Of a DNA stretch of 64,000 nucleotides, positions 1 through 64,000 are shown piece by piece (within the stretch, counting starts at the first letter, position 1; every line of letters starts with the position of its first letter). Location of the stretch: assembly GCA_013285465.1 (NCBI GenBank), contig CP053449.1, positions 1,363,540 through 1,427,539 on the forward strand, read 5' to 3'. A program made the position numbers and the translations under genes. Below the pieces are notes generated by a model, which had not been told where the DNA came from, ran no database searches, and saw only the letters and a program-made list of their open reading frames with translations. The DNA is from Pseudomonadota bacterium (lineage in GTDB: Bacteria > Pseudomonadota > Alphaproteobacteria > Micavibrionales > CSBR16-224).

Positions 1-35
1 CTTCCGGCTTTGCCTTTGAGTTCGTTGAGTTTCAT
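1..35 (-). CDS. rplO: 50S ribosomal protein L15, 5' end only
   Basis: Only the first 11 codons lie in the window; they read MKLNELKGKAG, the usual L15 N-terminus. An AGAGGG ribosome binding site sits about 9 bases upstream, and the gene starts 21 bases after the rpmD stop, the normal rpmD-rplO order of the spc operon. The rest continues beyond the left edge. Confidence 0.85.
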   Translation of the reverse strand, partial: MKLNELKGKAG

Positions 36-56
36 TCTTCAATCCCTCTTCTTCTA

Positions 57-368
57 TTATGCAGCGTCTTCGACGATCTGCACGAGATGTTTAACTTTGT
101 TAATCATGCCGCGCACAGCGGGCGTATCTTCCAGAACGCGCGTGCGACCGATTTTGTTCAGGCCAAGACCTGTCAGCGTTGCATGCTGTTTTTGCACACG
201 GCCAATCGGGCTCGCAATCTGCGTAACCGTTACGGTTTTTCCCGCAGGCGTTTTCGCAGCCGCTTTTTTCGGCGCTGCTTTCTTTTTAACCGCTTCCTTT
301 TTCACAGCGGGTTTCGCCGCTTTCTTCGGTGCGGTCTTCTTTGCGGTTGTCTTTTTTTCTTCAGCCAT
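57..368 (-). CDS. rpmD: 50S ribosomal protein L30 with Lys/Ala-rich N-terminal tail
   Basis: L30 is a small protein of the large subunit. The recognisable domain is about residues 45-103 ([31 protein letters not shown]), matching the usual ~60-residue length. Residues 1-44 are an added low-complexity tail of Lys, Ala, Pro and Thr resembling histone-H1/AlgP tails. The gene lies between rpsE and rplO as expected. No internal ATG precedes the L30 core in a better position, so the tail is probably translated. The family call is firm; any role for the tail is unknown. Confidence 0.93.
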
Positions 369-432
369 TGTGCCGACTCCTCAAAGTAAAACTGTATTCC
401 TGCCGGTTTTTAAAAAATCCGGCGTTGATTGC

Positions 433-975
433 TTATTCCGCTTTCGCGTCCTCTTCGCCTTTTTTACGTCCGAGAACGTCACTCACACGGCGACCGCGGC
501 GGGCGGCAACCATACGCGGGCTTTCCATCGAACGCAGACCGGCCAATGCGGCGCGTACCATGTTATACGGGTTGGACGAGCCTTGCGATTTCGCAACAAT
601 GTCCTGAATGCCCAGAACTTCGAAAACAGCGCGCAACGGACCACCCGCAATAATACCCGTACCGGCAGGTGCGGAACGCATCAGAACCTGACCGGCGCCA
701 AAGCGTCCGACGATGTCATGGTGCAGTGTGCGTCCTTCACGCAGCGGAATACGAACCATATTGCGCTTGGCTTGCTCCGTTGCTTTCTGGATACCTTCCG
801 GAACCTCACGGGCTTTACCGGTGCCTGCGCCAACGCGTCCGCGTCCGTCACCAACGACCACGAGGGCCGCAAATCCGAAACGGCGTCCACCTTTCACGAC
901 CTTGGCGACACGGTTAATGCCGACCAGGCGCTCCATCAATTCCGATTCCTGCTGTGCTCTATCTGCTGATTTCAT
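433..975 (-). CDS. rpsE: 30S ribosomal protein S5
   Basis: 180 residues. S5 helps set decoding accuracy and contacts S4 in the small subunit. The N-terminal double-stranded-RNA-binding fold is visible ([15 protein letters not shown] at 21-35, [20 protein letters not shown] at 41-60), followed by the C-terminal domain ([12 protein letters not shown] from 101). An AAGGGT binding site precedes the ATG. It sits between rplR (47-base gap) and rpmD (64-base gap) as in the spc operon. Confidence 0.97.
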
Positions 976-1022
976 TTTTTTACCCTTACGTATTTTGCTC
1001 TTGCGCCATTTGCGCCAAAAAA

Positions 1023-1385
1023 TTAAAAGACCAGTCCGCCCTCGCGTGCGCCATCGGCCAGAGCCTTGACACGACCATGATAAGCAGCATTACCGCGATC
1101 AAACATGACTTCTTTAACGCCTGCTTTGCTTGCGCGCGCCGCCAGAAGCTTTCCAACCTGTGTGGCAGCATCGACATTCGCGGTTTTTTTCAGTTTACCG
1201 CGCAACTCTTTGTCAATCGTCGATGCCGAAGCCAAAGTCAAACCTTTTTCGTCATCAATGACCTGCGCGTAGATATGCAGTCCCGTACGATGGACGGACA
1301 GACGCGGATGACCATTCTGACCTTTACGCAGTTTTGAACGCGTTCTCCAGAGACGTCTCTGTTTCGGTGTCGCTTTTTTCAACAT
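1023..1385 (-). CDS. rplR: 50S ribosomal protein L18
   Basis: 120 residues, the usual length. L18 binds 5S rRNA together with L5 and L25-type proteins. The sequence shows the basic start ([13 protein letters not shown]), the [18 protein letters not shown] block and the closing [20 protein letters not shown] segment typical of L18. A GGG-type binding site lies upstream and the gene follows rplF by 30 bases. Confidence 0.97.
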
Positions 1386-1415
1386 CTTTTTAAACCCTTT
1401 TATTTCAAAAATTTA

Positions 1416-1949
1416 TTACTTTTTCTTGCCTTCTTTTCTCAAGACGCGCTGTCCTTCATGGCGGATACCTTTTCCTTTGTAAGGCTCCGGCGGACGGAAA
1501 GCGATAATCTCTGCAGCCACCTGACCGACTTGTTTTTTGTCGATACCGCTGATTTCCAGCTCTGTCTGGTTCGGCGCATTGATTTTAATACCTGCGGGAA
1601 TCGGATAGATCACGTCATGGCTGTAGCCAAGCTGCAGAACAACATTGCTGCCCTGTACGGATGCACGGTAACCGACACCTTTAATTTCCAGCTTTTTGCT
1701 GAAGCCGTTGCTGACACCTTCGACCATATTCGCAATCAGCGAACGGGACGTTCCCCAGATGCTGCGTGCAAAGCGTGACTGGCTGCGCGGCGTCAAAGAC
1801 ACCAGACCATCTTCCAGCTTTACGGACAATTCATCCACGAGGCGCAGTTTGAGCTCGCCGAGTTTGCCTTTGACAGTCACATCCTGACCGCTGATTTGTA
1901 CATCAACACCTTCAGGAACGGTGACGGGGTTTTTGGCTATGCGTGACAT
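1416..1949 (-). CDS. rplF: 50S ribosomal protein L6
   Basis: 177 residues, standard length. L6 sits near the factor-binding centre of the large subunit. The N-terminal SRIAKNPVTVPEGV block, the central LEIKGVGYRA and the C-terminal signature (PPEPYKGKGIRHEGQ) are all present, covering both L6 repeats. It lies between rpsH (49-base gap) and rplR. Confidence 0.97.
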   Translation of the reverse strand: MSRIAKNPVTVPEGVDVQISGQDVTVKGKLGELKLRLVDELSVKLEDGLVSLTPRSQSRFARSIWGTSRSLIANMVEGVSNGFSKKLEIKGVGYRASVQGSNVVLQLGYSHDVIYPIPAGIKINAPNQTELEISGIDKKQVGQVAAEIIAFRPPEPYKGKGIRHEGQRVLRKEGKKK

Positions 1950-1998
1950 TATTTTCTACCTTCTTAATTCTCTGCGTTCTAATATTCTAAACTAATCC

Positions 1999-2397
1999 TT
2001 AGAAGACCTGACAAAGTACTTCGCCGCCGACATTGTTTTCGCGTGCGTCATGATCTGACATCACACCGCGCGGGGTCGACAGAATGGAAATACCAAGGCC
2101 GTTATAAACCTGCGGCAGCTCCTTGACTTTGGAGTAAACGCGGCGGCCCGGTTTGGAAACGCGCGCGATTTTGCGAATAACAGGCTCGCCTTCGAAATAC
2201 TTCAGCTCGACTTCCAGATCGGCCAAACCGCCGGCATGGTCAACACGCGTATAGCCTTGGATAAATCCTTCTTTTTTAAGGACTTCCAGCACATTCTCGC
2301 GCAGTTTCGACGCAGGGCTTTTCACAACGTCCAGCCCGGCATTTTGACCGTTACGGATACGTGTCAACAGATCACCTAAAGTATCACTCATTGTCAT
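1999..2397 (-). CDS. rpsH: 30S ribosomal protein S8
   Basis: 132 residues. S8 binds the central domain of 16S rRNA and in E. coli also represses spc-operon translation by binding its mRNA. The N-terminus ([14 protein letters not shown]) and the C-terminus ([18 protein letters not shown], then GGEVLCQVF) are characteristic. The first ATG is preferred over the one two codons on because an AAGGAG site lies 10 bases ahead of it. The 122-base gap to rpsN is large for this operon and holds a hairpin. Confidence 0.96.
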
Positions 2398-2478
2398 TGT
2401 TTTCTTGCTCCTTCATTTTCAGCGCCATATCTCGTCTTTAAAAACGCCCTATGGCCGATAAAATACTTTCCTCAATAT

Positions 2479-2494
2479 GCCTTTTCTAAAAGGC
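2479..2494 (-). other. hairpin in the rpsN-rpsH gap
   Basis: A perfect inverted repeat (GCCTTTT and AAAAGGC) lies in the mRNA between rpsN and rpsH, the longest untranslated gap inside the spc genes. No U-run follows in the minus-strand orientation, so it is not an intrinsic terminator. S8 autoregulation in other bacteria acts near this point, but its site is not recognisable here; function is unknown. Confidence 0.35.
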
Positions 2495-2519
2495 GTTTAT
2501 CTTTAATTCCGGCTCTCTT

Positions 2520-2825
2520 CTACCAGCTGGACTTCGTAACACCGGGGATCATACCCTCGGAAGCGAGTTTCCTGAAAGAAATACGGGACATACCGAATTT
2601 GCGGTAGTTTGCCCGCGGACGCCCTGTGATCTGGCAACGGTTACGCAGACGGGTTTTTGCACCGTTGCGCGGCAGTTTCGCCAGCTTGATCACAGCCTGA
2701 AAGCGCTCTTCATCGCTGACCGTACGGTCGGCAATGATTTCTTTCAGGCGCGCACGTTTGCCGGCATATTTCTTTACCAGCTTCTCGCGGCGTTGGTTTT
2801 TCTCAATTGAACTCTTCTTGGCCAT
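2520..2825 (-). CDS. rpsN: 30S ribosomal protein S14, zinc-free type
   Basis: 101 residues, the long C-minus form. The cysteines of zinc-binding S14 are missing: the only Cys is in [12 protein letters not shown]. The block [20 protein letters not shown] followed by SRISFRKLA is the S14 signature. It follows rplE by 21 bases. S14 joins the 3' domain of the small subunit late in assembly. Confidence 0.97.
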
Positions 2826-2846
2826 CCGTTTTTTCCTCCGGTCCTA

Positions 2847-3392
2847 TTACTTCTTCTTGAACGGCATGTTAAAGCCCGTCAACAGAGCCAATGCCTCTTC
2901 ATTTGTTTTTGCACTCGTGCAAATGACGATATCCATACCGCGCACTTTATCAATCTGATCATATTCAATCTCGGGAAAGATGATCTGCTCTTTAATACCG
3001 AGAGCGTAGTTGCCGTTGCCGTCAAAGCTTGTCGACGAAATACCGCGAAAGTCGCGAATACGCGGCATAGCGATATTGATCAGGCGATCCAGAAATTCAT
3101 ACATACGGGCACCGCGCAATGTGACTTTGCAGCCGATAGACATACCGTCACGCAGTTTAAACTGTGCGATCGATTTGCGCGCTTTCGTTACCACGGCTTT
3201 TTGGCCGGCAATGGCCTCAAGCTCGGCAACGGCGGAGCGGATGCGTTTGCTATCCTGAACATTGTCGCCAACGCCCATATTGAGGACGATCTTTTCCAGT
3301 TTCGGAATGGCGTTATCATTACCGTAACCGAACTGCTCTTCCAGAGCCGGTTTGATCTTTTCCACATATTCTGTCTTCAAACGTGTTGTCAT
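2847..3392 (-). CDS. rplE: 50S ribosomal protein L5
   Basis: 181 residues, normal length. L5 binds 5S rRNA and contacts the P-site tRNA. Diagnostic stretches are [35 protein letters not shown] and the closing [19 protein letters not shown]. It sits between rplX (25-base gap) and rpsN, the conserved spc order. Confidence 0.97.
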
Positions 3393-3417
3393 CGTTTTAT
3401 CTCTGCTTTACTGCTTA

Positions 3418-3750
3418 TTATTCATCAACGACTTCGCCGGATTTCTTGGCAAAGCGTACTTTACGTCCACCTTTCAGGGTTTGATATCCGACACGGGTCG
3501 CTTCCCCGGATTTCGGATCAACCACAGCGATATTGGAAATATGGATCGGTGTTTCCTGCTCCACAATACCGCCTGCTCCCGCCTGAGAGGGACGCGTGTG
3601 TTTTTTGCGAATATTGACGCCCTGTACGATGGCACGATTTTCTTCGCGCATCACTTTCAGGACTTCGCCTTTGCGGCCTTTATCGCGGCCGGTCGTAACG
3701 ATGACTTCATCGCCTTTTTTAATTTTTAATTTGTTACGTTGCGCTGTCAT
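3418..3750 (-). CDS. rplX: 50S ribosomal protein L24
   Basis: 110 residues. L24 is an early assembly initiator of the large subunit. The KOW motif is clear near the N-terminus ([20 protein letters not shown], residues 12-31), followed by [12 protein letters not shown] and the [12 protein letters not shown] block. Only 4 bases separate its ATG from the rplN stop, suggesting coupled translation. Confidence 0.97.
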
Positions 3751-3754
3751 TGTC

Positions 3755-4123
3755 TTATAAAACCTCCGGTGCCAGAGAAATAATCTTCATAAACTTTTTG
3801 CCGCGCAATTCGCGCGTTACGGGGCCAAAAATACGGGTGCCGATCGGCTCGCCATTGGCGCTGATCAGAACAGCCGCATTGCGGTCAAAACGGATAACCG
3901 TTCCGTCGCTGCGCTGGATGCCTTTCGACGTCCGCACGATAACGGCACGATGCACATCACCTTTTTTCACACGACCACGCGGAATGGCTTCTTTTACGGA
4001 AACCACGATAATATCACCGATATTTGCCGTACGGCGCTTGGAGCCGCCCAGTACTTTGATGCACTGTACGCGTCTTGCGCCACTGTTATCGGCCACATCA
4101 AGGTTGCTTTGCATCTGAATCAT
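3755..4123 (-). CDS. rplN: 50S ribosomal protein L14
   Basis: 122 residues, exactly the usual bacterial length. L14 forms an intersubunit bridge with 16S rRNA. The signature ([20 protein letters not shown]) is at residues 8-27, followed by [10 protein letters not shown] and FGPVTRELR. It is the first gene of the classical spc operon, 46 bases after rpsQ; no separate promoter is evident in that gap. Confidence 0.98.
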
Positions 4124-4169
4124 CGTCTTAACCCTTTATCTTAATCTTTGTACGTATTGTCCGTATCAC

Positions 4170-4541
4170 TTATTTCTTGTCATCCGTTTTTTCAGCAACT
4201 GTCTCTTCGTCAGCTTTTTTCGCTTTTTTCGGCTGAATTTTTCCGGTATCCACAGCTTCAACGGCTGCGTCCTGACCCGCGCGAATGCGTTTTTCCGACG
4301 GTTTGCCGGTGCCGCCTGAAATCACGACCCAAGATTTACGCTTGGAAACGCGGGGGCATTCCTGAATCTCGACCTGATCGCCCAGTTGGCAAATATTTTG
4401 CGGATCATGCGCCGCATATTTTGCGGAACGACGAACAACTTTCTTATACAGCGGATCCGTTACGCGGCGTTCAACCAAAACCGTAACGGTTTTGTCACAT
4501 GCGTTGCTGACCACTTTTCCTTCCATAATGCGTTTGGGCAT
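4170..4541 (-). CDS. rpsQ: 30S ribosomal protein S17 with charged C-terminal extension
   Basis: 123 residues, against roughly 80-90 usually. S17 binds 16S rRNA helices at the body of the small subunit. The OB-fold core covers about residues 1-78 ([46 protein letters not shown]). Residues from about 86 form an extension rich in Ala, Lys, Asp and Glu that ends in EKTDDKK. The extension is in frame with no sign of a frameshift. Its function is unknown. Confidence 0.95.
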
Positions 4542-4568
4542 CGTCTAAACTCCTTCAGTTCCGCCTTA

Positions 4569-4931
4569 TCAGGCTTTCTTTTTGGCGGCGGTTTTCTTCT
4601 TCGCCGGCTTTTCATCTTTTGTTTTTGCATCAGCTTTGGCAGCTTTTTTCGGTGCCGCTTTTGCTTTTTCTTCCTTCTTCGGAGCCGCAGCTTTCTTCGC
4701 TTTTGCTTTTGCGGGCTTCGCATCATCATTGGCGTAAGAGATACCTTTGCGGCGCTCGCTCAGAACTGTCTGGATACGCGCAATATCGCGACGCAGCAGG
4801 CGTTTCTGTGCCGTGTTGCTCAACTGGCCATTGGCCTGTTGGAAGCGGAGATTCATCTCCTCTTTATACAATTCCGTGACCTGCTTTTTCAGCTCATCAT
4901 CGGTTTTCAGTCTTACGTCAGCGATATCCAT
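4569..4931 (-). CDS. rpmC: 50S ribosomal protein L29 with long Lys/Ala-rich C-terminal tail
   Basis: 120 residues, about twice the usual 60-70. L29 lies at the polypeptide exit and helps form the docking site for SRP and trigger factor. The helical-hairpin core is residues 1-65 ([39 protein letters not shown]). Residues 70-120 are a tail of repeated K-A-P-K-K units. The gene overlaps nothing and lies in the normal rplP-rpmC-rpsQ order, so the tail is a real extension of the reading frame. Confidence 0.94.
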
Positions 4932-4959
4932 CTTCTTATAACCTGTTTATTCGTTGTTA

Positions 4960-5373
4960 TCATTCACCGATACGGGCAATAAAGCGCGTTTTAACCGGCA
5001 GTTTCGACGTTGCAAGCTCAAATGCGGATTCCGCAAGAGCGCGCGGCACACCGTCCAATTCAAACATCACGCGGCCGGGTTTTACGCGGCAAGCCCAAAA
5101 TTCGACGGAGCCTTTACCTTTACCCTGACGAACCTCAAGCGGCTTTTTCGTTACCGGCACATCCGGGAAAATGCGAATCCACAAACGTCCCTGACGTTTG
5201 ATATGACGCATAATCACACGGCGTGCTGCCTCAATCTGGCGTGCCGTAATACGTTCCGGCGACAAAGCCTTCAGGCCGTAAGCGCCAAAGTTCAATGTCG
5301 TGCCCGCTTGTGCATTACCATGAATGCGGCCTTTATGCGCTTTGCGGTACTTTGTCTTTCTAGGACTCAACAT
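4960..5373 (-). CDS. rplP: 50S ribosomal protein L16
   Basis: 137 residues, standard. L16 organises the A-site region of the large subunit. The start ([15 protein letters not shown]), the central [18 protein letters not shown] and [17 protein letters not shown] blocks are typical. It lies between rpsC (71-base gap) and rpmC. Confidence 0.97.
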
Positions 5374-5444
5374 CGTTTTGCTCTCTCTTTTAATATGTTA
5401 TATGTGTTTCGTCAATCATTTTCCGTAACACAATCGTTTTTCTT

Positions 5445-6125
5445 TTAAGACCGTTTCGGTTGCCCGTCGCTCAGTCTATTCTCATGTGCCATCGGATCAT
5501 GTTCCAGAATGTCACCTTTATAAATCCAAACCTTGATACCAATGATACCGTAGGTTGTCAGCGCTTCGGCTGTACCGTAATCAATATCAGCACGCAGCGT
5601 ATGAAGCGGCACACGACCTTCGCGATACCATTCCGTCCGTGCAATCTCGGCACCGCCGAGACGACCGCCGCAATTAACACGAATACCTTCTGCACCCATG
5701 CGCAGAGCGGATTGTACACCGCGTTTCATGGCGCGGCGGAAAGAAACACGACGCTCCAGCTGCTGGGCAATGCCTTCGGCAACCAGTTTCGCATCGATTT
5801 CCGGCTTGCGAACCTCAACGATGTTCAGGGAAACTTCCCCACCGATGCGGTCTGCAATCTGACGGCGCAGCTTTTCAATATCCGCGCCTTTTTTGCCGAT
5901 GATGACGCCCGGACGTGCCGTAAACAGCGTGACTTTCGTGTTTGACGCCGCACGCTCAATCAAAACGCGGGAGATGCCGGCAGATTTCAACTCACCCATC
6001 AGGTATTCACGCAGTTTGATGTCGTCGACCAGCTTTTCAGCATAGTCTTTATCGGCATACCAACGGCTGTCCCATGAACGGTTGATACCTAGTCTCAATC
6101 CAATCGGGTTAACCTTCTGACCCAT
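5445..6125 (-). CDS. rpsC: 30S ribosomal protein S3
   Basis: 226 residues. S3 forms part of the mRNA entry tunnel and has helicase activity with S4 and S5. The N-terminus ([20 protein letters not shown]), the KH-domain motif ([19 protein letters not shown], about residues 73-91) and the C-terminal [20 protein letters not shown] block are intact. Its ATG overlaps the rplV stop by one base (TAATG), so the two are probably translationally coupled. Confidence 0.97.
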
Positions 6126-6514
6126 TATTCACTCTCCTTCACGTCACTTTTTTCACTGACGACAATACGCATATTGCTGAATGGCTTTTGGATACGGCCT
6201 GCGCGTCCGCGTGCACGGGCACGGAAACGTTTCATCACAAGAGCGCGTCCAACAGTCGCTTCTTTCACATACAGCCTGTCAACATCCAGACCGTGATTGT
6301 TTTCCGCATTTGCGATGGCGGATTCAAGAAGCACCTTCACTTGCTGTGCGACGCGGCGCTTACTGAATTCCAGATCCAGCAGGGCGCGTCCCGCGTCTTT
6401 ACCGCGGATCAATTCAGCAATCAAATTCAGTTTTTGCGCACTGGAACGGATCTGCTTGGCGCGAGCCACTGCCTCATTATCCGCAATACGCTTTTTATTT
6501 GCCGGTTTCCCCAT
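6125..6514 (-). CDS. rplV: 50S ribosomal protein L22
   Basis: 129 residues. L22 lines the peptide exit tunnel, where its beta hairpin meets macrolides and arrest peptides. Visible are the helical start ([20 protein letters not shown]), the conserved [16 protein letters not shown] and the hairpin region [18 protein letters not shown]. It starts 5 bases after rpsS and overlaps rpsC by one base. Confidence 0.97.
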
Positions 6515-6519
6515 CGTTC

Positions 6520-6798
6520 TTACTTCCTTTTCGCTTTCTTGTCAGCGCCGTGACCGTAATAGCTACGGGTCGGCGAGAACTCACCAAACTTATGCCCGAT
6601 CATTTCTTCCGTTACCAGAACCGGAATGAATTTCTGGCCGTTATAGACACCAAAGGTCAGTCCGACGAATTGCGGCATGATCAATGAACGGCGTGACCAG
6701 ATTTTGATCACTTCATTGCGGCCGGCTTCGCGAACAGCCTGTGCTTTTTTCAGCACATAACCTTCAACAAACGGGCCTTTCCAAACTGAACGAGACAT
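6520..6798 (-). CDS. rpsS: 30S ribosomal protein S19
   Basis: 92 residues, the usual length. S19 binds with S13 in the head of the small subunit. The start [11 protein letters not shown] and the signature [17 protein letters not shown]-type block (here [20 protein letters not shown]) are clear. It follows rplB by 20 bases. Confidence 0.98.
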
Positions 6799-6818
6799 GT
6801 TCTCTTCCTTTCCTAATC

Positions 6819-7658
6819 CTACTTGCTTCCGCGCTTCGATTTGCGACGGCGCAGAATGAACTTATCGGTTGCTTTATTGCTGCGCGTCCGCGCACCTTTT
6901 GTCGGTTTACCCCACGGCGTCACAGGATGACGACCGCCTGATGTCTTACCTTCACCACCACCATGCGGGTGATCAACCGGGTTCATCACAACACCGCGGA
7001 CTGTCGGACGACGTCCCAACCAGCGTTTGCGACCGGCTTTACCGAGGCTGATATTCTTTTGATCCGCGTTCGAAACCGCACCGATCGTGGCCATGCACTC
7101 GCCGCGCACAACGCGGAGCTCGCCGGAAGACAGTTTAATCTGTGCGTAACCGCTGTCACGACCGACCAACTGTACATAGCTGCCCGCGGAACGTGCGATC
7201 TGACCGCCTTTGCCGGGCTTCAGCTCGACATTATGGATGATCGTACCGACCGGAATGCTTTTCAGCGGCATTGCGTTACCCGGCTTCACATCCGCTTTTT
7301 CGGATGCGATGACGCGGTCGCCCGCTGCCAGACGCTGCGGCGCCAGAATATAAGCCAGCTCACCGTCATCATATTTGATCAGCGCGATAAAAGCCGTGCG
7401 GTTCGGATCGTATTCAATCCGGTCAACCGTTGCTTCAACGTCGAATTTGCGGCGTTTAAAGTCAATCAAACGGTATTTCCGTTTGTGACCGCCACCGATA
7501 TGACGTGTCGTAATCTGGCCGTGATTGTTCCGTCCGCCTGATTTCGTCAGACCAACCGTCAGGCCTTTGACGGGTTTCCCCTTCCAAAGCTCGTTGCGGT
7601 CGACCGTAATCAACTGGCGCATCGCTGGCGTTCTCGGCTTATATGTCTTCAATCCCAT
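6819..7658 (-). CDS. rplB: 50S ribosomal protein L2
   Basis: 279 residues, standard. L2 is needed for subunit association and supports the peptidyl-transferase centre. The N-terminal [33 protein letters not shown] and the C-terminal signature ([19 protein letters not shown]) with the conserved catalytic-centre His segment are present. It sits between rplW (55-base gap) and rpsS. Confidence 0.98.
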
Positions 7659-7713
7659 TGTTCTAAACCCTTTTATCTTCCTGCAAGAAACTCTTGTCTA
7701 AAATCCTGCTTTC

Positions 7714-8031
7714 TTAAACTCCTGCCGTCACATCGACCATTTGTCCTTCGGCCAGTGTTACGATTGCCTTTTTAATGTCGCTGCGGCGGCCTTTATAGCC
7801 ACGGAAGCGTTTGGTTTTCCCTTTCAGGCGCAATGTGTTAACGGCTTTGACTTGAACACCGAAGATTGCTTCAACAGCATCTTTGATTTCCGGCTTGGTC
7901 GCATCAAGCGCCACTTTAAAAGTAACCTGCCCGTGTTCGGAGCCCATGGTTGCTTTCTCGGTAATGACCGGCGCCAGCAGAATGTCGTACATACGCGGCG
8001 TTACTTGTGTTTTTGCTGCTTTCTTACTCAT
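7714..8031 (-). CDS. rplW: 50S ribosomal protein L23
   Basis: 105 residues. L23 lies at the exit tunnel and is the main docking point for trigger factor and SRP. The RNA-binding core is recognisable from [15 protein letters not shown] through [20 protein letters not shown]. Its first four bases overlap the end of rplD, indicating translational coupling. Confidence 0.96.
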
Positions 8032-8648
8032 TTCAAACGCTCCTCAAGTTTAGCGACGGCATCCTTCGTCAGCACCAGCGTATCGCGGCGCAGAATGTCG
8101 TAAACATTGGCGCCCTGCTGCGGCAGAACATCAACATTCGGAATGTTACGGACAGCGCGGAAGAAATTCACATCAATCTCTTCGCTACCGATAATCAAAG
8201 CCGAAGAAATGTCCATCTTTTGCAGATTTGCTGCCATTTCCTTGGTTTTGTGCGATTTCGACGCCAGATCATCCAGAATGACCAGTTTGCCGGCTGCATA
8301 TTTCGATGCCAGAGCCATACGCAGACCCAGCTTGCGGAATTTTTTCGGCAAATCATGCGCATGGCTGCGAACGACCGGACCGTGAACGGTTTGACCGCCG
8401 CGCTGTTGCGTACCGCGCAACGAGCCAAGACGTGCATTACCCGTACCTTTTTGACGGAACGGTTTTTTACCGGTACCGCTGATCTCGCTGATGGTTTTCA
8501 CCTTATGCGTACCGGAGCGGCGTTTTGCCAGCTGCCAATTCACCATGCGGTGCAGGATGTCAGGGCGTACCTCTAAGCCGAAGACCGCATCGCTCAGCGT
8601 CAGGTCCCCTACTTTTTTATTTTCCAGATTTTTTACGGCGACTTTCAT
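8028..8648 (-). CDS. rplD: 50S ribosomal protein L4
   Basis: 206 residues. L4 extends a loop into the exit tunnel; in E. coli it also controls the S10 operon by acting on its leader. The long loop region is visible ([20 protein letters not shown], then RGGQTVHGP). It follows rplC by 36 bases and overlaps rplW by 4. Whether L4-type autoregulation operates here cannot be told, because the E. coli leader structure is not recognisable upstream of rpsJ. Confidence 0.97.
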
Positions 8649-8684
8649 CGCTTTTTCCTTTCCTTAGCTAAGACCTTCTAGGTC

Positions 8685-9536
8685 CTATTTCTTCTCTTCT
8701 TCCGTTTTCTCTTCAGCAACCGGCTCCGCTGCTTCGGCTTTCGCCTCTTCTTCTTTCACCGGTTCCTGCGGAGCGGCTTCAACAGCAGCTTCTACAGAGG
8801 TTTCGACTTCATCAGCCTTCTCGGATACATCCTCTTTCGGCTTATCCGCGGCTTTTTTCTCATTCGTGCGCAATGCTGCGGGGAACGGAGCGTCTTCAGG
8901 CAGAGCCTTCTTTACAGCATCATTAATCGTCACCCAGCCTTTTTTGCTGCCCGGAACCGCGCCCGTGACAAAAATCAGGCCTTGCTCTTCATCGACAGCC
9001 ATCACTTTCAGATTTTGTGCCGTGCGGTTACGCGCACCCATGTGACCGGCCATTTTTTTGCCTTTAAAGACACGACCTGGATCCTGACACTGACCTGTTG
9101 AACCGTGCGAACGGTGTGAAACAGAGACACCATGCGTTGCACGCAGACCGCCGAAATTCCAGCGTTTCATAGCACCGGCAAAACCCTTACCGATCGTCAC
9201 ACCGGACACATCGACATATTGGCCCGGCACAAAATGCGCAACAGACAGTTCGGCACCGACCTCCACAAGACCGTCATTGCTCACGCGGAACTCAACCAGT
9301 TTCGCTTTCGGCTCGACTTTTGCCTTGGCATAGTGACCACGCACCGGCTTGCTGACGTTTTTCAAACGCTTTTTGCCTGCGCCGAGTTGCAGAGCGACAT
9401 AACCGTCTTTCTCTTCCGTCTTGACGGAGACAACCTGACAATTATCGACCTTCAGCACCGTAACAGGTACATGGCGACCTTCATCGTCAAATATACGCGT
9501 CATGCCGATTTTCTGTGCAATCAATCCTGTACGCAT
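8685..9536 (-). CDS. rplC: 50S ribosomal protein L3 with acidic C-terminal tail
   Basis: 283 residues against about 205-215 usually. L3 is an early assembly protein reaching the peptidyl-transferase centre. The core covers residues 1-212 ([17 protein letters not shown], then the signature [20 protein letters not shown] and [17 protein letters not shown]). From about residue 226 a 58-residue tail rich in Glu, Ala, Lys and Pro follows, net acidic. It is opposite in charge to the L29 and L30 tails. Confidence 0.95.
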
Positions 9537-9589
9537 TTTTCTTAATCCTTGTTTTTAACTTTTTCTCTTTTTCAAAGAGCGTCCAGCCT

Positions 9590-9916
9590 TTAAGCTGCTG
9601 CGCGCTCCTGCAACTTGATTTCCACATCCACACCGGCAGCCAAATCCAGCTTCATCAGCGCGTCAATTGTTTGCGGCGTCGGATCCACAATATCCAAAAG
9701 TCTCTTATGCGTACGCATTTCAAACTGCTCGCGTGACTTTTTATCAATATGCGGGCTACGCAAAACCGTGAATTTTTCGATCCGTGTCGGCAGCGGCACA
9801 GGGCCCCGTACTGAAGCACCGGTTCTTTTCGCGGTATGAACGATCTCATGTGCCGATTGATCGAGGACACGATGATCGTAAGCTTTCAAAACCACACGGA
9901 TATTTTGCGTTTCCAT
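9590..9916 (-). CDS. rpsJ: 30S ribosomal protein S10
   Basis: 108 residues. S10 works in the ribosome and, as NusE, in transcription antitermination with NusB. Diagnostic stretches are [40 protein letters not shown] and [17 protein letters not shown]. It opens the S10 block but has no obvious promoter of its own; a strong hairpin lies between it and tuf. Confidence 0.98.
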
Positions 9917-9955
9917 TATCTTTCTATCCCGTTTCTTTATCTTTTCTCGAGAAGT

Positions 9956-9979
9956 GCCCGCCGGGACAGCCCGGCGGGC
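9956..9979 (-). other. 10-bp GC-rich hairpin between tuf and rpsJ
   Basis: A perfect 10-bp inverted repeat (arms GCCCGCCGGG and CCCGGCGGGC, 4-base loop) fills the gap after the tuf stop and before rpsJ. No U-run follows on the minus strand, so it is not a canonical intrinsic terminator. It may stabilise the 3' end of a processed str transcript or modulate readthrough from the str genes into the S10 genes. Confidence 0.6.
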
Positions 9980-9990
9980 GTATCTCTTAG

Positions 9991-11181
<1,191 letters not shown>

Positions 11182-11232
11182 TTCCTCTAGTCCTCTTCCT
11201 TTTCCTGTTACGTTACGAGAGCAAATAACACT

Positions 11233-13311
11233 TTATGCCAGCTTTGCCTTTACTTCATCAGCAACGGCCTTCGGCACTTGTTCATAATGATCGAAATGCA
11301 TCGTGTACTGCGCACGGCCTTGGCTCATAGAACGCAGTGTGTTGATGTATCCGAACATATTCGCAAGCGGCACCATCGCAGATACCACTTTTGCATTGGC
11401 CCGATCGGTCATTTCCGAAATCTGGCCGCGGCGGCTGTTCAAGTCGCCGATAACGTCACCCATATAGTCTTCGGGTGTCACAACTTCGACTTTCATAACC
11501 GGCTCCAGCAGAACCGGCCCAGCCTGTGCAATACCTTCACGGAAAGCCGCCCGTGCAGCAATTTCAAATGCCAGCACCGATGAATCCACATCGTGATAAG
11601 CGCCGTCAACAAGTCTTGCTTTGAAGTCGATCATCGGGAAGCCGGCAAGAACACCTGTTTCCTGAGCCGACAGCAGACCTTTTTCCACGCCCGGAATATA
11701 TTCTCGCGGAACGTTACCGCCGACGATCTTGCTTTCAAATTCGTAACCTGCGCCAGATTCTTGCGGTTCGAAATCAATGACAACGCGGGCAAACTGACCG
11801 GCACCACCACTTTGTTTCTTGTGCGTGTAATCAACCTGGAACGGCTTCGTAATCGTTTCACGGTAAGCAACCTGCGGCGCACCGATATTTGCTTCAACTT
11901 TAAATTCGCGTTTCATACGATCAACGATAATGTCGAGATGCAACTCGCCCATACCTTTAATGATCGTCTGTCCCGTTTCATGATCAACGCTGATACGGAA
12001 AGACGGATCTTCCGCTGCCAGACGCTGCAGAGCTGTGGACATTTTTTCCTGATCCGCTTTTGTTTTCGGCTCAACCGCGATTTCAATAACCGGATCCGGG
12101 AATTCCATGCGTTCCAGAACAATCGGCTTGGACGGATCACACAGCGTGTCACCCGTTGTCGTGTCTTTCAGACCCACCAACGCCACGATATCACCGGCTG
12201 TCGCCGTTTTGATATCTTCGCGGTTGTTTGAGTGCATCAACAACATACGGCCGATACGTTCTTTGTTGTCTTTGACGGAGTTCAGAACGTAACTGCCGGC
12301 ATCCAGCTTACCGGAATAGATACGTGCAAATGTCAAGCTACCGACAAAGGGGTCGTTCATGATTTTGAACGCCAAAGCCGAGAACGGCGCATCCTCTGAC
12401 GGCGGACGTGTGTCCTCATCATCCGAATCTACCTTTTTACCATGAACATCACCGACATCCAGCGGCGACGGCATGTAATCGACAACAGCATCAAGAAGCG
12501 GCTGTACACCTTTGTTTTTAAAGGCCGTTCCACACAGGACCGGTACGAATTTACCTTTAACCGTTCCTTTGCGGATACATTTTTTCAGCGTCTCAACATC
12601 CGGCTCTTTACCTTCAAGGTAAGATTCCATCGCCGCATCATCAAGCTCGACAGCAGCTTCAACAAGCTGCATACGGTATTCAGCCGCTTTATCCTGCAGA
12701 TCAGCCGGAATGTCGCGGTCTTCAAATTCCGCACCCAGCGTTTCCTCTTTCCAGACGATTGCTTTCATGCGTACCAGATCAACAACGCCGAGGAAATCAG
12801 ACTCAGCGCCAATCGGCAATTGCAGTACCAGCGGGGTTGCACCCAAACGGTCAATAATCATCTCAACGCTACGATAGAAATCGGCGCCGATACGATCCAT
12901 TTTATTAATAAAGCACATACGGGGAACGCGGTATTTATCAGCCTGACGCCAAACCGTTTCGGATTGCGGCTCAACACCGGCAACCGAGTCAAATACGGCC
13001 ACTGCACCATCAAGAACGCGCAGGCTACGCTCAACTTCAATCGTGAAGTCAACGTGACCGGGGGTGTCGATGATGTTAATGCGGTAATCTTTCCAGAAAC
13101 ATGTCGTTGCAGCGGAGGTAATCGTGATACCACGCTCCTGCTCCTGCTCCATCCAGTCCATCGTGGCGGCGCCGTCATGCACTTCACCGATTTTGTAAGA
13201 CTTACCGGTGTAATACAGCACGCGCTCTGTCGTCGTCGTTTTACCGGCGTCGATATGAGCCATAATGCCGATGTTGCGGTATTTCTCAAGTGGCGTATTG
13301 GTACCAGACAT
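11233..13311 (-). CDS. fusA: elongation factor G
   Basis: 692 residues, standard. EF-G drives translocation and, with RRF, ribosome recycling. GTPase motifs are present ([37 protein letters not shown]), followed by domains II-V, with [20 protein letters not shown] in domain II and the C-terminal [20 protein letters not shown]. It begins 24 bases after rpsG. Confidence 0.99.
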
Positions 13312-13335
13312 TTTTCTTCACTCTCCCTATTTCGC

Positions 13336-13806
13336 TTACCAGCGGTAATGTGCGAACGCTTTGTTCGCTTCCGCCATTTTATGCGTGTCTTCACGCTTTT
13401 TCACCGCTGTACCGCGGTCATTTGACGCATCTTCCAGTTCACGCGCCAGACGATCAATCATCGTTGTTTCGGAACGGCCGCGTGCGGCATCAATAATCCA
13501 GCGGATCGCCATCGCCTGCTGTTTTTCGGGGCGGACTTCGGTCGGAACCTGATAAGTCGCACCACCAACGCGGCGGGAACGAACCTGAAGCGACGGTTTC
13601 ACATTATTCAGAGCATCATGGAACAATTCCAGAGGCTCAACCTTTGCACGGCTTTGCAGCTGTTCCATCGCGCCGTAAAAAATGCGCTCAGCCTTGGAAC
13701 GTCTTCCGTCCTTCATAAGGCCGTTGATGAATTTTGCGACAACCGTATCCAAATATTTCGGATCGGGAAGGACTTCTCGTTTTTCTGCTCTGCGACGTCG
13801 GGACAT
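13336..13806 (-). CDS. rpsG: 30S ribosomal protein S7
   Basis: 156 residues, standard. S7 nucleates assembly of the small-subunit head and represses the str operon in E. coli by binding the rpsL-rpsG region. The N-terminus ([18 protein letters not shown]) and the [20 protein letters not shown] block are typical. It starts 31 bases after rpsL, a shorter gap than the E. coli S7 target. Confidence 0.98.
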
Positions 13807-13837
13807 AACTCTTTATTCCTTTTTATCCAAACTATAA

Positions 13838-14209
13838 TTACTTCGGACGTTTCGCGCCGTAGCGTGAACGTGCCTGTTTACGTTTATCAACACCCTGCGT
13901 ATCCAGCGCACCACGGATAACCGTGTAGCGGACACCGGGAAGATCTTTACGACGACCGCCGCGCACCAGCACAACGGAGTGTTCCTGCAAGTTGTGACCG
14001 ATACCCGGAATGTATGTCGTCACTTCGCGTTTGTTGGTCAGGCGAACACGTGCCACTTTCCGCAGAGCCGAGTTCGGCTTTTTCGGGGTTGTCGTGTAAA
14101 CGCGGACGCACACACCACGCTTTTGCGGGTTGGCTTTCAGATCCGGCGTTTTTGTCTTCTTGACGACTGGCTTACGACCTTTACGTACAAGCTGGTTAAT
14201 CGTTGGCAT
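13838..14209 (-). CDS. rpsL: 30S ribosomal protein S12
   Basis: 123 residues. S12 sits at the decoding centre and is the streptomycin-resistance locus. I place the start at [16 protein letters not shown], the universal S12 N-terminus, with a GGAAAGG binding site about 7 bases upstream; the frame stays open for 41 codons further upstream but that part has no S12 similarity. The conserved loops [13 protein letters not shown] and [19 protein letters not shown] are intact. The residue equivalent to the streptomycin-sensitive Lys appears to be K (TTPKKPNS), so no resistance allele is evident. Confidence 0.98.
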
Positions 14210-14441
14210 TTTGCGCCTTTCCTTTTCAGTTTTTAACCTTAGCAACAATATAGTCCTGAGACAGATAGCCTGACGCGGCGGCGAATGCAACAGAAAAAAG
14301 AGCAACAACTCCCTGTGCTCTCTGGCAACCATCTCCGTTCGGTCGCCTCTTCTGTGTTTCTTGTCTGCGGTGATGCGCAGACTGCGTCTAGGCCTAAATG
14401 TTACGGCCTACAGCCAGTCTATCCTTACGAGACTTGCGCGG
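14210..14441 (-). promoter_or_regulatory. leader region of the str-S10-spc transcript
   Basis: This roughly 230-nt untranslated stretch lies between the str promoter and the rpsL start and holds no gene. Read on the minus strand it has three hairpins: TAGGCC/GGCCTA (14389-14410), GTCTGCG/CGCAGAC (14363-14382), and a third at 14294-14321 whose AGAGCA/TGCTCT stem is followed by six U. The last resembles an intrinsic terminator placed about 90 bases before rpsL, so an attenuation role is conceivable. No known leader family is recognised. Confidence 0.5.
14294..14321 (-). terminator. terminator-like hairpin in the str leader (possible attenuator)
   Basis: The minus-strand RNA has a 6-bp stem (AGAGCA with TGCTCT, extendable by wobble pairs) with an 11-base loop and then UUUUUU. 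It lies downstream of the str promoter and upstream of rpsL, where full termination would silence 25 essential genes. If it works, it must be conditional or leaky. Confidence 0.45.
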
Positions 14442-14469
14442 AATATATCACGTTTTTGCGGAACGTCAA
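14442..14469 (-). promoter_or_regulatory. promoter of the str-S10-spc run
   Basis: On the minus strand the -35 box TTGACG (14464-14469) and the -10 box TATATT (14442-14447) are 16 bases apart, a near-consensus housekeeping promoter. It is the only strong match upstream of rpsL and faces the 25 translation genes. Confidence 0.8.
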
Positions 14470-14530
14470 GCAGAAAATTGCATAAAAACGGATTTTTTAT
14501 TGCGATAATGCGGAACACCGCCGTCTCACT

Positions 14531-15985
14531 CTAAACGTCACACCAGAAGCTGCCGGAAAACAGCACCAGCACCGTCATAATCTCTAGCCGCCCGACCAGC
14601 ATACCCGCCACCAGTATCCATTTCGCCGCGTCGGGAACCGTCGTGAAATTTCCGGCCGGGCCGATCACTTCGCCAAGACCGGGGCCGACATTGGCCAGCG
14701 CGGTCGCCGCCCCGCTGAGACTGGTCGTAAAATCCAGCCCTGTCAAAAGCAGCGCCAGTGACAGCACGCAGAAAATAAAGCAGAACATCGCGATAAAAAT
14801 CGCCACGGAGGACACGACCTCATAGCTGAGCGGTTTACCTCCCATATCGCGCGGAAAAACACCATGCGGTGAAATCAGCCGCCGCAGTTCCAGCATCAGA
14901 GCCTTCCCCACAATCTGAAAGCGGAAAATCTTGATGCCGCCGCTGGTCGATCCGGTACAGCCGCCCGCAATCGTCAGGAAATAAAATGCCATGACAGACA
15001 AGCCGCCCCAGAGCGTATAATCCGTTGTTGCAAACCCTGTTGTTGTGACGACGGATGTGACGTTGAAAGCGCATTGCCGCAAGGCATCCGCAAAAGACCA
15101 GCCCGTATGCGTGTACCACAGCCAGAGCGCCAGCCCTAAAGAGACAACAGTCAGACCGATCCAGAAGGCTTTTGCCTGATACAGCAGCAGGGAATTATTC
15201 TTGCGCCCGACAAAAAGCGAGATATAAAGTATCATCGGCGTACCGCCCGCTATCATAAAGAGTGTGCCGAGCCATTGCATCAAAGGCGCTTTGAAATAAC
15301 CGAAAGACGCATCGTGAGTCGAAAACCCGCCGGTGGAAATCGTGGTCATGGCGTGATTGACCGCATCAAACAGCGACATCCCCGCCAGATCATAGGCAAA
15401 AACAATCAATAGCGACAAACCCGTATACACCGCCAGTGTTGCGCCGGCAATCAGATGCACATGCGGCAAAATCTTATCCGAATTATCCGATGATTCCGAC
15501 CGGAACAGCTGCATGCCGCCGACTCGCAAATAAGGCAGAATCGTCATGCTGAAAACGACAATGCCAATACCGCCGATCCATTGCAGAATACTGCGCCACA
15601 GCAGAATGCCGTGCGGTGCCGCATCCAGATGCGTATAAACCGTGGAGCCCGTGGTTGTGAGGCCGGACACGGCCTCAAAGACCGCATCGGTGAAATTCAA
15701 CCGATATTCTTTTGCGGCGGTGAAATAGAAAGGCAGCGCCGAAAATAGCGACAACCCTACCCAGACCGTCACCGTCAGCAAATAAGCATCCCGTATTCTC
15801 AGCGTATAATGGCCACTGCGGCTGGAAAAAACCATGAGGCCGCCAAGAAAAAAACAAAAAAATTGCGACAACGCAAAAACATTCCATTCATGCGTCGGAG
15901 AAGAAACATCCGCCAACATCGGGAAGAACATAAAGAAAGACAACCCGATCAGGCAAAGACCGTATGTGAAAAAAATCGTCCGCAT
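14531..15985 (-). CDS. TrkH-family potassium uptake membrane subunit (copy 1)
   Basis: 484 residues, typical of TrkH/KtrB. The protein forms the potassium-translocating pore and usually works with a cytosolic TrkA/KtrA ring. The four pore-loop filters with their glycines are visible: TTTGST (110-115), TISTGGFST (215-223), TTTGFATT (314-321) and ANVGPGLG (431-438). Hydrophobic helices fill the rest. No trkA lies next to it. A second homologue lies at 51264-52703. Upstream on the minus strand a TTGACA box (16070-16075) is present with only a weak -10. Confidence 0.93.
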   Translation of the reverse strand: MRTIFFTYGLCLIGLSFFMFFPMLADVSSPTHEWNVFALSQFFCFFLGGLMVFSSRSGHYTLRIRDAYLLTVTVWVGLSLFSALPFYFTAAKEYRLNFTDAVFEAVSGLTTTGSTVYTHLDAAPHGILLWRSILQWIGGIGIVVFSMTILPYLRVGGMQLFRSESSDNSDKILPHVHLIAGATLAVYTGLSLLIVFAYDLAGMSLFDAVNHAMTTISTGGFSTHDASFGYFKAPLMQWLGTLFMIAGGTPMILYISLFVGRKNNSLLLYQAKAFWIGLTVVSLGLALWLWYTHTGWSFADALRQCAFNVTSVVTTTGFATTDYTLWGGLSVMAFYFLTIAGGCTGSTSGGIKIFRFQIVGKALMLELRRLISPHGVFPRDMGGKPLSYEVVSSVAIFIAMFCFIFCVLSLALLLTGLDFTTSLSGAATALANVGPGLGEVIGPAGNFTTVPDAAKWILVAGMLVGRLEIMTVLVLFSGSFWCDV

Positions 15986-16097
15986 TTTACCAACCGGCTA
16001 TCCTTCGTTGTTCTATTGTTTTTACTTATGGATATGGATGGCAGACAGATTGCGCCCATGTACTGATATTGTCAAGAATGGTGTCGCTCAAGCCGTG

Positions 16098-17012
16098 CTA
16101 GATCAGCTCTAACATCTCAATAATTTCTTCCAGTTTCTCGATTTCACTTTTAAACTTACGCAAACCCAACAAAATCTCCTCAAATGCGCTGTCATCCAAA
16201 AGCAGCATCGAAAAATCCGGCACCCATATCAGGGGAATCGGTGATCTGCAGGCCAATAAAACGCGCTCACCTCGAAAACCGATTTCAATATTCTCTGTAT
16301 TATTGATTTTTCCAAATTCGATAAATTTTTCAATCATCACGGGATCCATAAGATAACGCGCCGAAACTTGATCCGTTGACAATACATCGTACTTGCTTTC
16401 AAATTCAGAACTGACCAGCCCAACCGTTTTCATAAAGCCGAATTTCTCATGCAGAAATTTTGTAACCATGCTATCTGGCACAATAATTGTCTGACCATCG
16501 AATTTTCTATGTGTTTTCAGCAGGACAAAGACCCATCTATCAAGAAAAATATCCCGCACGTGATTATTTGCCGGCCTATCGGCATATTTTTTGCCAGCGA
16601 AAACCACTTCCTGCATAACAAACTCCACTCCATTGAACTTACCGCGAAAAGCATCTTCGCTTTTCGGAAAGATTGTTTTGGTAACCATATTTTGAGGGAT
16701 ACGGAACGGACGAATTGAAGAAAATTTAAAATAACCTGCCGAAGAAAAGTCGAAATCAGTTACTTTACACAGATACGCCACAATATCTTTTTTTAGGGCA
16801 GAACGGAAGAAATGCCCCGCGACCGGATAGAATAGCGCCAGTAAAACAATAAAGAATACGGCACCGACAGACCAGACAAGATTCCCTGAAATAAAGATGC
16901 CTGCAAACATCGGTAGCGTACAACATAGCAATCCGAACCAGACAACAAAGCACAAACGGCGTGTCCTTACGACACGCCGTTGCAAATTTTCAAGTAAAGC
17001 ATGGTCTTCCAA
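16098..17012 (-). CDS. DUF3137 membrane protein
   Basis: 304 residues. Two hydrophobic segments near the N-terminus (about residues 21-40 and 48-68) anchor a cytoplasmic domain. The features I associate with DUF3137 are RWVFVLLKTHRKFDGQTII and the block FESKYDVLSTDQVSARYLMD, followed by a C-terminal acidic Ile/Leu-rich helix. No function is established for the family. It is 24 bases downstream of the agmatinase gene and could be cotranscribed. An 11-bp inverted repeat lies in its first codons. Confidence 0.65.
   Translation of the reverse strand: MEDHALLENLQRRVVRTRRLCFVVWFGLLCCTLPMFAGIFISGNLVWSVGAVFFIVLLALFYPVAGHFFRSALKKDIVAYLCKVTDFDFSSAGYFKFSSIRPFRIPQNMVTKTIFPKSEDAFRGKFNGVEFVMQEVVFAGKKYADRPANNHVRDIFLDRWVFVLLKTHRKFDGQTIIVPDSMVTKFLHEKFGFMKTVGLVSSEFESKYDVLSTDQVSARYLMDPVMIEKFIEFGKINNTENIEIGFRGERVLLACRSPIPLIWVPDFSMLLLDDSAFEEILLGLRKFKSEIEKLEEIIEMLELI
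16955..16981 (-). repeat. 11-bp inverted repeat in the start of the DUF3137 gene
   Basis: Arms AACGGCGTGTC and GACACGCCGTT flank a 5-base loop and cover codons about 11-19 of the gene. In the mRNA this would be a very stable hairpin just after the start codon. The minus-strand sequence after it is only moderately U-rich, so it is an imperfect terminator for the polyamine operon at best. Confidence 0.5.
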
Positions 17013-17036
17013 AATTCCGTATCCTTGATCAGGTTA

Positions 17037-18020
17037 TCAAAGTCTAATTCCTGTCCATTCCGGCGGCTGCGGCATAACGCTGCAACACAGGTTCAAGATA
17101 CGATAGCATAATTTTGCAACTGTGAAATTGCAACCGTGCAAGCCGTCAATCGGTGCCAGCTCGACCACATCCGCGCCGACAAATTGCGGATTGTTTTTGC
17201 GGACAGCCAGCAGAACCTGCATCACATCATCCCAGTCCAGGCCGCCCGGTTCAGGGGTACCTGTTGCGGGCATCAACGCCGAATCAAACGCATCGACATC
17301 AAAGCTGATATAAACCGGCCCTGTTCCGACGGCTTTGGCCACATCTTCCGCTGTCCAGCCTGCGCGGCGCATGCAGGACCAGAAGATTTTGACGCGGTCA
17401 TTCCGCCATTCCTCGGCACAGAACGGGATTTCCCCATCAGAGATATTGCGAATTCCGACAGAGACCAGCCGCACCTGCGGGAAATCAAGGCAGCGTCGCA
17501 AAGCCGCAGCATGCGAGTAATGCTCCCCGTCATAGCCGTCACGTAAATCGGCATGGGCATCAAAATGCAAAATCGTCAGACCTTCAGGATGACGATCCGC
17601 CACGGCTTTGACCGCGCCGGGGCTGATGCCATGCTCCCCGCCCAGAATCAGCGGGAATTTTCCGGCATCCATCATTGCGCCGACCTGCGCCTCCAGCGCG
17701 GCAAGCGCTGACGGCATATCCTGATAGACGGACAGATCCGCAGGCGCAATTGTTGCCACGCCGTAACCATGCACAGGCTCGTTCCACCACCATTCATCGA
17801 ACAGCTCGACTTGATGTGAGGCATCAATGATGGCCTGCGGCCCCTCGCCCGCACCACCGCCGTAGCTGACGGTGCGTTCAAGACCAAAAGGCAAAATCCA
17901 CGCAGCCGCCACAGCCGGATCGGGGGCTTGCGCCCCTTCCAAGCCGAGGAAACCGTCCGCCTGCGGCAGAAAATCAAAATCAGCCGCAGGGGTTTCTTGT
18001 GTTTTAATCTTTAAAGACAT
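17037..18020 (-). CDS. speB: agmatinase-like ureohydrolase
   Basis: 327 residues from the chosen ATG, which has an AGGAGA site 9 bases upstream and overlaps the end of the preceding gene by 17 bases; the frame is open 38 codons further up but without family similarity. The two-manganese ureohydrolase motifs are present: GGEH (127-130), FDAHAD (153-158) and SFDVDAFD (239-246), the last followed by TGTPEPGG. Agmatinase hydrolyses agmatine to putrescine and urea. With a deoxyhypusine-synthase-like gene beside it, a related guanidino-polyamine substrate is also possible. Confidence 0.85.
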   Translation of the reverse strand: MSLKIKTQETPAADFDFLPQADGFLGLEGAQAPDPAVAAAWILPFGLERTVSYGGGAGEGPQAIIDASHQVELFDEWWWNEPVHGYGVATIAPADLSVYQDMPSALAALEAQVGAMMDAGKFPLILGGEHGISPGAVKAVADRHPEGLTILHFDAHADLRDGYDGEHYSHAAALRRCLDFPQVRLVSVGIRNISDGEIPFCAEEWRNDRVKIFWSCMRRAGWTAEDVAKAVGTGPVYISFDVDAFDSALMPATGTPEPGGLDWDDVMQVLLAVRKNNPQFVGADVVELAPIDGLHGCNFTVAKLCYRILNLCCSVMPQPPEWTGIRL

Positions 18021-19062
18021 CAGCCAATCTCCTTGCCTGACGGTTTTTCCAAAAGCCGCGGTGATAGGCATCACTGGCCAGCAACGGCAGTACCGAACCT
18101 GCCTCGGCAAAAACCATCTGCTCCAACGCGACATCGACCTTACCCCATGAGCAGGCTTCCTTCAATGTGGAAGAGCTGCAAGCGCCGTCACGCACATCCG
18201 CCACCGTAATCTGGATGGCATATTTATGCATCGGTACGTCATGGCCGAGAATCTCGGCACAGACAACCGTGTCCTGTGCGAAGTTTTTCGGTACGCCGCC
18301 GCCGATCATCAACAGGCCGGAAGTGCCGGTTTTGATTTTCAGCTCCGTCAATTCACGGAAATCGGCAATCGAGTCGAGTACCATATGGTTGCCCGGATTA
18401 TTAACCTGATGTTTCACAAGCCCGAAACCGGCGCTGGAATCGGTAAAGGCCGGGCAGAAAATCGGCACGCCTTTTTCAAAGGCCAGCTTTACCAATGAGT
18501 TTTCCTTTTTACCATGCTGCGTCAGGTAACGCCCCATTTCGGCGATAAAAGCGCGGCTGGAATAAGCCTTCGGCTCCAGACCGTCAGCGATGAGCTGAAT
18601 GGTATGGTCGCAGGCTTGCAAGTCTTCCTCATCGATATAGGTGTCATAGATACGGTCGATATACATATCGCGCAATACGCGGTCATCCACACTGTCGGAT
18701 GCCTGATAATGCTTGAACCCCATGCCTTCGAAAAAGTCCATATCAACAATCGACGCACCTGTAGAGACAATCGCATCAACCATATTATGTTTCACCAGAT
18801 CAGCATAAAGGTCCATACAGCCGCCTGCAGATGTCGAACCGGCCAGCGTCAGGATAACCATACAGTCCGGATCGGCCAGCATCGCGTTATAAATCTCCGT
18901 CGCCCGCGCCAGATCACGCGACGTGAAAGACATATGACGCATCTGGTCAACAATCGGACGCGCGTCAAAGCTTTTGATGTCGATATGTTTTACTTCTTTG
19001 CTGAGCAGCGCCTGTTTTTCAGGATGCATCATGTCTTCATTTAAAATAGCAGTTTGTGCCAT
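18004..19062 (-). CDS. deoxyhypusine-synthase-superfamily protein (likely homospermidine-type polyamine synthase)
   Basis: 352 residues. It shows the NAD-binding DHS architecture: LAGSTSAGGCMDLYADL, AIVSTGASIVDMD, GGGVPKN (255-261) and the SWGK motif whose Lys308 matches the catalytic lysine of deoxyhypusine synthase. Bacteria have no eIF5A, so hypusination is not expected; bacterial homologues are linked to polyamine condensation, giving homospermidine or a bis-guanidino analogue. A perfect AAGGAGG site precedes the ATG. It lies 23 bases after the decarboxylase and overlaps the agmatinase gene, so the three form one operon. The substrate is inferred. Confidence 0.75.
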   Translation of the reverse strand: MAQTAILNEDMMHPEKQALLSKEVKHIDIKSFDARPIVDQMRHMSFTSRDLARATEIYNAMLADPDCMVILTLAGSTSAGGCMDLYADLVKHNMVDAIVSTGASIVDMDFFEGMGFKHYQASDSVDDRVLRDMYIDRIYDTYIDEEDLQACDHTIQLIADGLEPKAYSSRAFIAEMGRYLTQHGKKENSLVKLAFEKGVPIFCPAFTDSSAGFGLVKHQVNNPGNHMVLDSIADFRELTELKIKTGTSGLLMIGGGVPKNFAQDTVVCAEILGHDVPMHKYAIQITVADVRDGACSSSTLKEACSWGKVDVALEQMVFAEAGSVLPLLASDAYHRGFWKNRQARRLADVFKD

Positions 19063-19085
19063 TGGTCTTTCCTCCTTGGTTGATA

Positions 19086-20324
19086 TTATTGTTTTGTTTG
19101 TTTTCGTTGTTTTACAGGTTTGACGGGGCTTTCTCCGGGCATATCGAGCACCAGAAACCCGGCATCTCCAAATCCGTTAAAATCCGTCCGCAGGCATTGC
19201 GAATACGCGCCTGCCTGTTTGATTTCGATCCAGTCGCCCGCTTTGATCTCATCGGGCAACATAAAAGGACCGTCCATCATATCGATGGAATCGCAGGTCG
19301 GTCCTGCGAAACGGAATGCCGTTGTCACACCTGTCTCCGCATCCTTGTCACGGGAAATGCGGCGTACAGGGTAACGCCAGCGCAAAGACGGGCCGGCATC
19401 GAACAAGCCGCCGTAAACACCGTCATTGATATAAAGAAGATCGCCGCGGCGCTGTTCCACGCGCACGATCAGGCTCATACAATCGGCAACCAGCGCCCGC
19501 CCCGGTTCCGCCATCAACTCCATATGATGCAAGCCGTGTGTCAGAACAGCCGCACGAATTTCACGGAAAATAGCGTTCAAGGACGGTGTGCGTTCCAGAT
19601 AACATGCGGGAAAACCGCCGCCCAGATCCAGAACATCAACGGTCACATTTGCGCTGCGGATAACATCAGCGGCAACACCGACAGCCCTTGCATAGGCGCC
19701 GATATCCGTATTTTGCGTTCCGACATGGAAGGCCAGACCCAATTTACGGCAGACCGGACGGCAAGCCTCCAGCAAAACGGCGGCCTCTTCCGGCTGCGCA
19801 CCGAATTTTGATGAAAAATCCAGCGCCGCCTTGCCGTTCTTCGGCAGAGCCAAACGCACAAATAATTCCAGATCCTGCGCCAATTCCGTTGCGCGCAAAA
19901 TTTTATACAGCTCATCGACGTGATCCAGCACAAAGGCGCGCACACCATAATCATGGTAGGCTGCGGCGATGTCTTCAGGGGCTTTCACAGGATGCATGAA
20001 AAACAGTTTGGCTTGCGGCGCAGCAGCACGGGCGGCGCGAATTTCAGCAAGGGATGCCACATCAAAGGCGGCAATCCCTTCTTCCGCCAATAGTTGCAAT
20101 ACGGCAGGATGCGGGTTGCATTTAACGGCATAGGCGATCTCGCCGCCAAAGCTTGTGGCAAAACGGCGATAACTTTGCGCCAACCGTACCGGATCAAAAA
20201 CATAGAGCGGCTTTTGCGGTGCCAGCGCTTTGATTTGCGCATCTCTCCGCGTCACGGGCGTGCGCGCCGCAGGGCGGGTCGTCAGGATATGAGGATTGCG
20301 GAGGATGTCGTTTGCTTTTGCCAT
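19086..20324 (-). CDS. AR-fold PLP decarboxylase, probably ornithine decarboxylase
   Basis: 412 residues. Fold-III decarboxylase motifs are clear: the PLP lysine K68 in YAVKCNP, HVGTQ (200-204), GGGFP (235-239), EPGR (273-276) and the catalytic cysteine C344 in GPTCDSID. The reaction would be ornithine (or lysine) to putrescine (or cadaverine). Compared with typical ~380-residue alphaproteobacterial enzymes it has about 35 extra N-terminal residues and a basic Gln/Lys tail. It is the first gene of the polyamine operon and has a long structured leader. Confidence 0.87.
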   Translation of the reverse strand: MAKANDILRNPHILTTRPAARTPVTRRDAQIKALAPQKPLYVFDPVRLAQSYRRFATSFGGEIAYAVKCNPHPAVLQLLAEEGIAAFDVASLAEIRAARAAAPQAKLFFMHPVKAPEDIAAAYHDYGVRAFVLDHVDELYKILRATELAQDLELFVRLALPKNGKAALDFSSKFGAQPEEAAVLLEACRPVCRKLGLAFHVGTQNTDIGAYARAVGVAADVIRSANVTVDVLDLGGGFPACYLERTPSLNAIFREIRAAVLTHGLHHMELMAEPGRALVADCMSLIVRVEQRRGDLLYINDGVYGGLFDAGPSLRWRYPVRRISRDKDAETGVTTAFRFAGPTCDSIDMMDGPFMLPDEIKAGDWIEIKQAGAYSQCLRTDFNGFGDAGFLVLDMPGESPVKPVKQRKQTKQ

Positions 20325-20600
20325 ACTGCCCCCTTATGCCGCCAGACAGGCATAAAAAAGGCCGCCCCGAACAATACGGGCCGACGTCACAAAAGTGCGA
20401 AGATTTTGTTTACCGCCGACGCCCGCTTTACAGCAGCGTCGGCCATTGACAATTTCCGGATTCGGAGGAGCACGCTCCCCGCCAACAGCAAGTTCGGTCA
20501 TCAACGAGACCCTTTCAAATAAGAGGGGCTTAACCCCGGTTACCAAAGGTACGTCGTAGCATAACCTGCAAAGGGCCATCGGCACGTGCGTATACAGTTT
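20325..20600 (-). ncRNA. structured leader of the decarboxylase gene, candidate speF-type RNA
   Basis: About 270 nt of untranslated RNA precede the decarboxylase start. It contains an 8-bp stem GCCGACGC/GCGTCGGC (20415-20443), a GC-rich segment (20360-20383) followed by six U, and a 7-bp stem TTATGCC/GGCATAA (20334-20355). The 5' arm of that last stem overlaps the U-run and its 3' arm abuts the GGGGG binding site. The position matches the speF motif family of alphaproteobacterial ornithine decarboxylase leaders, but I identify it by context and structure, not by a covariance search. Confidence 0.55.
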
Positions 20601-20601
20601 C

Positions 20602-20630
20602 ATTATATCATTTTTTCACCCGAGAAAAGT
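20602..20630 (-). promoter_or_regulatory. probable promoter of the polyamine operon
   Basis: A perfect -10 box TATAAT (20602-20607, minus strand) preceded by TGA lies just upstream of the leader; the matching -35 (ACTTTT, 20625-20630) is poor. It would give a leader of about 270 nt. Confidence 0.5.
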
Positions 20631-20770
20631 AAAAAATCATATCCGGAAAAAATATTTTTTTATCACTTGCACGCCTCGCGTTAATAAAGTAGAAAAGTAT
20701 ATAGGATAATATATTTAAGGTTGTTAAAAAATATACAGGATATCCATTTGATAAAGACAAGGTATCTGTT

Positions 20771-21130
20771 TTGAAAGTTCTTATTGTTGATGATGATAAT
20801 ATGATCCTTGAGATCATGGCAAAGACTCTGACCGCCGCCGGATATAACGTCATAAAAAGCGGTGACGGCAATGATGCTTTGGTACAATTACAGTCTCAAA
20901 ACTTTGACATTGTCGTGACCGATAACGTCATGCCGCACGGTGGGTCAGCCCCCATTGCCGCCTATATCCGTACGGAGGATCCGCGACTGCCCCTGCTGGT
21001 TGTCAGCAGCGGTATGCCGGATACCGCGCTGGAAACGGATAATATCCTCTACAAACCTTTCAAAAGGCGGGAGCTTCTCGAAGCCGTCAGGCAAACGCTG
21101 GAACAGGCCGGGCGCATTCTGCCGCCGTAA
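20771..21130 (+). CDS. single-domain response-regulator receiver protein
   Basis: 119 residues, a bare CheY-like receiver without output domain. Acidic pocket D7-D9, phosphoacceptor D51 in VVTDNVMP, Ser79/80 and the conserved K95 in YKPF are all in place. The start is TTG with an AAGG site about 10 bases upstream. The upstream region is very AT-rich; TTGCAC followed 17 bases later by TAGAAA is a possible promoter. It diverges from the polyamine operon. No kinase lies nearby, so its partner is unknown. Confidence 0.85.
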   Translation: MKVLIVDDDNMILEIMAKTLTAAGYNVIKSGDGNDALVQLQSQNFDIVVTDNVMPHGGSAPIAAYIRTEDPRLPLLVVSSGMPDTALETDNILYKPFKRRELLEAVRQTLEQAGRILPP

Positions 21131-21133
21131 AAC

Positions 21134-21940
21134 TCAGGCACCGTGGAATGTCTTCCAGATTTCCATGCCGACAATCACCGCCGCAATCAGCAAAGTAAAA
21201 ACAGCAAAAAAGCGCTGCATCTTCTTCCCGTCAAATTTTCCCGCTATTTTTGTCGCGACCCAGATACCGCTAAATGTCGCCGCAAAAAAGATTGCCAACA
21301 TTGGAAATTGCAGATCAATCCCCGCCTGCAAATCACCGACAAAGCCGAGCAGTGATTTCAGGGCAATGATCATCAGGGATGCCCCGACAGCCTCTTTCAT
21401 CGGCATACCGATAAACAGCACCAGCGCAGGAATAATCAGAAAACCGCCCCCTGCTCCCAGAATCCCCGTCACCATGCCGACAATTGCCCCTTCCGCAACA
21501 AGGAGTGTGACAGGATGTGTCGCCTCTTTCGGCGGGGTCATCTTGCGGCTGTTGCGCAGCATCATCACAGCGGCAACAATCATCAAAATCGCAAACAGCA
21601 CCATAATCGCCATATCCTTGCCCAATACGACAGGCGCGGAGATCAACGGATCGGGAATGGCGGGCATCAAAAACGCGCGCGTCAAATAAACCGCCACGAC
21701 AGACGGTATCGCAAAGGTCACCGCGGCGCGCACATTCACAAGACCTTGCCGATAATAACGCAACGCGCCAAAAGCCGCCGCCGCACCGACAATCAGCAAC
21801 GAATAGCCTGTGGCCGTCACCGGCGGCACACCCATCAGGTAAACCAGAATCGGCACGGTCAGGATTGATCCGCCGCCGCCCAGACTCCCCAGCGTCAGCC
21901 CCATAATAAAGGCCGCCATATATCCGAAAATTTCTGCCAT
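21134..21940 (-). CDS. TauE/SafE-family sulfite or sulfonate exporter
   Basis: 268 residues with about seven or eight hydrophobic helices. The two family half-repeats are visible, each with a glycine-rich loop: LGSLGGGGSILTVPILVYLMG near the N-terminus and ILGAGGGFLIIPALVLFIGM in the middle. Family members move sulfur-containing anions or C2 compounds across the inner membrane, but the substrate cannot be predicted here. It converges with the receiver gene with only 3 bases between stops. Confidence 0.85.
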   Translation of the reverse strand: MAEIFGYMAAFIMGLTLGSLGGGGSILTVPILVYLMGVPPVTATGYSLLIVGAAAAFGALRYYRQGLVNVRAAVTFAIPSVVAVYLTRAFLMPAIPDPLISAPVVLGKDMAIMVLFAILMIVAAVMMLRNSRKMTPPKEATHPVTLLVAEGAIVGMVTGILGAGGGFLIIPALVLFIGMPMKEAVGASLMIIALKSLLGFVGDLQAGIDLQFPMLAIFFAATFSGIWVATKIAGKFDGKKMQRFFAVFTLLIAAVIVGMEIWKTFHGA

Positions 21941-22022
21941 TCTTTTCCTTTTCGCCGTCTTTCTTTATGAGGCGGCTATCATATGACGGCATTTTCCCTC
22001 TATACTGCCCCTATGGACCGCC

Positions 22023-22700
22023 ATGGAAGTGACCTTAAACAAGACAGCAGAAACGAGCAAGACACAGATGCCAAGCCTTTTTGAAAAAATGCAGACCAAA
22101 GCCGCCGCGTTCAAGCAAGAACTGGAAGATGAAATCGAAGAGGGCAAAGAAAAATTTCTTTATACCGTCGAGGAGAAAAAAGTGCGCTTTCAACAGGCCG
22201 CACTGGAACAGCAAAAAGAGTGGCGCACCGGTATCCTGCATTATCTGCGGCAGGCCAAGATCATCTATATCATTACCGCTCCTTTTATCTATGCCGTCGC
22301 CGTGCCGCTTATCTTGCTGGACGTGCTGGCAACGCTGTATCAGCTGGTCTGCTTTACCGCCTACGGCATTCCAAAAGTAAAACGGGCGGATTATGTAGTG
22401 ATTGACCGCCAATATCTGGCCTATCTGAATCTGATTGAAAAACTGAACTGCATCTATTGCGGTTACGGCAACGGCGTGCTGGCCTATGTGGGCGAGATTG
22501 CCGCCCGTACCGAGCAATTCTGGTGCCCGATCAAACATTCCCGCCTGCCGAAAAACCCGCATAACCGCTATGCCGCATTCCTGAATTACGGCGACGCCGA
22601 AAATTACGCCGAAAAGCTGGAAAACATGCGCGACAAATGCCGCGCCTGTCAAGAAACAGGTGACGGCTGCCCAACGATACCAACGAAGAAGAAAGAGTAG
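22023..22700 (+). CDS. conserved cysteine-rich membrane-associated protein of unknown function
   Basis: 225 residues. Residues 15-75 form a charged, probably coiled helix; residues about 80-118 are hydrophobic (IIYIITAPFIYAVAVPLILL, then a second segment). The C-terminal half has CIYCGYGNG, a lone Cys in FWCPIK, CRAC and a final Cys in DGCP, a pattern suited to binding metal. I recall this CIYCGYGNG type as a widespread uncharacterised proteobacterial protein but know no function. It starts weakly (no clear binding site) and is followed 6 bases later by a DUF3592-like gene, probably an operon. Confidence 0.6.
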   Translation: MEVTLNKTAETSKTQMPSLFEKMQTKAAAFKQELEDEIEEGKEKFLYTVEEKKVRFQQAALEQQKEWRTGILHYLRQAKIIYIITAPFIYAVAVPLILLDVLATLYQLVCFTAYGIPKVKRADYVVIDRQYLAYLNLIEKLNCIYCGYGNGVLAYVGEIAARTEQFWCPIKHSRLPKNPHNRYAAFLNYGDAENYAEKLENMRDKCRACQETGDGCPTIPTKKKE

Positions 22701-22706
22701 CCCATC

Positions 22707-23558
22707 ATGTCTTTTGTTCCCCTTATTGTCGGCAGCATTTTTTTTGCCCTCGGCCTGAATATGGCGCTGCATTTTTACAGATTTCGCAAAAGCGCAACGC
22801 GTATCTATGGCCGCGTCATGGCGATTGAAAAATACGTCTCCGAAACCCGTATGGACGGACGCAGAACGTCACAGGTTTTCTTTCGCCCCATCGTGGAATA
22901 TGTGCTGGATGGCGAAACACGCAAAACCACAGGATCTTCAGTTAATGAAATCCGTCACAAACTCGAACAGACCGTTCCCGTGCTGATCCGCCGCTCCGAG
23001 GATGGACAGCAGGTGCAAGCCATACTGGATGACGGATTATCCGCACTCATCGGTTATCTGATTGCCTTTGCAGGGCTGGGCGCGCTGGGCGTTTATGTTT
23101 TTCATGCCGATGGCTCTATCATCGCCGCGGCTGTTCTGCCTGCGGCTCTTGCCGCTATCGGTTTCGGCATTTCCAGCGCCTTTCTTAAATTCAAGGGCTT
23201 TCTTGGTGCGATACAAAAAGACAGCACACCGCATAAAAATGCCGAGATCATCGACACCGCAGAGGCATATCGCAAGGAAGTCAGCTCTCACGGCTTCTGG
23301 GGCGCGATTATCGCCTTCAGTTTTATGGCACTAAGCCTTGTCATTGTCTTTTTCGGCTATAGCGGTCTGCCCGCCGATGCGCGGGAGATGATGAATAATG
23401 ATTTCGGCGCGTTCTGGACGCAGCTGACAAGCGGCAAAATGCCCAGCAGCTGGACAGACAAGTTACTGCTACTTGGCATCGGCCTGTTCTTTTTCCTCGC
23501 CTCCCTGCGCTCCGTCTATTACGTCCGCAAAAAATACGGTGCCTTGCTGACGCGTTAG
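22707..23558 (+). CDS. DUF3592-like membrane protein
   Basis: 283 residues. An N-terminal helix (residues 3-22) is followed by a soluble segment typical of DUF3592 (ATRIYGRVMAIEK, FFRPIVEYVLDGETRKTTG, VPVLIRRSEDGQQVQAIL), then three or four further helices and a C-terminal helix with the basic end RKKYGALLTR. The function is not known. It probably forms an operon with the preceding cysteine-rich gene. Confidence 0.6.
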   Translation: MSFVPLIVGSIFFALGLNMALHFYRFRKSATRIYGRVMAIEKYVSETRMDGRRTSQVFFRPIVEYVLDGETRKTTGSSVNEIRHKLEQTVPVLIRRSEDGQQVQAILDDGLSALIGYLIAFAGLGALGVYVFHADGSIIAAAVLPAALAAIGFGISSAFLKFKGFLGAIQKDSTPHKNAEIIDTAEAYRKEVSSHGFWGAIIAFSFMALSLVIVFFGYSGLPADAREMMNNDFGAFWTQLTSGKMPSSWTDKLLLLGIGLFFFLASLRSVYYVRKKYGALLTR

Positions 23559-23608
23559 CATCGCAATGTTTTTCATCTATAATGATGGAATAAAGTGCTT
23601 GATTTTAA

Positions 23609-23683
23609 TGGTGCTGCTGGGGAGGATTGAACTCCCGACCTCACCCTTACCAAGGGTGCGCTCTACCACTGAGCTACAGCAGC
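23609..23683 (-). tRNA. tRNA-Thr (anticodon GGT)
   Basis: The minus strand folds into a full cloverleaf: acceptor GCTGCTG paired with CAGCAGC, anticodon stem CACCC/GGGTG around loop TTGGTAA (anticodon GGT), a T-arm with GTTCAATC, and an encoded CCA end. The anticodon reads ACC and ACU threonine codons. Confidence 0.96.
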
Positions 23684-23696
23684 GCTGTGGTCTTTC

Positions 23697-23725
23697 TATA
23701 TAGACGCGCTTTTGCGGCGATGCAA
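23697..23725 (-). promoter_or_regulatory. promoter of tRNA-Thr
   Basis: TTGCAT (23720-23725) and TATATA (23697-23702) on the minus strand are 17 bases apart, ending 13 bases before the tRNA 5' end. Confidence 0.65.
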
Positions 23726-23774
23726 GTCAAATCTTGTCTTGACCTTACGGCGCGGCAATTCTAATCTTTTTTTC

Positions 23775-23924
23775 ATGTCCGACAAAAAGGAAAAACAGCG
23801 AGAACGCGCCGAAAAACGCGAAGCCGCCCTGCGCGCCAATTTGCAACGCCGCAAACAACAGGCGCGTGCGCGAAGCAGCGAAGAAACAACACCGCCGAAG
23901 CAAAAACCGCAAGGAGACGACTAA
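23775..23924 (+). CDS. small basic protein of unknown function
   Basis: 49 residues beginning [16 protein letters not shown], very rich in Arg, Lys, Glu and Gln, without Cys or hydrophobic segments. Short proteins of this style (an [16 protein letters not shown]-like core) recur in alphaproteobacteria without known function. The frame is open upstream, but this ATG gives the typical start. It ends one base before the dcd start, so the two are probably cotranslated. Confidence 0.6.
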
Positions 23925-23925
23925 G

Positions 23926-24480
23926 ATGCCGATTATGCCCGATAGCTGGATTCGCGAACAATCCCTGAATAACGGAATGATTACGCCCTTTTCGGAAAAA
24001 CTGAGCAAAGACGGCGTCATTTCCTACGGTCTGTCGTCATACGGCTATGACTGCCGCCTGTCCGATGAATTTATGATCTTTACCAATGTCGATAACGCCA
24101 TTGTTGACCCCAAGGAATTCAACCCCAACAGCTTTGTCGAGCGCAAGACCGATGTCTGCGTTATCCCGCCGAACAGCTTTGTGCTGTGCCGCACCGTCGA
24201 AACCTTTAAAGTTCCGCGCGATGTGCTGGTTGTCTGCCTTGGCAAAAGCACCTATGCCCGCTGCGGCTTGATCGTCAACGTCACCCCGCTGGAGCCGGAA
24301 TGGGAAGGTCAGGTCACACTGGAAATCTCCAACACCACCCCCCTGCCCGCAAAGGTCTACGCAAATGAAGGCATCGCGCAATTTTTGTTCTTCAAGGGTG
24401 AAACACCCTGCGAAATCTCCTATGCCGACCGTCAGGGCAAATATATGGGGCAAAGCGGCGTCACATTGCCGCGCATGTAA
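23926..24480 (+). CDS. dcd: dCTP deaminase
   Basis: 184 residues from [11 protein letters not shown], with an AAGGAGA site 8 bases upstream. The enzyme deaminates dCTP to dUTP, feeding dTTP synthesis through dUTPase and ThyA. The conserved core is visible: [11 protein letters not shown] (35-45), the substrate loop [10 protein letters not shown] (106-115) and [10 protein letters not shown] (119-128), which carries the catalytic glutamate, followed by [12 protein letters not shown]. An in-frame upstream extension is ignored because it overlaps the small basic gene. Confidence 0.95.
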
Positions 24481-24517
24481 TCCCTGATTTGCGGTTAAGA
24501 CGGCATTAACCCGCCCC

Positions 24518-24543
24518 ATGCTACAATTATGTCAATGTAGCAT
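24518..24543. repeat. inverted repeat upstream of the DHH phosphoesterase gene
   Basis: Perfect 8-bp arms ATGCTACA and TGTAGCAT are separated by 10 bases and lie 18 bases before the start codon. A second shorter inverted repeat (GGTTAA/TTAACC, 24493-24511) is just upstream. They could be repressor operators or a 5' mRNA hairpin; no T-run follows. Confidence 0.4.
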
Positions 24544-24561
24544 AAGGGTGGGAGTATCACT

Positions 24562-25653
24562 ATGTCCGCAAGCAAAGACCCGAAACCGCTGGTCATCGTT
24601 TATCATGCCGATTGCATTGACGGCGCGGCCTGTGCCTGGGGGGTCTCCAAAGCATGGGGCGTGGATACCAAAACCGATCATAACGTTACCTATATCCCCT
24701 ATGGCCATCACGACACCGAAGAAGCGGAGCGCAAAATACACGCCGCGCTGAAACCTGATTCCGAACTGTATTTCGTAGATGTCGCGCCCAATCCCGGCCT
24801 GCTGGATGACTTGATGACACCCGGCCCGGACGGAAAGGCCAAAACCGAGGCCATACATATCATGGATCATCATAAAAGCGCCGTTGCCATGCTGAAAGAT
24901 TACGCGCCGCCGGAAACAACGGGCAACGCACCCAAGCTGGAAATGCTGATTGACGAAAGCAAAACCTCCGCCGCACGTATGGTCTGGGAACATGTGATGC
25001 CCGATGAGCCCGTGCCGCCCGTGCTGGACGTCATCAATTTGATGGATGGCGATGCCGCAGGATTAACGACTCCGATGGATTTTGCCGCCGCCGCATTGAT
25101 TGACACCCGCGATATCAGCAATATTGACCGCGCCCTGATTGCCTTGCGCGGATTGGCAAAACTGACCTTCAACGATATGGCGAAAAAGGGCAAATTCATT
25201 GCCGCCGACCAGAACACGAAAATCAACAAACTGCTGGCCAATGCGCAATTCGTCACCATGCAAATCCTGCCCGATACTGATCCGATTGCCGTCCCCGTCG
25301 TGAATGGCGATGTCAAACAATTCGGCCGTCAGGTATCGGAACGCTTGGTATCGCTAGGAAAACAGACGGGATCAGGCGTGGCCTTTGCATGGTTTATGCA
25401 GAAAAACGGCAGCATCAGTATGAGTATTCGTACCGACGGCTCCCCCGATGCACAATTAATCGCCGACCATCTGAAACAGACCATGGGCGTCACCGGAGGC
25501 GGTCATGCCGGCGCAGGCGCGGTACATTTTTCATCCTTGTTTGAATTTTCGCGGCAAATGCCGTTCCATATGCCGCAGCAGACAACGCAAGAAGCCGCCA
25601 TCAACAGAAAGCCGTTGCCGCCTGCAATCGATCCCGGCAAATATCTGCACTGA
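24562..25653 (+). CDS. DHH-family phosphoesterase
   Basis: 363 residues. The DHH superfamily layout is visible: HADCIDGAACAW (15-26), VDVAP (72-76), DHH (102-104), a linker, and a DHHA1-type end with GGGHAGAGA (312-320). Such enzymes cleave phosphodiester bonds in oligonucleotides, cyclic dinucleotides or similar substrates using manganese. It is more like stand-alone DHH proteins than RecJ (present at 28961-30820). The substrate is unknown. The stop directly abuts that of glmS on the other strand. Confidence 0.8.
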   Translation: MSASKDPKPLVIVYHADCIDGAACAWGVSKAWGVDTKTDHNVTYIPYGHHDTEEAERKIHAALKPDSELYFVDVAPNPGLLDDLMTPGPDGKAKTEAIHIMDHHKSAVAMLKDYAPPETTGNAPKLEMLIDESKTSAARMVWEHVMPDEPVPPVLDVINLMDGDAAGLTTPMDFAAAALIDTRDISNIDRALIALRGLAKLTFNDMAKKGKFIAADQNTKINKLLANAQFVTMQILPDTDPIAVPVVNGDVKQFGRQVSERLVSLGKQTGSGVAFAWFMQKNGSISMSIRTDGSPDAQLIADHLKQTMGVTGGGHAGAGAVHFSSLFEFSRQMPFHMPQQTTQEAAINRKPLPPAIDPGKYLH

Positions 25654-27483
25654 TTACTCGACAGTCACACTTTTCGCCAGATTACGCGGCTGGTCAACAT
25701 CCGTGCCTTTTTCAACAGCGGTATGATAAGCCAATAGCTGTACGGGAATTGTATAAAGGATCGGCGCAACAAATTCATCCGCCTCCGGCAGTGTAATCGT
25801 CCATGTCGCAATATCCTTCATTGCCGCACAACCACGCGCATCAGACAGCAGCAGCACTTTACCGCCGCGCGCCACGACTTCCTCGGCATTGGAGGCGGTT
25901 TTTTCAAACAGCGCATCATAAGGGGCAACGACAATCACCGGCACATCTTCATCAATCAAGGCGATGGGTCCGTGTTTCATTTCCCCTGCCGCATAGCCTT
26001 CGGCATGGATATAGGAAATTTCTTTCAGTTTCAGCGCACCTTCCAGCGCAATCGGGTAAGATGCACCGCGTCCCAGATACAGCACATCACGCGCCTTGGC
26101 AATTTCACGGCTCAGGCTTTTAATGGCCTTATCATGGTTCAAAACCTCGGCAACAGCCGCAGGCAGATGGCGCAACGCATCAGCCAGACGCATTTCCTCT
26201 TCCTGCGTAATGGTTTTCCGCTCCTGCGCCAGTGCCAGCGTAATACAGGCCAGTGTTGTCAGCTGCGTTGTAAATGCCTTGGTCGAGGCCACACCGATTT
26301 CCGGCCCGGCCAGCGTTCGCATCACATGATGGGATTCCCGCTCGATCGTGCTTTCCACCGTGTTCAGGATGGAAATCACGCTTTGCTTTTGCGATTTGCA
26401 GTAACGCAATGCCTCCAGCGTATCCAGCGTTTCCCCTGACTGGGAGATAAACAGCGCCGCGCCGCCTTCGGGCATCGGCGGGGTACGGTAACGGAATTCC
26501 GAGGCCACATCCACTTCCACCGGCAGCCGTGCCAATTGTTCCAGCCAGTATTTCGCGACCAATCCCGCATAATAGGCCGTACCGCAAGCGCTGACCGTCA
26601 AACGCGGCGTATCCTTCAACACATCCATGATATCGGCGGGAATAGTGATATGCCCCGTTGCGGGATGCATAAAGGTCGTCAGCGTCTCACCGATCACTGC
26701 GGGCTGCTCGTAAATTTCCTTCAGCATGAAATGCTTGTATTTTCCCTTGCCCGTCAACGCACCTGACAAGGTGGTTTCCCGCACTTCACGGTTAATTTCT
26801 TTGCCGTCGCAGGTTTTGATGACAGCCCCTGCCCCTGTCATTTCGACGCGGTCGCCGTCTTCCAGAAAACAGATTTTATTCGTCATCGGCGCCAATGCAT
26901 AAGCATCAGATGCCAGATACATTTCACCGTCACCGTAGCCAACCACCAGCGGCGTGCCCTGACGCGCCCCGAACATAAAATCGTTCTCACCTGTAAAAAG
27001 CATCGCGACGGAGAACGCCCCTTCCAGCCTGTCCATACAATCATTGGCGGCTTGTAAAACCGTACGCCCCTGCTTGATGTAATGTGTTACCAGATGCGCA
27101 ATCACTTCCGTATCGGTTTCTGTCGTAAAACGGCATTGGCTTTGCTCCAGCTCTGCTTTCAGCTCCTTATAATTCTCGATAATGCCGTTATGCACCACGG
27201 CAACCAGATCCGTTGCATGCGGATGCGCGTTATTTTCCGTCGGCATGCCATGCGTCGCCCAGCGCGTATGGCCGATGCCGATTGACCCCGGCAGCGGATC
27301 ATTGGCGATTTTATCGGATAAATTCACCAATTTGCCTTCCGCACGGCGGCGGGTAATCTGCCCGTCAATCAGCGTAGCAACACCCGCGCTGTCATAGCCG
27401 CGATATTCCAGACGCTTCAAACCTTCCACAAGGCGTTCCGCCGCATTTTGCTCTTTTCCGACAATGCCGACAATTCCACACAT
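25654..27483 (-). CDS. glmS: glutamine-fructose-6-phosphate aminotransferase (isomerizing)
   Basis: 609 residues, the family length. GlmS makes glucosamine-6-phosphate from fructose-6-phosphate and glutamine, the first step to UDP-GlcNAc for peptidoglycan and LPS. The N-terminal nucleophile Cys2 (MCGIVGIVG), the glutaminase HTRWATHG motif, two SIS domains (FISQSGETLDTLEALR; YLGRGASYPIALEGALKLKE) and the C-terminal PRNLAKSVTVE are intact. It follows glmU by 3 bases. No glmS ribozyme is expected or seen here. Confidence 0.98.
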   Translation of the reverse strand: MCGIVGIVGKEQNAAERLVEGLKRLEYRGYDSAGVATLIDGQITRRRAEGKLVNLSDKIANDPLPGSIGIGHTRWATHGMPTENNAHPHATDLVAVVHNGIIENYKELKAELEQSQCRFTTETDTEVIAHLVTHYIKQGRTVLQAANDCMDRLEGAFSVAMLFTGENDFMFGARQGTPLVVGYGDGEMYLASDAYALAPMTNKICFLEDGDRVEMTGAGAVIKTCDGKEINREVRETTLSGALTGKGKYKHFMLKEIYEQPAVIGETLTTFMHPATGHITIPADIMDVLKDTPRLTVSACGTAYYAGLVAKYWLEQLARLPVEVDVASEFRYRTPPMPEGGAALFISQSGETLDTLEALRYCKSQKQSVISILNTVESTIERESHHVMRTLAGPEIGVASTKAFTTQLTTLACITLALAQERKTITQEEEMRLADALRHLPAAVAEVLNHDKAIKSLSREIAKARDVLYLGRGASYPIALEGALKLKEISYIHAEGYAAGEMKHGPIALIDEDVPVIVVAPYDALFEKTASNAEEVVARGGKVLLLSDARGCAAMKDIATWTITLPEADEFVAPILYTIPVQLLAYHTAVEKGTDVDQPRNLAKSVTVE

Positions 27484-27486
27484 GGC

Positions 27487-28833
27487 TTAGACTCCCTGTT
27501 CTTTCTCTTTACGTTTCTTGTCTCTGAATTTTTTCGCCCATTCCGCACGGATCAGTGTTTTCGCACGCGTCACCGCCAAGCCGTCAGCCGGAACCGTGCC
27601 GGAAACCGCACTGCCTGCCCCGACATAAGCGCCAGCACCAACCGTCACGGGCGCAATCAGCGAGGAATTCGAGCCGATAAAGGCGCCTGCGCCAATCACG
27701 GTTTTATATTTCAGGAAACCGTCATAATTGCAGGTAATCGTCCCCGCGCCGATATTCGCCTCCGCACCGATTTCCACATCGCCCAGATAAGACAGATGCG
27801 AGGCTTTCGCGCCCTTGCCGATCACGGCTTTTTTGGTTTCAACGAAATTACCGATTTTGGCATTCTCGCCAATATCGCTGCCGGGGCGAATACGGGCAAA
27901 GGGCCCGATTTTCGCGCCGCTGCGAATAATACAATCCTCCAGATGGCTAAAGGGTAAAATCTCCGCACCGCTTTCAATCGTCACGCCGCGTCCGAAGACA
28001 ACATTCGCACCGATCGTGACGTCATGGCCTATTTCGGTATCAAAACAGAACATCACCGTGTCAGGGTCTTGTAATGTGACGCCGTTTTCCATCGCCTTTT
28101 TCCGCAGGCGGTTCTGCAGCAGTTTTTCCACCCGCGCCAGATCTTCACGGGAATTAATCCCTGCCATGTCCTCTTCCGGAATTTCAATGAAGCGCGTTGC
28201 CAGATTATCCGCACGGGCAATTTCCGGCAGATGGGTGACGTAATATTCCCCCTGCACATTGTCATTGCTAAGCTTTTCCAGCCAGCCAAACAGATGCCGT
28301 CCATCCGCGCACATAATGCCGCCGTTACACAGCGTGATCTTGCGCTGCTCCTCCGTACAATCCTTATATTCGACGATGCGGTCGAGGATATCGTCCTTTT
28401 CAACCACCATACGGCCATACATGCCCGGATCATCCGGCAGCATGGCGGAAAAGACCAGCCCCGTATCGGGATGGGCGCGGCGCGCCTTGACCAGTTTTTC
28501 GATGCTTTCCGGCGTAATCAACGGCGAGTCTCCGAACAGGATGACAACATCTCCGTCAAAACCGTCCAGATATTGGCGCGTCGGCTTGACCGCACCGCCC
28601 GTACCGTTCGGCACGTCCTGTACGGCAACATCATGCGGCTGTACCGCCTGTGCCAGCGCGTCCATATCCTTGCCGACAACCACAACCAGTTTTTCAGGGT
28701 TCAAGGCATTTGCCGCATCAATCACGTGCTGCACCATCGGCTGACCTGCAACCGCATGGAGAGGTTTGGGCAAATCGGATTTCATCCGCGAGCCTTTTCC
28801 GGCCGCCAGAATAATACATGCGAGTTTTTGCAT
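27487..28833 (-). CDS. glmU: bifunctional GlcNAc-1-P uridyltransferase / glucosamine-1-P acetyltransferase
   Basis: 448 residues. The N-terminal pyrophosphorylase domain shows LAAGKGSRMKSDLPKPLH and FGDSPLI; the C-terminal left-handed beta helix (from about 250) carries hexapeptide repeats and the acetyltransferase block FVETKKAVIGKGAKASHLSYLG. GlmU completes UDP-GlcNAc synthesis. The usual QxxxLGTxHA loop reads VPNGTGGAV here, a mild deviation. The C-terminus is basic (KKFRDKKRKEKEQGV). Confidence 0.96.
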   Translation of the reverse strand: MQKLACIILAAGKGSRMKSDLPKPLHAVAGQPMVQHVIDAANALNPEKLVVVVGKDMDALAQAVQPHDVAVQDVPNGTGGAVKPTRQYLDGFDGDVVILFGDSPLITPESIEKLVKARRAHPDTGLVFSAMLPDDPGMYGRMVVEKDDILDRIVEYKDCTEEQRKITLCNGGIMCADGRHLFGWLEKLSNDNVQGEYYVTHLPEIARADNLATRFIEIPEEDMAGINSREDLARVEKLLQNRLRKKAMENGVTLQDPDTVMFCFDTEIGHDVTIGANVVFGRGVTIESGAEILPFSHLEDCIIRSGAKIGPFARIRPGSDIGENAKIGNFVETKKAVIGKGAKASHLSYLGDVEIGAEANIGAGTITCNYDGFLKYKTVIGAGAFIGSNSSLIAPVTVGAGAYVGAGSAVSGTVPADGLAVTRAKTLIRAEWAKKFRDKKRKEKEQGV

Positions 28834-28960
28834 TGGCTAAATCAGTCTTTCTTCTTTGTCCTGCAATAAGGGATTGTGCGTCCCTTGCCTTTCACCATGC
28901 CAACCCAGCGCAAAAAGCGCAAATCACAGTTTGTTGCAAAACATTACAAGGGAGGGCGTT

Positions 28961-30820
28961 TTACCACGCCGGAGCAGCATCGGCAATCTGGAAGTTGATA
29001 TAATCATTGCCGTTCCAATGATTAATAGAGAGTGTTCCGGCAAGATGCACAGGCTTGCCGCCGCTTTTCAGCAGAATATCGCCCAGTTCGGTATCCAGCG
29101 CGCGGAAAGCAATGGCCTTGAAGGCCGTATGACCACGGGTGCTGTCACGGACAAGACACTGGATATGATTTTCACCAACGACTTTCGGGCGCATGATCTG
29201 TGCCTCGGCCAGCACAAAGCGCGGCTCGGGATTTGCCGTACCGAAGGGTGCCAGCATCTCGATTTTGCGCAGCAAATCCATCGTCACCCCTGCCGCCGAG
29301 AGCACGGCATCAACTTTCAGTGACGGCACAATCGCGTTGCCGCCGCATTGTTTTTCAATATGGGTGCTGATATAGGTGCGAAAGTCATCCAGACGGTCAC
29401 GCATCACGGTAAAGCCCGCCGCCATTTTATGACCGCCACCTGCGACCAGAATGTCTTTTTGCCTTGCCGCGATAATGCCGCCACCAAGATCAATGCCGCT
29501 AACGCTGCGGCCCGATGCCTTGCCCGCGCCGTTTTCATCAAAACCGATGACACAGGCAGGGCGATTAAACCGTTCTTTCAATCTAGAGGCCACAATCCCG
29601 ATCACACCGGGATGCCAGCCCTCGCCATGAGCGATAACACACCATTCATGCAGCTCGATCGTTGCTTCGACCTGTTCGATGGCTTGCTCCAGAATTTCCG
29701 CCTCAATATCGCGGCGCTCCTGATTCAGATGGTTCAAACGGTGTGACAGTTTCAATGCTTCATTGTCATCCTCGGTCGACATCAGACGTGTGCCGGTATC
29801 GGACTCCCCGACGCGCCCACCCGCATTAATACGCGGCCCCAGCAAAAAACCGAGATGATAAGCTTTGGGGAAACTGTCCAGCCCGGCAACATCCGCCAAG
29901 GCTTTCATACCCGTATTCTGGCGTAGTGCCATGACTTTCAAGCCTTGCGCAACAAAGGCGCGGTTGACGGTTTTCAGCGGCACAACATCACAGACCGTGC
30001 CCAGCGCGACAATATCCAGCCAGCGCAGCAGCTTCGGCTCGTCCATTTTTTGTGCAGCATAATAGCCGCGATCGCGCAACACGCGGTTCACGGCAATCAA
30101 TGTCAAAAAGGCCACGCCGACAGCCGCCAGATGCCCCAGACTGCCGTCTTCATCAAAGCGGTTCGGGTTTACAATGGCATAGGCAGGCGGCATTTGCGGT
30201 TCACCCGTATGGTGATCCAGCACAATCACATCCAGCCCGGCTTCTGCCGCCGCTTCCAGCGGCGCAAAAGCGGAAATCCCGCAATCCACCGTCAGCAGCA
30301 GATCAATATTTTTATCATTTTTCAGATGCAGCAAGGCTTTCGCATTCGGGCCGTAGCCTTCTTTCATACGATCAGGGATATAAACCAGAATATCGTGGCC
30401 GACGGCTTTAAAAAACCGTTTCAGCAAGGCGGTCGAGGTCGCGCCATCAACATCATAGTCACCAAACACGGCAACTGCCTCACCGTTCATGATCGCATCA
30501 GCAATCCGTTCGGCAGATTTCTGCATATCCTTCAGCACATAAGGATCGGGCAATTGCGTTTTTAAAGATGGGTCAAGGAAGGCGGGTACCTCGTCAAAAG
30601 ACACGCCGCGCGCAATCAGCAGCCGCGCCAGAAACTCAGGCAAACCATGCCCCTGCGCCACAGCCAGCACGGCGCGTTCATCTGTTTCGGGGAAGATCCA
30701 TTTTTTGCCAAGAACGGAACGCTCAACATCCAGTACCCGCGTTTCTGTTTCCGCCTGTACTGCCTGTCCGTTTGTCTGTCCTTGGTCTTCCGCTTCGCTT
30801 CGTCGAAGTTGGTCTGTCAT
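28961..30820 (-). CDS. recJ: single-stranded-DNA-specific 5'-3' exonuclease RecJ
   Basis: 619 residues. RecJ resects 5' ends in RecF-pathway recombination and mismatch repair. DHH motifs are visible: VFGDYDVDGATSTALL, TVDCGISA, LDHHTG and the RINAGGRVGESDTG block, with the DHHA1 motif GGGHKMAAGFT and the C-terminal OB-like part. The first ~40 residues are Gln/Glu-rich and unlike RecJ, so the true start could be later. It follows glpX closely (8 bases between their coding regions) in the alphaproteobacterial hom-glpX-recJ order. Confidence 0.95.
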   Translation of the reverse strand: MTDQLRRSEAEDQGQTNGQAVQAETETRVLDVERSVLGKKWIFPETDERAVLAVAQGHGLPEFLARLLIARGVSFDEVPAFLDPSLKTQLPDPYVLKDMQKSAERIADAIMNGEAVAVFGDYDVDGATSTALLKRFFKAVGHDILVYIPDRMKEGYGPNAKALLHLKNDKNIDLLLTVDCGISAFAPLEAAAEAGLDVIVLDHHTGEPQMPPAYAIVNPNRFDEDGSLGHLAAVGVAFLTLIAVNRVLRDRGYYAAQKMDEPKLLRWLDIVALGTVCDVVPLKTVNRAFVAQGLKVMALRQNTGMKALADVAGLDSFPKAYHLGFLLGPRINAGGRVGESDTGTRLMSTEDDNEALKLSHRLNHLNQERRDIEAEILEQAIEQVEATIELHEWCVIAHGEGWHPGVIGIVASRLKERFNRPACVIGFDENGAGKASGRSVSGIDLGGGIIAARQKDILVAGGGHKMAAGFTVMRDRLDDFRTYISTHIEKQCGGNAIVPSLKVDAVLSAAGVTMDLLRKIEMLAPFGTANPEPRFVLAEAQIMRPKVVGENHIQCLVRDSTRGHTAFKAIAFRALDTELGDILLKSGGKPVHLAGTLSINHWNGNDYINFQIADAAPAW

Positions 30821-30828
30821 TTTTTTCC

Positions 30829-31866
30829 TTAAAAGGAATACCAGGTCTTACGGTCAAAATTATGTGTTGCTTCAATATGGCGCACCGTACCGGTTTTGGA
30901 GCGCATGACAATGGAATACGTCTTCGCCCCTTGCGGATATTTCCGCACACCTTTCAGCATCGCGCCATCCGTTACGCCGGTTGCGGCAAACATGACATCG
31001 CCCGAGGCCATATCAATCACGCTGTATTTTTTATCCAGATCGGTAATGCCCCATTTTGCGGCGCGGGCTTTTTCATCATCATTGCGGAACAAAAGCCGCC
31101 CTTGCATAAAACCGCCGGTACTGCGCAAAGCCGCTGCCGCCAATACGCCTTCCGGCGCGCCGCCTGTACCCATATAAATATCAACACCCGCATCCGGGTC
31201 AGCTGTCGCAATCACCGCACTCACATCGCCATCGGGGATCAGCATAATACGTGCGCCCGCTGCGCGGACATCGGCAATCAGTTTCTCATGGCGCGGGCGG
31301 TTCAAGATGCAGACAACAATTTCATCCGTATCCACGCCTTTGATTTTTGCCAGCGCTTTCAGATTTTCAGCAACGGAATTATCCAGATCAATCATGCCCT
31401 CCGGAACTGAAAAGCCAACGGCAATTTTATCCATATACACATCGGGCGCATTCAAAAAGCCGCCCTTTTCCGCCAGCGCAATCACCGCCAGTGCATTCGG
31501 ACCGCCTTGCGCGGTAATGGTTGTGCCTTCCAGCGGATCAAGCGCGATGTCAACTTCCGGCGCTTTACTGCCGCCGCCGACTTTCTCGCCGATATACAGC
31601 ATCGGCGCTTCATCGCGTTCGCCTTCGCCAATCACGACGGTGCCGTTGATGTAAAGACTGTTCAGCGCCTTGCGCATAGCATCAACTGCGGCCTGATCGG
31701 CGGCTTTTTCATCGCCCCGCCCCATCAGGCGGGAGGCTGCAAGCGCCGCCGCTTCCGTCACGCGCACGACCTCCAGCGCTAGATTGCGATCCTGAAACGG
31801 TTTAATTTCCGTATCATCCATTTGGTTATCCATCATCTCGGTGGCCATTGCGGGTTGTGCTGTCAT
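30829..31866 (-). CDS. glpX: class II fructose-1,6-bisphosphatase
   Basis: 345 residues. The enzyme hydrolyses fructose-1,6-bisphosphate for gluconeogenesis. The GlpX signatures are present: NGTVVIGEGERDEAPMLYIG, the metal site LDPLEGTT with AQGGPNALAVIAL, and GTGGAPEGVLAAAAL. It lies between hom and recJ. With gapA and fba elsewhere in the window it covers part of central carbon flow. Confidence 0.96.
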   Translation of the reverse strand: MTAQPAMATEMMDNQMDDTEIKPFQDRNLALEVVRVTEAAALAASRLMGRGDEKAADQAAVDAMRKALNSLYINGTVVIGEGERDEAPMLYIGEKVGGGSKAPEVDIALDPLEGTTITAQGGPNALAVIALAEKGGFLNAPDVYMDKIAVGFSVPEGMIDLDNSVAENLKALAKIKGVDTDEIVVCILNRPRHEKLIADVRAAGARIMLIPDGDVSAVIATADPDAGVDIYMGTGGAPEGVLAAAALRSTGGFMQGRLLFRNDDEKARAAKWGITDLDKKYSVIDMASGDVMFAATGVTDGAMLKGVRKYPQGAKTYSIVMRSKTGTVRHIEATHNFDRKTWYSF

Positions 31867-31936
31867 CGGAACAGGTCCTTTCTGTCTGCAAAGCTGTAAA
31901 TCCTTTTATATCGAGGGCGCGGTTTACGCGTCATGC

Positions 31937-33244
31937 TTACGCATCCTCTTGGCCCATCATCTCAACTCTTAGAAAGCAGGGCTTCTCCAAAACGCTGTCA
32001 AGGCCGTGCAGAGCGGCAAGCACATCGCGCACGGCGCTCTCTTTCGCCTCGTGAGTTATCATAATCAAAGGTACACTTTCTGCACCGCCCTGTCCATACT
32101 GTAATATCGATTTCATCGAAACCGCATGGTCACGCAGCATTGCCGTCACATCAGCCATCACGCCGGGTTCATCCTTCACCGTCAGGCGCAGATAGAATCG
32201 GCCCGTCCGGGTTTCAAACGGCGCTTCCGTCTCTGTTTCCACAAAGGGGAGCCGTGGCGGTGCGCTACCGCGCGCAATATCCAGAATATCAGCCATGACC
32301 GCCGAAGCCGTCGGCATGCCGCCTGCCCCTGCACCGACATACAAAGTCGGGCCGACGCGGTCACCTTCAACAAAGACGGCATTGGTCGCCCCTTCAACCG
32401 TTGCAAGATTGGAGGATACCGGAATCATGCAGGGCGCAACGGTTTGCACCACGCCGTTTTCCGTCAGCCGCGCAATCCCCAGCAATTTGATGCGGTAACC
32501 CAGCTCTGCCGCGTAATCGATATCAATGGCGGAAATATTGCGCAACCCTTCGATTTCAACACCGTCAAAATCAGGCTTGCCGGTAAAGGCCAGCGCCGAC
32601 AACACTGCCAGCTTATGCCCCGCATCTATACCGTCAATATCAAAGGACGGATCAGCCTCTGCGTAACCGGCCTCCTGCGCATCTTTCAGCGCGGTTTCAA
32701 ATTCCAGCCCGTTCTGCCACATTTCCGTCAGGATATAATTGCAGGTACCGTTCAGAATACCGTAAACGGCGGAGATATGATTGGCGGCAAGCCCTTCACG
32801 CAGGGCTTTGATAATCGGGATACCGCCCGCAACCGCCGCTTCAAAGGCAAGGGTTTTGCCGTTTTCCGCCGCCAGCGCAAACAGCCCGGCGCCATGATGC
32901 GCCAACAGCGCCTTATTCGCCGTCACAACATGTTTACCATTGGCCAGACTGCTTTCCACCAGAACTTTCGCCGCGCCGCTGTCACCGCCGATCAGCTCGA
33001 CCACGATATCCAGCTCCGGCATATCCGCCATTGCCTCAGGCGTTTCAACCCATTCCACGCCCGACAGATCAAGGCCGCGGTCTTTTTTGCTGTCGCGCGC
33101 CGTCACAGCCGCGATTTCAATCTTGCGGCCTGAGCGTGCCGTCAGCATCCCGGATTCTGATTGAATGATTTTTACAAGCGATGCACCGACGGTGCCAAGG
33201 CCGGCAATACCGATTTTCAATGTCTGATCTTCTGCCATACACAC
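31937..33244 (-). CDS. hom: homoserine dehydrogenase
   Basis: 435 residues. It reduces aspartate-semialdehyde to homoserine for threonine and methionine. A nucleotide-binding GIAGLGTVGASLV opens the protein, the catalytic block has TANKALLAHHG and GILNGTCNYILTEM, and a C-terminal ACT domain (YLRLTVKDEPGVMADVTAML) suggests feedback by threonine. Two starts are possible; the second Met (33238) has better spacing from the GGGG upstream. It is the first of the hom-glpX-recJ run. Confidence 0.96.
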   Translation of the reverse strand: MCMAEDQTLKIGIAGLGTVGASLVKIIQSESGMLTARSGRKIEIAAVTARDSKKDRGLDLSGVEWVETPEAMADMPELDIVVELIGGDSGAAKVLVESSLANGKHVVTANKALLAHHGAGLFALAAENGKTLAFEAAVAGGIPIIKALREGLAANHISAVYGILNGTCNYILTEMWQNGLEFETALKDAQEAGYAEADPSFDIDGIDAGHKLAVLSALAFTGKPDFDGVEIEGLRNISAIDIDYAAELGYRIKLLGIARLTENGVVQTVAPCMIPVSSNLATVEGATNAVFVEGDRVGPTLYVGAGAGGMPTASAVMADILDIARGSAPPRLPFVETETEAPFETRTGRFYLRLTVKDEPGVMADVTAMLRDHAVSMKSILQYGQGGAESVPLIMITHEAKESAVRDVLAALHGLDSVLEKPCFLRVEMMGQEDA

Positions 33245-33295
33245 CCCACAGCAGCAGATATTTCACTTAAAGAAAACCCGCCAAGCTATTTGTTT

Positions 33296-34462
33296 TTAAT
33301 TTGTTTCCAGATCAACGCGACGGTCTTTCGGGTTATCACCCTCACCGCTGCTATAGATTTCGCCATGCGCGACGGTACGGATTTTTTCAGCAGGGATGCC
33401 TTCATTCTGCAAGACTTCCGCAACCGCTTCGGCACGTTTCGCACTCATTTGCAAATTGATTGCACGGCGCTCACCCGGATCATTGGTCGAGAATACGGCG
33501 CGGCTGGCATGACCGGAGACATGAACCGTGCGCCCTGCCGCAGCACGGGCAAATTCGCGGATCAAACGGCGGTCATTGGCATCAATGCGGGACGAGCCGT
33601 AATTAAAATACAGCGCATTATCAACATGTGTCGCCATCAGTTTCGGCGTGTTATAAGGCGCTGTTCCCGCAGTGCCATAGGCAGCAACGGGAGCGAAAGC
33701 ATCATCATCGCCGAAAATGTCGGGATAGCGGTTCACCGTGACGGAGGAACCGGCATATTGTGCCGTTTCATAACCGCCGCCGACATGGTAGGTTCCGCTG
33801 CGCGTATCATTCACCGGGCGCATCCCGCCGGATACAGGCATATCATCCAGCGAGAACACCGTCACACTGCCGCCGCTATAGTTTTCCACGCCGCCGCCAT
33901 ATTGTTCCGGCGGGCGCTGGCGCGCCGGCACCAAAGGCGGGTAATAATCGGGATCAGGTTGCCGTTGCGCCTCGGTAATAACCAGCGACGGGCGCGACGC
34001 CTGCTGCGGTTCCTGCCACGGGTTTAAACCCGGCGCAGGCTCAAGAACAACCGCCTGCACAGATTCCGGCGCAGGCGCGGTGACGACCTCTTCCTCGCGG
34101 GCGGGCGGGCGGGCGGGCATTGCCATGACGGTCTCCGGTTCCGGAGACATCCCTTCCGCCGGCGGTGTCCATAAATCCTGATATTCCGTTTCAACAGGCG
34201 TTGGCGCTTCCGCCATTTGCGGTGCCGACATACCGGAATTCATCGCCGTTCCGGGCAATGTCTGCAATTCAGGAGATTGCTGCGGCGGTGCGGGCGGCGG
34301 CTTCAAAACGAAAGCGTCACGTGTTGCGACCTCATAGCCGCCGTCATTGGTGACTTTATCGCCGAACCATTTGCCGAAATTCTGTACTTCGTAAACAGGA
34401 TGACCACATCCTGCCGTCAGCATGGTGGCCCCAAGACTGAGAACCAGCGCTATCTTCTTCAT
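33296..34462 (-). CDS. OmpA-family lipoprotein with proline-rich linker
   Basis: 388 residues from the ATG at 34462, which has GGAGA 6 bases upstream; the upstream in-frame TTG is rejected. A lipoprotein signal (lipobox LTAGC, Cys19) is followed by a long Pro/Glu/Ala-rich linker and a C-terminal OmpA peptidoglycan-binding domain (ALYFNYGSSRIDANDRRLI, VHVSGHASRAVF, SAKRAEAVAEVL, KDRRVDLE). It should tether the outer membrane to peptidoglycan. The linker shares PVETE, GMSPEP and RPSLV with the lipoprotein at 58797-60143. A GGGC tetranucleotide repeat lies in the linker. Confidence 0.85.
   Translation of the reverse strand: MKKIALVLSLGATMLTAGCGHPVYEVQNFGKWFGDKVTNDGGYEVATRDAFVLKPPPAPPQQSPELQTLPGTAMNSGMSAPQMAEAPTPVETEYQDLWTPPAEGMSPEPETVMAMPARPPAREEEVVTAPAPESVQAVVLEPAPGLNPWQEPQQASRPSLVITEAQRQPDPDYYPPLVPARQRPPEQYGGGVENYSGGSVTVFSLDDMPVSGGMRPVNDTRSGTYHVGGGYETAQYAGSSVTVNRYPDIFGDDDAFAPVAAYGTAGTAPYNTPKLMATHVDNALYFNYGSSRIDANDRRLIREFARAAAGRTVHVSGHASRAVFSTNDPGERRAINLQMSAKRAEAVAEVLQNEGIPAEKIRTVAHGEIYSSGEGDNPKDRRVDLETN
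34097..34114. repeat. GGGC tetranucleotide repeat inside the OmpA-lipoprotein gene
   Basis: Four uninterrupted GGGC units encode the Ala-Arg-Pro-Pro part of the linker. The unit length is not a multiple of three, so slippage would shift the frame before the OmpA domain; with only four units the rate would be low. Confidence 0.6.
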
Positions 34463-34540
34463 TTTTTTCTCCAACGGTGAATCGCCCGTATCTTCTATGC
34501 GGCAAATCTTAGCATGTTCTTTTTATTAACAAAACAGTAA

Positions 34541-35095
34541 CTATCCGCTGCCGGTGTTTTTCTCACGGTAAAGACGCGCAATGCGAACATAGTGAGCGGC
34601 GGAGGATGTTAACCCCTGCTTTTCCTCTTCCGTCAAGTCGCGCATATGCCGCGCGGGGCTGCCGCCCCACAACGTGCCCGATGGCACAATTTTCCCCGGT
34701 GTCACCAGCGCTCCTGCCGCAACCATCGCCCCCTTTTCGACTTTCGCGCCATCCATGATGCAAGCCTGCATACCGATAAAAGCGCCATCCTCAATCGTGC
34801 AGGCATGGATCAAGGCCATATGGCCGATGGTCACATCATCGCCGATATAAGTACCCTGTAAGGTGGAGGATACATGCACAACCGTGCCGTCCTGAATATT
34901 TGTGCGCGCGCCTACCGTGATATTATTCACATCCCCGCGCAGCACGCAGCCGTACCAGATGCTGCTTTCACTGCCGATCTCCACCTCGCCCGTCACCACG
35001 GCGTTTTCCGCCACAAACGCATCCGCCGCGATCTGCGGCTGCATTTCCTGTACCCGTCGCCGTACCGTTTCATAGAATTCTTCGTTTGTATCCAT
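34541..35095 (-). CDS. gamma-carbonic-anhydrase family hexapeptide protein
   Basis: 184 residues from the ATG with AAGGAG 8 bases upstream; the frame is open 40 codons further but crosses the rpsI terminator. The left-handed beta-helix repeats run from about residue 25 to 145. The three histidines used for zinc in gamma carbonic anhydrases are present (one in GTVVHVSS, two in TIGHMALIHAC). The PSGTLWGGSPARHMRDL ending is typical of the YrdA/PaaY branch. Carbonic anhydrase activity is likely but not certain for this branch. Confidence 0.88.
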   Translation of the reverse strand: MDTNEEFYETVRRRVQEMQPQIAADAFVAENAVVTGEVEIGSESSIWYGCVLRGDVNNITVGARTNIQDGTVVHVSSTLQGTYIGDDVTIGHMALIHACTIEDGAFIGMQACIMDGAKVEKGAMVAAGALVTPGKIVPSGTLWGGSPARHMRDLTEEEKQGLTSSAAHYVRIARLYREKNTGSG

Positions 35096-35141
35096 TCTTA
35101 TGCTCCTTTTGCGGCATAGAATAACACAGAGCCGCAGAAAG

Positions 35142-35171
35142 AAAAAAGGCGCTGTGTTGCCACAGCGCCTT
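35142..35171 (-). terminator. intrinsic terminator of rplM-rpsI
   Basis: An 11-bp stem (AAGGCGCTGTG/CACAGCGCCTT, 4-base loop) is followed on the minus strand by TTTTTTCTTT, 29 bases after the rpsI stop. It separates the ribosomal pair from the carbonic-anhydrase gene. Confidence 0.9.
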
Positions 35172-35199
35172 TTCCTGTATTCGTATGCGATAGATGCAA

Positions 35200-35739
35200 T
35201 TAGCGTTTTGCCCACTGCATACCGCGGCGTGCCTTGCGGCGGCCGTATTTCTTACGCTCGACAACACGGCTATCGCGTGTCAGCATACCGGCGCGTTTCA
35301 GAGCCGGACGGAATTCCGGGTCAAAATTGATCAGCGCACGGGAAATACCGTGGCGTACCGCACCGGCCTGGCCGGATAATCCGCCACCTTTGACCGTGCA
35401 GACAACGTCAAATTTGCCGTCGCCGCTGATAATACCGAAAGGCTGGTTCAAAATCAGGCGCTGCGTCGCACGTGCGAAGTAGATATCCTGATCGCGACCG
35501 TTGACCGTGACTTTACCTGTTCCGGGCTTGACCCATACGCGGGCAACAGCGTCTTTACGACGACCTGTGCCATAAGCGCGGCCTTGCGCATCCAGAACCG
35601 GCTCCAGTTTCACGACTTCGGTTTTGGCAACCTCTTTCGTTTCGGCTACGGTTTCTGCTTTATCATCTTTTGCGACAGCTTTGTCTTTTTCAGCCATAGC
35701 GTCTTTCAGATCTGCAAGTGTCTTTTTATCTTCCGTCAT
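35200..35739 (-). CDS. rpsI: 30S ribosomal protein S9 with charged N-terminal extension
   Basis: 179 residues versus about 130. S9 contacts P-site tRNA through its C-terminal tail, here ending QWAKR as expected for the SKR-type end. The core starts near residue 54 ([18 protein letters not shown]) and includes [20 protein letters not shown]. Residues 1-50 are a Lys/Glu/Ala/Asp-rich extension. It follows rplM by 13 bases. Confidence 0.96.
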
Positions 35740-35752
35740 CTTTCAAATCCCC

Positions 35753-36211
35753 TTAGCGTTTGTTTTTCGGGTTCAGAGACGCGATGTCCCACAGTTCCGG
35801 CTTTTGCGCTTCATGCTCATGCGTCGGACCGGCGAAAACACGCAGATTTGTCATCTGTGTGCGTCCCAGTGACCCGCGCGGCATCATGCGGCGTACAGCC
35901 TCGAAAATGACGCGATCAGGATGATCGCCGTCAAGAATCTGGCCTTTGGTGCGGCTTTTAATACCACCCGGATAGCCCGTATGCCAGTATTCTGTATCGA
36001 ATTGGCGTTTACGGCCCGTCAGGCGGACTTTATCGGCATTGATAACAATGACGTTATCGCCGCAATCAATATGGGGGGTAAAGCCGGGCTTGTCTTTGCC
36101 GCGCAGACGCAGGGCAATCAGGCTCGCCAGACGACCGAGAACAACGCCCTCGGCATCCACAACCCACCACTTCTTTTCAACCTCGGAAGGTTTCATTGAA
36201 TAGGTTTTCAT
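35753..36211 (-). CDS. rplM: 50S ribosomal protein L13
   Basis: 152 residues, standard. L13 is an early large-subunit assembly protein. Visible: [35 protein letters not shown] and the WHTGYPGG plus MMPRGSLGR blocks. It opens the rplM-rpsI operon and has a consensus promoter about 50 bases upstream. Confidence 0.97.
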
Positions 36212-36267
36212 TATTTATGACTCCGTTTAAAGTTTGGTCAAATTGTCGAATTCATAGCTTCGCGGGT

Positions 36268-36296
36268 GTTATGCCCGTTTTTACGAAAGCTGTCAA
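36268..36296 (-). promoter_or_regulatory. promoter of rplM-rpsI
   Basis: A perfect -35 TTGACA (36291-36296) is followed after 17 bases by CATAAC (36268-36273) on the minus strand. Just upstream a short palindrome GGTATTATAATACC (36334-36347) with a following U-rich stretch may end transcription from cutA. Confidence 0.7.
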
Positions 36297-36375
36297 GCAT
36301 AAAAACTGTGTAAAAAGAGAAAGTTAAAAACAAGGTATTATAATACCGCTTTTCTAACCCGCCGTTATCAAAGGC

Positions 36376-36705
36376 TTATTTCACACTTTCCGTTTCCGCA
36401 AAAATCCAGCCCAGATACGGCCTGTGTCCATCGGCGATATCCCATGCCGTGATACAGGGACAGTCATAGCTGTGCAGCGCCGCCGCGCGTGTTTTTAATG
36501 CCTCAAATAAGGATTTGCGTGTTTTCAAAATCAGCGCGACCTCTGTGCTGTTTTGCACAGCACCATCCCACCAATAGACCGAATTGATCGCACCGAGAAT
36601 ATTGGCACAGGCCGCAAGACGTTCGCGCACAAGGGTTTCAGCGATTCTTTGCGCCTCGTCTTCATCCGCTGCCGTGATATAAACACTCACATATTCCGCA
36701 GTCAT
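36376..36705 (-). CDS. cutA: CutA-family divalent cation tolerance protein
   Basis: 109 residues. CutA forms very stable ferredoxin-like trimers; it is named for copper tolerance, though its role is debated. The family marks are the VYITAADEDEAQRIAETLVR start, RLAACANI, YWWDGAVQNSTEVALILKT and the CPCITAWDI segment. It overlaps the end of the preceding gene by 4 bases, so the two are cotranslated. Confidence 0.9.
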   Translation of the reverse strand: MTAEYVSVYITAADEDEAQRIAETLVRERLAACANILGAINSVYWWDGAVQNSTEVALILKTRKSLFEALKTRAAALHSYDCPCITAWDIADGHRPYLGWIFAETESVK

Positions 36706-37868
36706 GCCGCGTTACGCCCTTTATCCTGCTGTTGCAGATAGGCGGCCAGCGAACCGTCATCAAGGCGCTTTTTCAGCGGACGGCTGTCAAAACCGTCTTT
36801 GATCAAGCCGTAATGCGCAAACATTTCCAGCAATCGCGCCTCGGACATCATATACAAATTATAAAGATCATGCGCCCCGATATATTGCAGCCCGGAATCA
36901 CGCAGCATCTGCTGCGCACGCGTCAAATCATCCTTGGAGACGGCAAAAAGCTGCACACCCGGCTGCGCATCGCGCAAAATCTGTGCCGCACTGCTGCCGC
37001 GCAGGAAAATTTCGGTAAAGCGGATATCCTGCCCCTTATCATCCGTCCAGCCCGATGAGCCGCGCGTCAGCGCCAGAATGCCCTCGCCCTGACTGAAACC
37101 GGCAGAGCCGATCACGGCATTGGCAACACTGTCACCGACCCCGATCACCATATTGGTTCCGACCTCATGGAAAGACAGCAGCGTTTCATGCACAAGATTC
37201 AGCTTAATATTACCGAAATTATCGATATACCAAACCGTGCCTTTCGGCAGACCCGTGACAGCATCCGTATCTACGGCGGCACCTAACAGATCAAATCCGT
37301 CCAGCAGTGATGCGGCGTCGCCTTTTGCCACGCGTTGAGAAACCTCCTCCGCACCGATTTCAGCAACACGGTCACGCAGGAACGCCGCCAAATGCGCCGC
37401 AGCCGCGGGGAAATAATCACGGGAACGGAACTGCGAGCCTTCATCCGGAATTTTACTTTCGAAAAAGCGGATATGCCCGCTTTGAATCATATCGGCAAAA
37501 GGCGCCAGAGCATAACCGGAGGCCACAGTCAGAACCGCCACACCATTGGGCAGCATGCCGATCCAGACCCCTTCACCCTTACTGCGGGCACTGATAATGT
37601 TTTTACGCGGTGCACAATTGGTCAGGAAAACATGACCGACACCCATTTGCGAATTCAGCGCCAGCTGTGCGGTTTTAAAACCTGCAACAATCGTGTTCAT
37701 GCCGGGGATTGCGGCCACGTCCATCGAAAAACAATCCAGTTTTTCAACAGCGCAGGCGGTGATAAGTGCCTGCCGTACTTCGTCGCTGGCCAGATCATCG
37801 CGCGGATAATCGGTCAGAACCGTAATCACAGGTTTCAGATTGTCGTCTTGAAAAAGAGGCAAAGTCAT
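36702..37868 (-). CDS. divergent DUF62 (SAM hydroxide adenosyltransferase/halogenase-like) protein
   Basis: 388 residues, longer than the ~260-300 of the family. Landmarks match DUF62 in order: an N-terminal VITVLTDYPRDD (14-25), a central FRSRDYFPAAAAHLA (147-161; family FHGRDxFAPAAAHLA) and GTVWYIDNFGNIKLN (210-224; family IDxFGNxxxN). The family enzymes hydrolyse SAM to adenosine and methionine with an Asp-Arg-His triad. Here the Asp position reads Asn in TNCAP (83-87) and the His reads Arg148, so classical chemistry is doubtful. About 130 extra C-terminal residues are unrecognised. It overlaps cutA by 4 bases. Confidence 0.65.
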   Translation of the reverse strand: MTLPLFQDDNLKPVITVLTDYPRDDLASDEVRQALITACAVEKLDCFSMDVAAIPGMNTIVAGFKTAQLALNSQMGVGHVFLTNCAPRKNIISARSKGEGVWIGMLPNGVAVLTVASGYALAPFADMIQSGHIRFFESKIPDEGSQFRSRDYFPAAAAHLAAFLRDRVAEIGAEEVSQRVAKGDAASLLDGFDLLGAAVDTDAVTGLPKGTVWYIDNFGNIKLNLVHETLLSFHEVGTNMVIGVGDSVANAVIGSAGFSQGEGILALTRGSSGWTDDKGQDIRFTEIFLRGSSAAQILRDAQPGVQLFAVSKDDLTRAQQMLRDSGLQYIGAHDLYNLYMMSEARLLEMFAHYGLIKDGFDSRPLKKRLDDGSLAAYLQQQDKGRNAA

Positions 37869-37929
37869 GGATAAACACCCTATAATAAAACACCTCAGGG
37901 TAAATCCCTTCGGGGAAAATGCGGAAAAA

Positions 37930-38006
37930 TGGTCGGACCGGCGGGACTTGAACCCGCGACCTTTCGCCCCCCAGACGAACGCGCTACCAGACTGCGCTAC
38001 GGTCCG
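37930..38006 (-). tRNA. tRNA-Pro (anticodon GGG)
   Basis: The minus strand gives a cloverleaf: acceptor CGGACCG with CGGTCCG, anticodon loop CTGGGGG (anticodon GGG), T-arm GTTCAAGT and an encoded CCA end; 77 nt with CCA. It reads CCC and CCU codons. Confidence 0.96.
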
Positions 38007-38021
38007 TTAAATTTACCGTCA

Positions 38022-38050
38022 CTTGTACAGGATGAATGAATGAAAATCAA
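38022..38050 (-). promoter_or_regulatory. probable promoter of tRNA-Pro
   Basis: TTGATT (38045-38050) and TACAAG (38022-38027) are 17 bases apart on the minus strand, 15 bases before the tRNA. Readthrough from the merR gene upstream is also possible. Confidence 0.5.
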
Positions 38051-38095
38051 ACGATTATTGCCGCATCTTGCCGCAATTTCCGCCCGTTCCGGCTT

Positions 38096-38668
38096 TTATG
38101 CCTCAATCAGCTGACGCATAGCTTTCAGATCGTCCAGCATAGCACGCAGAATTTCGCGGCGCTGGGTTTTGAGCTTTGCAATCGCCGGAGCAGCTGTCTG
38201 CGTTTCCACATCCATGGGCGCATCATCGGCCTCGGCAACGGCGGCAACTGTTTCCTTCAGATCTTCCACTTCGCTTGTCAGCACTTCTTCGACCTTTTTA
38301 TCGAGCACTGCGACACTGCCGCGTGTGGATTTCAGAAGTTTCTGAACGCCGCGAATAGTATAGCCTTTTTCGTAGAGCAGGTGGTGGATGCGCTGCAGCA
38401 GCTCAACATCCTCAGGGCGGTAGTAACGACGTCCGCCGCCGCGTTTCAGCGGTTTAACCTGTGTGAATTTGCTTTCCCAAAAACGCAGAACATGCTGCTG
38501 AACCCCCAGCATGGAGGCAACTTCACTAATTGTGCGAAAAGCACCGGAAGCTTTTTTACCGCGGCGTGATTTCCGCGAAACCTGCGTTTCGCCCGAATCT
38601 TCCTGCTGCGTTTTTTGCTGTTTGTCCCATTCGTCCTGCCGTGTCTTCCCTTGCATCAAATTCCTCAT
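38096..38668 (-). CDS. MerR-family transcriptional regulator
   Basis: 190 residues. A MerR DNA-binding domain lies at about 44-112 ([52 protein letters not shown]), preceded by a basic Gln-rich tail and followed by an acidic/Ala-rich region with no effector-binding cysteines. It is the MerR gene that commonly follows ihfA in alphaproteobacteria; its regulon is not known to me. It starts 48 bases after ihfA and is probably cotranscribed. Confidence 0.88.
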
Positions 38669-38716
38669 CTGTCTTCTAAATAAAATATCCCAAATACCTG
38701 TAATATATTATACACC

Positions 38717-39022
38717 TTAGACGTCGTGATTATCAACACGCTCTTTCAATGTATTGCTGGCACGGAAGCTGAGAACACGGCGCGGCAGAATCGGCACTTC
38801 CTCGCCTGTCTTGGGATTGCGGCCAATTCTCTGGCCTTTCTGGCGAACGGTAAATGTTCCGAAGGAGGAGATTTTGACAACCTCTCCACGCTCAAGTGCG
38901 GTGCAGATTTCTTCTAAAACCATCTCGACCAGATCAGCCGATTCGTTGCGGGAAAGACCGACTTCTTCATAAACGGCCTGGCTTAAGTCTGCGCGTGTGA
39001 TTGTGTTGCCTGTGGTACTCAT
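38717..39022 (-). CDS. ihfA: integration host factor subunit alpha
   Basis: 101 residues from [14 protein letters not shown]; the longer in-frame extension is rejected as it has no family similarity. IHF-alpha/beta binds and sharply bends DNA in recombination, replication and transcription. The DNA-bending arm with its Pro is visible ([12 protein letters not shown]), as are [16 protein letters not shown] and [11 protein letters not shown]. It has its own promoter and precedes merR. Confidence 0.95.
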
Positions 39023-39079
39023 GTGCTGTGACACTCCCCTATTTTTAAATGATTCATCTTTCAAAACCAAAGCTTTGAC

Positions 39080-39108
39080 AGGCTAGCGGAAGCGGTAAAA
39101 ACAGTCAA
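39080..39108 (-). promoter_or_regulatory. probable promoter of ihfA-merR
   Basis: TTGACT (39103-39108) and TAGCCT (39080-39085), 17 bases apart on the minus strand, lie between the fabH terminator and ihfA. Confidence 0.5.
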
Positions 39109-39112
39109 TAAC

Positions 39113-39142
39113 AAAGCATTAAAAAATAACTGCTTACGCAGT
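39113..39142 (-). terminator. intrinsic terminator after fabH
   Basis: On the minus strand a short stem ACTGC-GTAA-GCAGT (39129-39142) is followed by TTATTTTTTAAT. It is only 5 bp, so probably leaky. Confidence 0.55.
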
Positions 39143-39174
39143 GAAACTTCGCATGGAAAAAGAACGCGAAAATT

Positions 39175-40143
39175 CTACCAGCGCACCAGCGCGGAGCCCC
39201 ATGTCAGGCCGCCCCCCATTGCCTCGAGCAACAGTAAATCATTTTCACGAATGCGTCCATCCTGAACCGCTTCATGCAACGCCAAGGGAATCGAGGCAGC
39301 AGAAGTATTTCCATGTTTCCCGACAGTTAGAACGACTTTTTCAAGCGGCATTTTGAGTTTCTTGGCCGTGCTTTCAATGATACGGCGGTTCGCCTGATGC
39401 GGCACCAGCCAGTCAATATCCGCAGACGTCAACCCGTTGGCATCCAGCGCTTCCCGCACCGCTTCGCTCATCCTTGTGACGGCATGGCGGAAGACCTCCT
39501 GCCCGTTCATACGGACATGCCCCGTTGTTCCCGTTGTCGACGGACCGCCATCGACATAAAGCAGATCACGATGTCGGCCTTCCGAATGCAGATGCGTTGA
39601 TAAAATACCGCGCTCGCTTTCCGCATGGCCTTCCAGAACGACAGCAGCAGCACCATCGCCGAACAGCACACAGGTGGTGCGGTCTTCCCAGTCCAGAATC
39701 GAGGTGAAATGATCTGCGCCGATCACAAGGGCGCGTTTCACCTGCCCCGTCGTGACAAAGTTATTGGCAACCGACAATGCGTAAACAAAACCCGAGCAGA
39801 CCGCCTGCACGTCAAAAGCAAAACCGTGATCGCCCATACCGATCTTGTCCTGTACCGTCACAGCTGTTGCGGGGAATGTCTGATCCGGCGTGGTGGTTGC
39901 CAGAACAATCACATCAATATCGCTGCCGTCGATACCGGCATTTTTTAATGCCTGGCGCGCAGCTTCCGTCGCCATAAAAGAGGTTGTTTCGCCTTCGCCC
40001 GCAATGTGGCGGGATTCGATGCCTGTGCGCTGGCGCACCCATTCATCGGAGGTATCGACCGTTTTGGCCAATTCGTCATTACTGACGCTTTTTTTCGGCA
40101 AATAAGCGCCCGTGCCGATAATGCGCGCGCGAATTCCGGTCAT
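39175..40143 (-). CDS. fabH: beta-ketoacyl-ACP synthase III
   Basis: 322 residues, standard. FabH starts fatty-acid synthesis by condensing an acyl-CoA primer with malonyl-ACP. The catalytic triad is intact: C116 in [10 protein letters not shown]249 in VPHQANRR and N279 in [10 protein letters not shown]. It overlaps plsX by 4 bases, the common plsX-fabH coupling. Confidence 0.97.
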
Positions 40144-41204
40144 ACCGCTTTCTCCACCCCGTCTTCCGCCGCAGGCAACCCCGTATCACCGGTTTTATCA
40201 AGCGCTGCGGCCAGATGTTTATTCATATCGCCCGCAATCATCTTGGCGCCCACTCCGACAGCATTAGCAAAGCCCAGCGCATCCATACCGCCGTGACTTT
40301 TCACGCATAAGCCGCGCAATCCCATGAAAACGCCGCCGTTATAACGGCGCGGATCCATACTGTGTTTCAATTTACGCAAAGCCGGAATCATAAAAGGATA
40401 GCCAAGCCAGCCGATCGGCGAATGCTTGAAGGACTGCTTCATCATATGCGCGACCAGACGCGCCGTACCTTCCGATGCCTTCAGCGTAATATTTCCGGTA
40501 AAGCCGTCTGTCACGACAACATCGACAACGCCTTTCATAATGTCATCACCCTCGGCATAACCGACAAATTCCCCCGGCAGCGACATTTCAGCCAGCAGAT
40601 GTGCCGCTTCCTTCACTTCTTCACTGCCCTTCATTTCCTCTGAACCGACATTCAAAAGCGCAATCTGCGGCTTTTCGACTTTCAGCACGACCTGCGCAAA
40701 AATAGCGCCCAGCACGGCGAATTCCGTCAGATTTTTTGCCGTGCATTGAATATTCGCCCCCAGATCCAGCAAAACGGTTTTCCGCCCCTTTTGCATGGTC
40801 GGATAATAAGAGGCAATCGCCGGACGGGAAACATTGGGAAGCGGCTTTAAACCAAACAGCGCCATCGCCATCAGCGCACCGGTATTGCCCGCCGAAACGA
40901 CACAGGCGGCATCACCCTCTGCAACGGCCTGCACGGCCAGACTCATGCTGGAGTTTTTACGGTGACGCAATGCGGCTGACGGCTTGTCATCCGGCAACAC
41001 CATTTCTTCCGTATGGCGAATCTCTGATTTTTTACGCAAGGACGGGCGGGCATCAATCAACGGTTTGATTCTTGCCTCGTCACCCGTGAAAATATAAGAC
41101 AGTTCGGGATGGCTTCGCAGCGCCAGCACGGCACCGTCAATGACATGATCCGGCGCTTCATCGCCGCCCATCGCATCCAGTGCCATTGTGAATTTTTGCT
41201 GCAA
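40140..41204 (-). CDS. plsX: phosphate acyltransferase PlsX
   Basis: 354 residues. PlsX turns acyl-ACP into acyl-phosphate for PlsY, linking fatty-acid and phospholipid synthesis. Visible: [51 protein letters not shown] and [17 protein letters not shown]. It lies between rpmF and fabH in the usual proteobacterial order. Confidence 0.97.
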
Positions 41205-41299
41205 AACCGCCGTCTCCCGTTGTCATGCGAAACCAGCACAGAGCCCAAGCGTTTCTGTGCTGTTCCTATTTGCGCATTACCTGTTATTTAGTCTTTTAA

Positions 41300-41479
41300 T
41301 TATTCAGCAGGTTCGATAATTTGCTGGCCCTTGTACATGCCTGTTTTCAGGCAGACATGGTGCGGGCGTACGAATTCGCCGGTCGTCTTATCTTCGGCAT
41401 AAGCCGGAGACGACAGGGAATGGTGCGAACGGCGCATATTGCGTTTCGACTTCGAGGTTTTCTTCTTAGGTACAGCCAT
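41300..41479 (-). CDS. rpmF: 50S ribosomal protein L32
   Basis: 59 residues starting [20 protein letters not shown] and ending GQQIIEPAE. The start is the universal L32 N-terminus. Of the zinc cysteines seen in some L32 proteins only one (HVCLKTG) is present, so it is the zinc-independent type. It sits 95 bases before plsX, the classic rpmF-plsX-fabH order, behind its own promoter. Confidence 0.96.
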
Positions 41480-41564
41480 TGCCTTATCCTTTGTCCTTTA
41501 TCTTTATCGTCTTCTTTTCAAAATCCTTTTTTCCTGTCCTCCCCTCGGGAGGCGGAAACGCTTT

Positions 41565-41593
41565 TATATAATACATCACAGCAGAAAGTGCAA
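41565..41593 (-). promoter_or_regulatory. promoter of rpmF-plsX-fabH
   Basis: TTGCAC (41588-41593) and TATATA (41565-41570) on the minus strand are 17 bases apart. The leader holds a small GC-rich hairpin (CCTCCC/GGGAGG). The sRNA promoter on the other strand starts only about 45 bases away, making this a divergent promoter pair. Confidence 0.7.
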
Positions 41594-41636
41594 GCATATT
41601 TCTTATATATGGCGCTTCTCCGCGAAAAAGAGCAAT

Positions 41637-41665
41637 TTGCAAAAAATTTTACGAAAACTTAATAT
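41637..41665 (+). promoter_or_regulatory. promoter of the candidate small RNA
   Basis: TTGCAA (41637-41642), exactly 17 bases, then TAATAT (41660-41665) on the plus strand. No open reading frame with a binding site follows; the transcript would begin near 41672. Confidence 0.7.
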
Positions 41666-41671
41666 TGTTAT

Positions 41672-41783
41672 GCAATACTGGAATTATAGGGTTTTAAGTC
41701 TTCAGTTGAATGTGTATTGCTCGCTCCAAAGTTGGTTGAATGAAATTGTAGCCGGGATGTTCTCATCCCGGCTATTTTTTTTT
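41672..41783 (+). ncRNA. candidate small RNA of about 112 nt
   Basis: A near-consensus promoter ends 6 bases before this stretch and a textbook intrinsic terminator closes it. The predicted 5' end starts directly with GCAATAC, which pairs with GTATTGC at 41714-41720 to close a large stem-loop. A small CCAA/TTGG hairpin follows, and then the 11-bp terminator stem. It encodes no plausible peptide. It is antisense only to the last bases of the winged-helix gene (41772-42341). I recognise no Rfam family; 6S RNA, tmRNA and SRP RNA do not fit by size or motif. Confidence 0.62.
41749..41783 (+). terminator. strong intrinsic terminator ending the candidate small RNA
   Basis: An 11-bp perfect stem (TAGCCGGGATG/CATCCCGGCTA, 4-base loop) is followed by nine T on the plus strand. 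The polarity is clear: on the minus strand no T-run follows the stem. Its 3' arm overlaps the stop codon of the minus-strand regulator gene. Confidence 0.92.
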
Positions 41784-42341
41784 GTTTCCCGTGAAGATAT
41801 AGCCTTCTTCGCCCGTTTCAATCAGCGGCTCTCCCGAAAGAGCCTGAATCTTCTGCCGCAGGCGGTAAATATGAGTTTCCAGCGTGCGGGTATTGACTGC
41901 GGCATTATATTTCCAGACATTTTCCAGCAATTCCGCCCGGGTCACATTCTCTCCTGTACGGTTATAAAGATACAGCAGAATATCAGCCTCTTTTTCGGTC
42001 AGGGATGCTTCCCCGCTCCCCGATTTCAGGCGCAAAATCCGTTCCGCAGGAATAAAGCGGCATTTTCCGATTGTCAGAACCTGCTTCAGGCTTGCCGCTT
42101 CCTGCCGGGCAAAAAACTGTCCGATCATATCCAAAAGCACCCCGGCACGCAGCGGTATCTTGACGGCCAAATCGCGCCCATCGTTCCTCTCCGCCGCATG
42201 ATCCACCAAGCGCAGGTCATATTCCGCTTTTCCGTCATCACGCAACAATGTGTAATGCACAGACAGAAAGGCTTCCAACGCATCCGCCAGCACATCATCC
42301 TGCACCGACAGCGCGATTCGTTTTTCTGTGTCTTTCCCCAT
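41772..42341 (-). CDS. winged-helix (OmpR/PhoB-type) regulator with degenerate receiver
   Basis: 189 residues. The C-terminal half (about 87-185) is a PhoB-type winged helix (SLTEKEADILLYLYNRTGEN, the recognition helix NTRTLETHIYRLRQKI, then EEGYIFTG). The N-terminal part (about 8-80) resembles a shortened receiver (LVDHAAERNDGRDLAVKIPL) but lacks a clear phosphoacceptor Asp pocket. It probably binds DNA without classical phosphorylation. Targets are unknown. Its stop codon lies inside the sRNA terminator on the other strand. Confidence 0.75.
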   Translation of the reverse strand: MGKDTEKRIALSVQDDVLADALEAFLSVHYTLLRDDGKAEYDLRLVDHAAERNDGRDLAVKIPLRAGVLLDMIGQFFARQEAASLKQVLTIGKCRFIPAERILRLKSGSGEASLTEKEADILLYLYNRTGENVTRAELLENVWKYNAAVNTRTLETHIYRLRQKIQALSGEPLIETGEEGYIFTGNKKK

Positions 42342-42412
42342 GATTGCAACGCTTTGTTAAGAATGTTTCTGGTAAGCTATAAATTAGGGCAAAAACGATA
42401 CGGGCGCAAATA

Positions 42413-42724
42413 ATGGCTCAGGAAAAATCCATTACTGATTACGAAGTCATGTTCACCATGCATACCGGCGTAACGGTACTGGTGAGCAAATTAAAGGAAT
42501 TCGATAAAATCAACGGCGAAGGTCTGCATTTTCAGATCAGCCCCGATCAGTGTCTGCAAGTCGAAACCCCTGAAGCCCTGATCATCATCAAGGATTTAAG
42601 CAGCGATTACCTTGAAGAAGCGCTGGAGCGCGGCTTTATCATGTTCTATGAGCTGGAGGATGACGAGGTCGTACGCTGCACCCCCTGCCAGATCCACCGG
42701 CAGCAGGCGCGCGCAAAAACCTAG
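42413..42724 (+). CDS. small soluble protein of unknown function
   Basis: 103 residues, acidic, with no signal peptide or membrane segment. The stretch FQISPDQCLQVETPEALII and the end CTPCQIHRQQARAKT (a CxxC) are its most distinctive parts. It is transcribed away from the winged-helix regulator and ends 39 bases before the fba stop on the other strand. I do not recognise a family. Confidence 0.6.
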   Translation: MAQEKSITDYEVMFTMHTGVTVLVSKLKEFDKINGEGLHFQISPDQCLQVETPEALIIIKDLSSDYLEEALERGFIMFYELEDDEVVRCTPCQIHRQQARAKT

Positions 42725-42763
42725 AAATTTCCTAAAAAAGCCGAAAAAACCTAGCCCGCAGCC

Positions 42764-43864
42764 TTAAGCGGCAAGCTCATCCGTTTTTTTTAGCGCCAAA
42801 GACTTTCCTGCCGCACCAAGATCGGCAAATGCCTCATCCAGACGTGCCGCCATGCCTTTTTCCGCCTCCCGCAGCCATTTACGGGGATCATATTGCTTTT
42901 TATACGGCGTGCCGTCTTCAGGATCGATCTGATATTTGAAGGCTTTCGCATTGGTTTCGACATATTTGCCGACAGGCGCGGCGAATGCAAATTGCGTATC
43001 CGTATCGATATTCATTTTGAAAACGCCATAGGTCAAAGATTCCGAAATTTTCGCCTTTTCAGAGCCGGAACCGCCATGGAAGACCAGATCAAGCGGGTTT
43101 TTACCCGTATTATGGCTCTTTTGCACCAGATCCTGCGAATTTTTCAGGATTTCAGGGCGTAATTTGACGTTTCCGGGCTTATAAACGCCGTGAACATTGC
43201 CAAAAGAGGCCGCAAGCGTGAAATGTCCGATCGGATTCAGTGTTTCATAGGCACGCAGACAGTCTTCCGGCTGCGTGTAAAGATGCGGGTTATCCGCACC
43301 GATATCATCATCGGAGCCGACACCGTCCTCCTCGCCGCCTGTTACGCCGAGCTCAATCTCGATACTCATGCCAAGCGGCACCATGCGTTTCAGCAAACGT
43401 GCGGATTCCGACAGGTTGAAATCAATATCATCCGCCGACAGATCCAGCATATGCGAGGTAAAGAGCGGCTTGCCCGTTTCTTTGAAATGCTGTTCGCCAT
43501 GATCCAGCATCGCCTCGACCCAGGGGATCAGCGCACGGTTGGCATGGTCGGTATGCAGAACAACGCAAACGCCGTAATGTTCCGCCAGCAGATGCACATG
43601 TTTGGCCGCAGCGACCGCGCCCAGAACTTTTGCCGCAAATCCGTCTTCCATGCCTTTTCCGGCATAGAATTCCGCGCCGCCGTTAGACAGCTGGATAATG
43701 ACATCGGATTTATTCTTTTGCGCCGCTTCCAGTACTGCATTGACGGAATTTGTACCGACAACATTGACAGCCGGCAATGCATAGCCGCCATCCTTACAGG
43801 CTTTCACCAGTGTCAGATATTCCTCACCGGTGACAACGCCGGGCTTCAGTCCTGTTTTGCTCAT
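42764..43864 (-). CDS. fba: class II fructose-bisphosphate aldolase
   Basis: 366 residues, the FbaA (class IIA) type. It cleaves or forms fructose-1,6-bisphosphate with zinc. Visible: YALPAVNVVGTNSVNAVLEA, the zinc-site VVLHTDHANRALIPW, IEIELGVTGGEEDGVG and DLVFHGGSGSEKAKI. It is monocistronic here, some 0.7 kb from gapA with only the SprA-like gene between them. Confidence 0.95.
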   Translation of the reverse strand: MSKTGLKPGVVTGEEYLTLVKACKDGGYALPAVNVVGTNSVNAVLEAAQKNKSDVIIQLSNGGAEFYAGKGMEDGFAAKVLGAVAAAKHVHLLAEHYGVCVVLHTDHANRALIPWVEAMLDHGEQHFKETGKPLFTSHMLDLSADDIDFNLSESARLLKRMVPLGMSIEIELGVTGGEEDGVGSDDDIGADNPHLYTQPEDCLRAYETLNPIGHFTLAASFGNVHGVYKPGNVKLRPEILKNSQDLVQKSHNTGKNPLDLVFHGGSGSEKAKISESLTYGVFKMNIDTDTQFAFAAPVGKYVETNAKAFKYQIDPEDGTPYKKQYDPRKWLREAEKGMAARLDEAFADLGAAGKSLALKKTDELAA

Positions 43865-43937
43865 TTTCGCACCTCTTGCTGTTGAAATAGGGTTATTCGC
43901 ACGGGAAGTCTAGCAAATCCTCCCCGAAGGATAAAGC

Positions 43938-44531
43938 CTAAACGGCAATGTCCAGCAAGATGCCCGTGATATCTTCCGTGGTCTGTCGCGTGGTCTTTTC
44001 CGCATCGGAAAATGCCTGCAATGCGGCCAACAGCCCGTTTTGCTGTCCACCCTCACCGCGCCGCTCCGCAGCTTCTTCCGCACGCTCCTGACGCAATTCG
44101 GCCTGCGCCTGCAATTTGGTCTGCTGCGCCTGCGCCGCGACCTGCACATCCTGCGGTGACGGCTCCGCCGGTGCCAAAGCCGCGCGGATGACGATCTCCA
44201 TTTTACGGATGGTTTCTTCCGGATTGCCGCGCACGGCTGATGCGTCAATCTGCACTTCACCCCCGACGGCATATTCACGCCCGTCCGGTCCTGTGACCGT
44301 ATCAAAGCTGACCGCACCGGCATACGGGCCGCCAACGGATTTATGCGCTTGTTCATGGGCGCGCACTTCGATATCACGCTGTTTTAGCTCACGGACGGTT
44401 TTTTCTTCCGCCTCCGTCAGCCCTTCGGCATTGGTTTGTTGCTGATTTTGCCGTGCAGAAGCCTGCTCCGGCGCAATGGCGGCCGGACGCTGCACAGGAA
44501 TAGAAAACTGTACACCAGAAATCGCTGTCAT
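43938..44531 (-). CDS. SprA-related / CJM1_0395-family putative metalloprotease
   Basis: 197 residues. A central HEQAH motif (59-63) in [17 protein letters not shown] matches HExxH zinc proteases, followed by the family blocks [19 protein letters not shown] and [20 protein letters not shown]. The C-terminus is a long Gln/Ala/Glu-rich helix. Proteolysis is inferred from the motif only. The start codon immediately follows a 10-bp hairpin that contains its Shine-Dalgarno-like sequence. Confidence 0.8.
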
Positions 44532-44559
44532 ACCTTATTCCATTTTACAGGAATAAGGT
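44532..44559 (-). promoter_or_regulatory. hairpin abutting the start codon of the SprA-like gene
   Basis: Perfect 10-bp arms ACCTTATTCC and GGAATAAGGT surround an 8-base loop. In the minus-strand mRNA the 3' arm, which carries GGA and AAGG, ends directly at the ATG, so the ribosome binding site would be buried when the stem is folded. It also lies 25 bases after the gapA stop but has no U-run. Confidence 0.55.
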
Positions 44560-44584
44560 TGACTATGCGTTAAAATACAATGAT

Positions 44585-45589
44585 TTAGAGAGATGCCAGC
44601 TTCACAGCCGTATCCGACATACGGCTGGAGAAACCCCATTCGTTGTCATACCAGCTCATCACACGGATCAGACGGCCATCCAGCGCTTTGGTCTCGTTCA
44701 GTGCGAAAATAGAAGAACGGGGATCATGGTTAAAGTCGCTGGAGACCAGCGGCTCGTCATAATAGCCCAGCACACCGTGCATGGCACCGTCAGCCGCCGC
44801 TTTGATCGCGGCGTTGATTTCTTCGACCGTCGTGTCTTTTTCCGCAACGAATTTCAGATCAACAACCGAGACATTCGGGGTCGGCACACGAATAGCCACG
44901 CCGTCCAGCTTGCCTTTCAGCTGGGGCAGTACTTTGCCGACAGCACGCGCCGCACCCGTTGAAGTCGGGATCATGTTGCAAGCCCCTGCCCGTGCGCGGT
45001 GCAGGTCTTTATGCATCGTATCAACAATACGCTGATCGCCGGTATAGCTGTGGATGGTCGTCATAAAGCCGTGTTTGATACCGACCGTCTCATGCAGAAC
45101 AGCGGCAACAGGTGCCAGACAGTTCGTGGTGCAGGAGGCGTTGGAGACGATTTTGTGATCGCCCGTCAAAGCATCACTGTTCACGCCGTAAACAACCGTA
45201 ATATCTTCATCCGTACCGGGGGCGGAAATCAGCACTTTGCGCGCACCCGCTTCCAGATGTTTGCCTGCGGCTTCGCGTCCGGTGAAAATACCCGTGCATT
45301 CCATCGCCACATCAACGCCCATATCACCCCAGGGCAGCGCCGTCGGGTCGCGTTCCTGAATACATTTCACTTCATGGCCGTTGATAATCAGATTGCCGTT
45401 TGCAACCGAGACATCCCCGTTAAAACGTCCGTGTACCGTGTCGTATTTCAACAAATGCGCATTGGTGTTTACATCCGCTAGATCGTTAATGGCAACGATT
45501 TCGACATCATTGCGTCCTGATTCAAAGGCCGCGCGCAGAACAAGGCGTCCGATACGTCCAAAACCGTTAATGGCAACACGTGCTGTCAT
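44585..45589 (-). CDS. gapA: type I glyceraldehyde-3-phosphate dehydrogenase
   Basis: 334 residues. It catalyses the oxidative phosphorylation of glyceraldehyde-3-phosphate. NAD-binding INGFGRIGRLVLRA opens the protein and the catalytic C153 lies in SNASCTTNCLAP; the C-terminal WYDNEWGFSSRM is present. An Asp-containing NAD pocket (AINDLAD) suggests NAD rather than NADP. An AGGAGG site precedes the ATG. Confidence 0.97.
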   Translation of the reverse strand: MTARVAINGFGRIGRLVLRAAFESGRNDVEIVAINDLADVNTNAHLLKYDTVHGRFNGDVSVANGNLIINGHEVKCIQERDPTALPWGDMGVDVAMECTGIFTGREAAGKHLEAGARKVLISAPGTDEDITVVYGVNSDALTGDHKIVSNASCTTNCLAPVAAVLHETVGIKHGFMTTIHSYTGDQRIVDTMHKDLHRARAGACNMIPTSTGAARAVGKVLPQLKGKLDGVAIRVPTPNVSVVDLKFVAEKDTTVEEINAAIKAAADGAMHGVLGYYDEPLVSSDFNHDPRSSIFALNETKALDGRLIRVMSWYDNEWGFSSRMSDTAVKLASL

Positions 45590-45692
45590 GATATTCCCTC
45601 CTGATTAAAAATGATCTCTTACCCTAAAGCCTTTTTACACCTGCTGCACTGCAAAAGACAAGAGTTAACGCATAGAAATATATTTTACATAT

Positions 45693-45721
45693 TTGCATTT
45701 TATCTATTTATTATGTATAAT
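45693..45721 (+). promoter_or_regulatory. promoter of the 45778 gene
   Basis: TTGCAT (45693-45698), 17 bases, then a perfect TATAAT (45716-45721) in a very AT-rich stretch. It lies 56 bases before the start codon. Confidence 0.75.
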
Positions 45722-45777
45722 AATATTGTGTGTGTGATTCTTTACTATGGCGGCGAATGCAAAAATAGGGGTGTGTA

Positions 45778-46182
45778 ATGCTGAATAACGATAAAAATCA
45801 ATACCATCAGGAAAATCGTCTTTTCGGATATGTCATTATCAATGCCGAAGGCGATGTGCTGGACGGTATGACAGATGACGGGCATCTGCATTTTACACCG
45901 CAATATGAATTGGCTGATCTGGATGCGCAGCCGATGCTGTTCCGCAACCGGATGCGCCTGCCCCGCAATATCACGGACAAACTCGACAGCAGCTTCGGTC
46001 TGGTGGAGGTACGTCTGGACAATGACGGCAAAGCCGACGCGGATGCCGTATTGCAAGGCCGTGTCATCGGCTCCGTTTCTTCGTTGCTGGCGGCGGTTGC
46101 CATGGATAAAAGCTTTGAAGATGTCAAAAGCTACGCCACGCGCCAAGACTTCCGCGAGAAAAACTACCGCGACAAGAAATAA
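45778..46182 (+). CDS. small protein of unknown function
   Basis: 134 residues, soluble, without signal peptide. It begins MLNNDKNQYHQENRLFGYVI and has the stretch QPMLFRNRMRLPRNI, then an acidic middle and a basic end. AGGGG lies 7 bases before the ATG and a near-perfect promoter precedes it, so it is likely expressed well. I do not recognise a family. Confidence 0.65.
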   Translation: MLNNDKNQYHQENRLFGYVIINAEGDVLDGMTDDGHLHFTPQYELADLDAQPMLFRNRMRLPRNITDKLDSSFGLVEVRLDNDGKADADAVLQGRVIGSVSSLLAAVAMDKSFEDVKSYATRQDFREKNYRDKK

Positions 46183-46204
46183 TCACAATTGATTGTCTGA
46201 AAGG

Positions 46205-46537
46205 TTAAACGGCTTCCTCAGCGGCGGCATTCGATGCTTCGACGCTTGCGAGTGCCTCTTCATGGCAGCGGCCCAGCTCCAGCCACAGGCGGGATTCGGA
46301 TACGCCCGGCAGGTCTTGCTGCACTTTGCCAATCACATCTTCAAAACCCGGCTCGTCCAGATCGAAAGACACCAAATGCTCGGCATAGGCTTTGGCCTCA
46401 GTCTCGCCCAGTTTCATCTGTTCCGCCGCCCATAATCCAAACAGCTTCACCATCCGGGCGCTGACTTTGAAGATCATTTCCTGATCGTGCTGGAATTTTG
46501 CCTCAAAAGCACTTAACCGTCTTTGGAAATTATCCAT
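46205..46537 (-). CDS. zeta-type inhibitor of F1-ATPase (DUF1476)
   Basis: 110 residues. The alphaproteobacterial zeta subunit blocks ATP hydrolysis by the F1 motor. The family pattern is visible: FEAKFQHDQEMIFKVSAR (11-28), KLFGLWAAEQMKLGETEAKA, and DLDEPGFEDVIGKV, with helices throughout. It is monocistronic and converges on the 45778 gene. The family is nearly confined to alphaproteobacteria, which supports the taxonomic call. Confidence 0.88.
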   Translation of the reverse strand: MDNFQRRLSAFEAKFQHDQEMIFKVSARMVKLFGLWAAEQMKLGETEAKAYAEHLVSFDLDEPGFEDVIGKVQQDLPGVSESRLWLELGRCHEEALASVEASNAAAEEAV

Positions 46538-46628
46538 CTTCTATACTCCTGATTACTGTTAACGGCACAACATCTGTACAAATTTCGCGCCCATTATGCG
46601 CAAGCGCGCCGTGGATTGCAAGCATGAC

Positions 46629-47423
46629 TCACTCTCCTGTCTGCAATAATCCGCCATGTTTGCGCGACCGGTCCAAAGACCAGAAAAAACATCCCGTCGC
46701 AATGACAAAATAAACCGCATTCAGCCCCGCCGCCCGCCACAGATATTCCGCATGAAATTCCCCGTTCAGCAGGATGCCGCGCAAGCCTTCAAACACATGC
46801 GAGGCCGGCAGCGCCCGTGAAACCACCTGCACGGCCTCCGGCAAAGCGCTGATCGGATAATAAACGGCGCAAAGCGGTGCAAACAGGAAGGTCAGCGCAT
46901 AACAGAACCCTTCCGCCCCCAACCCTGCCCGCATTAAAATAGAGGTGATAAACAGCCCCAGCCACCAGCCCATCACCCATACATTGATAATCAGCGCCGC
47001 CAGCGGCAGGCCGATACTGAAAATATTGAAATCGTAAATCCACATCGCCAGAAACAGCACAGGCGTCACCCCGATCAGCGTGCGGATAATACTGATGCAG
47101 ATCATCGACACAATCCATTCCGCCGGACGCAACGGACTAACGCAGAGATGACCGATATTGCGCGACCACAACTCCTCCATAAAGGACAGTGATACACTCA
47201 GCTGTGAACGGAACAGCATTTCCCAAAGCAGTGCCGCGCCCAATAGCGCCCCGACAACATAAGGAATATGCGCCGACGAAGCCGCGAAATATTGACTGAT
47301 AAAGCCCCACAGCACCATATGCATGGTCGGCCAATAGATCAGATCCAGAATACGCGGCCAGGATTTGCGCAGAATATAGAAATAGCGCAGGATCATCGCG
47401 TAAATACGGCCGAAACTCATCAT
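46629..47423 (-). CDS. ABC-2-type exporter permease
   Basis: 264 residues from the first of two adjacent ATGs, with GAAAGGG 8 bases upstream; the in-frame extension into the ATPase gene is rejected. It has six hydrophobic helices and an ABC-2 layout (PRILDLIYWPTMHMVLWGFI, then LRPAEWIVSMICISIIRTLI, and the C-terminal LPASHVFEGLRGILLNGEF). With the adjacent ATPase it forms an export system; the substrate is unknown. Confidence 0.88.
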   Translation of the reverse strand: MMSFGRIYAMILRYFYILRKSWPRILDLIYWPTMHMVLWGFISQYFAASSAHIPYVVGALLGAALLWEMLFRSQLSVSLSFMEELWSRNIGHLCVSPLRPAEWIVSMICISIIRTLIGVTPVLFLAMWIYDFNIFSIGLPLAALIINVWVMGWWLGLFITSILMRAGLGAEGFCYALTFLFAPLCAVYYPISALPEAVQVVSRALPASHVFEGLRGILLNGEFHAEYLWRAAGLNAVYFVIATGCFFWSLDRSRKHGGLLQTGE

Positions 47424-47427
47424 TTTT

Positions 47428-48348
47428 TCAGCCCTTTCTTCTCTTGGCAGCCGTTTTTTTTGTAGCGGCTTTTTTAATCGCTTTCTTCTTAACAGCTTTT
47501 TTGGGAGCGGCTTTTTTCTTCTTCTGCAACAGCGCCGCCACGGCCTTGTCTTTCCCATGATCACGCGCAACCTTCAGGAAGACATCCTCCATATTGCGCA
47601 GACCATAGCGGTGAATCAAGGTTTGCGGCGCACCGACATCCACAATCTTGCCCTGCCGCATCATCAAGACATTGTCACATAATCTTTCGACTTCCGGCAT
47701 ATTGTGGGAGGCCAGCAGAATCGTCGCGCCGGTCTTTTTGCGGTATTTTTCGATATAACTGCGGATTTTATCGGCCATATCAGGATCCAGCGAGGCTGTC
47801 GGCTCGTCAAGCAGCAGAACATCCGGTTTATTCAGCAGCGATTTTGCCAAGGCGACCCGCGCCTGTTGACCTGCGGAAATTTTGCCGTAATGGCGGTCAA
47901 GGAAATCAGTAAAAACAAAGCCTTCCGCCAGCTCGTCAATCCTCTCCCGCAGGTCGGGGACGGAATAAAGCCGTCCGTACACCGTCAGATTTTCACGCAC
48001 CGTCAGGCGGCGCGGCAAATCCGTAAAAGGCGAGGCAAAATTCATGCGCTCCAGCGCGGCATAGCGGTCATTCGTCATGTCATGGCCCAGCACCGCGATC
48101 GACCCTGCGCTGGGATAAAGAATACCAAGCAGCATTGATAATGTGGTGGTTTTTCCGGCACCGTTACCGCCCAGCAGTGCTGTCGTGCTGCCGAAAGGAA
48201 CGGAAAAACTGATCCCGTCTACCGCACGGATATTGCCAAAAACTTTTTCGAGATTTTGGACGACAATGGCATGATTGCCCGCAGTCTCATTCTTTTTTGC
48301 TGTCATTTTTTTTTGATTACGCGCGATTGATTTTGCGTCAATCGTCAT
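47428..48348 (-). CDS. ABC transporter ATPase with Lys-rich C-terminal tail
   Basis: 306 residues from MTIDAKSI, which overlaps the sspB stop by 11 bases; a second Met (48306) is possible. Walker A (GGNGAGKTTT), the signature ISAGQQARVALAKSLL and Walker B (VLLLDEPTASLDPD) are intact. After the ATPase domain comes a tail of about 45 residues built of K-K-A-P-K/A repeats, unusual for an exporter ATPase but like the tails on L29 and L30. It pairs with the permease 4 bases downstream. Confidence 0.88.
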   Translation of the reverse strand: MTIDAKSIARNQKKMTAKKNETAGNHAIVVQNLEKVFGNIRAVDGISFSVPFGSTTALLGGNGAGKTTTLSMLLGILYPSAGSIAVLGHDMTNDRYAALERMNFASPFTDLPRRLTVRENLTVYGRLYSVPDLRERIDELAEGFVFTDFLDRHYGKISAGQQARVALAKSLLNKPDVLLLDEPTASLDPDMADKIRSYIEKYRKKTGATILLASHNMPEVERLCDNVLMMRQGKIVDVGAPQTLIHRYGLRNMEDVFLKVARDHGKDKAVAALLQKKKKAAPKKAVKKKAIKKAATKKTAAKRRKG

Positions 48349-48820
48349 TTTCTTTTTTACTGCGGAAACTGTCGAGTGAAATGACCTGCCCCGTCTTTTC
48401 ACCGTCTTTCAAATTCAGTTCATCATCCTGCCCGTCATCCTCATCTTCCTGTCCGGGGTGCAACGGCTGGAATTGCAGCGCGAAATTCACCGAGGGATCC
48501 GCGAAAATGGTGATCGAATCAAGCGGCACGACCAGTTTTTCCGGCACATTGTTGAAGCTGAGCATGACGGAGAAAAATTCTTTTGCAATTTCAAGATCAT
48601 AGAATTGATGCTGCAAAACAATCGTCATCTCATTGGGATAGCGTTCCTTGAGATAATCCGGCATTTCCACGCCTTTGTGCTTGGTCTGGAAAGTAATGTA
48701 GAAATGGTGGTCATCCACAAGTCCGGTTTCAGCCGTTTCCCGCAAAGCTGCACGAACAACGCCGCGCAGCGCCTCTTCCACCATGCGGTCGTATCTAAAA
48801 GCATCATCGTTATCTTGCAT
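48338..48820 (-). CDS. sspB: SspB-family ClpXP adaptor
   Basis: 160 residues. SspB delivers ssrA-tagged proteins to ClpXP. The alpha-type family shows here as FYITFQTKHKGVEMPDYLKE, MTIVLQHQFYDLEIAKEFF and LVVPLDSITIFADPSVNF, followed by an acidic linker and a short C-terminal motif (VISLDSFRSKK) that should dock ClpX. It overlaps the ABC ATPase gene slightly. Confidence 0.9.
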   Translation of the reverse strand: MQDNDDAFRYDRMVEEALRGVVRAALRETAETGLVDDHHFYITFQTKHKGVEMPDYLKERYPNEMTIVLQHQFYDLEIAKEFFSVMLSFNNVPEKLVVPLDSITIFADPSVNFALQFQPLHPGQEDEDDGQDDELNLKDGEKTGQVISLDSFRSKKENDD

Positions 48821-48922
48821 TCAACCCTCTTTCGTCCTTCTTTTTTTTAAATCCTAGCAGATGACAGGTTGAGATACAGTTAATTTTTCAAAAAAATCAA
48901 CCCGTCCGATACTGCCCGATCT

Positions 48923-49504
48923 CTAGATTTCAACTGCGCGCACTTCCACAACTTCGGGAATAAAATGCTGCAAAAGGTTCTGCACGCCGGATTTCAACGT
49001 CATCGTCGAACTCGGACAGCCGGAACACGCGCCCTGCATATGCAGATAAACAATCCCGTCTTCAAAAGAATCGAATAAAACATCACCGCCGTCACGCGCC
49101 ACGGCGGGACGGATATGCGTATCCAACAATTCTTTGATCTGTTTGACGATTTCACTGTCCAGATCACTGGGCGCATGTGTTTTTTCCGCATCATTGCGCA
49201 CGGCATCCAGCGCCTCGTCCAGCATTACGGGATGTCCCAGCGTGAAATGCTCCATCACGATATCCAGCACCGCCGGTTTCAAATCATTCCAATCCGTATC
49301 TTCCGCCTTGGTCACGGAAATGAAATCCTTGCCCAGAAAAATGCCGCGCACTTCGGGCAGAGAAAACAGCTTATGCGCCAGCGGTGAATTTTTTTCCGCT
49401 TCATCACCCGTCTTAAATTCGGCAGAACCGGACGGCATTACCTCGCATCCCGGTAAAAATTTTAGCGTTGCGGGGTTAGGTGTGATTTCCGTTTGGATAA
49501 ACAT
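48923..49504 (-). CDS. Nfu-type iron-sulfur scaffold/carrier protein
   Basis: 193 residues. An Nfu N-terminal domain (FIQTEITPNPATLKFLPG) is joined to a NifU-like C-terminal domain with the cluster-binding CxxC (C160 and C163 in GACSGCPSS). Such proteins carry 4Fe-4S clusters to targets. It is monocistronic between sspB and the ferredoxin reductase. Confidence 0.93.
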   Translation of the reverse strand: MFIQTEITPNPATLKFLPGCEVMPSGSAEFKTGDEAEKNSPLAHKLFSLPEVRGIFLGKDFISVTKAEDTDWNDLKPAVLDIVMEHFTLGHPVMLDEALDAVRNDAEKTHAPSDLDSEIVKQIKELLDTHIRPAVARDGGDVLFDSFEDGIVYLHMQGACSGCPSSTMTLKSGVQNLLQHFIPEVVEVRAVEI

Positions 49505-49549
49505 TAAGCTGTAACTCCCTGTTATTTTATTATTTTTATCGTTCCGGCC

Positions 49550-50584
49550 TTATAGAGGCACACCCTTGCTTGTCGAATATTCAAAATGCAGTGCCTGCCC
49601 CGGGAATACACGCGGGTGAATCGCATGCGCTGCCGTTGCCGCCTCGGAAAAACCCGTCAGAATCAGTTTCAGCTTGTTCTTATAACACGCAATATCCCCG
49701 ACGGCAAAAATACCCGCACGGTTGGTCTCGCAAGTAGACGGATCAACAACGATATGGTTTTGCTGCAATTCCAGCTGCCAATCGGCAATCGGGCCGATTT
49801 TACTGGCCAGACCGAAAAACGGCAGCAATATATCCGCCTCCAGCATCCGGCTGCCGCCGTCAAAATCTGTCACTTCCAGTGCCGTCATGATACCGTCCCG
49901 CCCGTGCAACGCGCCCAGCTGATACGGTGTCACGATTTCCACAACATCGCCCTGCTCTGCCAGTTCGTGCATACGGCGTACCGTTTCCGGCGCGGCGCGG
50001 AATTTGTCGCGGCGATGCACCACATAGATTTTTTCCGCGACATCAGCCAAAGAGACGGCCCAGTCAACAGCGCTGTCACCGCCGCCGGCAATCACCAGCC
50101 GCTTGCCTTTAAAATCGTCACGGCGGCGCACCATATAAAAAACCGATGTCCCTTCATAATCCGCAAGACCGTCCAGCGGGGGGCGGTTCGGTCCAAAAGC
50201 GCCGACACCCGCCGCGATCACAACCGCCTTGGCGCGAATCTGTGTTCCCGTCGTGGTCGTCACGCACCAGCCATCTGCACCGTCTTCCTTCATAAACACA
50301 GCCTGTTGATTTAAATGATAGACCGGATCAAACGGCTCAATCTGGCTGATCAGGTTCTCGATCAACTGCCCCGCCTCCAGCACAGGATGCGCAGGAATAT
50401 CATAGATCGGCTTTTCCGGATACAGCGCCGCGCATTGACCGCCAAGGCTTTCCAGCGCATCAATAACATGGCAGGACATACCCAGCATACCGCACTCAAA
50501 GACAGCGAATAATCCAACCGGACCGGCACCGATGACAACAACATCGGTGGTATGACACGGAAAATTTGATGTATTGGTATTCAT
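49550..50584 (-). CDS. TrxR-like ferredoxin/flavodoxin-NADP reductase
   Basis: 344 residues. FAD-binding VVIGAGPVGLFAVFECGMLG and the LGGQCAALYPEKPIYDIPA block mark the YumC-type branch; NADP-binding IAGGGDSAVDWA and the C-terminal GIFAVGDIACYKNKLKLI follow. There is no redox CxxC, so it is not a thioredoxin reductase. It would pass electrons between NADPH and ferredoxin; the Nfu gene lies next to it. Confidence 0.9.
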   Translation of the reverse strand: MNTNTSNFPCHTTDVVVIGAGPVGLFAVFECGMLGMSCHVIDALESLGGQCAALYPEKPIYDIPAHPVLEAGQLIENLISQIEPFDPVYHLNQQAVFMKEDGADGWCVTTTTGTQIRAKAVVIAAGVGAFGPNRPPLDGLADYEGTSVFYMVRRRDDFKGKRLVIAGGGDSAVDWAVSLADVAEKIYVVHRRDKFRAAPETVRRMHELAEQGDVVEIVTPYQLGALHGRDGIMTALEVTDFDGGSRMLEADILLPFFGLASKIGPIADWQLELQQNHIVVDPSTCETNRAGIFAVGDIACYKNKLKLILTGFSEAATAAHAIHPRVFPGQALHFEYSTSKGVPL

Positions 50585-50646
50585 CTGCTGTTATTATAAC
50601 TTGTTTTGATTGACCATATGCGACGTGAAAGGCGAAGCCCCGTAAA

Positions 50647-51189
50647 ATGTTGGAGATCATCCTGACCCTATCGCTTGTCTGTACAGTTGTACTGCTGTTC
50701 GTCACGCTTTTCAACGAATATTATCAGCAGCGTCTCGGCGTTTCCTGCATGCCCACGACTCCGAAAGTCCGTGCGCATATGATGGGACTGATTGAGGAAT
50801 ACGCCAAAGACGGACACGCCAATATCGTGGAGCTGGGCTGCGGCTGGGGCGGTATGGCCCGCAGCGCGACCAAGCGCTTTCCGTGGCTGACCACAACGGG
50901 AATTGAGAAATCACTCTTTCCCTATCTGTTTTCAAAACTGCGTGCGATTGGCAATGACACAAATATCCGCCACGAAAATATCTACAAATATGATTTAAAA
51001 GATGCCGATATCATATTGTGTTATTTATCAAATCAGCACATGGAAGGCCTAGAGGACAAAATGACGGAAGAGCTCAAACCCGGCAGCGTTGTCATCAGCA
51101 GCACCTTCCAGTTTGCCAAGAAAAAACCCGATAAAATCGTACCTCTTACAGGTGTTTACGACACAAAAATCTACATTTATGTGTTCTGA
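50647..51189 (+). CDS. membrane-anchored class I SAM-dependent methyltransferase-like protein
   Basis: 180 residues. One N-terminal hydrophobic helix (3-23) is followed by a Rossmann-type start with the SAM motif IVELGCGWGGMARSA (about 59-73), an acidic end of strand 2 (TGIEKS) and strand 4 (DADIILCYLSNQHMEGL). The substrate is unknown; the short length suggests a small or peptide substrate at the membrane. It lies upstream of the second TrkH on the same strand. Confidence 0.75.
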   Translation: MLEIILTLSLVCTVVLLFVTLFNEYYQQRLGVSCMPTTPKVRAHMMGLIEEYAKDGHANIVELGCGWGGMARSATKRFPWLTTTGIEKSLFPYLFSKLRAIGNDTNIRHENIYKYDLKDADIILCYLSNQHMEGLEDKMTEELKPGSVVISSTFQFAKKKPDKIVPLTGVYDTKIYIYVF

Positions 51190-51263
51190 CGCGCTACAAT
51201 AGGTATGAATGAAGACAAATTGTTAAAAAGAAAAATCTAAAAACACTCTCAAGGTTCCTGTCC

Positions 51264-52703
51264 GTGCACTTCCGGCCCATTTTTTTCTCACTCGGTATTT
51301 TATTGACGATTCTGGCGGTCGTCATGCTGCCATCGGTGCTGCTGGAGTTTTTTGACAATAAGAACTGGAAAAGCTTTGCCTCTGTGCAGGCTTTGACCGC
51401 TTTCTGCGGTATTTTGACCGCTCTTGCAAGTTACGAGAAAAAGTTCATCTTCCGCATCCGCGAAGCCTTTTTGATGACAAACCTGATCTGGATTGTTGTC
51501 GGGCTGTTCGGCTCATTGCCGTTGTATTTTTCCGATATTGAGATCAGCTTTACCGATGCGCTGTTTGAATCTATTTCCGGCGTGACCACAACCGGCGCAA
51601 CCGTTCTGACCAATCTGGACGATATGTCGCGGGGACTGCTTTTGTGGCGCTCCATGCTGCAATGGCTGGGCGGAATCGGGATTATTGTGATGGCGCTCTC
51701 CGTCCTGCCGCTATTGAATGTCGGCGGCATGCAGCTTTTTAAAACCGAGGCAATGGATGTGGAAAAAGTTCTTCCCAGCGCCGCACAAATTGCCGCCTCG
51801 ATCGGTACAATCTATGTCATGCTGACAGCTATTTGCGCTGCCTGCTACGCGCTGGGCGGCATGACGCGTTTCGATGCGCTCAACCATGCCATGACAACCA
51901 TCGCAACGGGCGGATTTTCGACCCATGACAAATCGATGGGTTTTTTCGACAGCGCCCGGCTGGAATATACCGCAACATTCTTTATTCTGCTTAGTTCCCT
52001 GCCCTTTATGCTTTATCTGCGCGCCATTCGCGGCAATCTGCTGGCTATCTTCCGCGATACGCAGGTGCAATGGTTCTTAAGCATCGTCGGATTGGCCATC
52101 CTGTCGCTGATTTTCTATCTGACCCTTACTTTTAATGCGCCGCTGGCCTCCGCCTTGCGCTATGCCAGCTTTAACGCCGTCTCCGTCATTACCGGAACGG
52201 GCTATGCCACAACGGATTATTCCGCATGGGGCGGCTTTGCCAAAGGGCTGTTCTTTTTTCTGATGTGTATCGGCGGCTGTGCCGGTTCAACGACCTGCGG
52301 TATCAAGATTTTCCGTTTTCAGATTCTCTATGCGGTCTCCCATGTACAGATTACAAAATTGGTCAAACCGCATGCCAGTATCCGCCCCTATTACAACAAG
52401 CAGCCGGTTTCCCAGGATGTGCAGATGTCAGTGATGTCGTTCTTTTTCCTGTTCGCACTCAGCTTCACAATCACCGCATTGCTGCTGCAAATGACCGGAC
52501 TGAATTTTCTGGATTCCATGTCCTGCGCCGTGACCGCGATTTCAAATGTCGGTCCTGCTCTTGGCGAGACCTTCGGTCCTGCGGGAACTTTTGCGGATAT
52601 GACCCATGCCGGAAAATGGATCATGTCCGTTGCCATGATGTTCGGACGTCTGGAGCTGTTTACATTGCTGGTGATGCTGTCACCGCATTTCTGGCGGCAT
52701 TAA
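51264..52703 (+). CDS. TrkH-family potassium uptake membrane subunit (copy 2)
   Basis: 479 residues, starting with GTG. Pore-loop filters are TTTGAT (108-113), TIATGGFST, TGTGYATT and SNVGPALG. It is clearly homologous to the copy at 14531-15985 along its length but well diverged, so the duplication is old or one copy was acquired. No TrkA is adjacent. It converges on the TlpA-like gene with 6 bases between stops. Confidence 0.92.
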   Translation: MHFRPIFFSLGILLTILAVVMLPSVLLEFFDNKNWKSFASVQALTAFCGILTALASYEKKFIFRIREAFLMTNLIWIVVGLFGSLPLYFSDIEISFTDALFESISGVTTTGATVLTNLDDMSRGLLLWRSMLQWLGGIGIIVMALSVLPLLNVGGMQLFKTEAMDVEKVLPSAAQIAASIGTIYVMLTAICAACYALGGMTRFDALNHAMTTIATGGFSTHDKSMGFFDSARLEYTATFFILLSSLPFMLYLRAIRGNLLAIFRDTQVQWFLSIVGLAILSLIFYLTLTFNAPLASALRYASFNAVSVITGTGYATTDYSAWGGFAKGLFFFLMCIGGCAGSTTCGIKIFRFQILYAVSHVQITKLVKPHASIRPYYNKQPVSQDVQMSVMSFFFLFALSFTITALLLQMTGLNFLDSMSCAVTAISNVGPALGETFGPAGTFADMTHAGKWIMSVAMMFGRLELFTLLVMLSPHFWRH

Positions 52704-52709
52704 ACGGCT

Positions 52710-53387
52710 TTACTTCTTCAGCAATCCCGTTTGCTTTAAATAAAACAGAATAAATTGTTGCGATTCCTTGCTGCCCCAATCCGCGGGCTGTTCGACGCGG
52801 CGCAACAGCTTACCGTCAGGGCCGATAATCCACGTCACAGGCAGTGCCATCATATTTTCACGGTGGCGAATGGAACGCTGCGTATCCATATAAAGCGGCG
52901 TCAGTTCAATATTATGCCGTTTGAGGAACCTCCGAACCGATGCCTGCCCGGTATTATCCATGGAGACCGCGACAAAAGCGACCGGCGCACCCTGAAAAAA
53001 TTTCTGCGCTGCCATAAATCGCGGCAATTCCCTGATGCAGGGCTTGCACCACATACCCCATAAATTGACCACCAGTAATTTCCCTTTAAAGGAAGACAGC
53101 GCATATTCCTTGCCGTCATCCATATTGCCGAACACAATCTCCCGGGTCGTGTCCGGGCGGAAGGGCGGACGGTTTTTGAGTTCTTCGCGGCGCTTTTCCG
53201 CACGTTCTTCTTGCTCCTTGCGCGCCTTTTCCGCCTCTGCGCGGAATTCCTTTGTACGTTTCTCGACGGCAATTTGCTGCTGTCTCTGTTCTCCGGAATC
53301 CATGCGCTGTTTCAGAAACAGACCTGCTGCCAAAACGCAGATAACAGCAATAATGCCAATAATCACCGTCCGGTTTTTGCTTGCCAT
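52710..53387 (-). CDS. TlpA/ResA-like membrane-anchored thioredoxin
   Basis: 225 residues. An N-terminal anchor helix (8-26) leads to a charged helix rich in Arg, Glu, Lys and Gln (35-72, likely coiled coil) and a thioredoxin domain with WCKPC (113-117). It should face the periplasm and act as a thiol reductant, for example in cytochrome c maturation. In many alphaproteobacteria a tlpA-like gene diverges from argH; here it diverges from the LptM-like gene. Confidence 0.9.
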   Translation of the reverse strand: MASKNRTVIIGIIAVICVLAAGLFLKQRMDSGEQRQQQIAVEKRTKEFRAEAEKARKEQEERAEKRREELKNRPPFRPDTTREIVFGNMDDGKEYALSSFKGKLLVVNLWGMWCKPCIRELPRFMAAQKFFQGAPVAFVAVSMDNTGQASVRRFLKRHNIELTPLYMDTQRSIRHRENMMALPVTWIIGPDGKLLRRVEQPADWGSKESQQFILFYLKQTGLLKK

Positions 53388-53450
53388 ATTTTCGCCCTCG
53401 ATTAGAATTGCGATAGAGTTGACTGTTCCCTTCTTTTTTAAAGGAAAGCC

Positions 53451-53612
53451 ATGTTCCGCGCAACATCCCTGTTTCTCTGCTGCCTGACCGTCGCTACAAG
53501 CCTTGCGCTGAGCGGCTGCGGTATCAAGCCCTCCAAGGTTCTGCCGCCTGAAGACAGCAAGACGGTCACCTATCCGCGCACCTATCCCGATCCGGTCAAA
53601 AACAGTCCTTAA
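53451..53612 (+). CDS. small LptM-like lipoprotein
   Basis: 53 residues. A hydrophobic signal with lipobox ALSGC (Cys23) is followed by GIKPSKVLPPEDS and a Tyr/Pro-rich end. AAGGAAAG lies about 4 bases before the ATG. Short lipoproteins of the LptM (YifL) type, which help LptD maturation in enterobacteria, usually sit before lysA; here TIGR02302 follows after 43 bases. The match rests on size, lipobox and context. Confidence 0.7.
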   Translation: MFRATSLFLCCLTVATSLALSGCGIKPSKVLPPEDSKTVTYPRTYPDPVKNSP

Positions 53613-53655
53613 AAAACCTTCCCTAAGGCGTAAAACTTCGTGATATAATAAAAAG

Positions 53656-56268
53656 ATGAGGGATATGTCGTTTTATAATTTGCCCAAATCAACACGCCGT
53701 CTTTTAAGATTCAGCCAGTGCCGGCTGTTTCTGACCAGCTTTGTGATTGAAATATGGCCCGTGCTGACGCTGCCGTTATTTTATCTCGGTCTTGGCCTGC
53801 TGGATCTATTCTCCTATATGCCGTGGTGGCTTCATGCTTTGACCCTGCTGGCCTTTATCGGCACAATGCTGTTTTTCATCCGGCGCGCCATTCTGCGTCT
53901 GAAATGGCCGGATGTACGGGATATCATGCGCAAACTGGAAATCTCCTCCCATGTCGCACACCGCCCCTTGAACAACCTGACAGATCATCTTTTCCACGGA
54001 ACGCGCAGCGAAGACCAAAAGCTGTTGTGGAAAAAGCATCTGCTGCGTGCGCGGGAGCAGTTGACGCAGATTCGGCTGTTGCAGCCCGACCGCTCCTTAA
54101 AACAGCAGGACCCGCGGCGCCTCGGTTTTCTGGCCATCCTTATTTTCGCTGTCGGATTTTATTTTGCCGGTGATAACCGCAATATGCGCATCACGCAGGC
54201 TTTGACACCGCCGCAGGAAATGGCGGAGATCGTCACACCGTCATGGCAACCGCCTTTGATGGAAGTGACCGCATGGGTCACACCGCCCGCCTATGCCGGC
54301 GGCGAAGCGCAATATCTGCACAGCGGTCCGTTAAAAAGCATCGGTGGTAAAATCACCCTGCCGCAGGATAGTACGCTGACCATGCATATTTCAAAAACCC
54401 GCCACTTCCCGCCGCGAATCTATGTGGATGGTGCCCGCAAAGACCTGATCTTCAACAATGAAGGCCATTACAGTATTGATATCGACTTTACGGAGGCCGG
54501 AGTCTTCGAAGTTGTGATGAAGCGCTTTTTTCTGACGCGGGCACATTGGACGGTGACCTCCGTTCCCGATCAGGCACCGCAGATCAAGCTGGAAGAAAAA
54601 GCCGCCGAAGTTGAAAGTCAGGAAATAGAATGGTCCTACAGTGCTGCGGATGATTACGGCATCGCCAAGCTGGACATGTATATCAGCCCCGATTCTTCCC
54701 TGCAGAGCAAACTGGATAAAGCGCCGCTGACACCGGAGGAAAAACGGCAATACCACTTCCCGATCGCCGTCCCGCAGGACCCGCCCTTACGACAGCTCGC
54801 GGAAACGCGCACCACCGATATGACGGAATCGGTCTTTGCCGGACAAGCTGTTGTTCTCAGCATTCTCGGCGAGGATACGGGCGGACAAATCGGACAAAGC
54901 AACCCTTTTAAAACCGTCCTACCGATGCGCCAGTTCAAACATCCGGTCGCCAAGGCACTGGTCGAAATCCGCCAGACGCTGGCATGGTCGGATAATGCCG
55001 CAGAGCGCTTGAACGCATGGACACGCCTGCGCGGCATCGCCACCGCCCCTGACCAGTACCGCGATGACATCACGGTCTTTCTGGCGCTGAGCGTTGCGCA
55101 TATGACGCTGGAGCGGCTTGTCGCCTCACCCTATTCCCGCATGAACCAGAAAACGGAAGATCAATGGCTGAAACGCCTGAAAAACGTGCGCGAACTGTTG
55201 TGGAAAACCGCCTTACATATTGAGGACGGCAGTCTGGCTGTCGCCGCACGTGATTTGCGCAATGCACTGGAACAACTGGCTGAAAAAATGGAAAAAGGCG
55301 ACATGACGGAAGAGGAGTTCCAAAAACTGGCCGCCGAAATGCAGGAAACCATGGCGCGTTACATGCAGGCACTCAGCGAGGAATTGCGGGAGAAAATGCA
55401 AAACGAACAAAAAAGCAGTCAGGAAAATCAGCAAATGTCACAGGAGCTGATGGACCGTCTGGCTGAAAAAATGGATGTCGGCAGCATGTTCCAGCAATGG
55501 CAGCAGATGTCCGAAGGCGGCTCGAAAGAAAACATGCAGAAAATGATCGAGCAAATGCGTAAATTCATGGAACAGATGGATCCGGAAAAGCTGAAAAACG
55601 CCCGCCCCTTCGATAACAAAGAATTTGAAAATATCGGCGATCTGCAAAAACTGATCGAACAGCAGCAGGAGCTGATTGAAAAAACGCAGGAAGAAAAAGA
55701 CCGCCAGGAACAGAAACAGGAACAAAAGAAAGATCAGCAGGGCAAGCAGGAGAAAAAAGAACCGCAGAACAAGAAAGACGGTGATAAAAGCAAGGAACTG
55801 GCCAAAAAGCAGGGCGAAATCCGCAAAGAACTTGGCGATATCAGCAAGAAAATGGATGAAAAACTGGGCGAAGTTCCCGAACCGATGGCCGAGGCAGATC
55901 AATTCATGAAACAGGCCGGCGACGGCTTGGAAGAACCGGATATTCCCGCCGCCCTGAAAAGTGAGCAGGAAGCTCTGGAAGCCCTGCAAAAAGGTATGGA
56001 TCAGGAGCTGGAACGCCTTGCCGACCTGCTGGAAAATGTCATGATGATCGGCAGCGGCGGGCAACCGCAAGGACCGCAAGACGGCGAGCGCGACCCGCTG
56101 GGACGTCAGGACGGTGACAATATCGACACCTCTGACCTTGATTTGCCGGATGAGAAAGAGCGCACAAAGATTCAGGAAATCATCCGCGAATTGCGCCAGC
56201 GCTCAAATGATTATCAGCGTCCCGATTTCGAAAAAGAATATTACGACCGCCTGCTTGAACGCTTCTAG
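53656..56268 (+). CDS. TIGR02302 / DUF4175 family membrane protein
   Basis: 870 residues. Membrane helices are at about 24-50, 56-75 and 155-172, then a large periplasmic-type region (MEVTAWVTPPAYAGGEAQYL, the family's recognisable part) and, from about residue 520, a long Gln/Glu/Lys/Met-rich coiled coil with many short repeats. The family is alphaproteobacterial and its function is unknown to me; the envelope location is inferred. The stop codon shares the palindrome CTAG with the stop of the convergent orphan gene. Confidence 0.85.
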   Translation: MRDMSFYNLPKSTRRLLRFSQCRLFLTSFVIEIWPVLTLPLFYLGLGLLDLFSYMPWWLHALTLLAFIGTMLFFIRRAILRLKWPDVRDIMRKLEISSHVAHRPLNNLTDHLFHGTRSEDQKLLWKKHLLRAREQLTQIRLLQPDRSLKQQDPRRLGFLAILIFAVGFYFAGDNRNMRITQALTPPQEMAEIVTPSWQPPLMEVTAWVTPPAYAGGEAQYLHSGPLKSIGGKITLPQDSTLTMHISKTRHFPPRIYVDGARKDLIFNNEGHYSIDIDFTEAGVFEVVMKRFFLTRAHWTVTSVPDQAPQIKLEEKAAEVESQEIEWSYSAADDYGIAKLDMYISPDSSLQSKLDKAPLTPEEKRQYHFPIAVPQDPPLRQLAETRTTDMTESVFAGQAVVLSILGEDTGGQIGQSNPFKTVLPMRQFKHPVAKALVEIRQTLAWSDNAAERLNAWTRLRGIATAPDQYRDDITVFLALSVAHMTLERLVASPYSRMNQKTEDQWLKRLKNVRELLWKTALHIEDGSLAVAARDLRNALEQLAEKMEKGDMTEEEFQKLAAEMQETMARYMQALSEELREKMQNEQKSSQENQQMSQELMDRLAEKMDVGSMFQQWQQMSEGGSKENMQKMIEQMRKFMEQMDPEKLKNARPFDNKEFENIGDLQKLIEQQQELIEKTQEEKDRQEQKQEQKKDQQGKQEKKEPQNKKDGDKSKELAKKQGEIRKELGDISKKMDEKLGEVPEPMAEADQFMKQAGDGLEEPDIPAALKSEQEALEALQKGMDQELERLADLLENVMMIGSGGQPQGPQDGERDPLGRQDGDNIDTSDLDLPDEKERTKIQEIIRELRQRSNDYQRPDFEKEYYDRLLERF

Positions 56269-58568
56269 CGTTTGTTGCCGCGGCCTTTGCCTTTCTTCGG
56301 CCCCTGGTTTTTCGGGGGTGTTTTTTTTGCGCAGGATTCGATCTTTTTCTGGAATGCCGCAATATCTTCCTTTAATTCCTCAGACATCGGCGGCGGTTTG
56401 ATACCGCAACGTTTATCCATCATATCCGCCTGTTGCCATTGAATGATCGAAGACGGCAGTTCAATTGCGCCGGGCGGCGGCGTTAAAGCACCGGTCTTGG
56501 CATCCGCATCAATACGGAACAATGTCCGTCCCTGATAATCATCCAGACGCAAACGCCCATATGTAATGCCAAGACGTTGCTGCAAATCGTCCTGCGTCGG
56601 CTCTGCCGGAAAGCTGCGCATTTTTTTGGCATTTTCACGGCCTTCATCCGTGCTTTCATCCGGAACACAGTCAAATTTCGTCACATCATAGATTTTACCG
56701 TCATCATCGACTTGCGATGCACGGTGCCGATTTTGCTGCAGCCAGTTTTCCGGCACTTTCTCAGAGAATTCGACATGGTGAATTTCGCCGGACATCGAAA
56801 AACCATAGCTGCCACTGCCGCCAACCGCTTTGATGAAATCCTTACGCAGTTTCGAAACCTTGTTTTTTTCCTGCAGATAATCCTGATAGATTTTATCCGA
56901 CTGCCCTGCGGGGAGGAAATAACGCCGCTCCGCATGGTCATTGTCAGGACGTTGATAACTGTAATCATCCGGCAAAGCTCTGCCTTCCTGACGCAGCATC
57001 ATATGCGGCTCATACATATCCCCGCACATGCTGCGGAAATCGTAATATTCCTTTTTCGACAAACGCGCACTATCCGTCGGACGGAAAACGTCACCTTTAT
57101 AATCGGCGGGCGATTCAATCAGGAACTGGTTGCGCAGTACATGCACAAAGGGCCATTCGCGATAGGCGCGCGGATAGGCGTCTTTTTCCTTACGGACACC
57201 GATAATCGGCTCGTCACCGAAAACATCTTCAAATGATTTGTAATCAGGGTAAGACAGGCGCGCAAACAGTTTTTTCTGTTCTTCCGGTGCATTTTTACCC
57301 GGACGGTAAACGCCGGGGCGGTTTTTGACTTCAACCCAGTCCTCCGGCGGCTCGACATTCTCCATCCCCTGATAATGCGGGTACAAAGGTGCCCAGTCAC
57401 AGCGGATACCAACGATCTTTCCTTCGTCATATTCGGGATGAAACTGGCTTTTATAGGTCGAGAACTGCTGTCCGCCGACATTAAAGCTGTTACTGACATC
57501 AGGCTCGCCGAACAGAATCAATTCAAGCGCTTTCTGGTTTTTATAAAGGTCTTTTTCCGCACGCAGAATCTCTTCCAAAACGGCCTTCGAGCGGCCTTCG
57601 GCACGGAAAACCGTCTCACAATACAGGTCTTCCAGCGCCGGCGGCGGGTCCAGCGGCGGGCGAATACCGATCTGGCGGTCAAAATCATCTGCCGCGACCC
57701 AGTAATATTCGGCCGCATCAACGCGTTTCACCGATTCGACACGCGCAACAAGCCCCGCATCATAATCCGGATCGCCGAAAATGTTTTTCAACGCATCTTC
57801 CTGTTGCTTTGCGTCGTCAATCTGCCCCAGATCGCGCTCACGGTCGATCGGCAGCTGTACATAGTTTTTGACATTGCGGTAAACAAGATAGGATGCCGCC
57901 TTATAGTCGGAGAATTGCGGCAAAGTCTTGCCGTCATCGGAAACCAGCATTTTAAACAGCGGGTCATGCTGCACGGCGGCCGTACCGCCCTGCTCGGCTT
58001 TTTTAAAGAATTTCCGCAGCTTGTTCGTCATATCGACAGGTGCACGGTAATAACGTGTTTCATTTCCGCCCGAAAAAGCGGGAGAAACGGCAACATGCTG
58101 TGATGTACGCGCATCATAATCCGACGGCATATGCGTGCCGAAACGCGGTTTCAGCCCCAATGCGTCATTCATCGGCCGCGGATCCGCCCAGCCGCCGCCA
58201 TGCGCCAGATAGGATTTCACATATGCGGCTTCTTTATCAGAGAGTTTTTCCGCATCCGGCGGCGGCGTATGGTTGCCATTATAATCAACGGGCACTTCCA
58301 CCACATATTCTTTCACGCCGCCGGTAAAGGGCAGCTCATATACTTGCGGCGCGGCCAGATAGGGGCGCGGATGCGCATCTTCGGCCAAATGGATTTGTAC
58401 CGCCGTCGGCTTCAGAATACCGAGCGTTTCCAGCCCTTCCAGCACGGTTGCCGTCGAAGACGAAGGCTGCTGTAGCAGATAGTCCGGACGGATTTGTTCC
58501 ACAGCCTCAAGGGAGCGCCCTTTCGCGCGGTAATATACGTAATTGTCTCGATCGGAAACATTGACCAT
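56265..58568 (-). CDS. large orphan protein with internal duplication
   Basis: 767 residues, no signal peptide or membrane segment, rich in Tyr, Pro, Asp and Lys, with a basic Lys/Gly tail. I recognise no family. Two halves repeat the same landmarks in order: YRAKGRSLEAVE (13-24) and FRAEGRSKAVLE (321-332); AEDAHPRPY (62-70) and EKDAYPRAY (461-469); VPVDYNG and SPADYKG; NKLRKFFKKA (182-191) and SKLRKDFIKA (572-581); DRQIGIRPP (297-305) and DKRCGIKPP (718-726). It is transcribed alone from its own promoter. A structural or effector role is conceivable but not supported. Confidence 0.75.
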   Translation of the reverse strand: MVNVSDRDNYVYYRAKGRSLEAVEQIRPDYLLQQPSSSTATVLEGLETLGILKPTAVQIHLAEDAHPRPYLAAPQVYELPFTGGVKEYVVEVPVDYNGNHTPPPDAEKLSDKEAAYVKSYLAHGGGWADPRPMNDALGLKPRFGTHMPSDYDARTSQHVAVSPAFSGGNETRYYRAPVDMTNKLRKFFKKAEQGGTAAVQHDPLFKMLVSDDGKTLPQFSDYKAASYLVYRNVKNYVQLPIDRERDLGQIDDAKQQEDALKNIFGDPDYDAGLVARVESVKRVDAAEYYWVAADDFDRQIGIRPPLDPPPALEDLYCETVFRAEGRSKAVLEEILRAEKDLYKNQKALELILFGEPDVSNSFNVGGQQFSTYKSQFHPEYDEGKIVGIRCDWAPLYPHYQGMENVEPPEDWVEVKNRPGVYRPGKNAPEEQKKLFARLSYPDYKSFEDVFGDEPIIGVRKEKDAYPRAYREWPFVHVLRNQFLIESPADYKGDVFRPTDSARLSKKEYYDFRSMCGDMYEPHMMLRQEGRALPDDYSYQRPDNDHAERRYFLPAGQSDKIYQDYLQEKNKVSKLRKDFIKAVGGSGSYGFSMSGEIHHVEFSEKVPENWLQQNRHRASQVDDDGKIYDVTKFDCVPDESTDEGRENAKKMRSFPAEPTQDDLQQRLGITYGRLRLDDYQGRTLFRIDADAKTGALTPPPGAIELPSSIIQWQQADMMDKRCGIKPPPMSEELKEDIAAFQKKIESCAKKTPPKNQGPKKGKGRGNKR

Positions 58569-58615
58569 TTGCCCATACCTTTCATTGGTATCTTAAATCA
58601 TAAATATGCATATAA

Positions 58616-58644
58616 TACATAATAAGAATACGTAAGAAAGTCAA
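58616..58644 (-). promoter_or_regulatory. promoter of the orphan gene
   Basis: TTGACT (58639-58644) and TATGTA (58616-58621) on the minus strand are 17 bases apart, about 48 bases before the ATG. Confidence 0.55.
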
Positions 58645-58707
58645 GCTGTCAGCAGGCATGATTTGCCATTGTATAATTGTTTTTTAAGAGTTATTGCATC
58701 TTTCCGC

Positions 58708-58736
58708 TTGTTCTAGCATGATGAAATATATAGTAT
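58708..58736 (+). promoter_or_regulatory. possible promoter of the 58797 lipoprotein gene
   Basis: TTGTTC (58708-58713) and TAGTAT (58731-58736) are 17 bases apart. A stronger -35 (TTGACA, 58754-58759) lies nearer the gene but lacks a matching -10; it overlaps a small inverted repeat (CAATT/AATTG, 58762-58776). Confidence 0.4.
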
Positions 58737-58796
58737 GTGGAATCGTTAAGGGTTTGACAAACAATTCAGATAATTGAACGACTTAGGACATTAACC

Positions 58797-60143
58797 ATGA
58801 CAAAACGCGTTTCTTTTCTGGCCATCCCGGCTTTGATGGCATGTCTGCTGACCGCAGGCTGCGCAACCGATGGCTGGAGCACAACACAGGCTGAGCCTGC
58901 CTCTGACAAGACAGCACAGATGGCACAAACGGCTGATTCCACGCGGCCTTCACTGGTTGTAAAAGACAAAAATTCAACGGTTTTATACCGTCCCGGCTCC
59001 CGCGACAGCTACACGGGTACGGCAATGCCCGCCGCCGCGCCGCCGCCTGTCGAAACAGAGGTTGCTGCTTATAAAGGCATGTCTCCGGAACCGGATATGG
59101 CCGGATACGGCACAAAAACCGTTTCCAAACCCGCTCTGAAAGAGCCGGTTATAACAGATAGCTGGGAGCCCATGTCCCATGACACGGTACAGAAACTTCC
59201 CATTCAAACCCCGCGCATTGACACATTGGTCGGACGCAAGGTTCAGGAAATGTATCAGGAACTGCAAGCTCTGCAGGATGAAGTCAATAAACACGACTCG
59301 CATCTGACCAATTTGCAGATGCAGGGCGACAGCATTGCCGGCGCTTATTACGGCATGACGGGCGAGCTGAGCGCACGTCTGCAATCCGGCACCACTCCCG
59401 GTAACCCGGAAATGCTGGAAATGTGGAACAGTGCCGGCGAACAGCTGGATAAGCTTTCCGCGCAATCCAAAGATCTGACGCGTCTGTCGAATGATATCGC
59501 CAATACGGCATCACGCGGCGCCTTTCTGCATGATTCGACCCGTGCAACTTTCGGTCTGTCCGGTGCGGTGGAAGATGACCACACGAACCTGACGGCGCTG
59601 GAAGACATGGTCAATCAGGATATTGTGCGTATCAACCGCATGATGAATGTCGTTAATGATGAAATCAACCGCCGTAATGCCTATCTGCGGACCGAACGCC
59701 TGAACATGCAAACCCTGTCCGTTGCCATCGCCAATGGCGAGCTTTACGGTCAAAGCATGTCAAGCCGCCTGTTCTCCCGCGTTGCGGATACATCGGATGA
59801 ACGCGACCCTGCGGCAAGCTTCAATGCTGCGCCTGTCCCGGCGAAACGTCCTTTGGTGATCATCCGCTTTGACCGCCCGAATGTCCAGTATCAGCAGCCG
59901 CTTTACACGGCACTGAGCCAGGCCATGGAAAAATATCCGGGCGCACAATTCGATGTTGTGGCCGTTTCTCCGGCATCACGCAACCCTGCGGAGCAGGCTT
60001 TGGCCTCTTCTGACGCCCGCCGTAACAGCGAGGATGTTCTCAGAACCATGACACAAATGGGTGTCCCCACGAACCGCATCAGCATGGGATCGGAAACCCG
60101 CTCCAATATCGGTGCGACCGAAGTACATCTGTATATTCGCTAA
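58797..60143 (+). CDS. lipoprotein with coiled-coil middle and OmpA-like C-terminus
   Basis: 448 residues. The lipobox LTAGC (Cys22) follows a typical signal. Residues about 40-120 are a Pro/Ala/Thr linker with PVETE, GMSPEP and RPSLV, motifs shared with the lipoprotein at 33296-34462. Residues about 145-310 look like helical coiled coil (MYQELQALQDEVNKH, IVRINRMMNVVNDEINRRN). The C-terminal 100 residues (RPLVIIRFDRPNVQYQQPL, ARRNSEDVLRTMTQMGVPTN, EVHLYIR) have the OmpA beta-alpha-beta pattern but weak peptidoglycan-binding residues. It is probably an outer-membrane-anchored periplasmic protein. A strong terminator follows. Confidence 0.75.
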   Translation: MTKRVSFLAIPALMACLLTAGCATDGWSTTQAEPASDKTAQMAQTADSTRPSLVVKDKNSTVLYRPGSRDSYTGTAMPAAAPPPVETEVAAYKGMSPEPDMAGYGTKTVSKPALKEPVITDSWEPMSHDTVQKLPIQTPRIDTLVGRKVQEMYQELQALQDEVNKHDSHLTNLQMQGDSIAGAYYGMTGELSARLQSGTTPGNPEMLEMWNSAGEQLDKLSAQSKDLTRLSNDIANTASRGAFLHDSTRATFGLSGAVEDDHTNLTALEDMVNQDIVRINRMMNVVNDEINRRNAYLRTERLNMQTLSVAIANGELYGQSMSSRLFSRVADTSDERDPAASFNAAPVPAKRPLVIIRFDRPNVQYQQPLYTALSQAMEKYPGAQFDVVAVSPASRNPAEQALASSDARRNSEDVLRTMTQMGVPTNRISMGSETRSNIGATEVHLYIR

Positions 60144-60167
60144 AACAGCGAATAAGATACGGAATAT

Positions 60168-60197
60168 AAAAGCGGCGCCAATTTGGCGCCGCTTTTT
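60168..60197. terminator. bidirectional intrinsic terminator
   Basis: A 14-base near-perfect palindrome (core GCGGCGCCA/TGGCGCCGC) is flanked by A-run and T-run, so it can end both the lipoprotein transcript (plus) and the flgB-flgC-fliE transcript (minus). Confidence 0.92.
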
Positions 60198-60224
60198 CTT
60201 TGTCCTGTTGAATGAGCCCCTGCC

Positions 60225-60542
60225 CTAGATCGGAGAGCGCATCACTTCCTCATAGGCGCGGATAACGCGGTCACGTATGGCCAGAACCGTTGACAGCGAC
60301 ATTTCCGCCTCTGTCGTGGCCTGCAGGACATCCGTGATATTCGCCTTGCCCGCAACTGCCGCGGCTGAAACACGCTCACTATTGCGCTGCGTCTCAACCG
60401 TGTTCTGGATTGTGTTTTTAAGAATGTCACCGAAGCTGGGGCCTTGTTGTCCGGCGGTTTTGCCGCTGTCCGGCATCGCCATGCCTTGTTTGATTCGCGC
60501 AATTGCATCCGTATAGGCCTGCGCACCTTTGATATCAGCCAT
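60225..60542 (-). CDS. fliE: flagellar hook-basal body protein FliE
   Basis: 105 residues. FliE joins the MS ring to the proximal rod. The C-terminal helix region (VLQATTEAEMSLSTVLAIRD and VIRAYEEVMRSPI) is the conserved FliE part. It lies 54 bases after flgC and ends the visible flgB-flgC-fliE operon; no further flagellar genes are in the window. Confidence 0.93.
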   Translation of the reverse strand: MADIKGAQAYTDAIARIKQGMAMPDSGKTAGQQGPSFGDILKNTIQNTVETQRNSERVSAAAVAGKANITDVLQATTEAEMSLSTVLAIRDRVIRAYEEVMRSPI

Positions 60543-60596
60543 TATCCCTACTCTCTCCCTGTTTTATGATCCGTCTTATTTTATTATTATCCGTTT

Positions 60597-61007
60597 TTAA
60601 GAGCGCAGCAGATCAATCGTCCGCACCAGCATGCTACGCGTCATATCGATAATCCCCAGATTCGCCTCATAGCTGCGCTGTGCCTCCCGCATATCCATCA
60701 TCTCAATCAACGGATTAACATTCGGATAGCTGACATAGCCGTTCTTATCCGCCGCAGGGTGCTGCGGGTCATGCTTCAGTTTGAATTCCGACTGATCTTT
60801 TACAACCTTATCAACTGTTACGAAATTCACACCCTTATTGCGCTCTAAAACATTTTTGAATGTCACGATCTGGCGCTGATACGGGTCTTCCCCCGGTTTG
60901 CTGCCTGTTGTTTCGGAATTGGCCAGATTCTGCGAAATCACCCGCATACGGATACCTTGCGCGCGCATACCCTTTGCAGCGACTTCCATGGCGTTTAACA
61001 AATCCAT
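60597..61007 (-). CDS. flgC: flagellar basal-body rod protein FlgC
   Basis: 136 residues. FlgC is a proximal rod subunit exported by the flagellar type III system. The N-terminal rod motif (GMRAQGIRMRVISQNLANSE), GYVSYPNVNPLIEMMDMREA and the C-terminal helix NLGIIDMTRSMLVRTIDLL are diagnostic. It follows flgB by 28 bases. Confidence 0.96.
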   Translation of the reverse strand: MDLLNAMEVAAKGMRAQGIRMRVISQNLANSETTGSKPGEDPYQRQIVTFKNVLERNKGVNFVTVDKVVKDQSEFKLKHDPQHPAADKNGYVSYPNVNPLIEMMDMREAQRSYEANLGIIDMTRSMLVRTIDLLRS

Positions 61008-61035
61008 TTGACGGCCTCCTTATTCCTAAAGCCCG

Positions 61036-61476
61036 TTATTGACCGCTGCCGCGTATCGCGGTGCGGAGCAAGTTGACGTTTTTCTGATAAAGGCTGGTAA
61101 TCATCCGGTGATCCACCGCCAGTTCATTCGCTTTTAACAGCTGCTCTTCCAAAATCACACCATTGCCTGAAGGCGCTGTTTCATAAACTTCCCGCTGGGC
61201 GATATGGCGCTTATCTGCCGCCCCATCTGCGCTGCCGCCTTGATGGCCGCTTTGTGTTGTTTTGAGTGTCAGACGGTAACTGCCGCCTGTTCCGCCAAAC
61301 GGAATACGGCTGCTGCTGCCTTGCAACAGCTCCCGAAAATCCGGCTCTTTCAAATCGCGCGGTACATAGTTCGGGGTATCGGCATTGGCAATGTTTTCGG
61401 CCAAGACCTTTTGACGTTCGGTCTGCCAATCCATTTTTTTATACATCGCCTGAAAGAGTGCGAGGTCATTCGGCAT
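61036..61476 (-). CDS. flgB: flagellar basal-body rod protein FlgB
   Basis: 146 residues from MPNDLALFQ, with AAGG/AGG 8-12 bases upstream; an in-frame TTG 8 codons earlier is less likely. FlgB is the first rod subunit on FliE. The rod motif QKVLAENIANADTPNYVPRD and the C-terminal HRMITSLYQKNVNLLRTAIR are clear. I could not recognise a sigma-28 or sigma-54 promoter in the 194 bases upstream. Confidence 0.95.
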   Translation of the reverse strand: MPNDLALFQAMYKKMDWQTERQKVLAENIANADTPNYVPRDLKEPDFRELLQGSSSRIPFGGTGGSYRLTLKTTQSGHQGGSADGAADKRHIAQREVYETAPSGNGVILEEQLLKANELAVDHRMITSLYQKNVNLLRTAIRGSGQ

Positions 61477-61670
61477 GTCAAAACCTACCTTATCTTTCAA
61501 TACTTCGTTTACCGTTCAAAATACGGAACAGATGTCACCAAAACAAACCGTCTTCATTGCAAAGACCGGCAACATAATAGACAACGAGAGCAGATTCCCG
61601 AGAAAAGAACCTACAACTTCAGTATCGCATAACTGCATTAAGAAGTCATTAACTTATCGCCGGAAGCCGC

Positions 61671-62432
61671 CTATTCCTTGACGGCCAACAATTTAATGCC
61701 CGGCTTGAAGCTGATTTGGAAGCGGCGGACTTTCAGCCCGTGACGCGCCAGCAGCGTTGCAATCCCCTTGCGGGTAAAATATGTCAGATGCTCAGGCGGC
61801 ACGACCTGCCCCCATGTGGAAAAGTTCTTCGGCACAAGGAAATGGCCGCCATCAGGCATTGTCATATAAGCCACACCGCCTTTCGATAGCAGGGTGGCGA
61901 TGGAGCGGACGAAACTTTCCGGATCCGGCACATGTTCGATCACTTCACTGGTATAAACCATATCGAATTTCACACCCGTTTCCGCCATTTCTTCCACGGA
62001 AAGCTGTTGGAAGCCGCCCGCTTCGGGGAACTCCTTCCCGGCAATCTCTACGGCGGCACCGTCAATATCGATTCCCATCGCATCCAGCCCCAAAGAGGAT
62101 GCCGAGGCAACCGTATAACCGACATTACAGCCGACATCCAGAAAACGTTTTCCGGGCGGCGACAATTGCAGCATTTTCTGCACCCGCTTGCGCGTACGGC
62201 GCAATTTGCTTTCTTTCTTGCTTAGATAGCTGTCATTGGCTTTGTAGTCCTGATAATACTCGTTCAGCTCTTTCATCGTCGGCCAGGGCGACACCACAAC
62301 CGTGCCGCAGGATGTACAGCGCATCAGGTCAAAGCGGTCTTTCTCACCCACCTTCTGAAGATCTTCTGATAAACATGCGCGGCAAAAGACATGTTCCTGT
62401 GCGTCACCTTTTGTTTTCAGCTCTGTATTCAT
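61671..62432 (-). CDS. class I SAM methyltransferase with N-terminal Cys4 zinc motif
   Basis: 253 residues from MNTELKTKGD, which has AAGGAA 7 bases upstream. Two CxxC pairs (FCRACLSED and MRCTSCG) form a probable zinc ribbon, followed by a SAM-binding domain (RFLDVGCNVGYTVASA, AMGIDIDGAAVEIA, YTSEVIEHVPDPESFV). The HxP-type loop and PPEHLTYFTRKGIATLLARH are typical of methyltransferases acting on sugars or polyketide-like substrates. It begins 19 bases after the GDPD gene; the substrate is unknown. Confidence 0.85.
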   Translation of the reverse strand: MNTELKTKGDAQEHVFCRACLSEDLQKVGEKDRFDLMRCTSCGTVVVSPWPTMKELNEYYQDYKANDSYLSKKESKLRRTRKRVQKMLQLSPPGKRFLDVGCNVGYTVASASSLGLDAMGIDIDGAAVEIAGKEFPEAGGFQQLSVEEMAETGVKFDMVYTSEVIEHVPDPESFVRSIATLLSKGGVAYMTMPDGGHFLVPKNFSTWGQVVPPEHLTYFTRKGIATLLARHGLKVRRFQISFKPGIKLLAVKE

Positions 62433-62451
62433 TTGAGAATTCCTTTTTCTA

Positions 62452-63258
62452 TCATTCATCCAGCAAATCCGGCTTATCGGTAAACACGCTGACAACCCCT
62501 AATTGGAACAGTGTATCGGCGATGTCCAGATCATTGACCGTGTAAGATAATAGCGGATAGCCCGCGGCCAGAAACTCATCCAGAAAGCCCTCTTTCTCCG
62601 TCAGGAACAGCCTGTCGAAATGCAGGGTCGTAATTTGCAAATGCGCCGCTTTTTCACGCCAGTCACGCATCGTTTCTTCAATATCCGTCGCAATCAGATA
62701 ACCGCGCGGATATTCAGGCATCATTTCCAGTGCCGTTTCAAGGCTGACCGCCTGAAAGCTGGAAATTAGCGGTGGCTGCACATCGCCTTCATCCTCGGCA
62801 TCAGGCCAGATACGTGACACACAATCCAACATGATTTCCGCGGTTTCTTTCTCGCGCCCCGGGCAAGGCTTGATCTCAAGATTAACGCCAAGACCGCGAT
62901 CCAGAATGACGGAAAGCGCATCCTCCAGATGGGGGATGCGCTCATCAACAAAGCTATGGGAAAAATGCGCCCCGGCATCCAGCTCTTTCAGCGCGGACCA
63001 GTCGGTTTCAGCGACAAGGCCGGCAACACCGGTAATGCGGGACAATTCTTCATCGTGGAAAACAATCGGTTCCCCATCGCGGCTGAGCTTAACGTCAATT
63101 TCGACCCATTCAGCCCCCATATCCGCCGCCGTATGAAGGCTGACGATGGTATTTTCGGGGGCATAGGCCCGCGCACCGCGGTGACCGATCAGACGCGGCA
63201 AGCGCGGAGCACCAAGGCGCTCCGCGCGAGCATTCGAAAAATTAACGACATTTTCCAT
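62452..63258 (-). CDS. glycerophosphodiester phosphodiesterase
   Basis: 268 residues. GDPD hydrolyses glycerophosphodiesters to glycerol-3-phosphate. Active-site blocks are present: GHRGARAYAPENT (25-37), EIDVKLSRDGEPIVFHDEEL (the metal-binding Glu/Asp and second His) and NLEIKPCPG. No signal peptide is seen, so it is probably cytoplasmic. It lies 22 bases downstream of pnp. Confidence 0.93.
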   Translation of the reverse strand: MENVVNFSNARAERLGAPRLPRLIGHRGARAYAPENTIVSLHTAADMGAEWVEIDVKLSRDGEPIVFHDEELSRITGVAGLVAETDWSALKELDAGAHFSHSFVDERIPHLEDALSVILDRGLGVNLEIKPCPGREKETAEIMLDCVSRIWPDAEDEGDVQPPLISSFQAVSLETALEMMPEYPRGYLIATDIEETMRDWREKAAHLQITTLHFDRLFLTEKEGFLDEFLAAGYPLLSYTVNDLDIADTLFQLGVVSVFTDKPDLLDE

Positions 63259-63280
63259 GCGCGCCTGCGTTTCCCTTTTA

Positions 63281-64000
63281 TTACGCGTCGGCAGCTTCCT
63301 TCAGCTCACCGTCATCGCGCGAGATTTCTTCGCCGGTCTCTTGATCGACAACGCGCATGGACAGTTTGATACGTCCACGATCATCAATCGCGATACATTT
63401 GACCTTTACCTCGTCACCTTCGTTCAGGACTTCTTCGACCTTTGCGAGACGACGATTAGCGATTTCAGAAATATGCAGCAGACCATCTGTCTTGTGCATG
63501 ATATTCACGAAAGCACCGAAATCAACGACACGGACAACTTTCCCTGTATAGATTTTGCCAACTTCCGGAACAGCGACGATGTCTTTGATCCATTTGATGG
63601 CTTTATCCGCAGAATCCGCATCAACGGAAGCGACGAAAATCGTACCGTCATCTTCGATATCGATTTTAGCACCGGTGACTTCAACGATTTCACGGATAAC
63701 CGAACCGCCCGTACCGATAACCTCGCGGATTTTGTCACGCGGGATTGTAAAGCTGGTGATTTGCGGTGCAAAATTGCTCAACTCCTGACGGGAATCCGTC
63801 AAGGCTTTCGCCATTTCATTCAGAATATGGATACGTCCGTCACGTGCCTGATCCAGAGCGATACGCATGATTTCCTCGGTAATGGATGTAATCTTGATAT
63901 CCATCTGCAGCGAGGTGATACCGCTTTCCGTTCCGGCAACTTTAAAGTCCATATCGCCAAGGTGATCTTCATCGCCCAGAATATCCGACAAGACGACGAA
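63281..64000 (-). CDS. pnp: polynucleotide phosphorylase, C-terminal part
   Basis: The 3' 239 codons are in the window and the gene continues past the right edge. PNPase degrades RNA from the 3' end within the degradosome. The end of the second RNase PH domain ([20 protein letters not shown]), the KH domain ([20 protein letters not shown]) and the S1 domain ([38 protein letters not shown]) are intact. The protein ends with a short acidic tail. Confidence 0.96.

Follow-up and report, generated by a model that had tools for sequence, protein, structure and literature searches.

A candidate small RNA gene, restricted to one genus, beside rpmF in an alphaproteobacterial lineage

The interval between rpmF and an orphan winged-helix regulator gene raises the question of whether it holds a small RNA (sRNA) gene and, if so, how the product may act. 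It was studied within a window of 64,000 nucleotides (64 kb), which is the whole stretch of DNA analysed. The initial annotation had proposed a plus-strand promoter-to-terminator unit for an RNA of ~112 nt, and the interval from the proposed 5′ end to the last T of the terminator does measure 112 nt (Table 1). We compared the genome carrying the unit (G000; 2.67 Mb, single contig) with two genomes of the same genus (G001 and G002) and four further genomes of the same family. The genus sample comprised three sequences, two of which are 94% identical. The G002 sequence comes from contig SKHU01000222.1 of an alphaproteobacterial MAG, isolate CSBr16_224; the CSBr16 label was also used in a Siberian soda-lake study. 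The predicted unit, its strand, and its conservation are well supported by the sequence, and the unit is very probably a real, transcribed sRNA gene. The full reading, that of an intergenic sRNA restricted to the genus, acting in trans and probably dependent on Hfq, we hold with moderate confidence, as transcription, Hfq binding, pairing and targets are all predicted.

Table 1. Coordinates of the putative sRNA unit and its neighbours in the 64-kb window.
Feature	Position	Strand	Remarks
-35-like TTGCAA	41637..41642	+	read from sequence; weak, not conserved in G002
Invariant promoter block AAAATTTTACGAAAACTTAATATT	41643..41666	+	contains the -10 TAATAT (41660-41665); 24/24 identical in G000, G001 and G002
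Predicted small RNA, ~112 nt	41672..41783	+	5′ end inferred; promoter spacing, fold, genus conservation
5′ stem GCAATAC (41672-41678) / GTATTGC (41714-41720)	41672..41720	+	7 bp, 35-nt loop
Core 1, AGUCUUCAGUUGAAYGUGUAU	41697..41717	+	conserved; candidate pairing segment
Core 2, GCUCGCUCCAAAGUUGGUUG	41719..41738	+	CUCC anti-Shine-Dalgarno-like stretch, small CCA/UGG hairpin
Rho-independent terminator	41749..41783	+	11-bp stem, UUCU loop (4 bases), U9 tail
rpmF (ribosomal protein L32)	41300..41479	-	PF01783, E 2.7e-24; transcribed away from the sRNA unit
Orphan winged-helix regulator gene (Trans_reg_C)	41772..42341	-	PF00486, E 3.4e-18; 3′ end overlaps terminator

The neighbours are those described initially. 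The unit adjoins rpmF in all three genus genomes, and rpmF is divergent from it. The 3′ end of the regulator gene flanks it on the other side and overlaps the terminator by ~12 nt, because the T-run encodes the terminal codons of the regulator (KKK) and its stop codon lies within the 3′ arm (G000 and G001). The regulator is a single-domain protein without a receiver domain; the sole Pfam match, to Trans_reg_C, falls in the second half of the protein, and nothing matched the first. Its gene was found directly upstream of rpmF in the genus and in two other members of the family (G003 and G006). A likely rpmF promoter, CTTGCACTTT...TATTATA, was located on the minus strand at 41559-41597. It is conserved across the genus, and many further genomes of the order have a block like it, TTACATAA...CAAG, upstream of rpmF (e.g. 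L033, L034, L038-L040, L042).

The terminator indicates the strand of the unit. The 11-bp stem with nine T was found where it had been placed, with the arms TAGCCGGGATG (41749-41759) and CATCCCGGCTA (41764-41774) and the T-run at 41775-41783, and it is kept in the three genomes. No other stem on either strand of the window has eight or more perfect pairs and is followed by seven or more T; none occurred in 20 simulated 64-kb windows. The claim that its polarity fits only a plus-strand transcript also held, given the orientation of the T-tail. Moreover, G001 has a G-U pair where the other genomes have G-C or A-U; a minus-strand RNA would have C-A here, so it is on the plus strand that pairing is maintained. 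In G002, two pairs of the stem changed in a compensatory manner, from G-C to A-U and from U-A to C-G. This covariation is slight, given a sample of three genomes that includes one pair at 94% identity, and the shuffle control gave 115/500. The compensatory changes are, in consequence, supportive of a plus-strand RNA, not strong evidence for one.

The proposed promoter, TTGCAA-17-TAATAT, stood only in part. Both hexamers lie at the positions first given, separated by 17 bases and with six bases more to the 5′ stem, and the -10 element and the spacer are invariant in the three genomes. The -35 hexamer became TTGCAG in G001 and is absent at that spacing in G002. The match to the consensus is weak (8 of 12 positions by our own count), and a simple promoter scan of the sequence did not list it. 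These weaknesses speak for a reading in which nothing is transcribed, the promoter-like stretch having arisen by chance and the terminator being spurious or serving the regulator gene only. We consider this decidedly unlikely in view of the 24/24 identity of the promoter block, the plus-only polarity of the tail, and conservation beyond that of neutral sites. The call of a promoter rests on the conservation of that block (41643-41666) in three genomes, which supports it; the sole other match in the genome to the block's 3′ 19 bases has three mismatches. The invariant block exceeds what a promoter needs, which suggests that some regulator may control sRNA synthesis through it. We also observed an inverted repeat, GAAAACTTAA (41653-41662) and TTAAGTCTTC (41694-41703), matching at 9/10 positions and spanning the promoter and the early RNA. 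Most of it is conserved in G001 and G002, and it could represent a pair of operator half-sites.

Between G000 and G002, identity amounted to 58% at the third codon positions of plsX, 38% in the rpmF leader and 33% in the spacer that precedes the unit. The linker ahead of the terminator (23%) is not conserved. The promoter block, the two cores and the terminator are conserved far above the flanking DNA in the three genomes. Core 1 is identical at 21 of 22 ungapped positions between G000 and G002, and core 2 is identical at 20/20 positions in G001 and in 20 of 21 columns in G002, where one A is inserted. As judged from these alignments, the mosaic of an invariant promoter and cores, a free linker, and a terminator with paired substitutions is the pattern of an sRNA gene under selection. 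Of the elements marked out initially, the alignment across relatives thus retained the promoter core and the terminator in 3/3 genomes, the latter with its compensatory changes, and the 5′ stem partly.

G002, the most distant species, keeps the promoter block, cores and terminator, and the conservation ends at the terminator. There, a plus-strand gene of ~2.3 kb intervenes and places the regulator gene ~2.4 kb from the unit; the unit is nevertheless whole, which argues that it is independent of its regulator neighbour. The intervening gene, an ORF of ~770 aa with a PEP-utilising enzyme C-terminal domain (L064 ~6570-8000 into L080 1-1497), was observed at this place only in G002. This arrangement bears on two alternatives. 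The overlap in G000 and G001, with the regulator's last lysines encoded by the T-run and its stop codon in the 3′ arm, would suit a cis-acting convergent antisense unit that tunes the winged-helix regulator by transcription interference or antisense pairing. We regard this as unlikely, since in G002 the promoter, cores and terminator are kept with the regulator displaced past another gene, and neither conserved core falls within the overlap. The unit could also belong to a plus-strand gene downstream, as its 5′ leader or an attenuator, and such a gene does follow the terminator in G002. In G000 and G001, however, the next gene is on the opposite strand and ends at the terminator, so that the gene order refutes a leader there and makes this reading extremely improbable overall. 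Taken together, the regulator ending inside the terminator and the insertion in G002 indicate that the unit does not depend on the 3′ end of the regulator gene and is no leader in G000 or G001.

As for the RNA itself, the fold of 41668-41784 (117 nt) has an energy of -35 kcal/mol (z -4.06), to which the terminator contributes much. The 5′ stem was found at the coordinates first assigned to it. All three genomes have the same inner AUAC/GUAU pairs and the same pair at one outer position; two of the seven pairs of the stem, both among the outer three, are broken in G002. In the predicted folds the stem forms in G000 and G001, whereas G002 folds differently, without it. The invariant pairs are neutral evidence for the stem and say nothing either way.

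Across the unit, G000 has an open plus-strand frame; shortly past the ATG, this frame is interrupted by TAA in G001 and by TGA in G002. A small mRNA, or a dual-function RNA, for a short peptide would have in its favour a 9-codon ORF, ATGTGTATTGCTCGCTCCAAAGTTGGTTGA (ATGTGT...), identical in G000 and G001; the ATG is replaced by ACG in G002 and insertions shift the frame, which makes this reading highly improbable. That the unit has no conserved ORF, and so would lack coding capacity, is well supported by these comparisons.

The view that the unit belongs to no known RNA family was borne out by Rfam (Rfam 15), in which no family matched at its gathering score. Relaxed thresholds returned weak matches only, none reaching the gathering score. 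The best of these, rnk_leader (RF01771; 23 bits versus a gathering score of 50) and the greA leader (RF01769; 17.8 bits versus 60), scored mainly through the GC-rich terminator hairpin with its U-tract, and neither an rnk nor a greA gene follows the unit. The resemblance to YrlB (RF02565; 21.5 bits versus 97) is limited to the hairpin around the terminator. We also considered 6S RNA (RF00013); the unit did not match its covariance model, and the 6S gene of this genome lies elsewhere (2122397-2122555).

A covariance model built from the three genus sequences was searched against 142 genomes of the order and 385 of the class. Convincing matches among the 142 order genomes were confined to the three of the genus; beyond it, neither the family, the order nor the 385 genomes of the class yielded a convincing relative, in searches whose stricter filters could have missed very divergent relatives. 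Matches in G131, G138, G424 (adjoining yajC) and at a second place in G000 consisted mainly of the terminator hairpin, with the cores lost, and two matches in G110 covered model positions 68-117 only, that is, the 3′ end; all were judged to be chance. An exact pattern of the cores with some free positions matched only the G002 record among 84,980 species genomes, and no match emerged when the sequence was compared with phages, plasmids, E. coli genomes and viral contigs.

Within the family, G003 and G006 keep the regulator-rpmF arrangement without a recognisable unit, and other genes adjoin rpmF in G004 and G005. The intergenic region of G006 (AAAATTTTAC, a bidirectional terminator) was rejected as a relative, its similarity being no better than that of shuffles (84/300). 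We note that the bidirectional terminator in this regulator-rpmF gap (L035), AAAAAAGCCTCAGTTAGA...TCTAATTTGAGGTTTTTTTTT, follows a possible plus-strand promoter; the element might be unrelated to the unit or a strongly diverged counterpart of it. The intergenic region of G005 beat all but 24 of 300 shuffles and was not counted as homology. A literature search returned no papers on rpmF-linked sRNAs in Alphaproteobacteria. The best reading of the sequence data is that the unit represents an undescribed sRNA family confined to one genus and probably an ordinary kind of bacterial regulator.

The action of such an RNA can be outlined from the sequence. RNA polymerase would start near 41672, from a promoter with the genus-invariant -10 and spacer, and transcription would stop at the U-tract 41775-41783. 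Hfq typically binds 3′ ends of this type, in which a strong hairpin is followed by U9, and it would be predicted to bind here; an hfq gene is present in the genome (PF17209, E 8.3e-32). The RNA would then act in trans, with core 1, AGUCUUCAGUUGAA, and/or the CUCC-containing core 2 pairing with the ribosome-binding sites of target mRNAs and lowering their translation or stability. In particular, GCUCGCUCC of core 2 could mask a Shine-Dalgarno sequence. Close to ATG codons, G000 has five perfect matches to the complement of a part of core 2, versus two for a control pattern, and no gene with such a complement before its start codon was common to the genomes; no target is therefore supported. Predicted pairing with the leaders of rpmF, the regulator gene, the 42413 gene, plsX and a fructose-bisphosphate-aldolase-like gene did not clearly beat shuffles in any case.

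The outcome of the target search, together with the conserved unpaired or weakly paired segments and the 5′ domain, could instead point to a non-coding RNA that binds a protein, as a sponge or scaffold, and does not pair with mRNAs. This appears improbable to us: no known protein-binding RNA family matches the unit, 6S RNA is encoded elsewhere in the genome, and we saw no conserved repeated binding motif in the unit. A more elaborate proposal is a genus-specific module, in which the orphan winged-helix regulator would drive the sRNA via the 24-base block and the sRNA would adjust ribosomal or membrane-lipid gene expression (the rpmF-plsX-fabH cluster or others); we consider it very unlikely.

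A base-pairing sRNA of the genus, our preferred reading, would add one undescribed family to the sRNAs of a lineage of Alphaproteobacteria that has received little study and is represented here mostly by draft genomes. The general interest is modest. The locus gives a clear example of an sRNA gene confined to one lineage and lying between a regulator gene and rpmF, and since some relatives of the same family keep these two genes adjacent without the unit, the birth of the sRNA gene may be traceable.

Alphaproteobacterial sRNAs of the CUCC (anti-Shine-Dalgarno) type exist, for example AbcR. Compared by motif and by Rfam models, the unit is like them in having a CU-rich segment able to pair with a Shine-Dalgarno sequence, and unlike them in containing a single CUCC and in lacking an Rfam match to such a family. 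RusT of Caulobacter crescentus is a demonstrated trans-acting, Hfq-dependent base-pairing sRNA (PMC11005374). Our unit differs from it in being confined to one genus and in that its Hfq binding and target are only predicted; the likeness is one of general features, namely a free-standing, non-coding unit in a genome with hfq.
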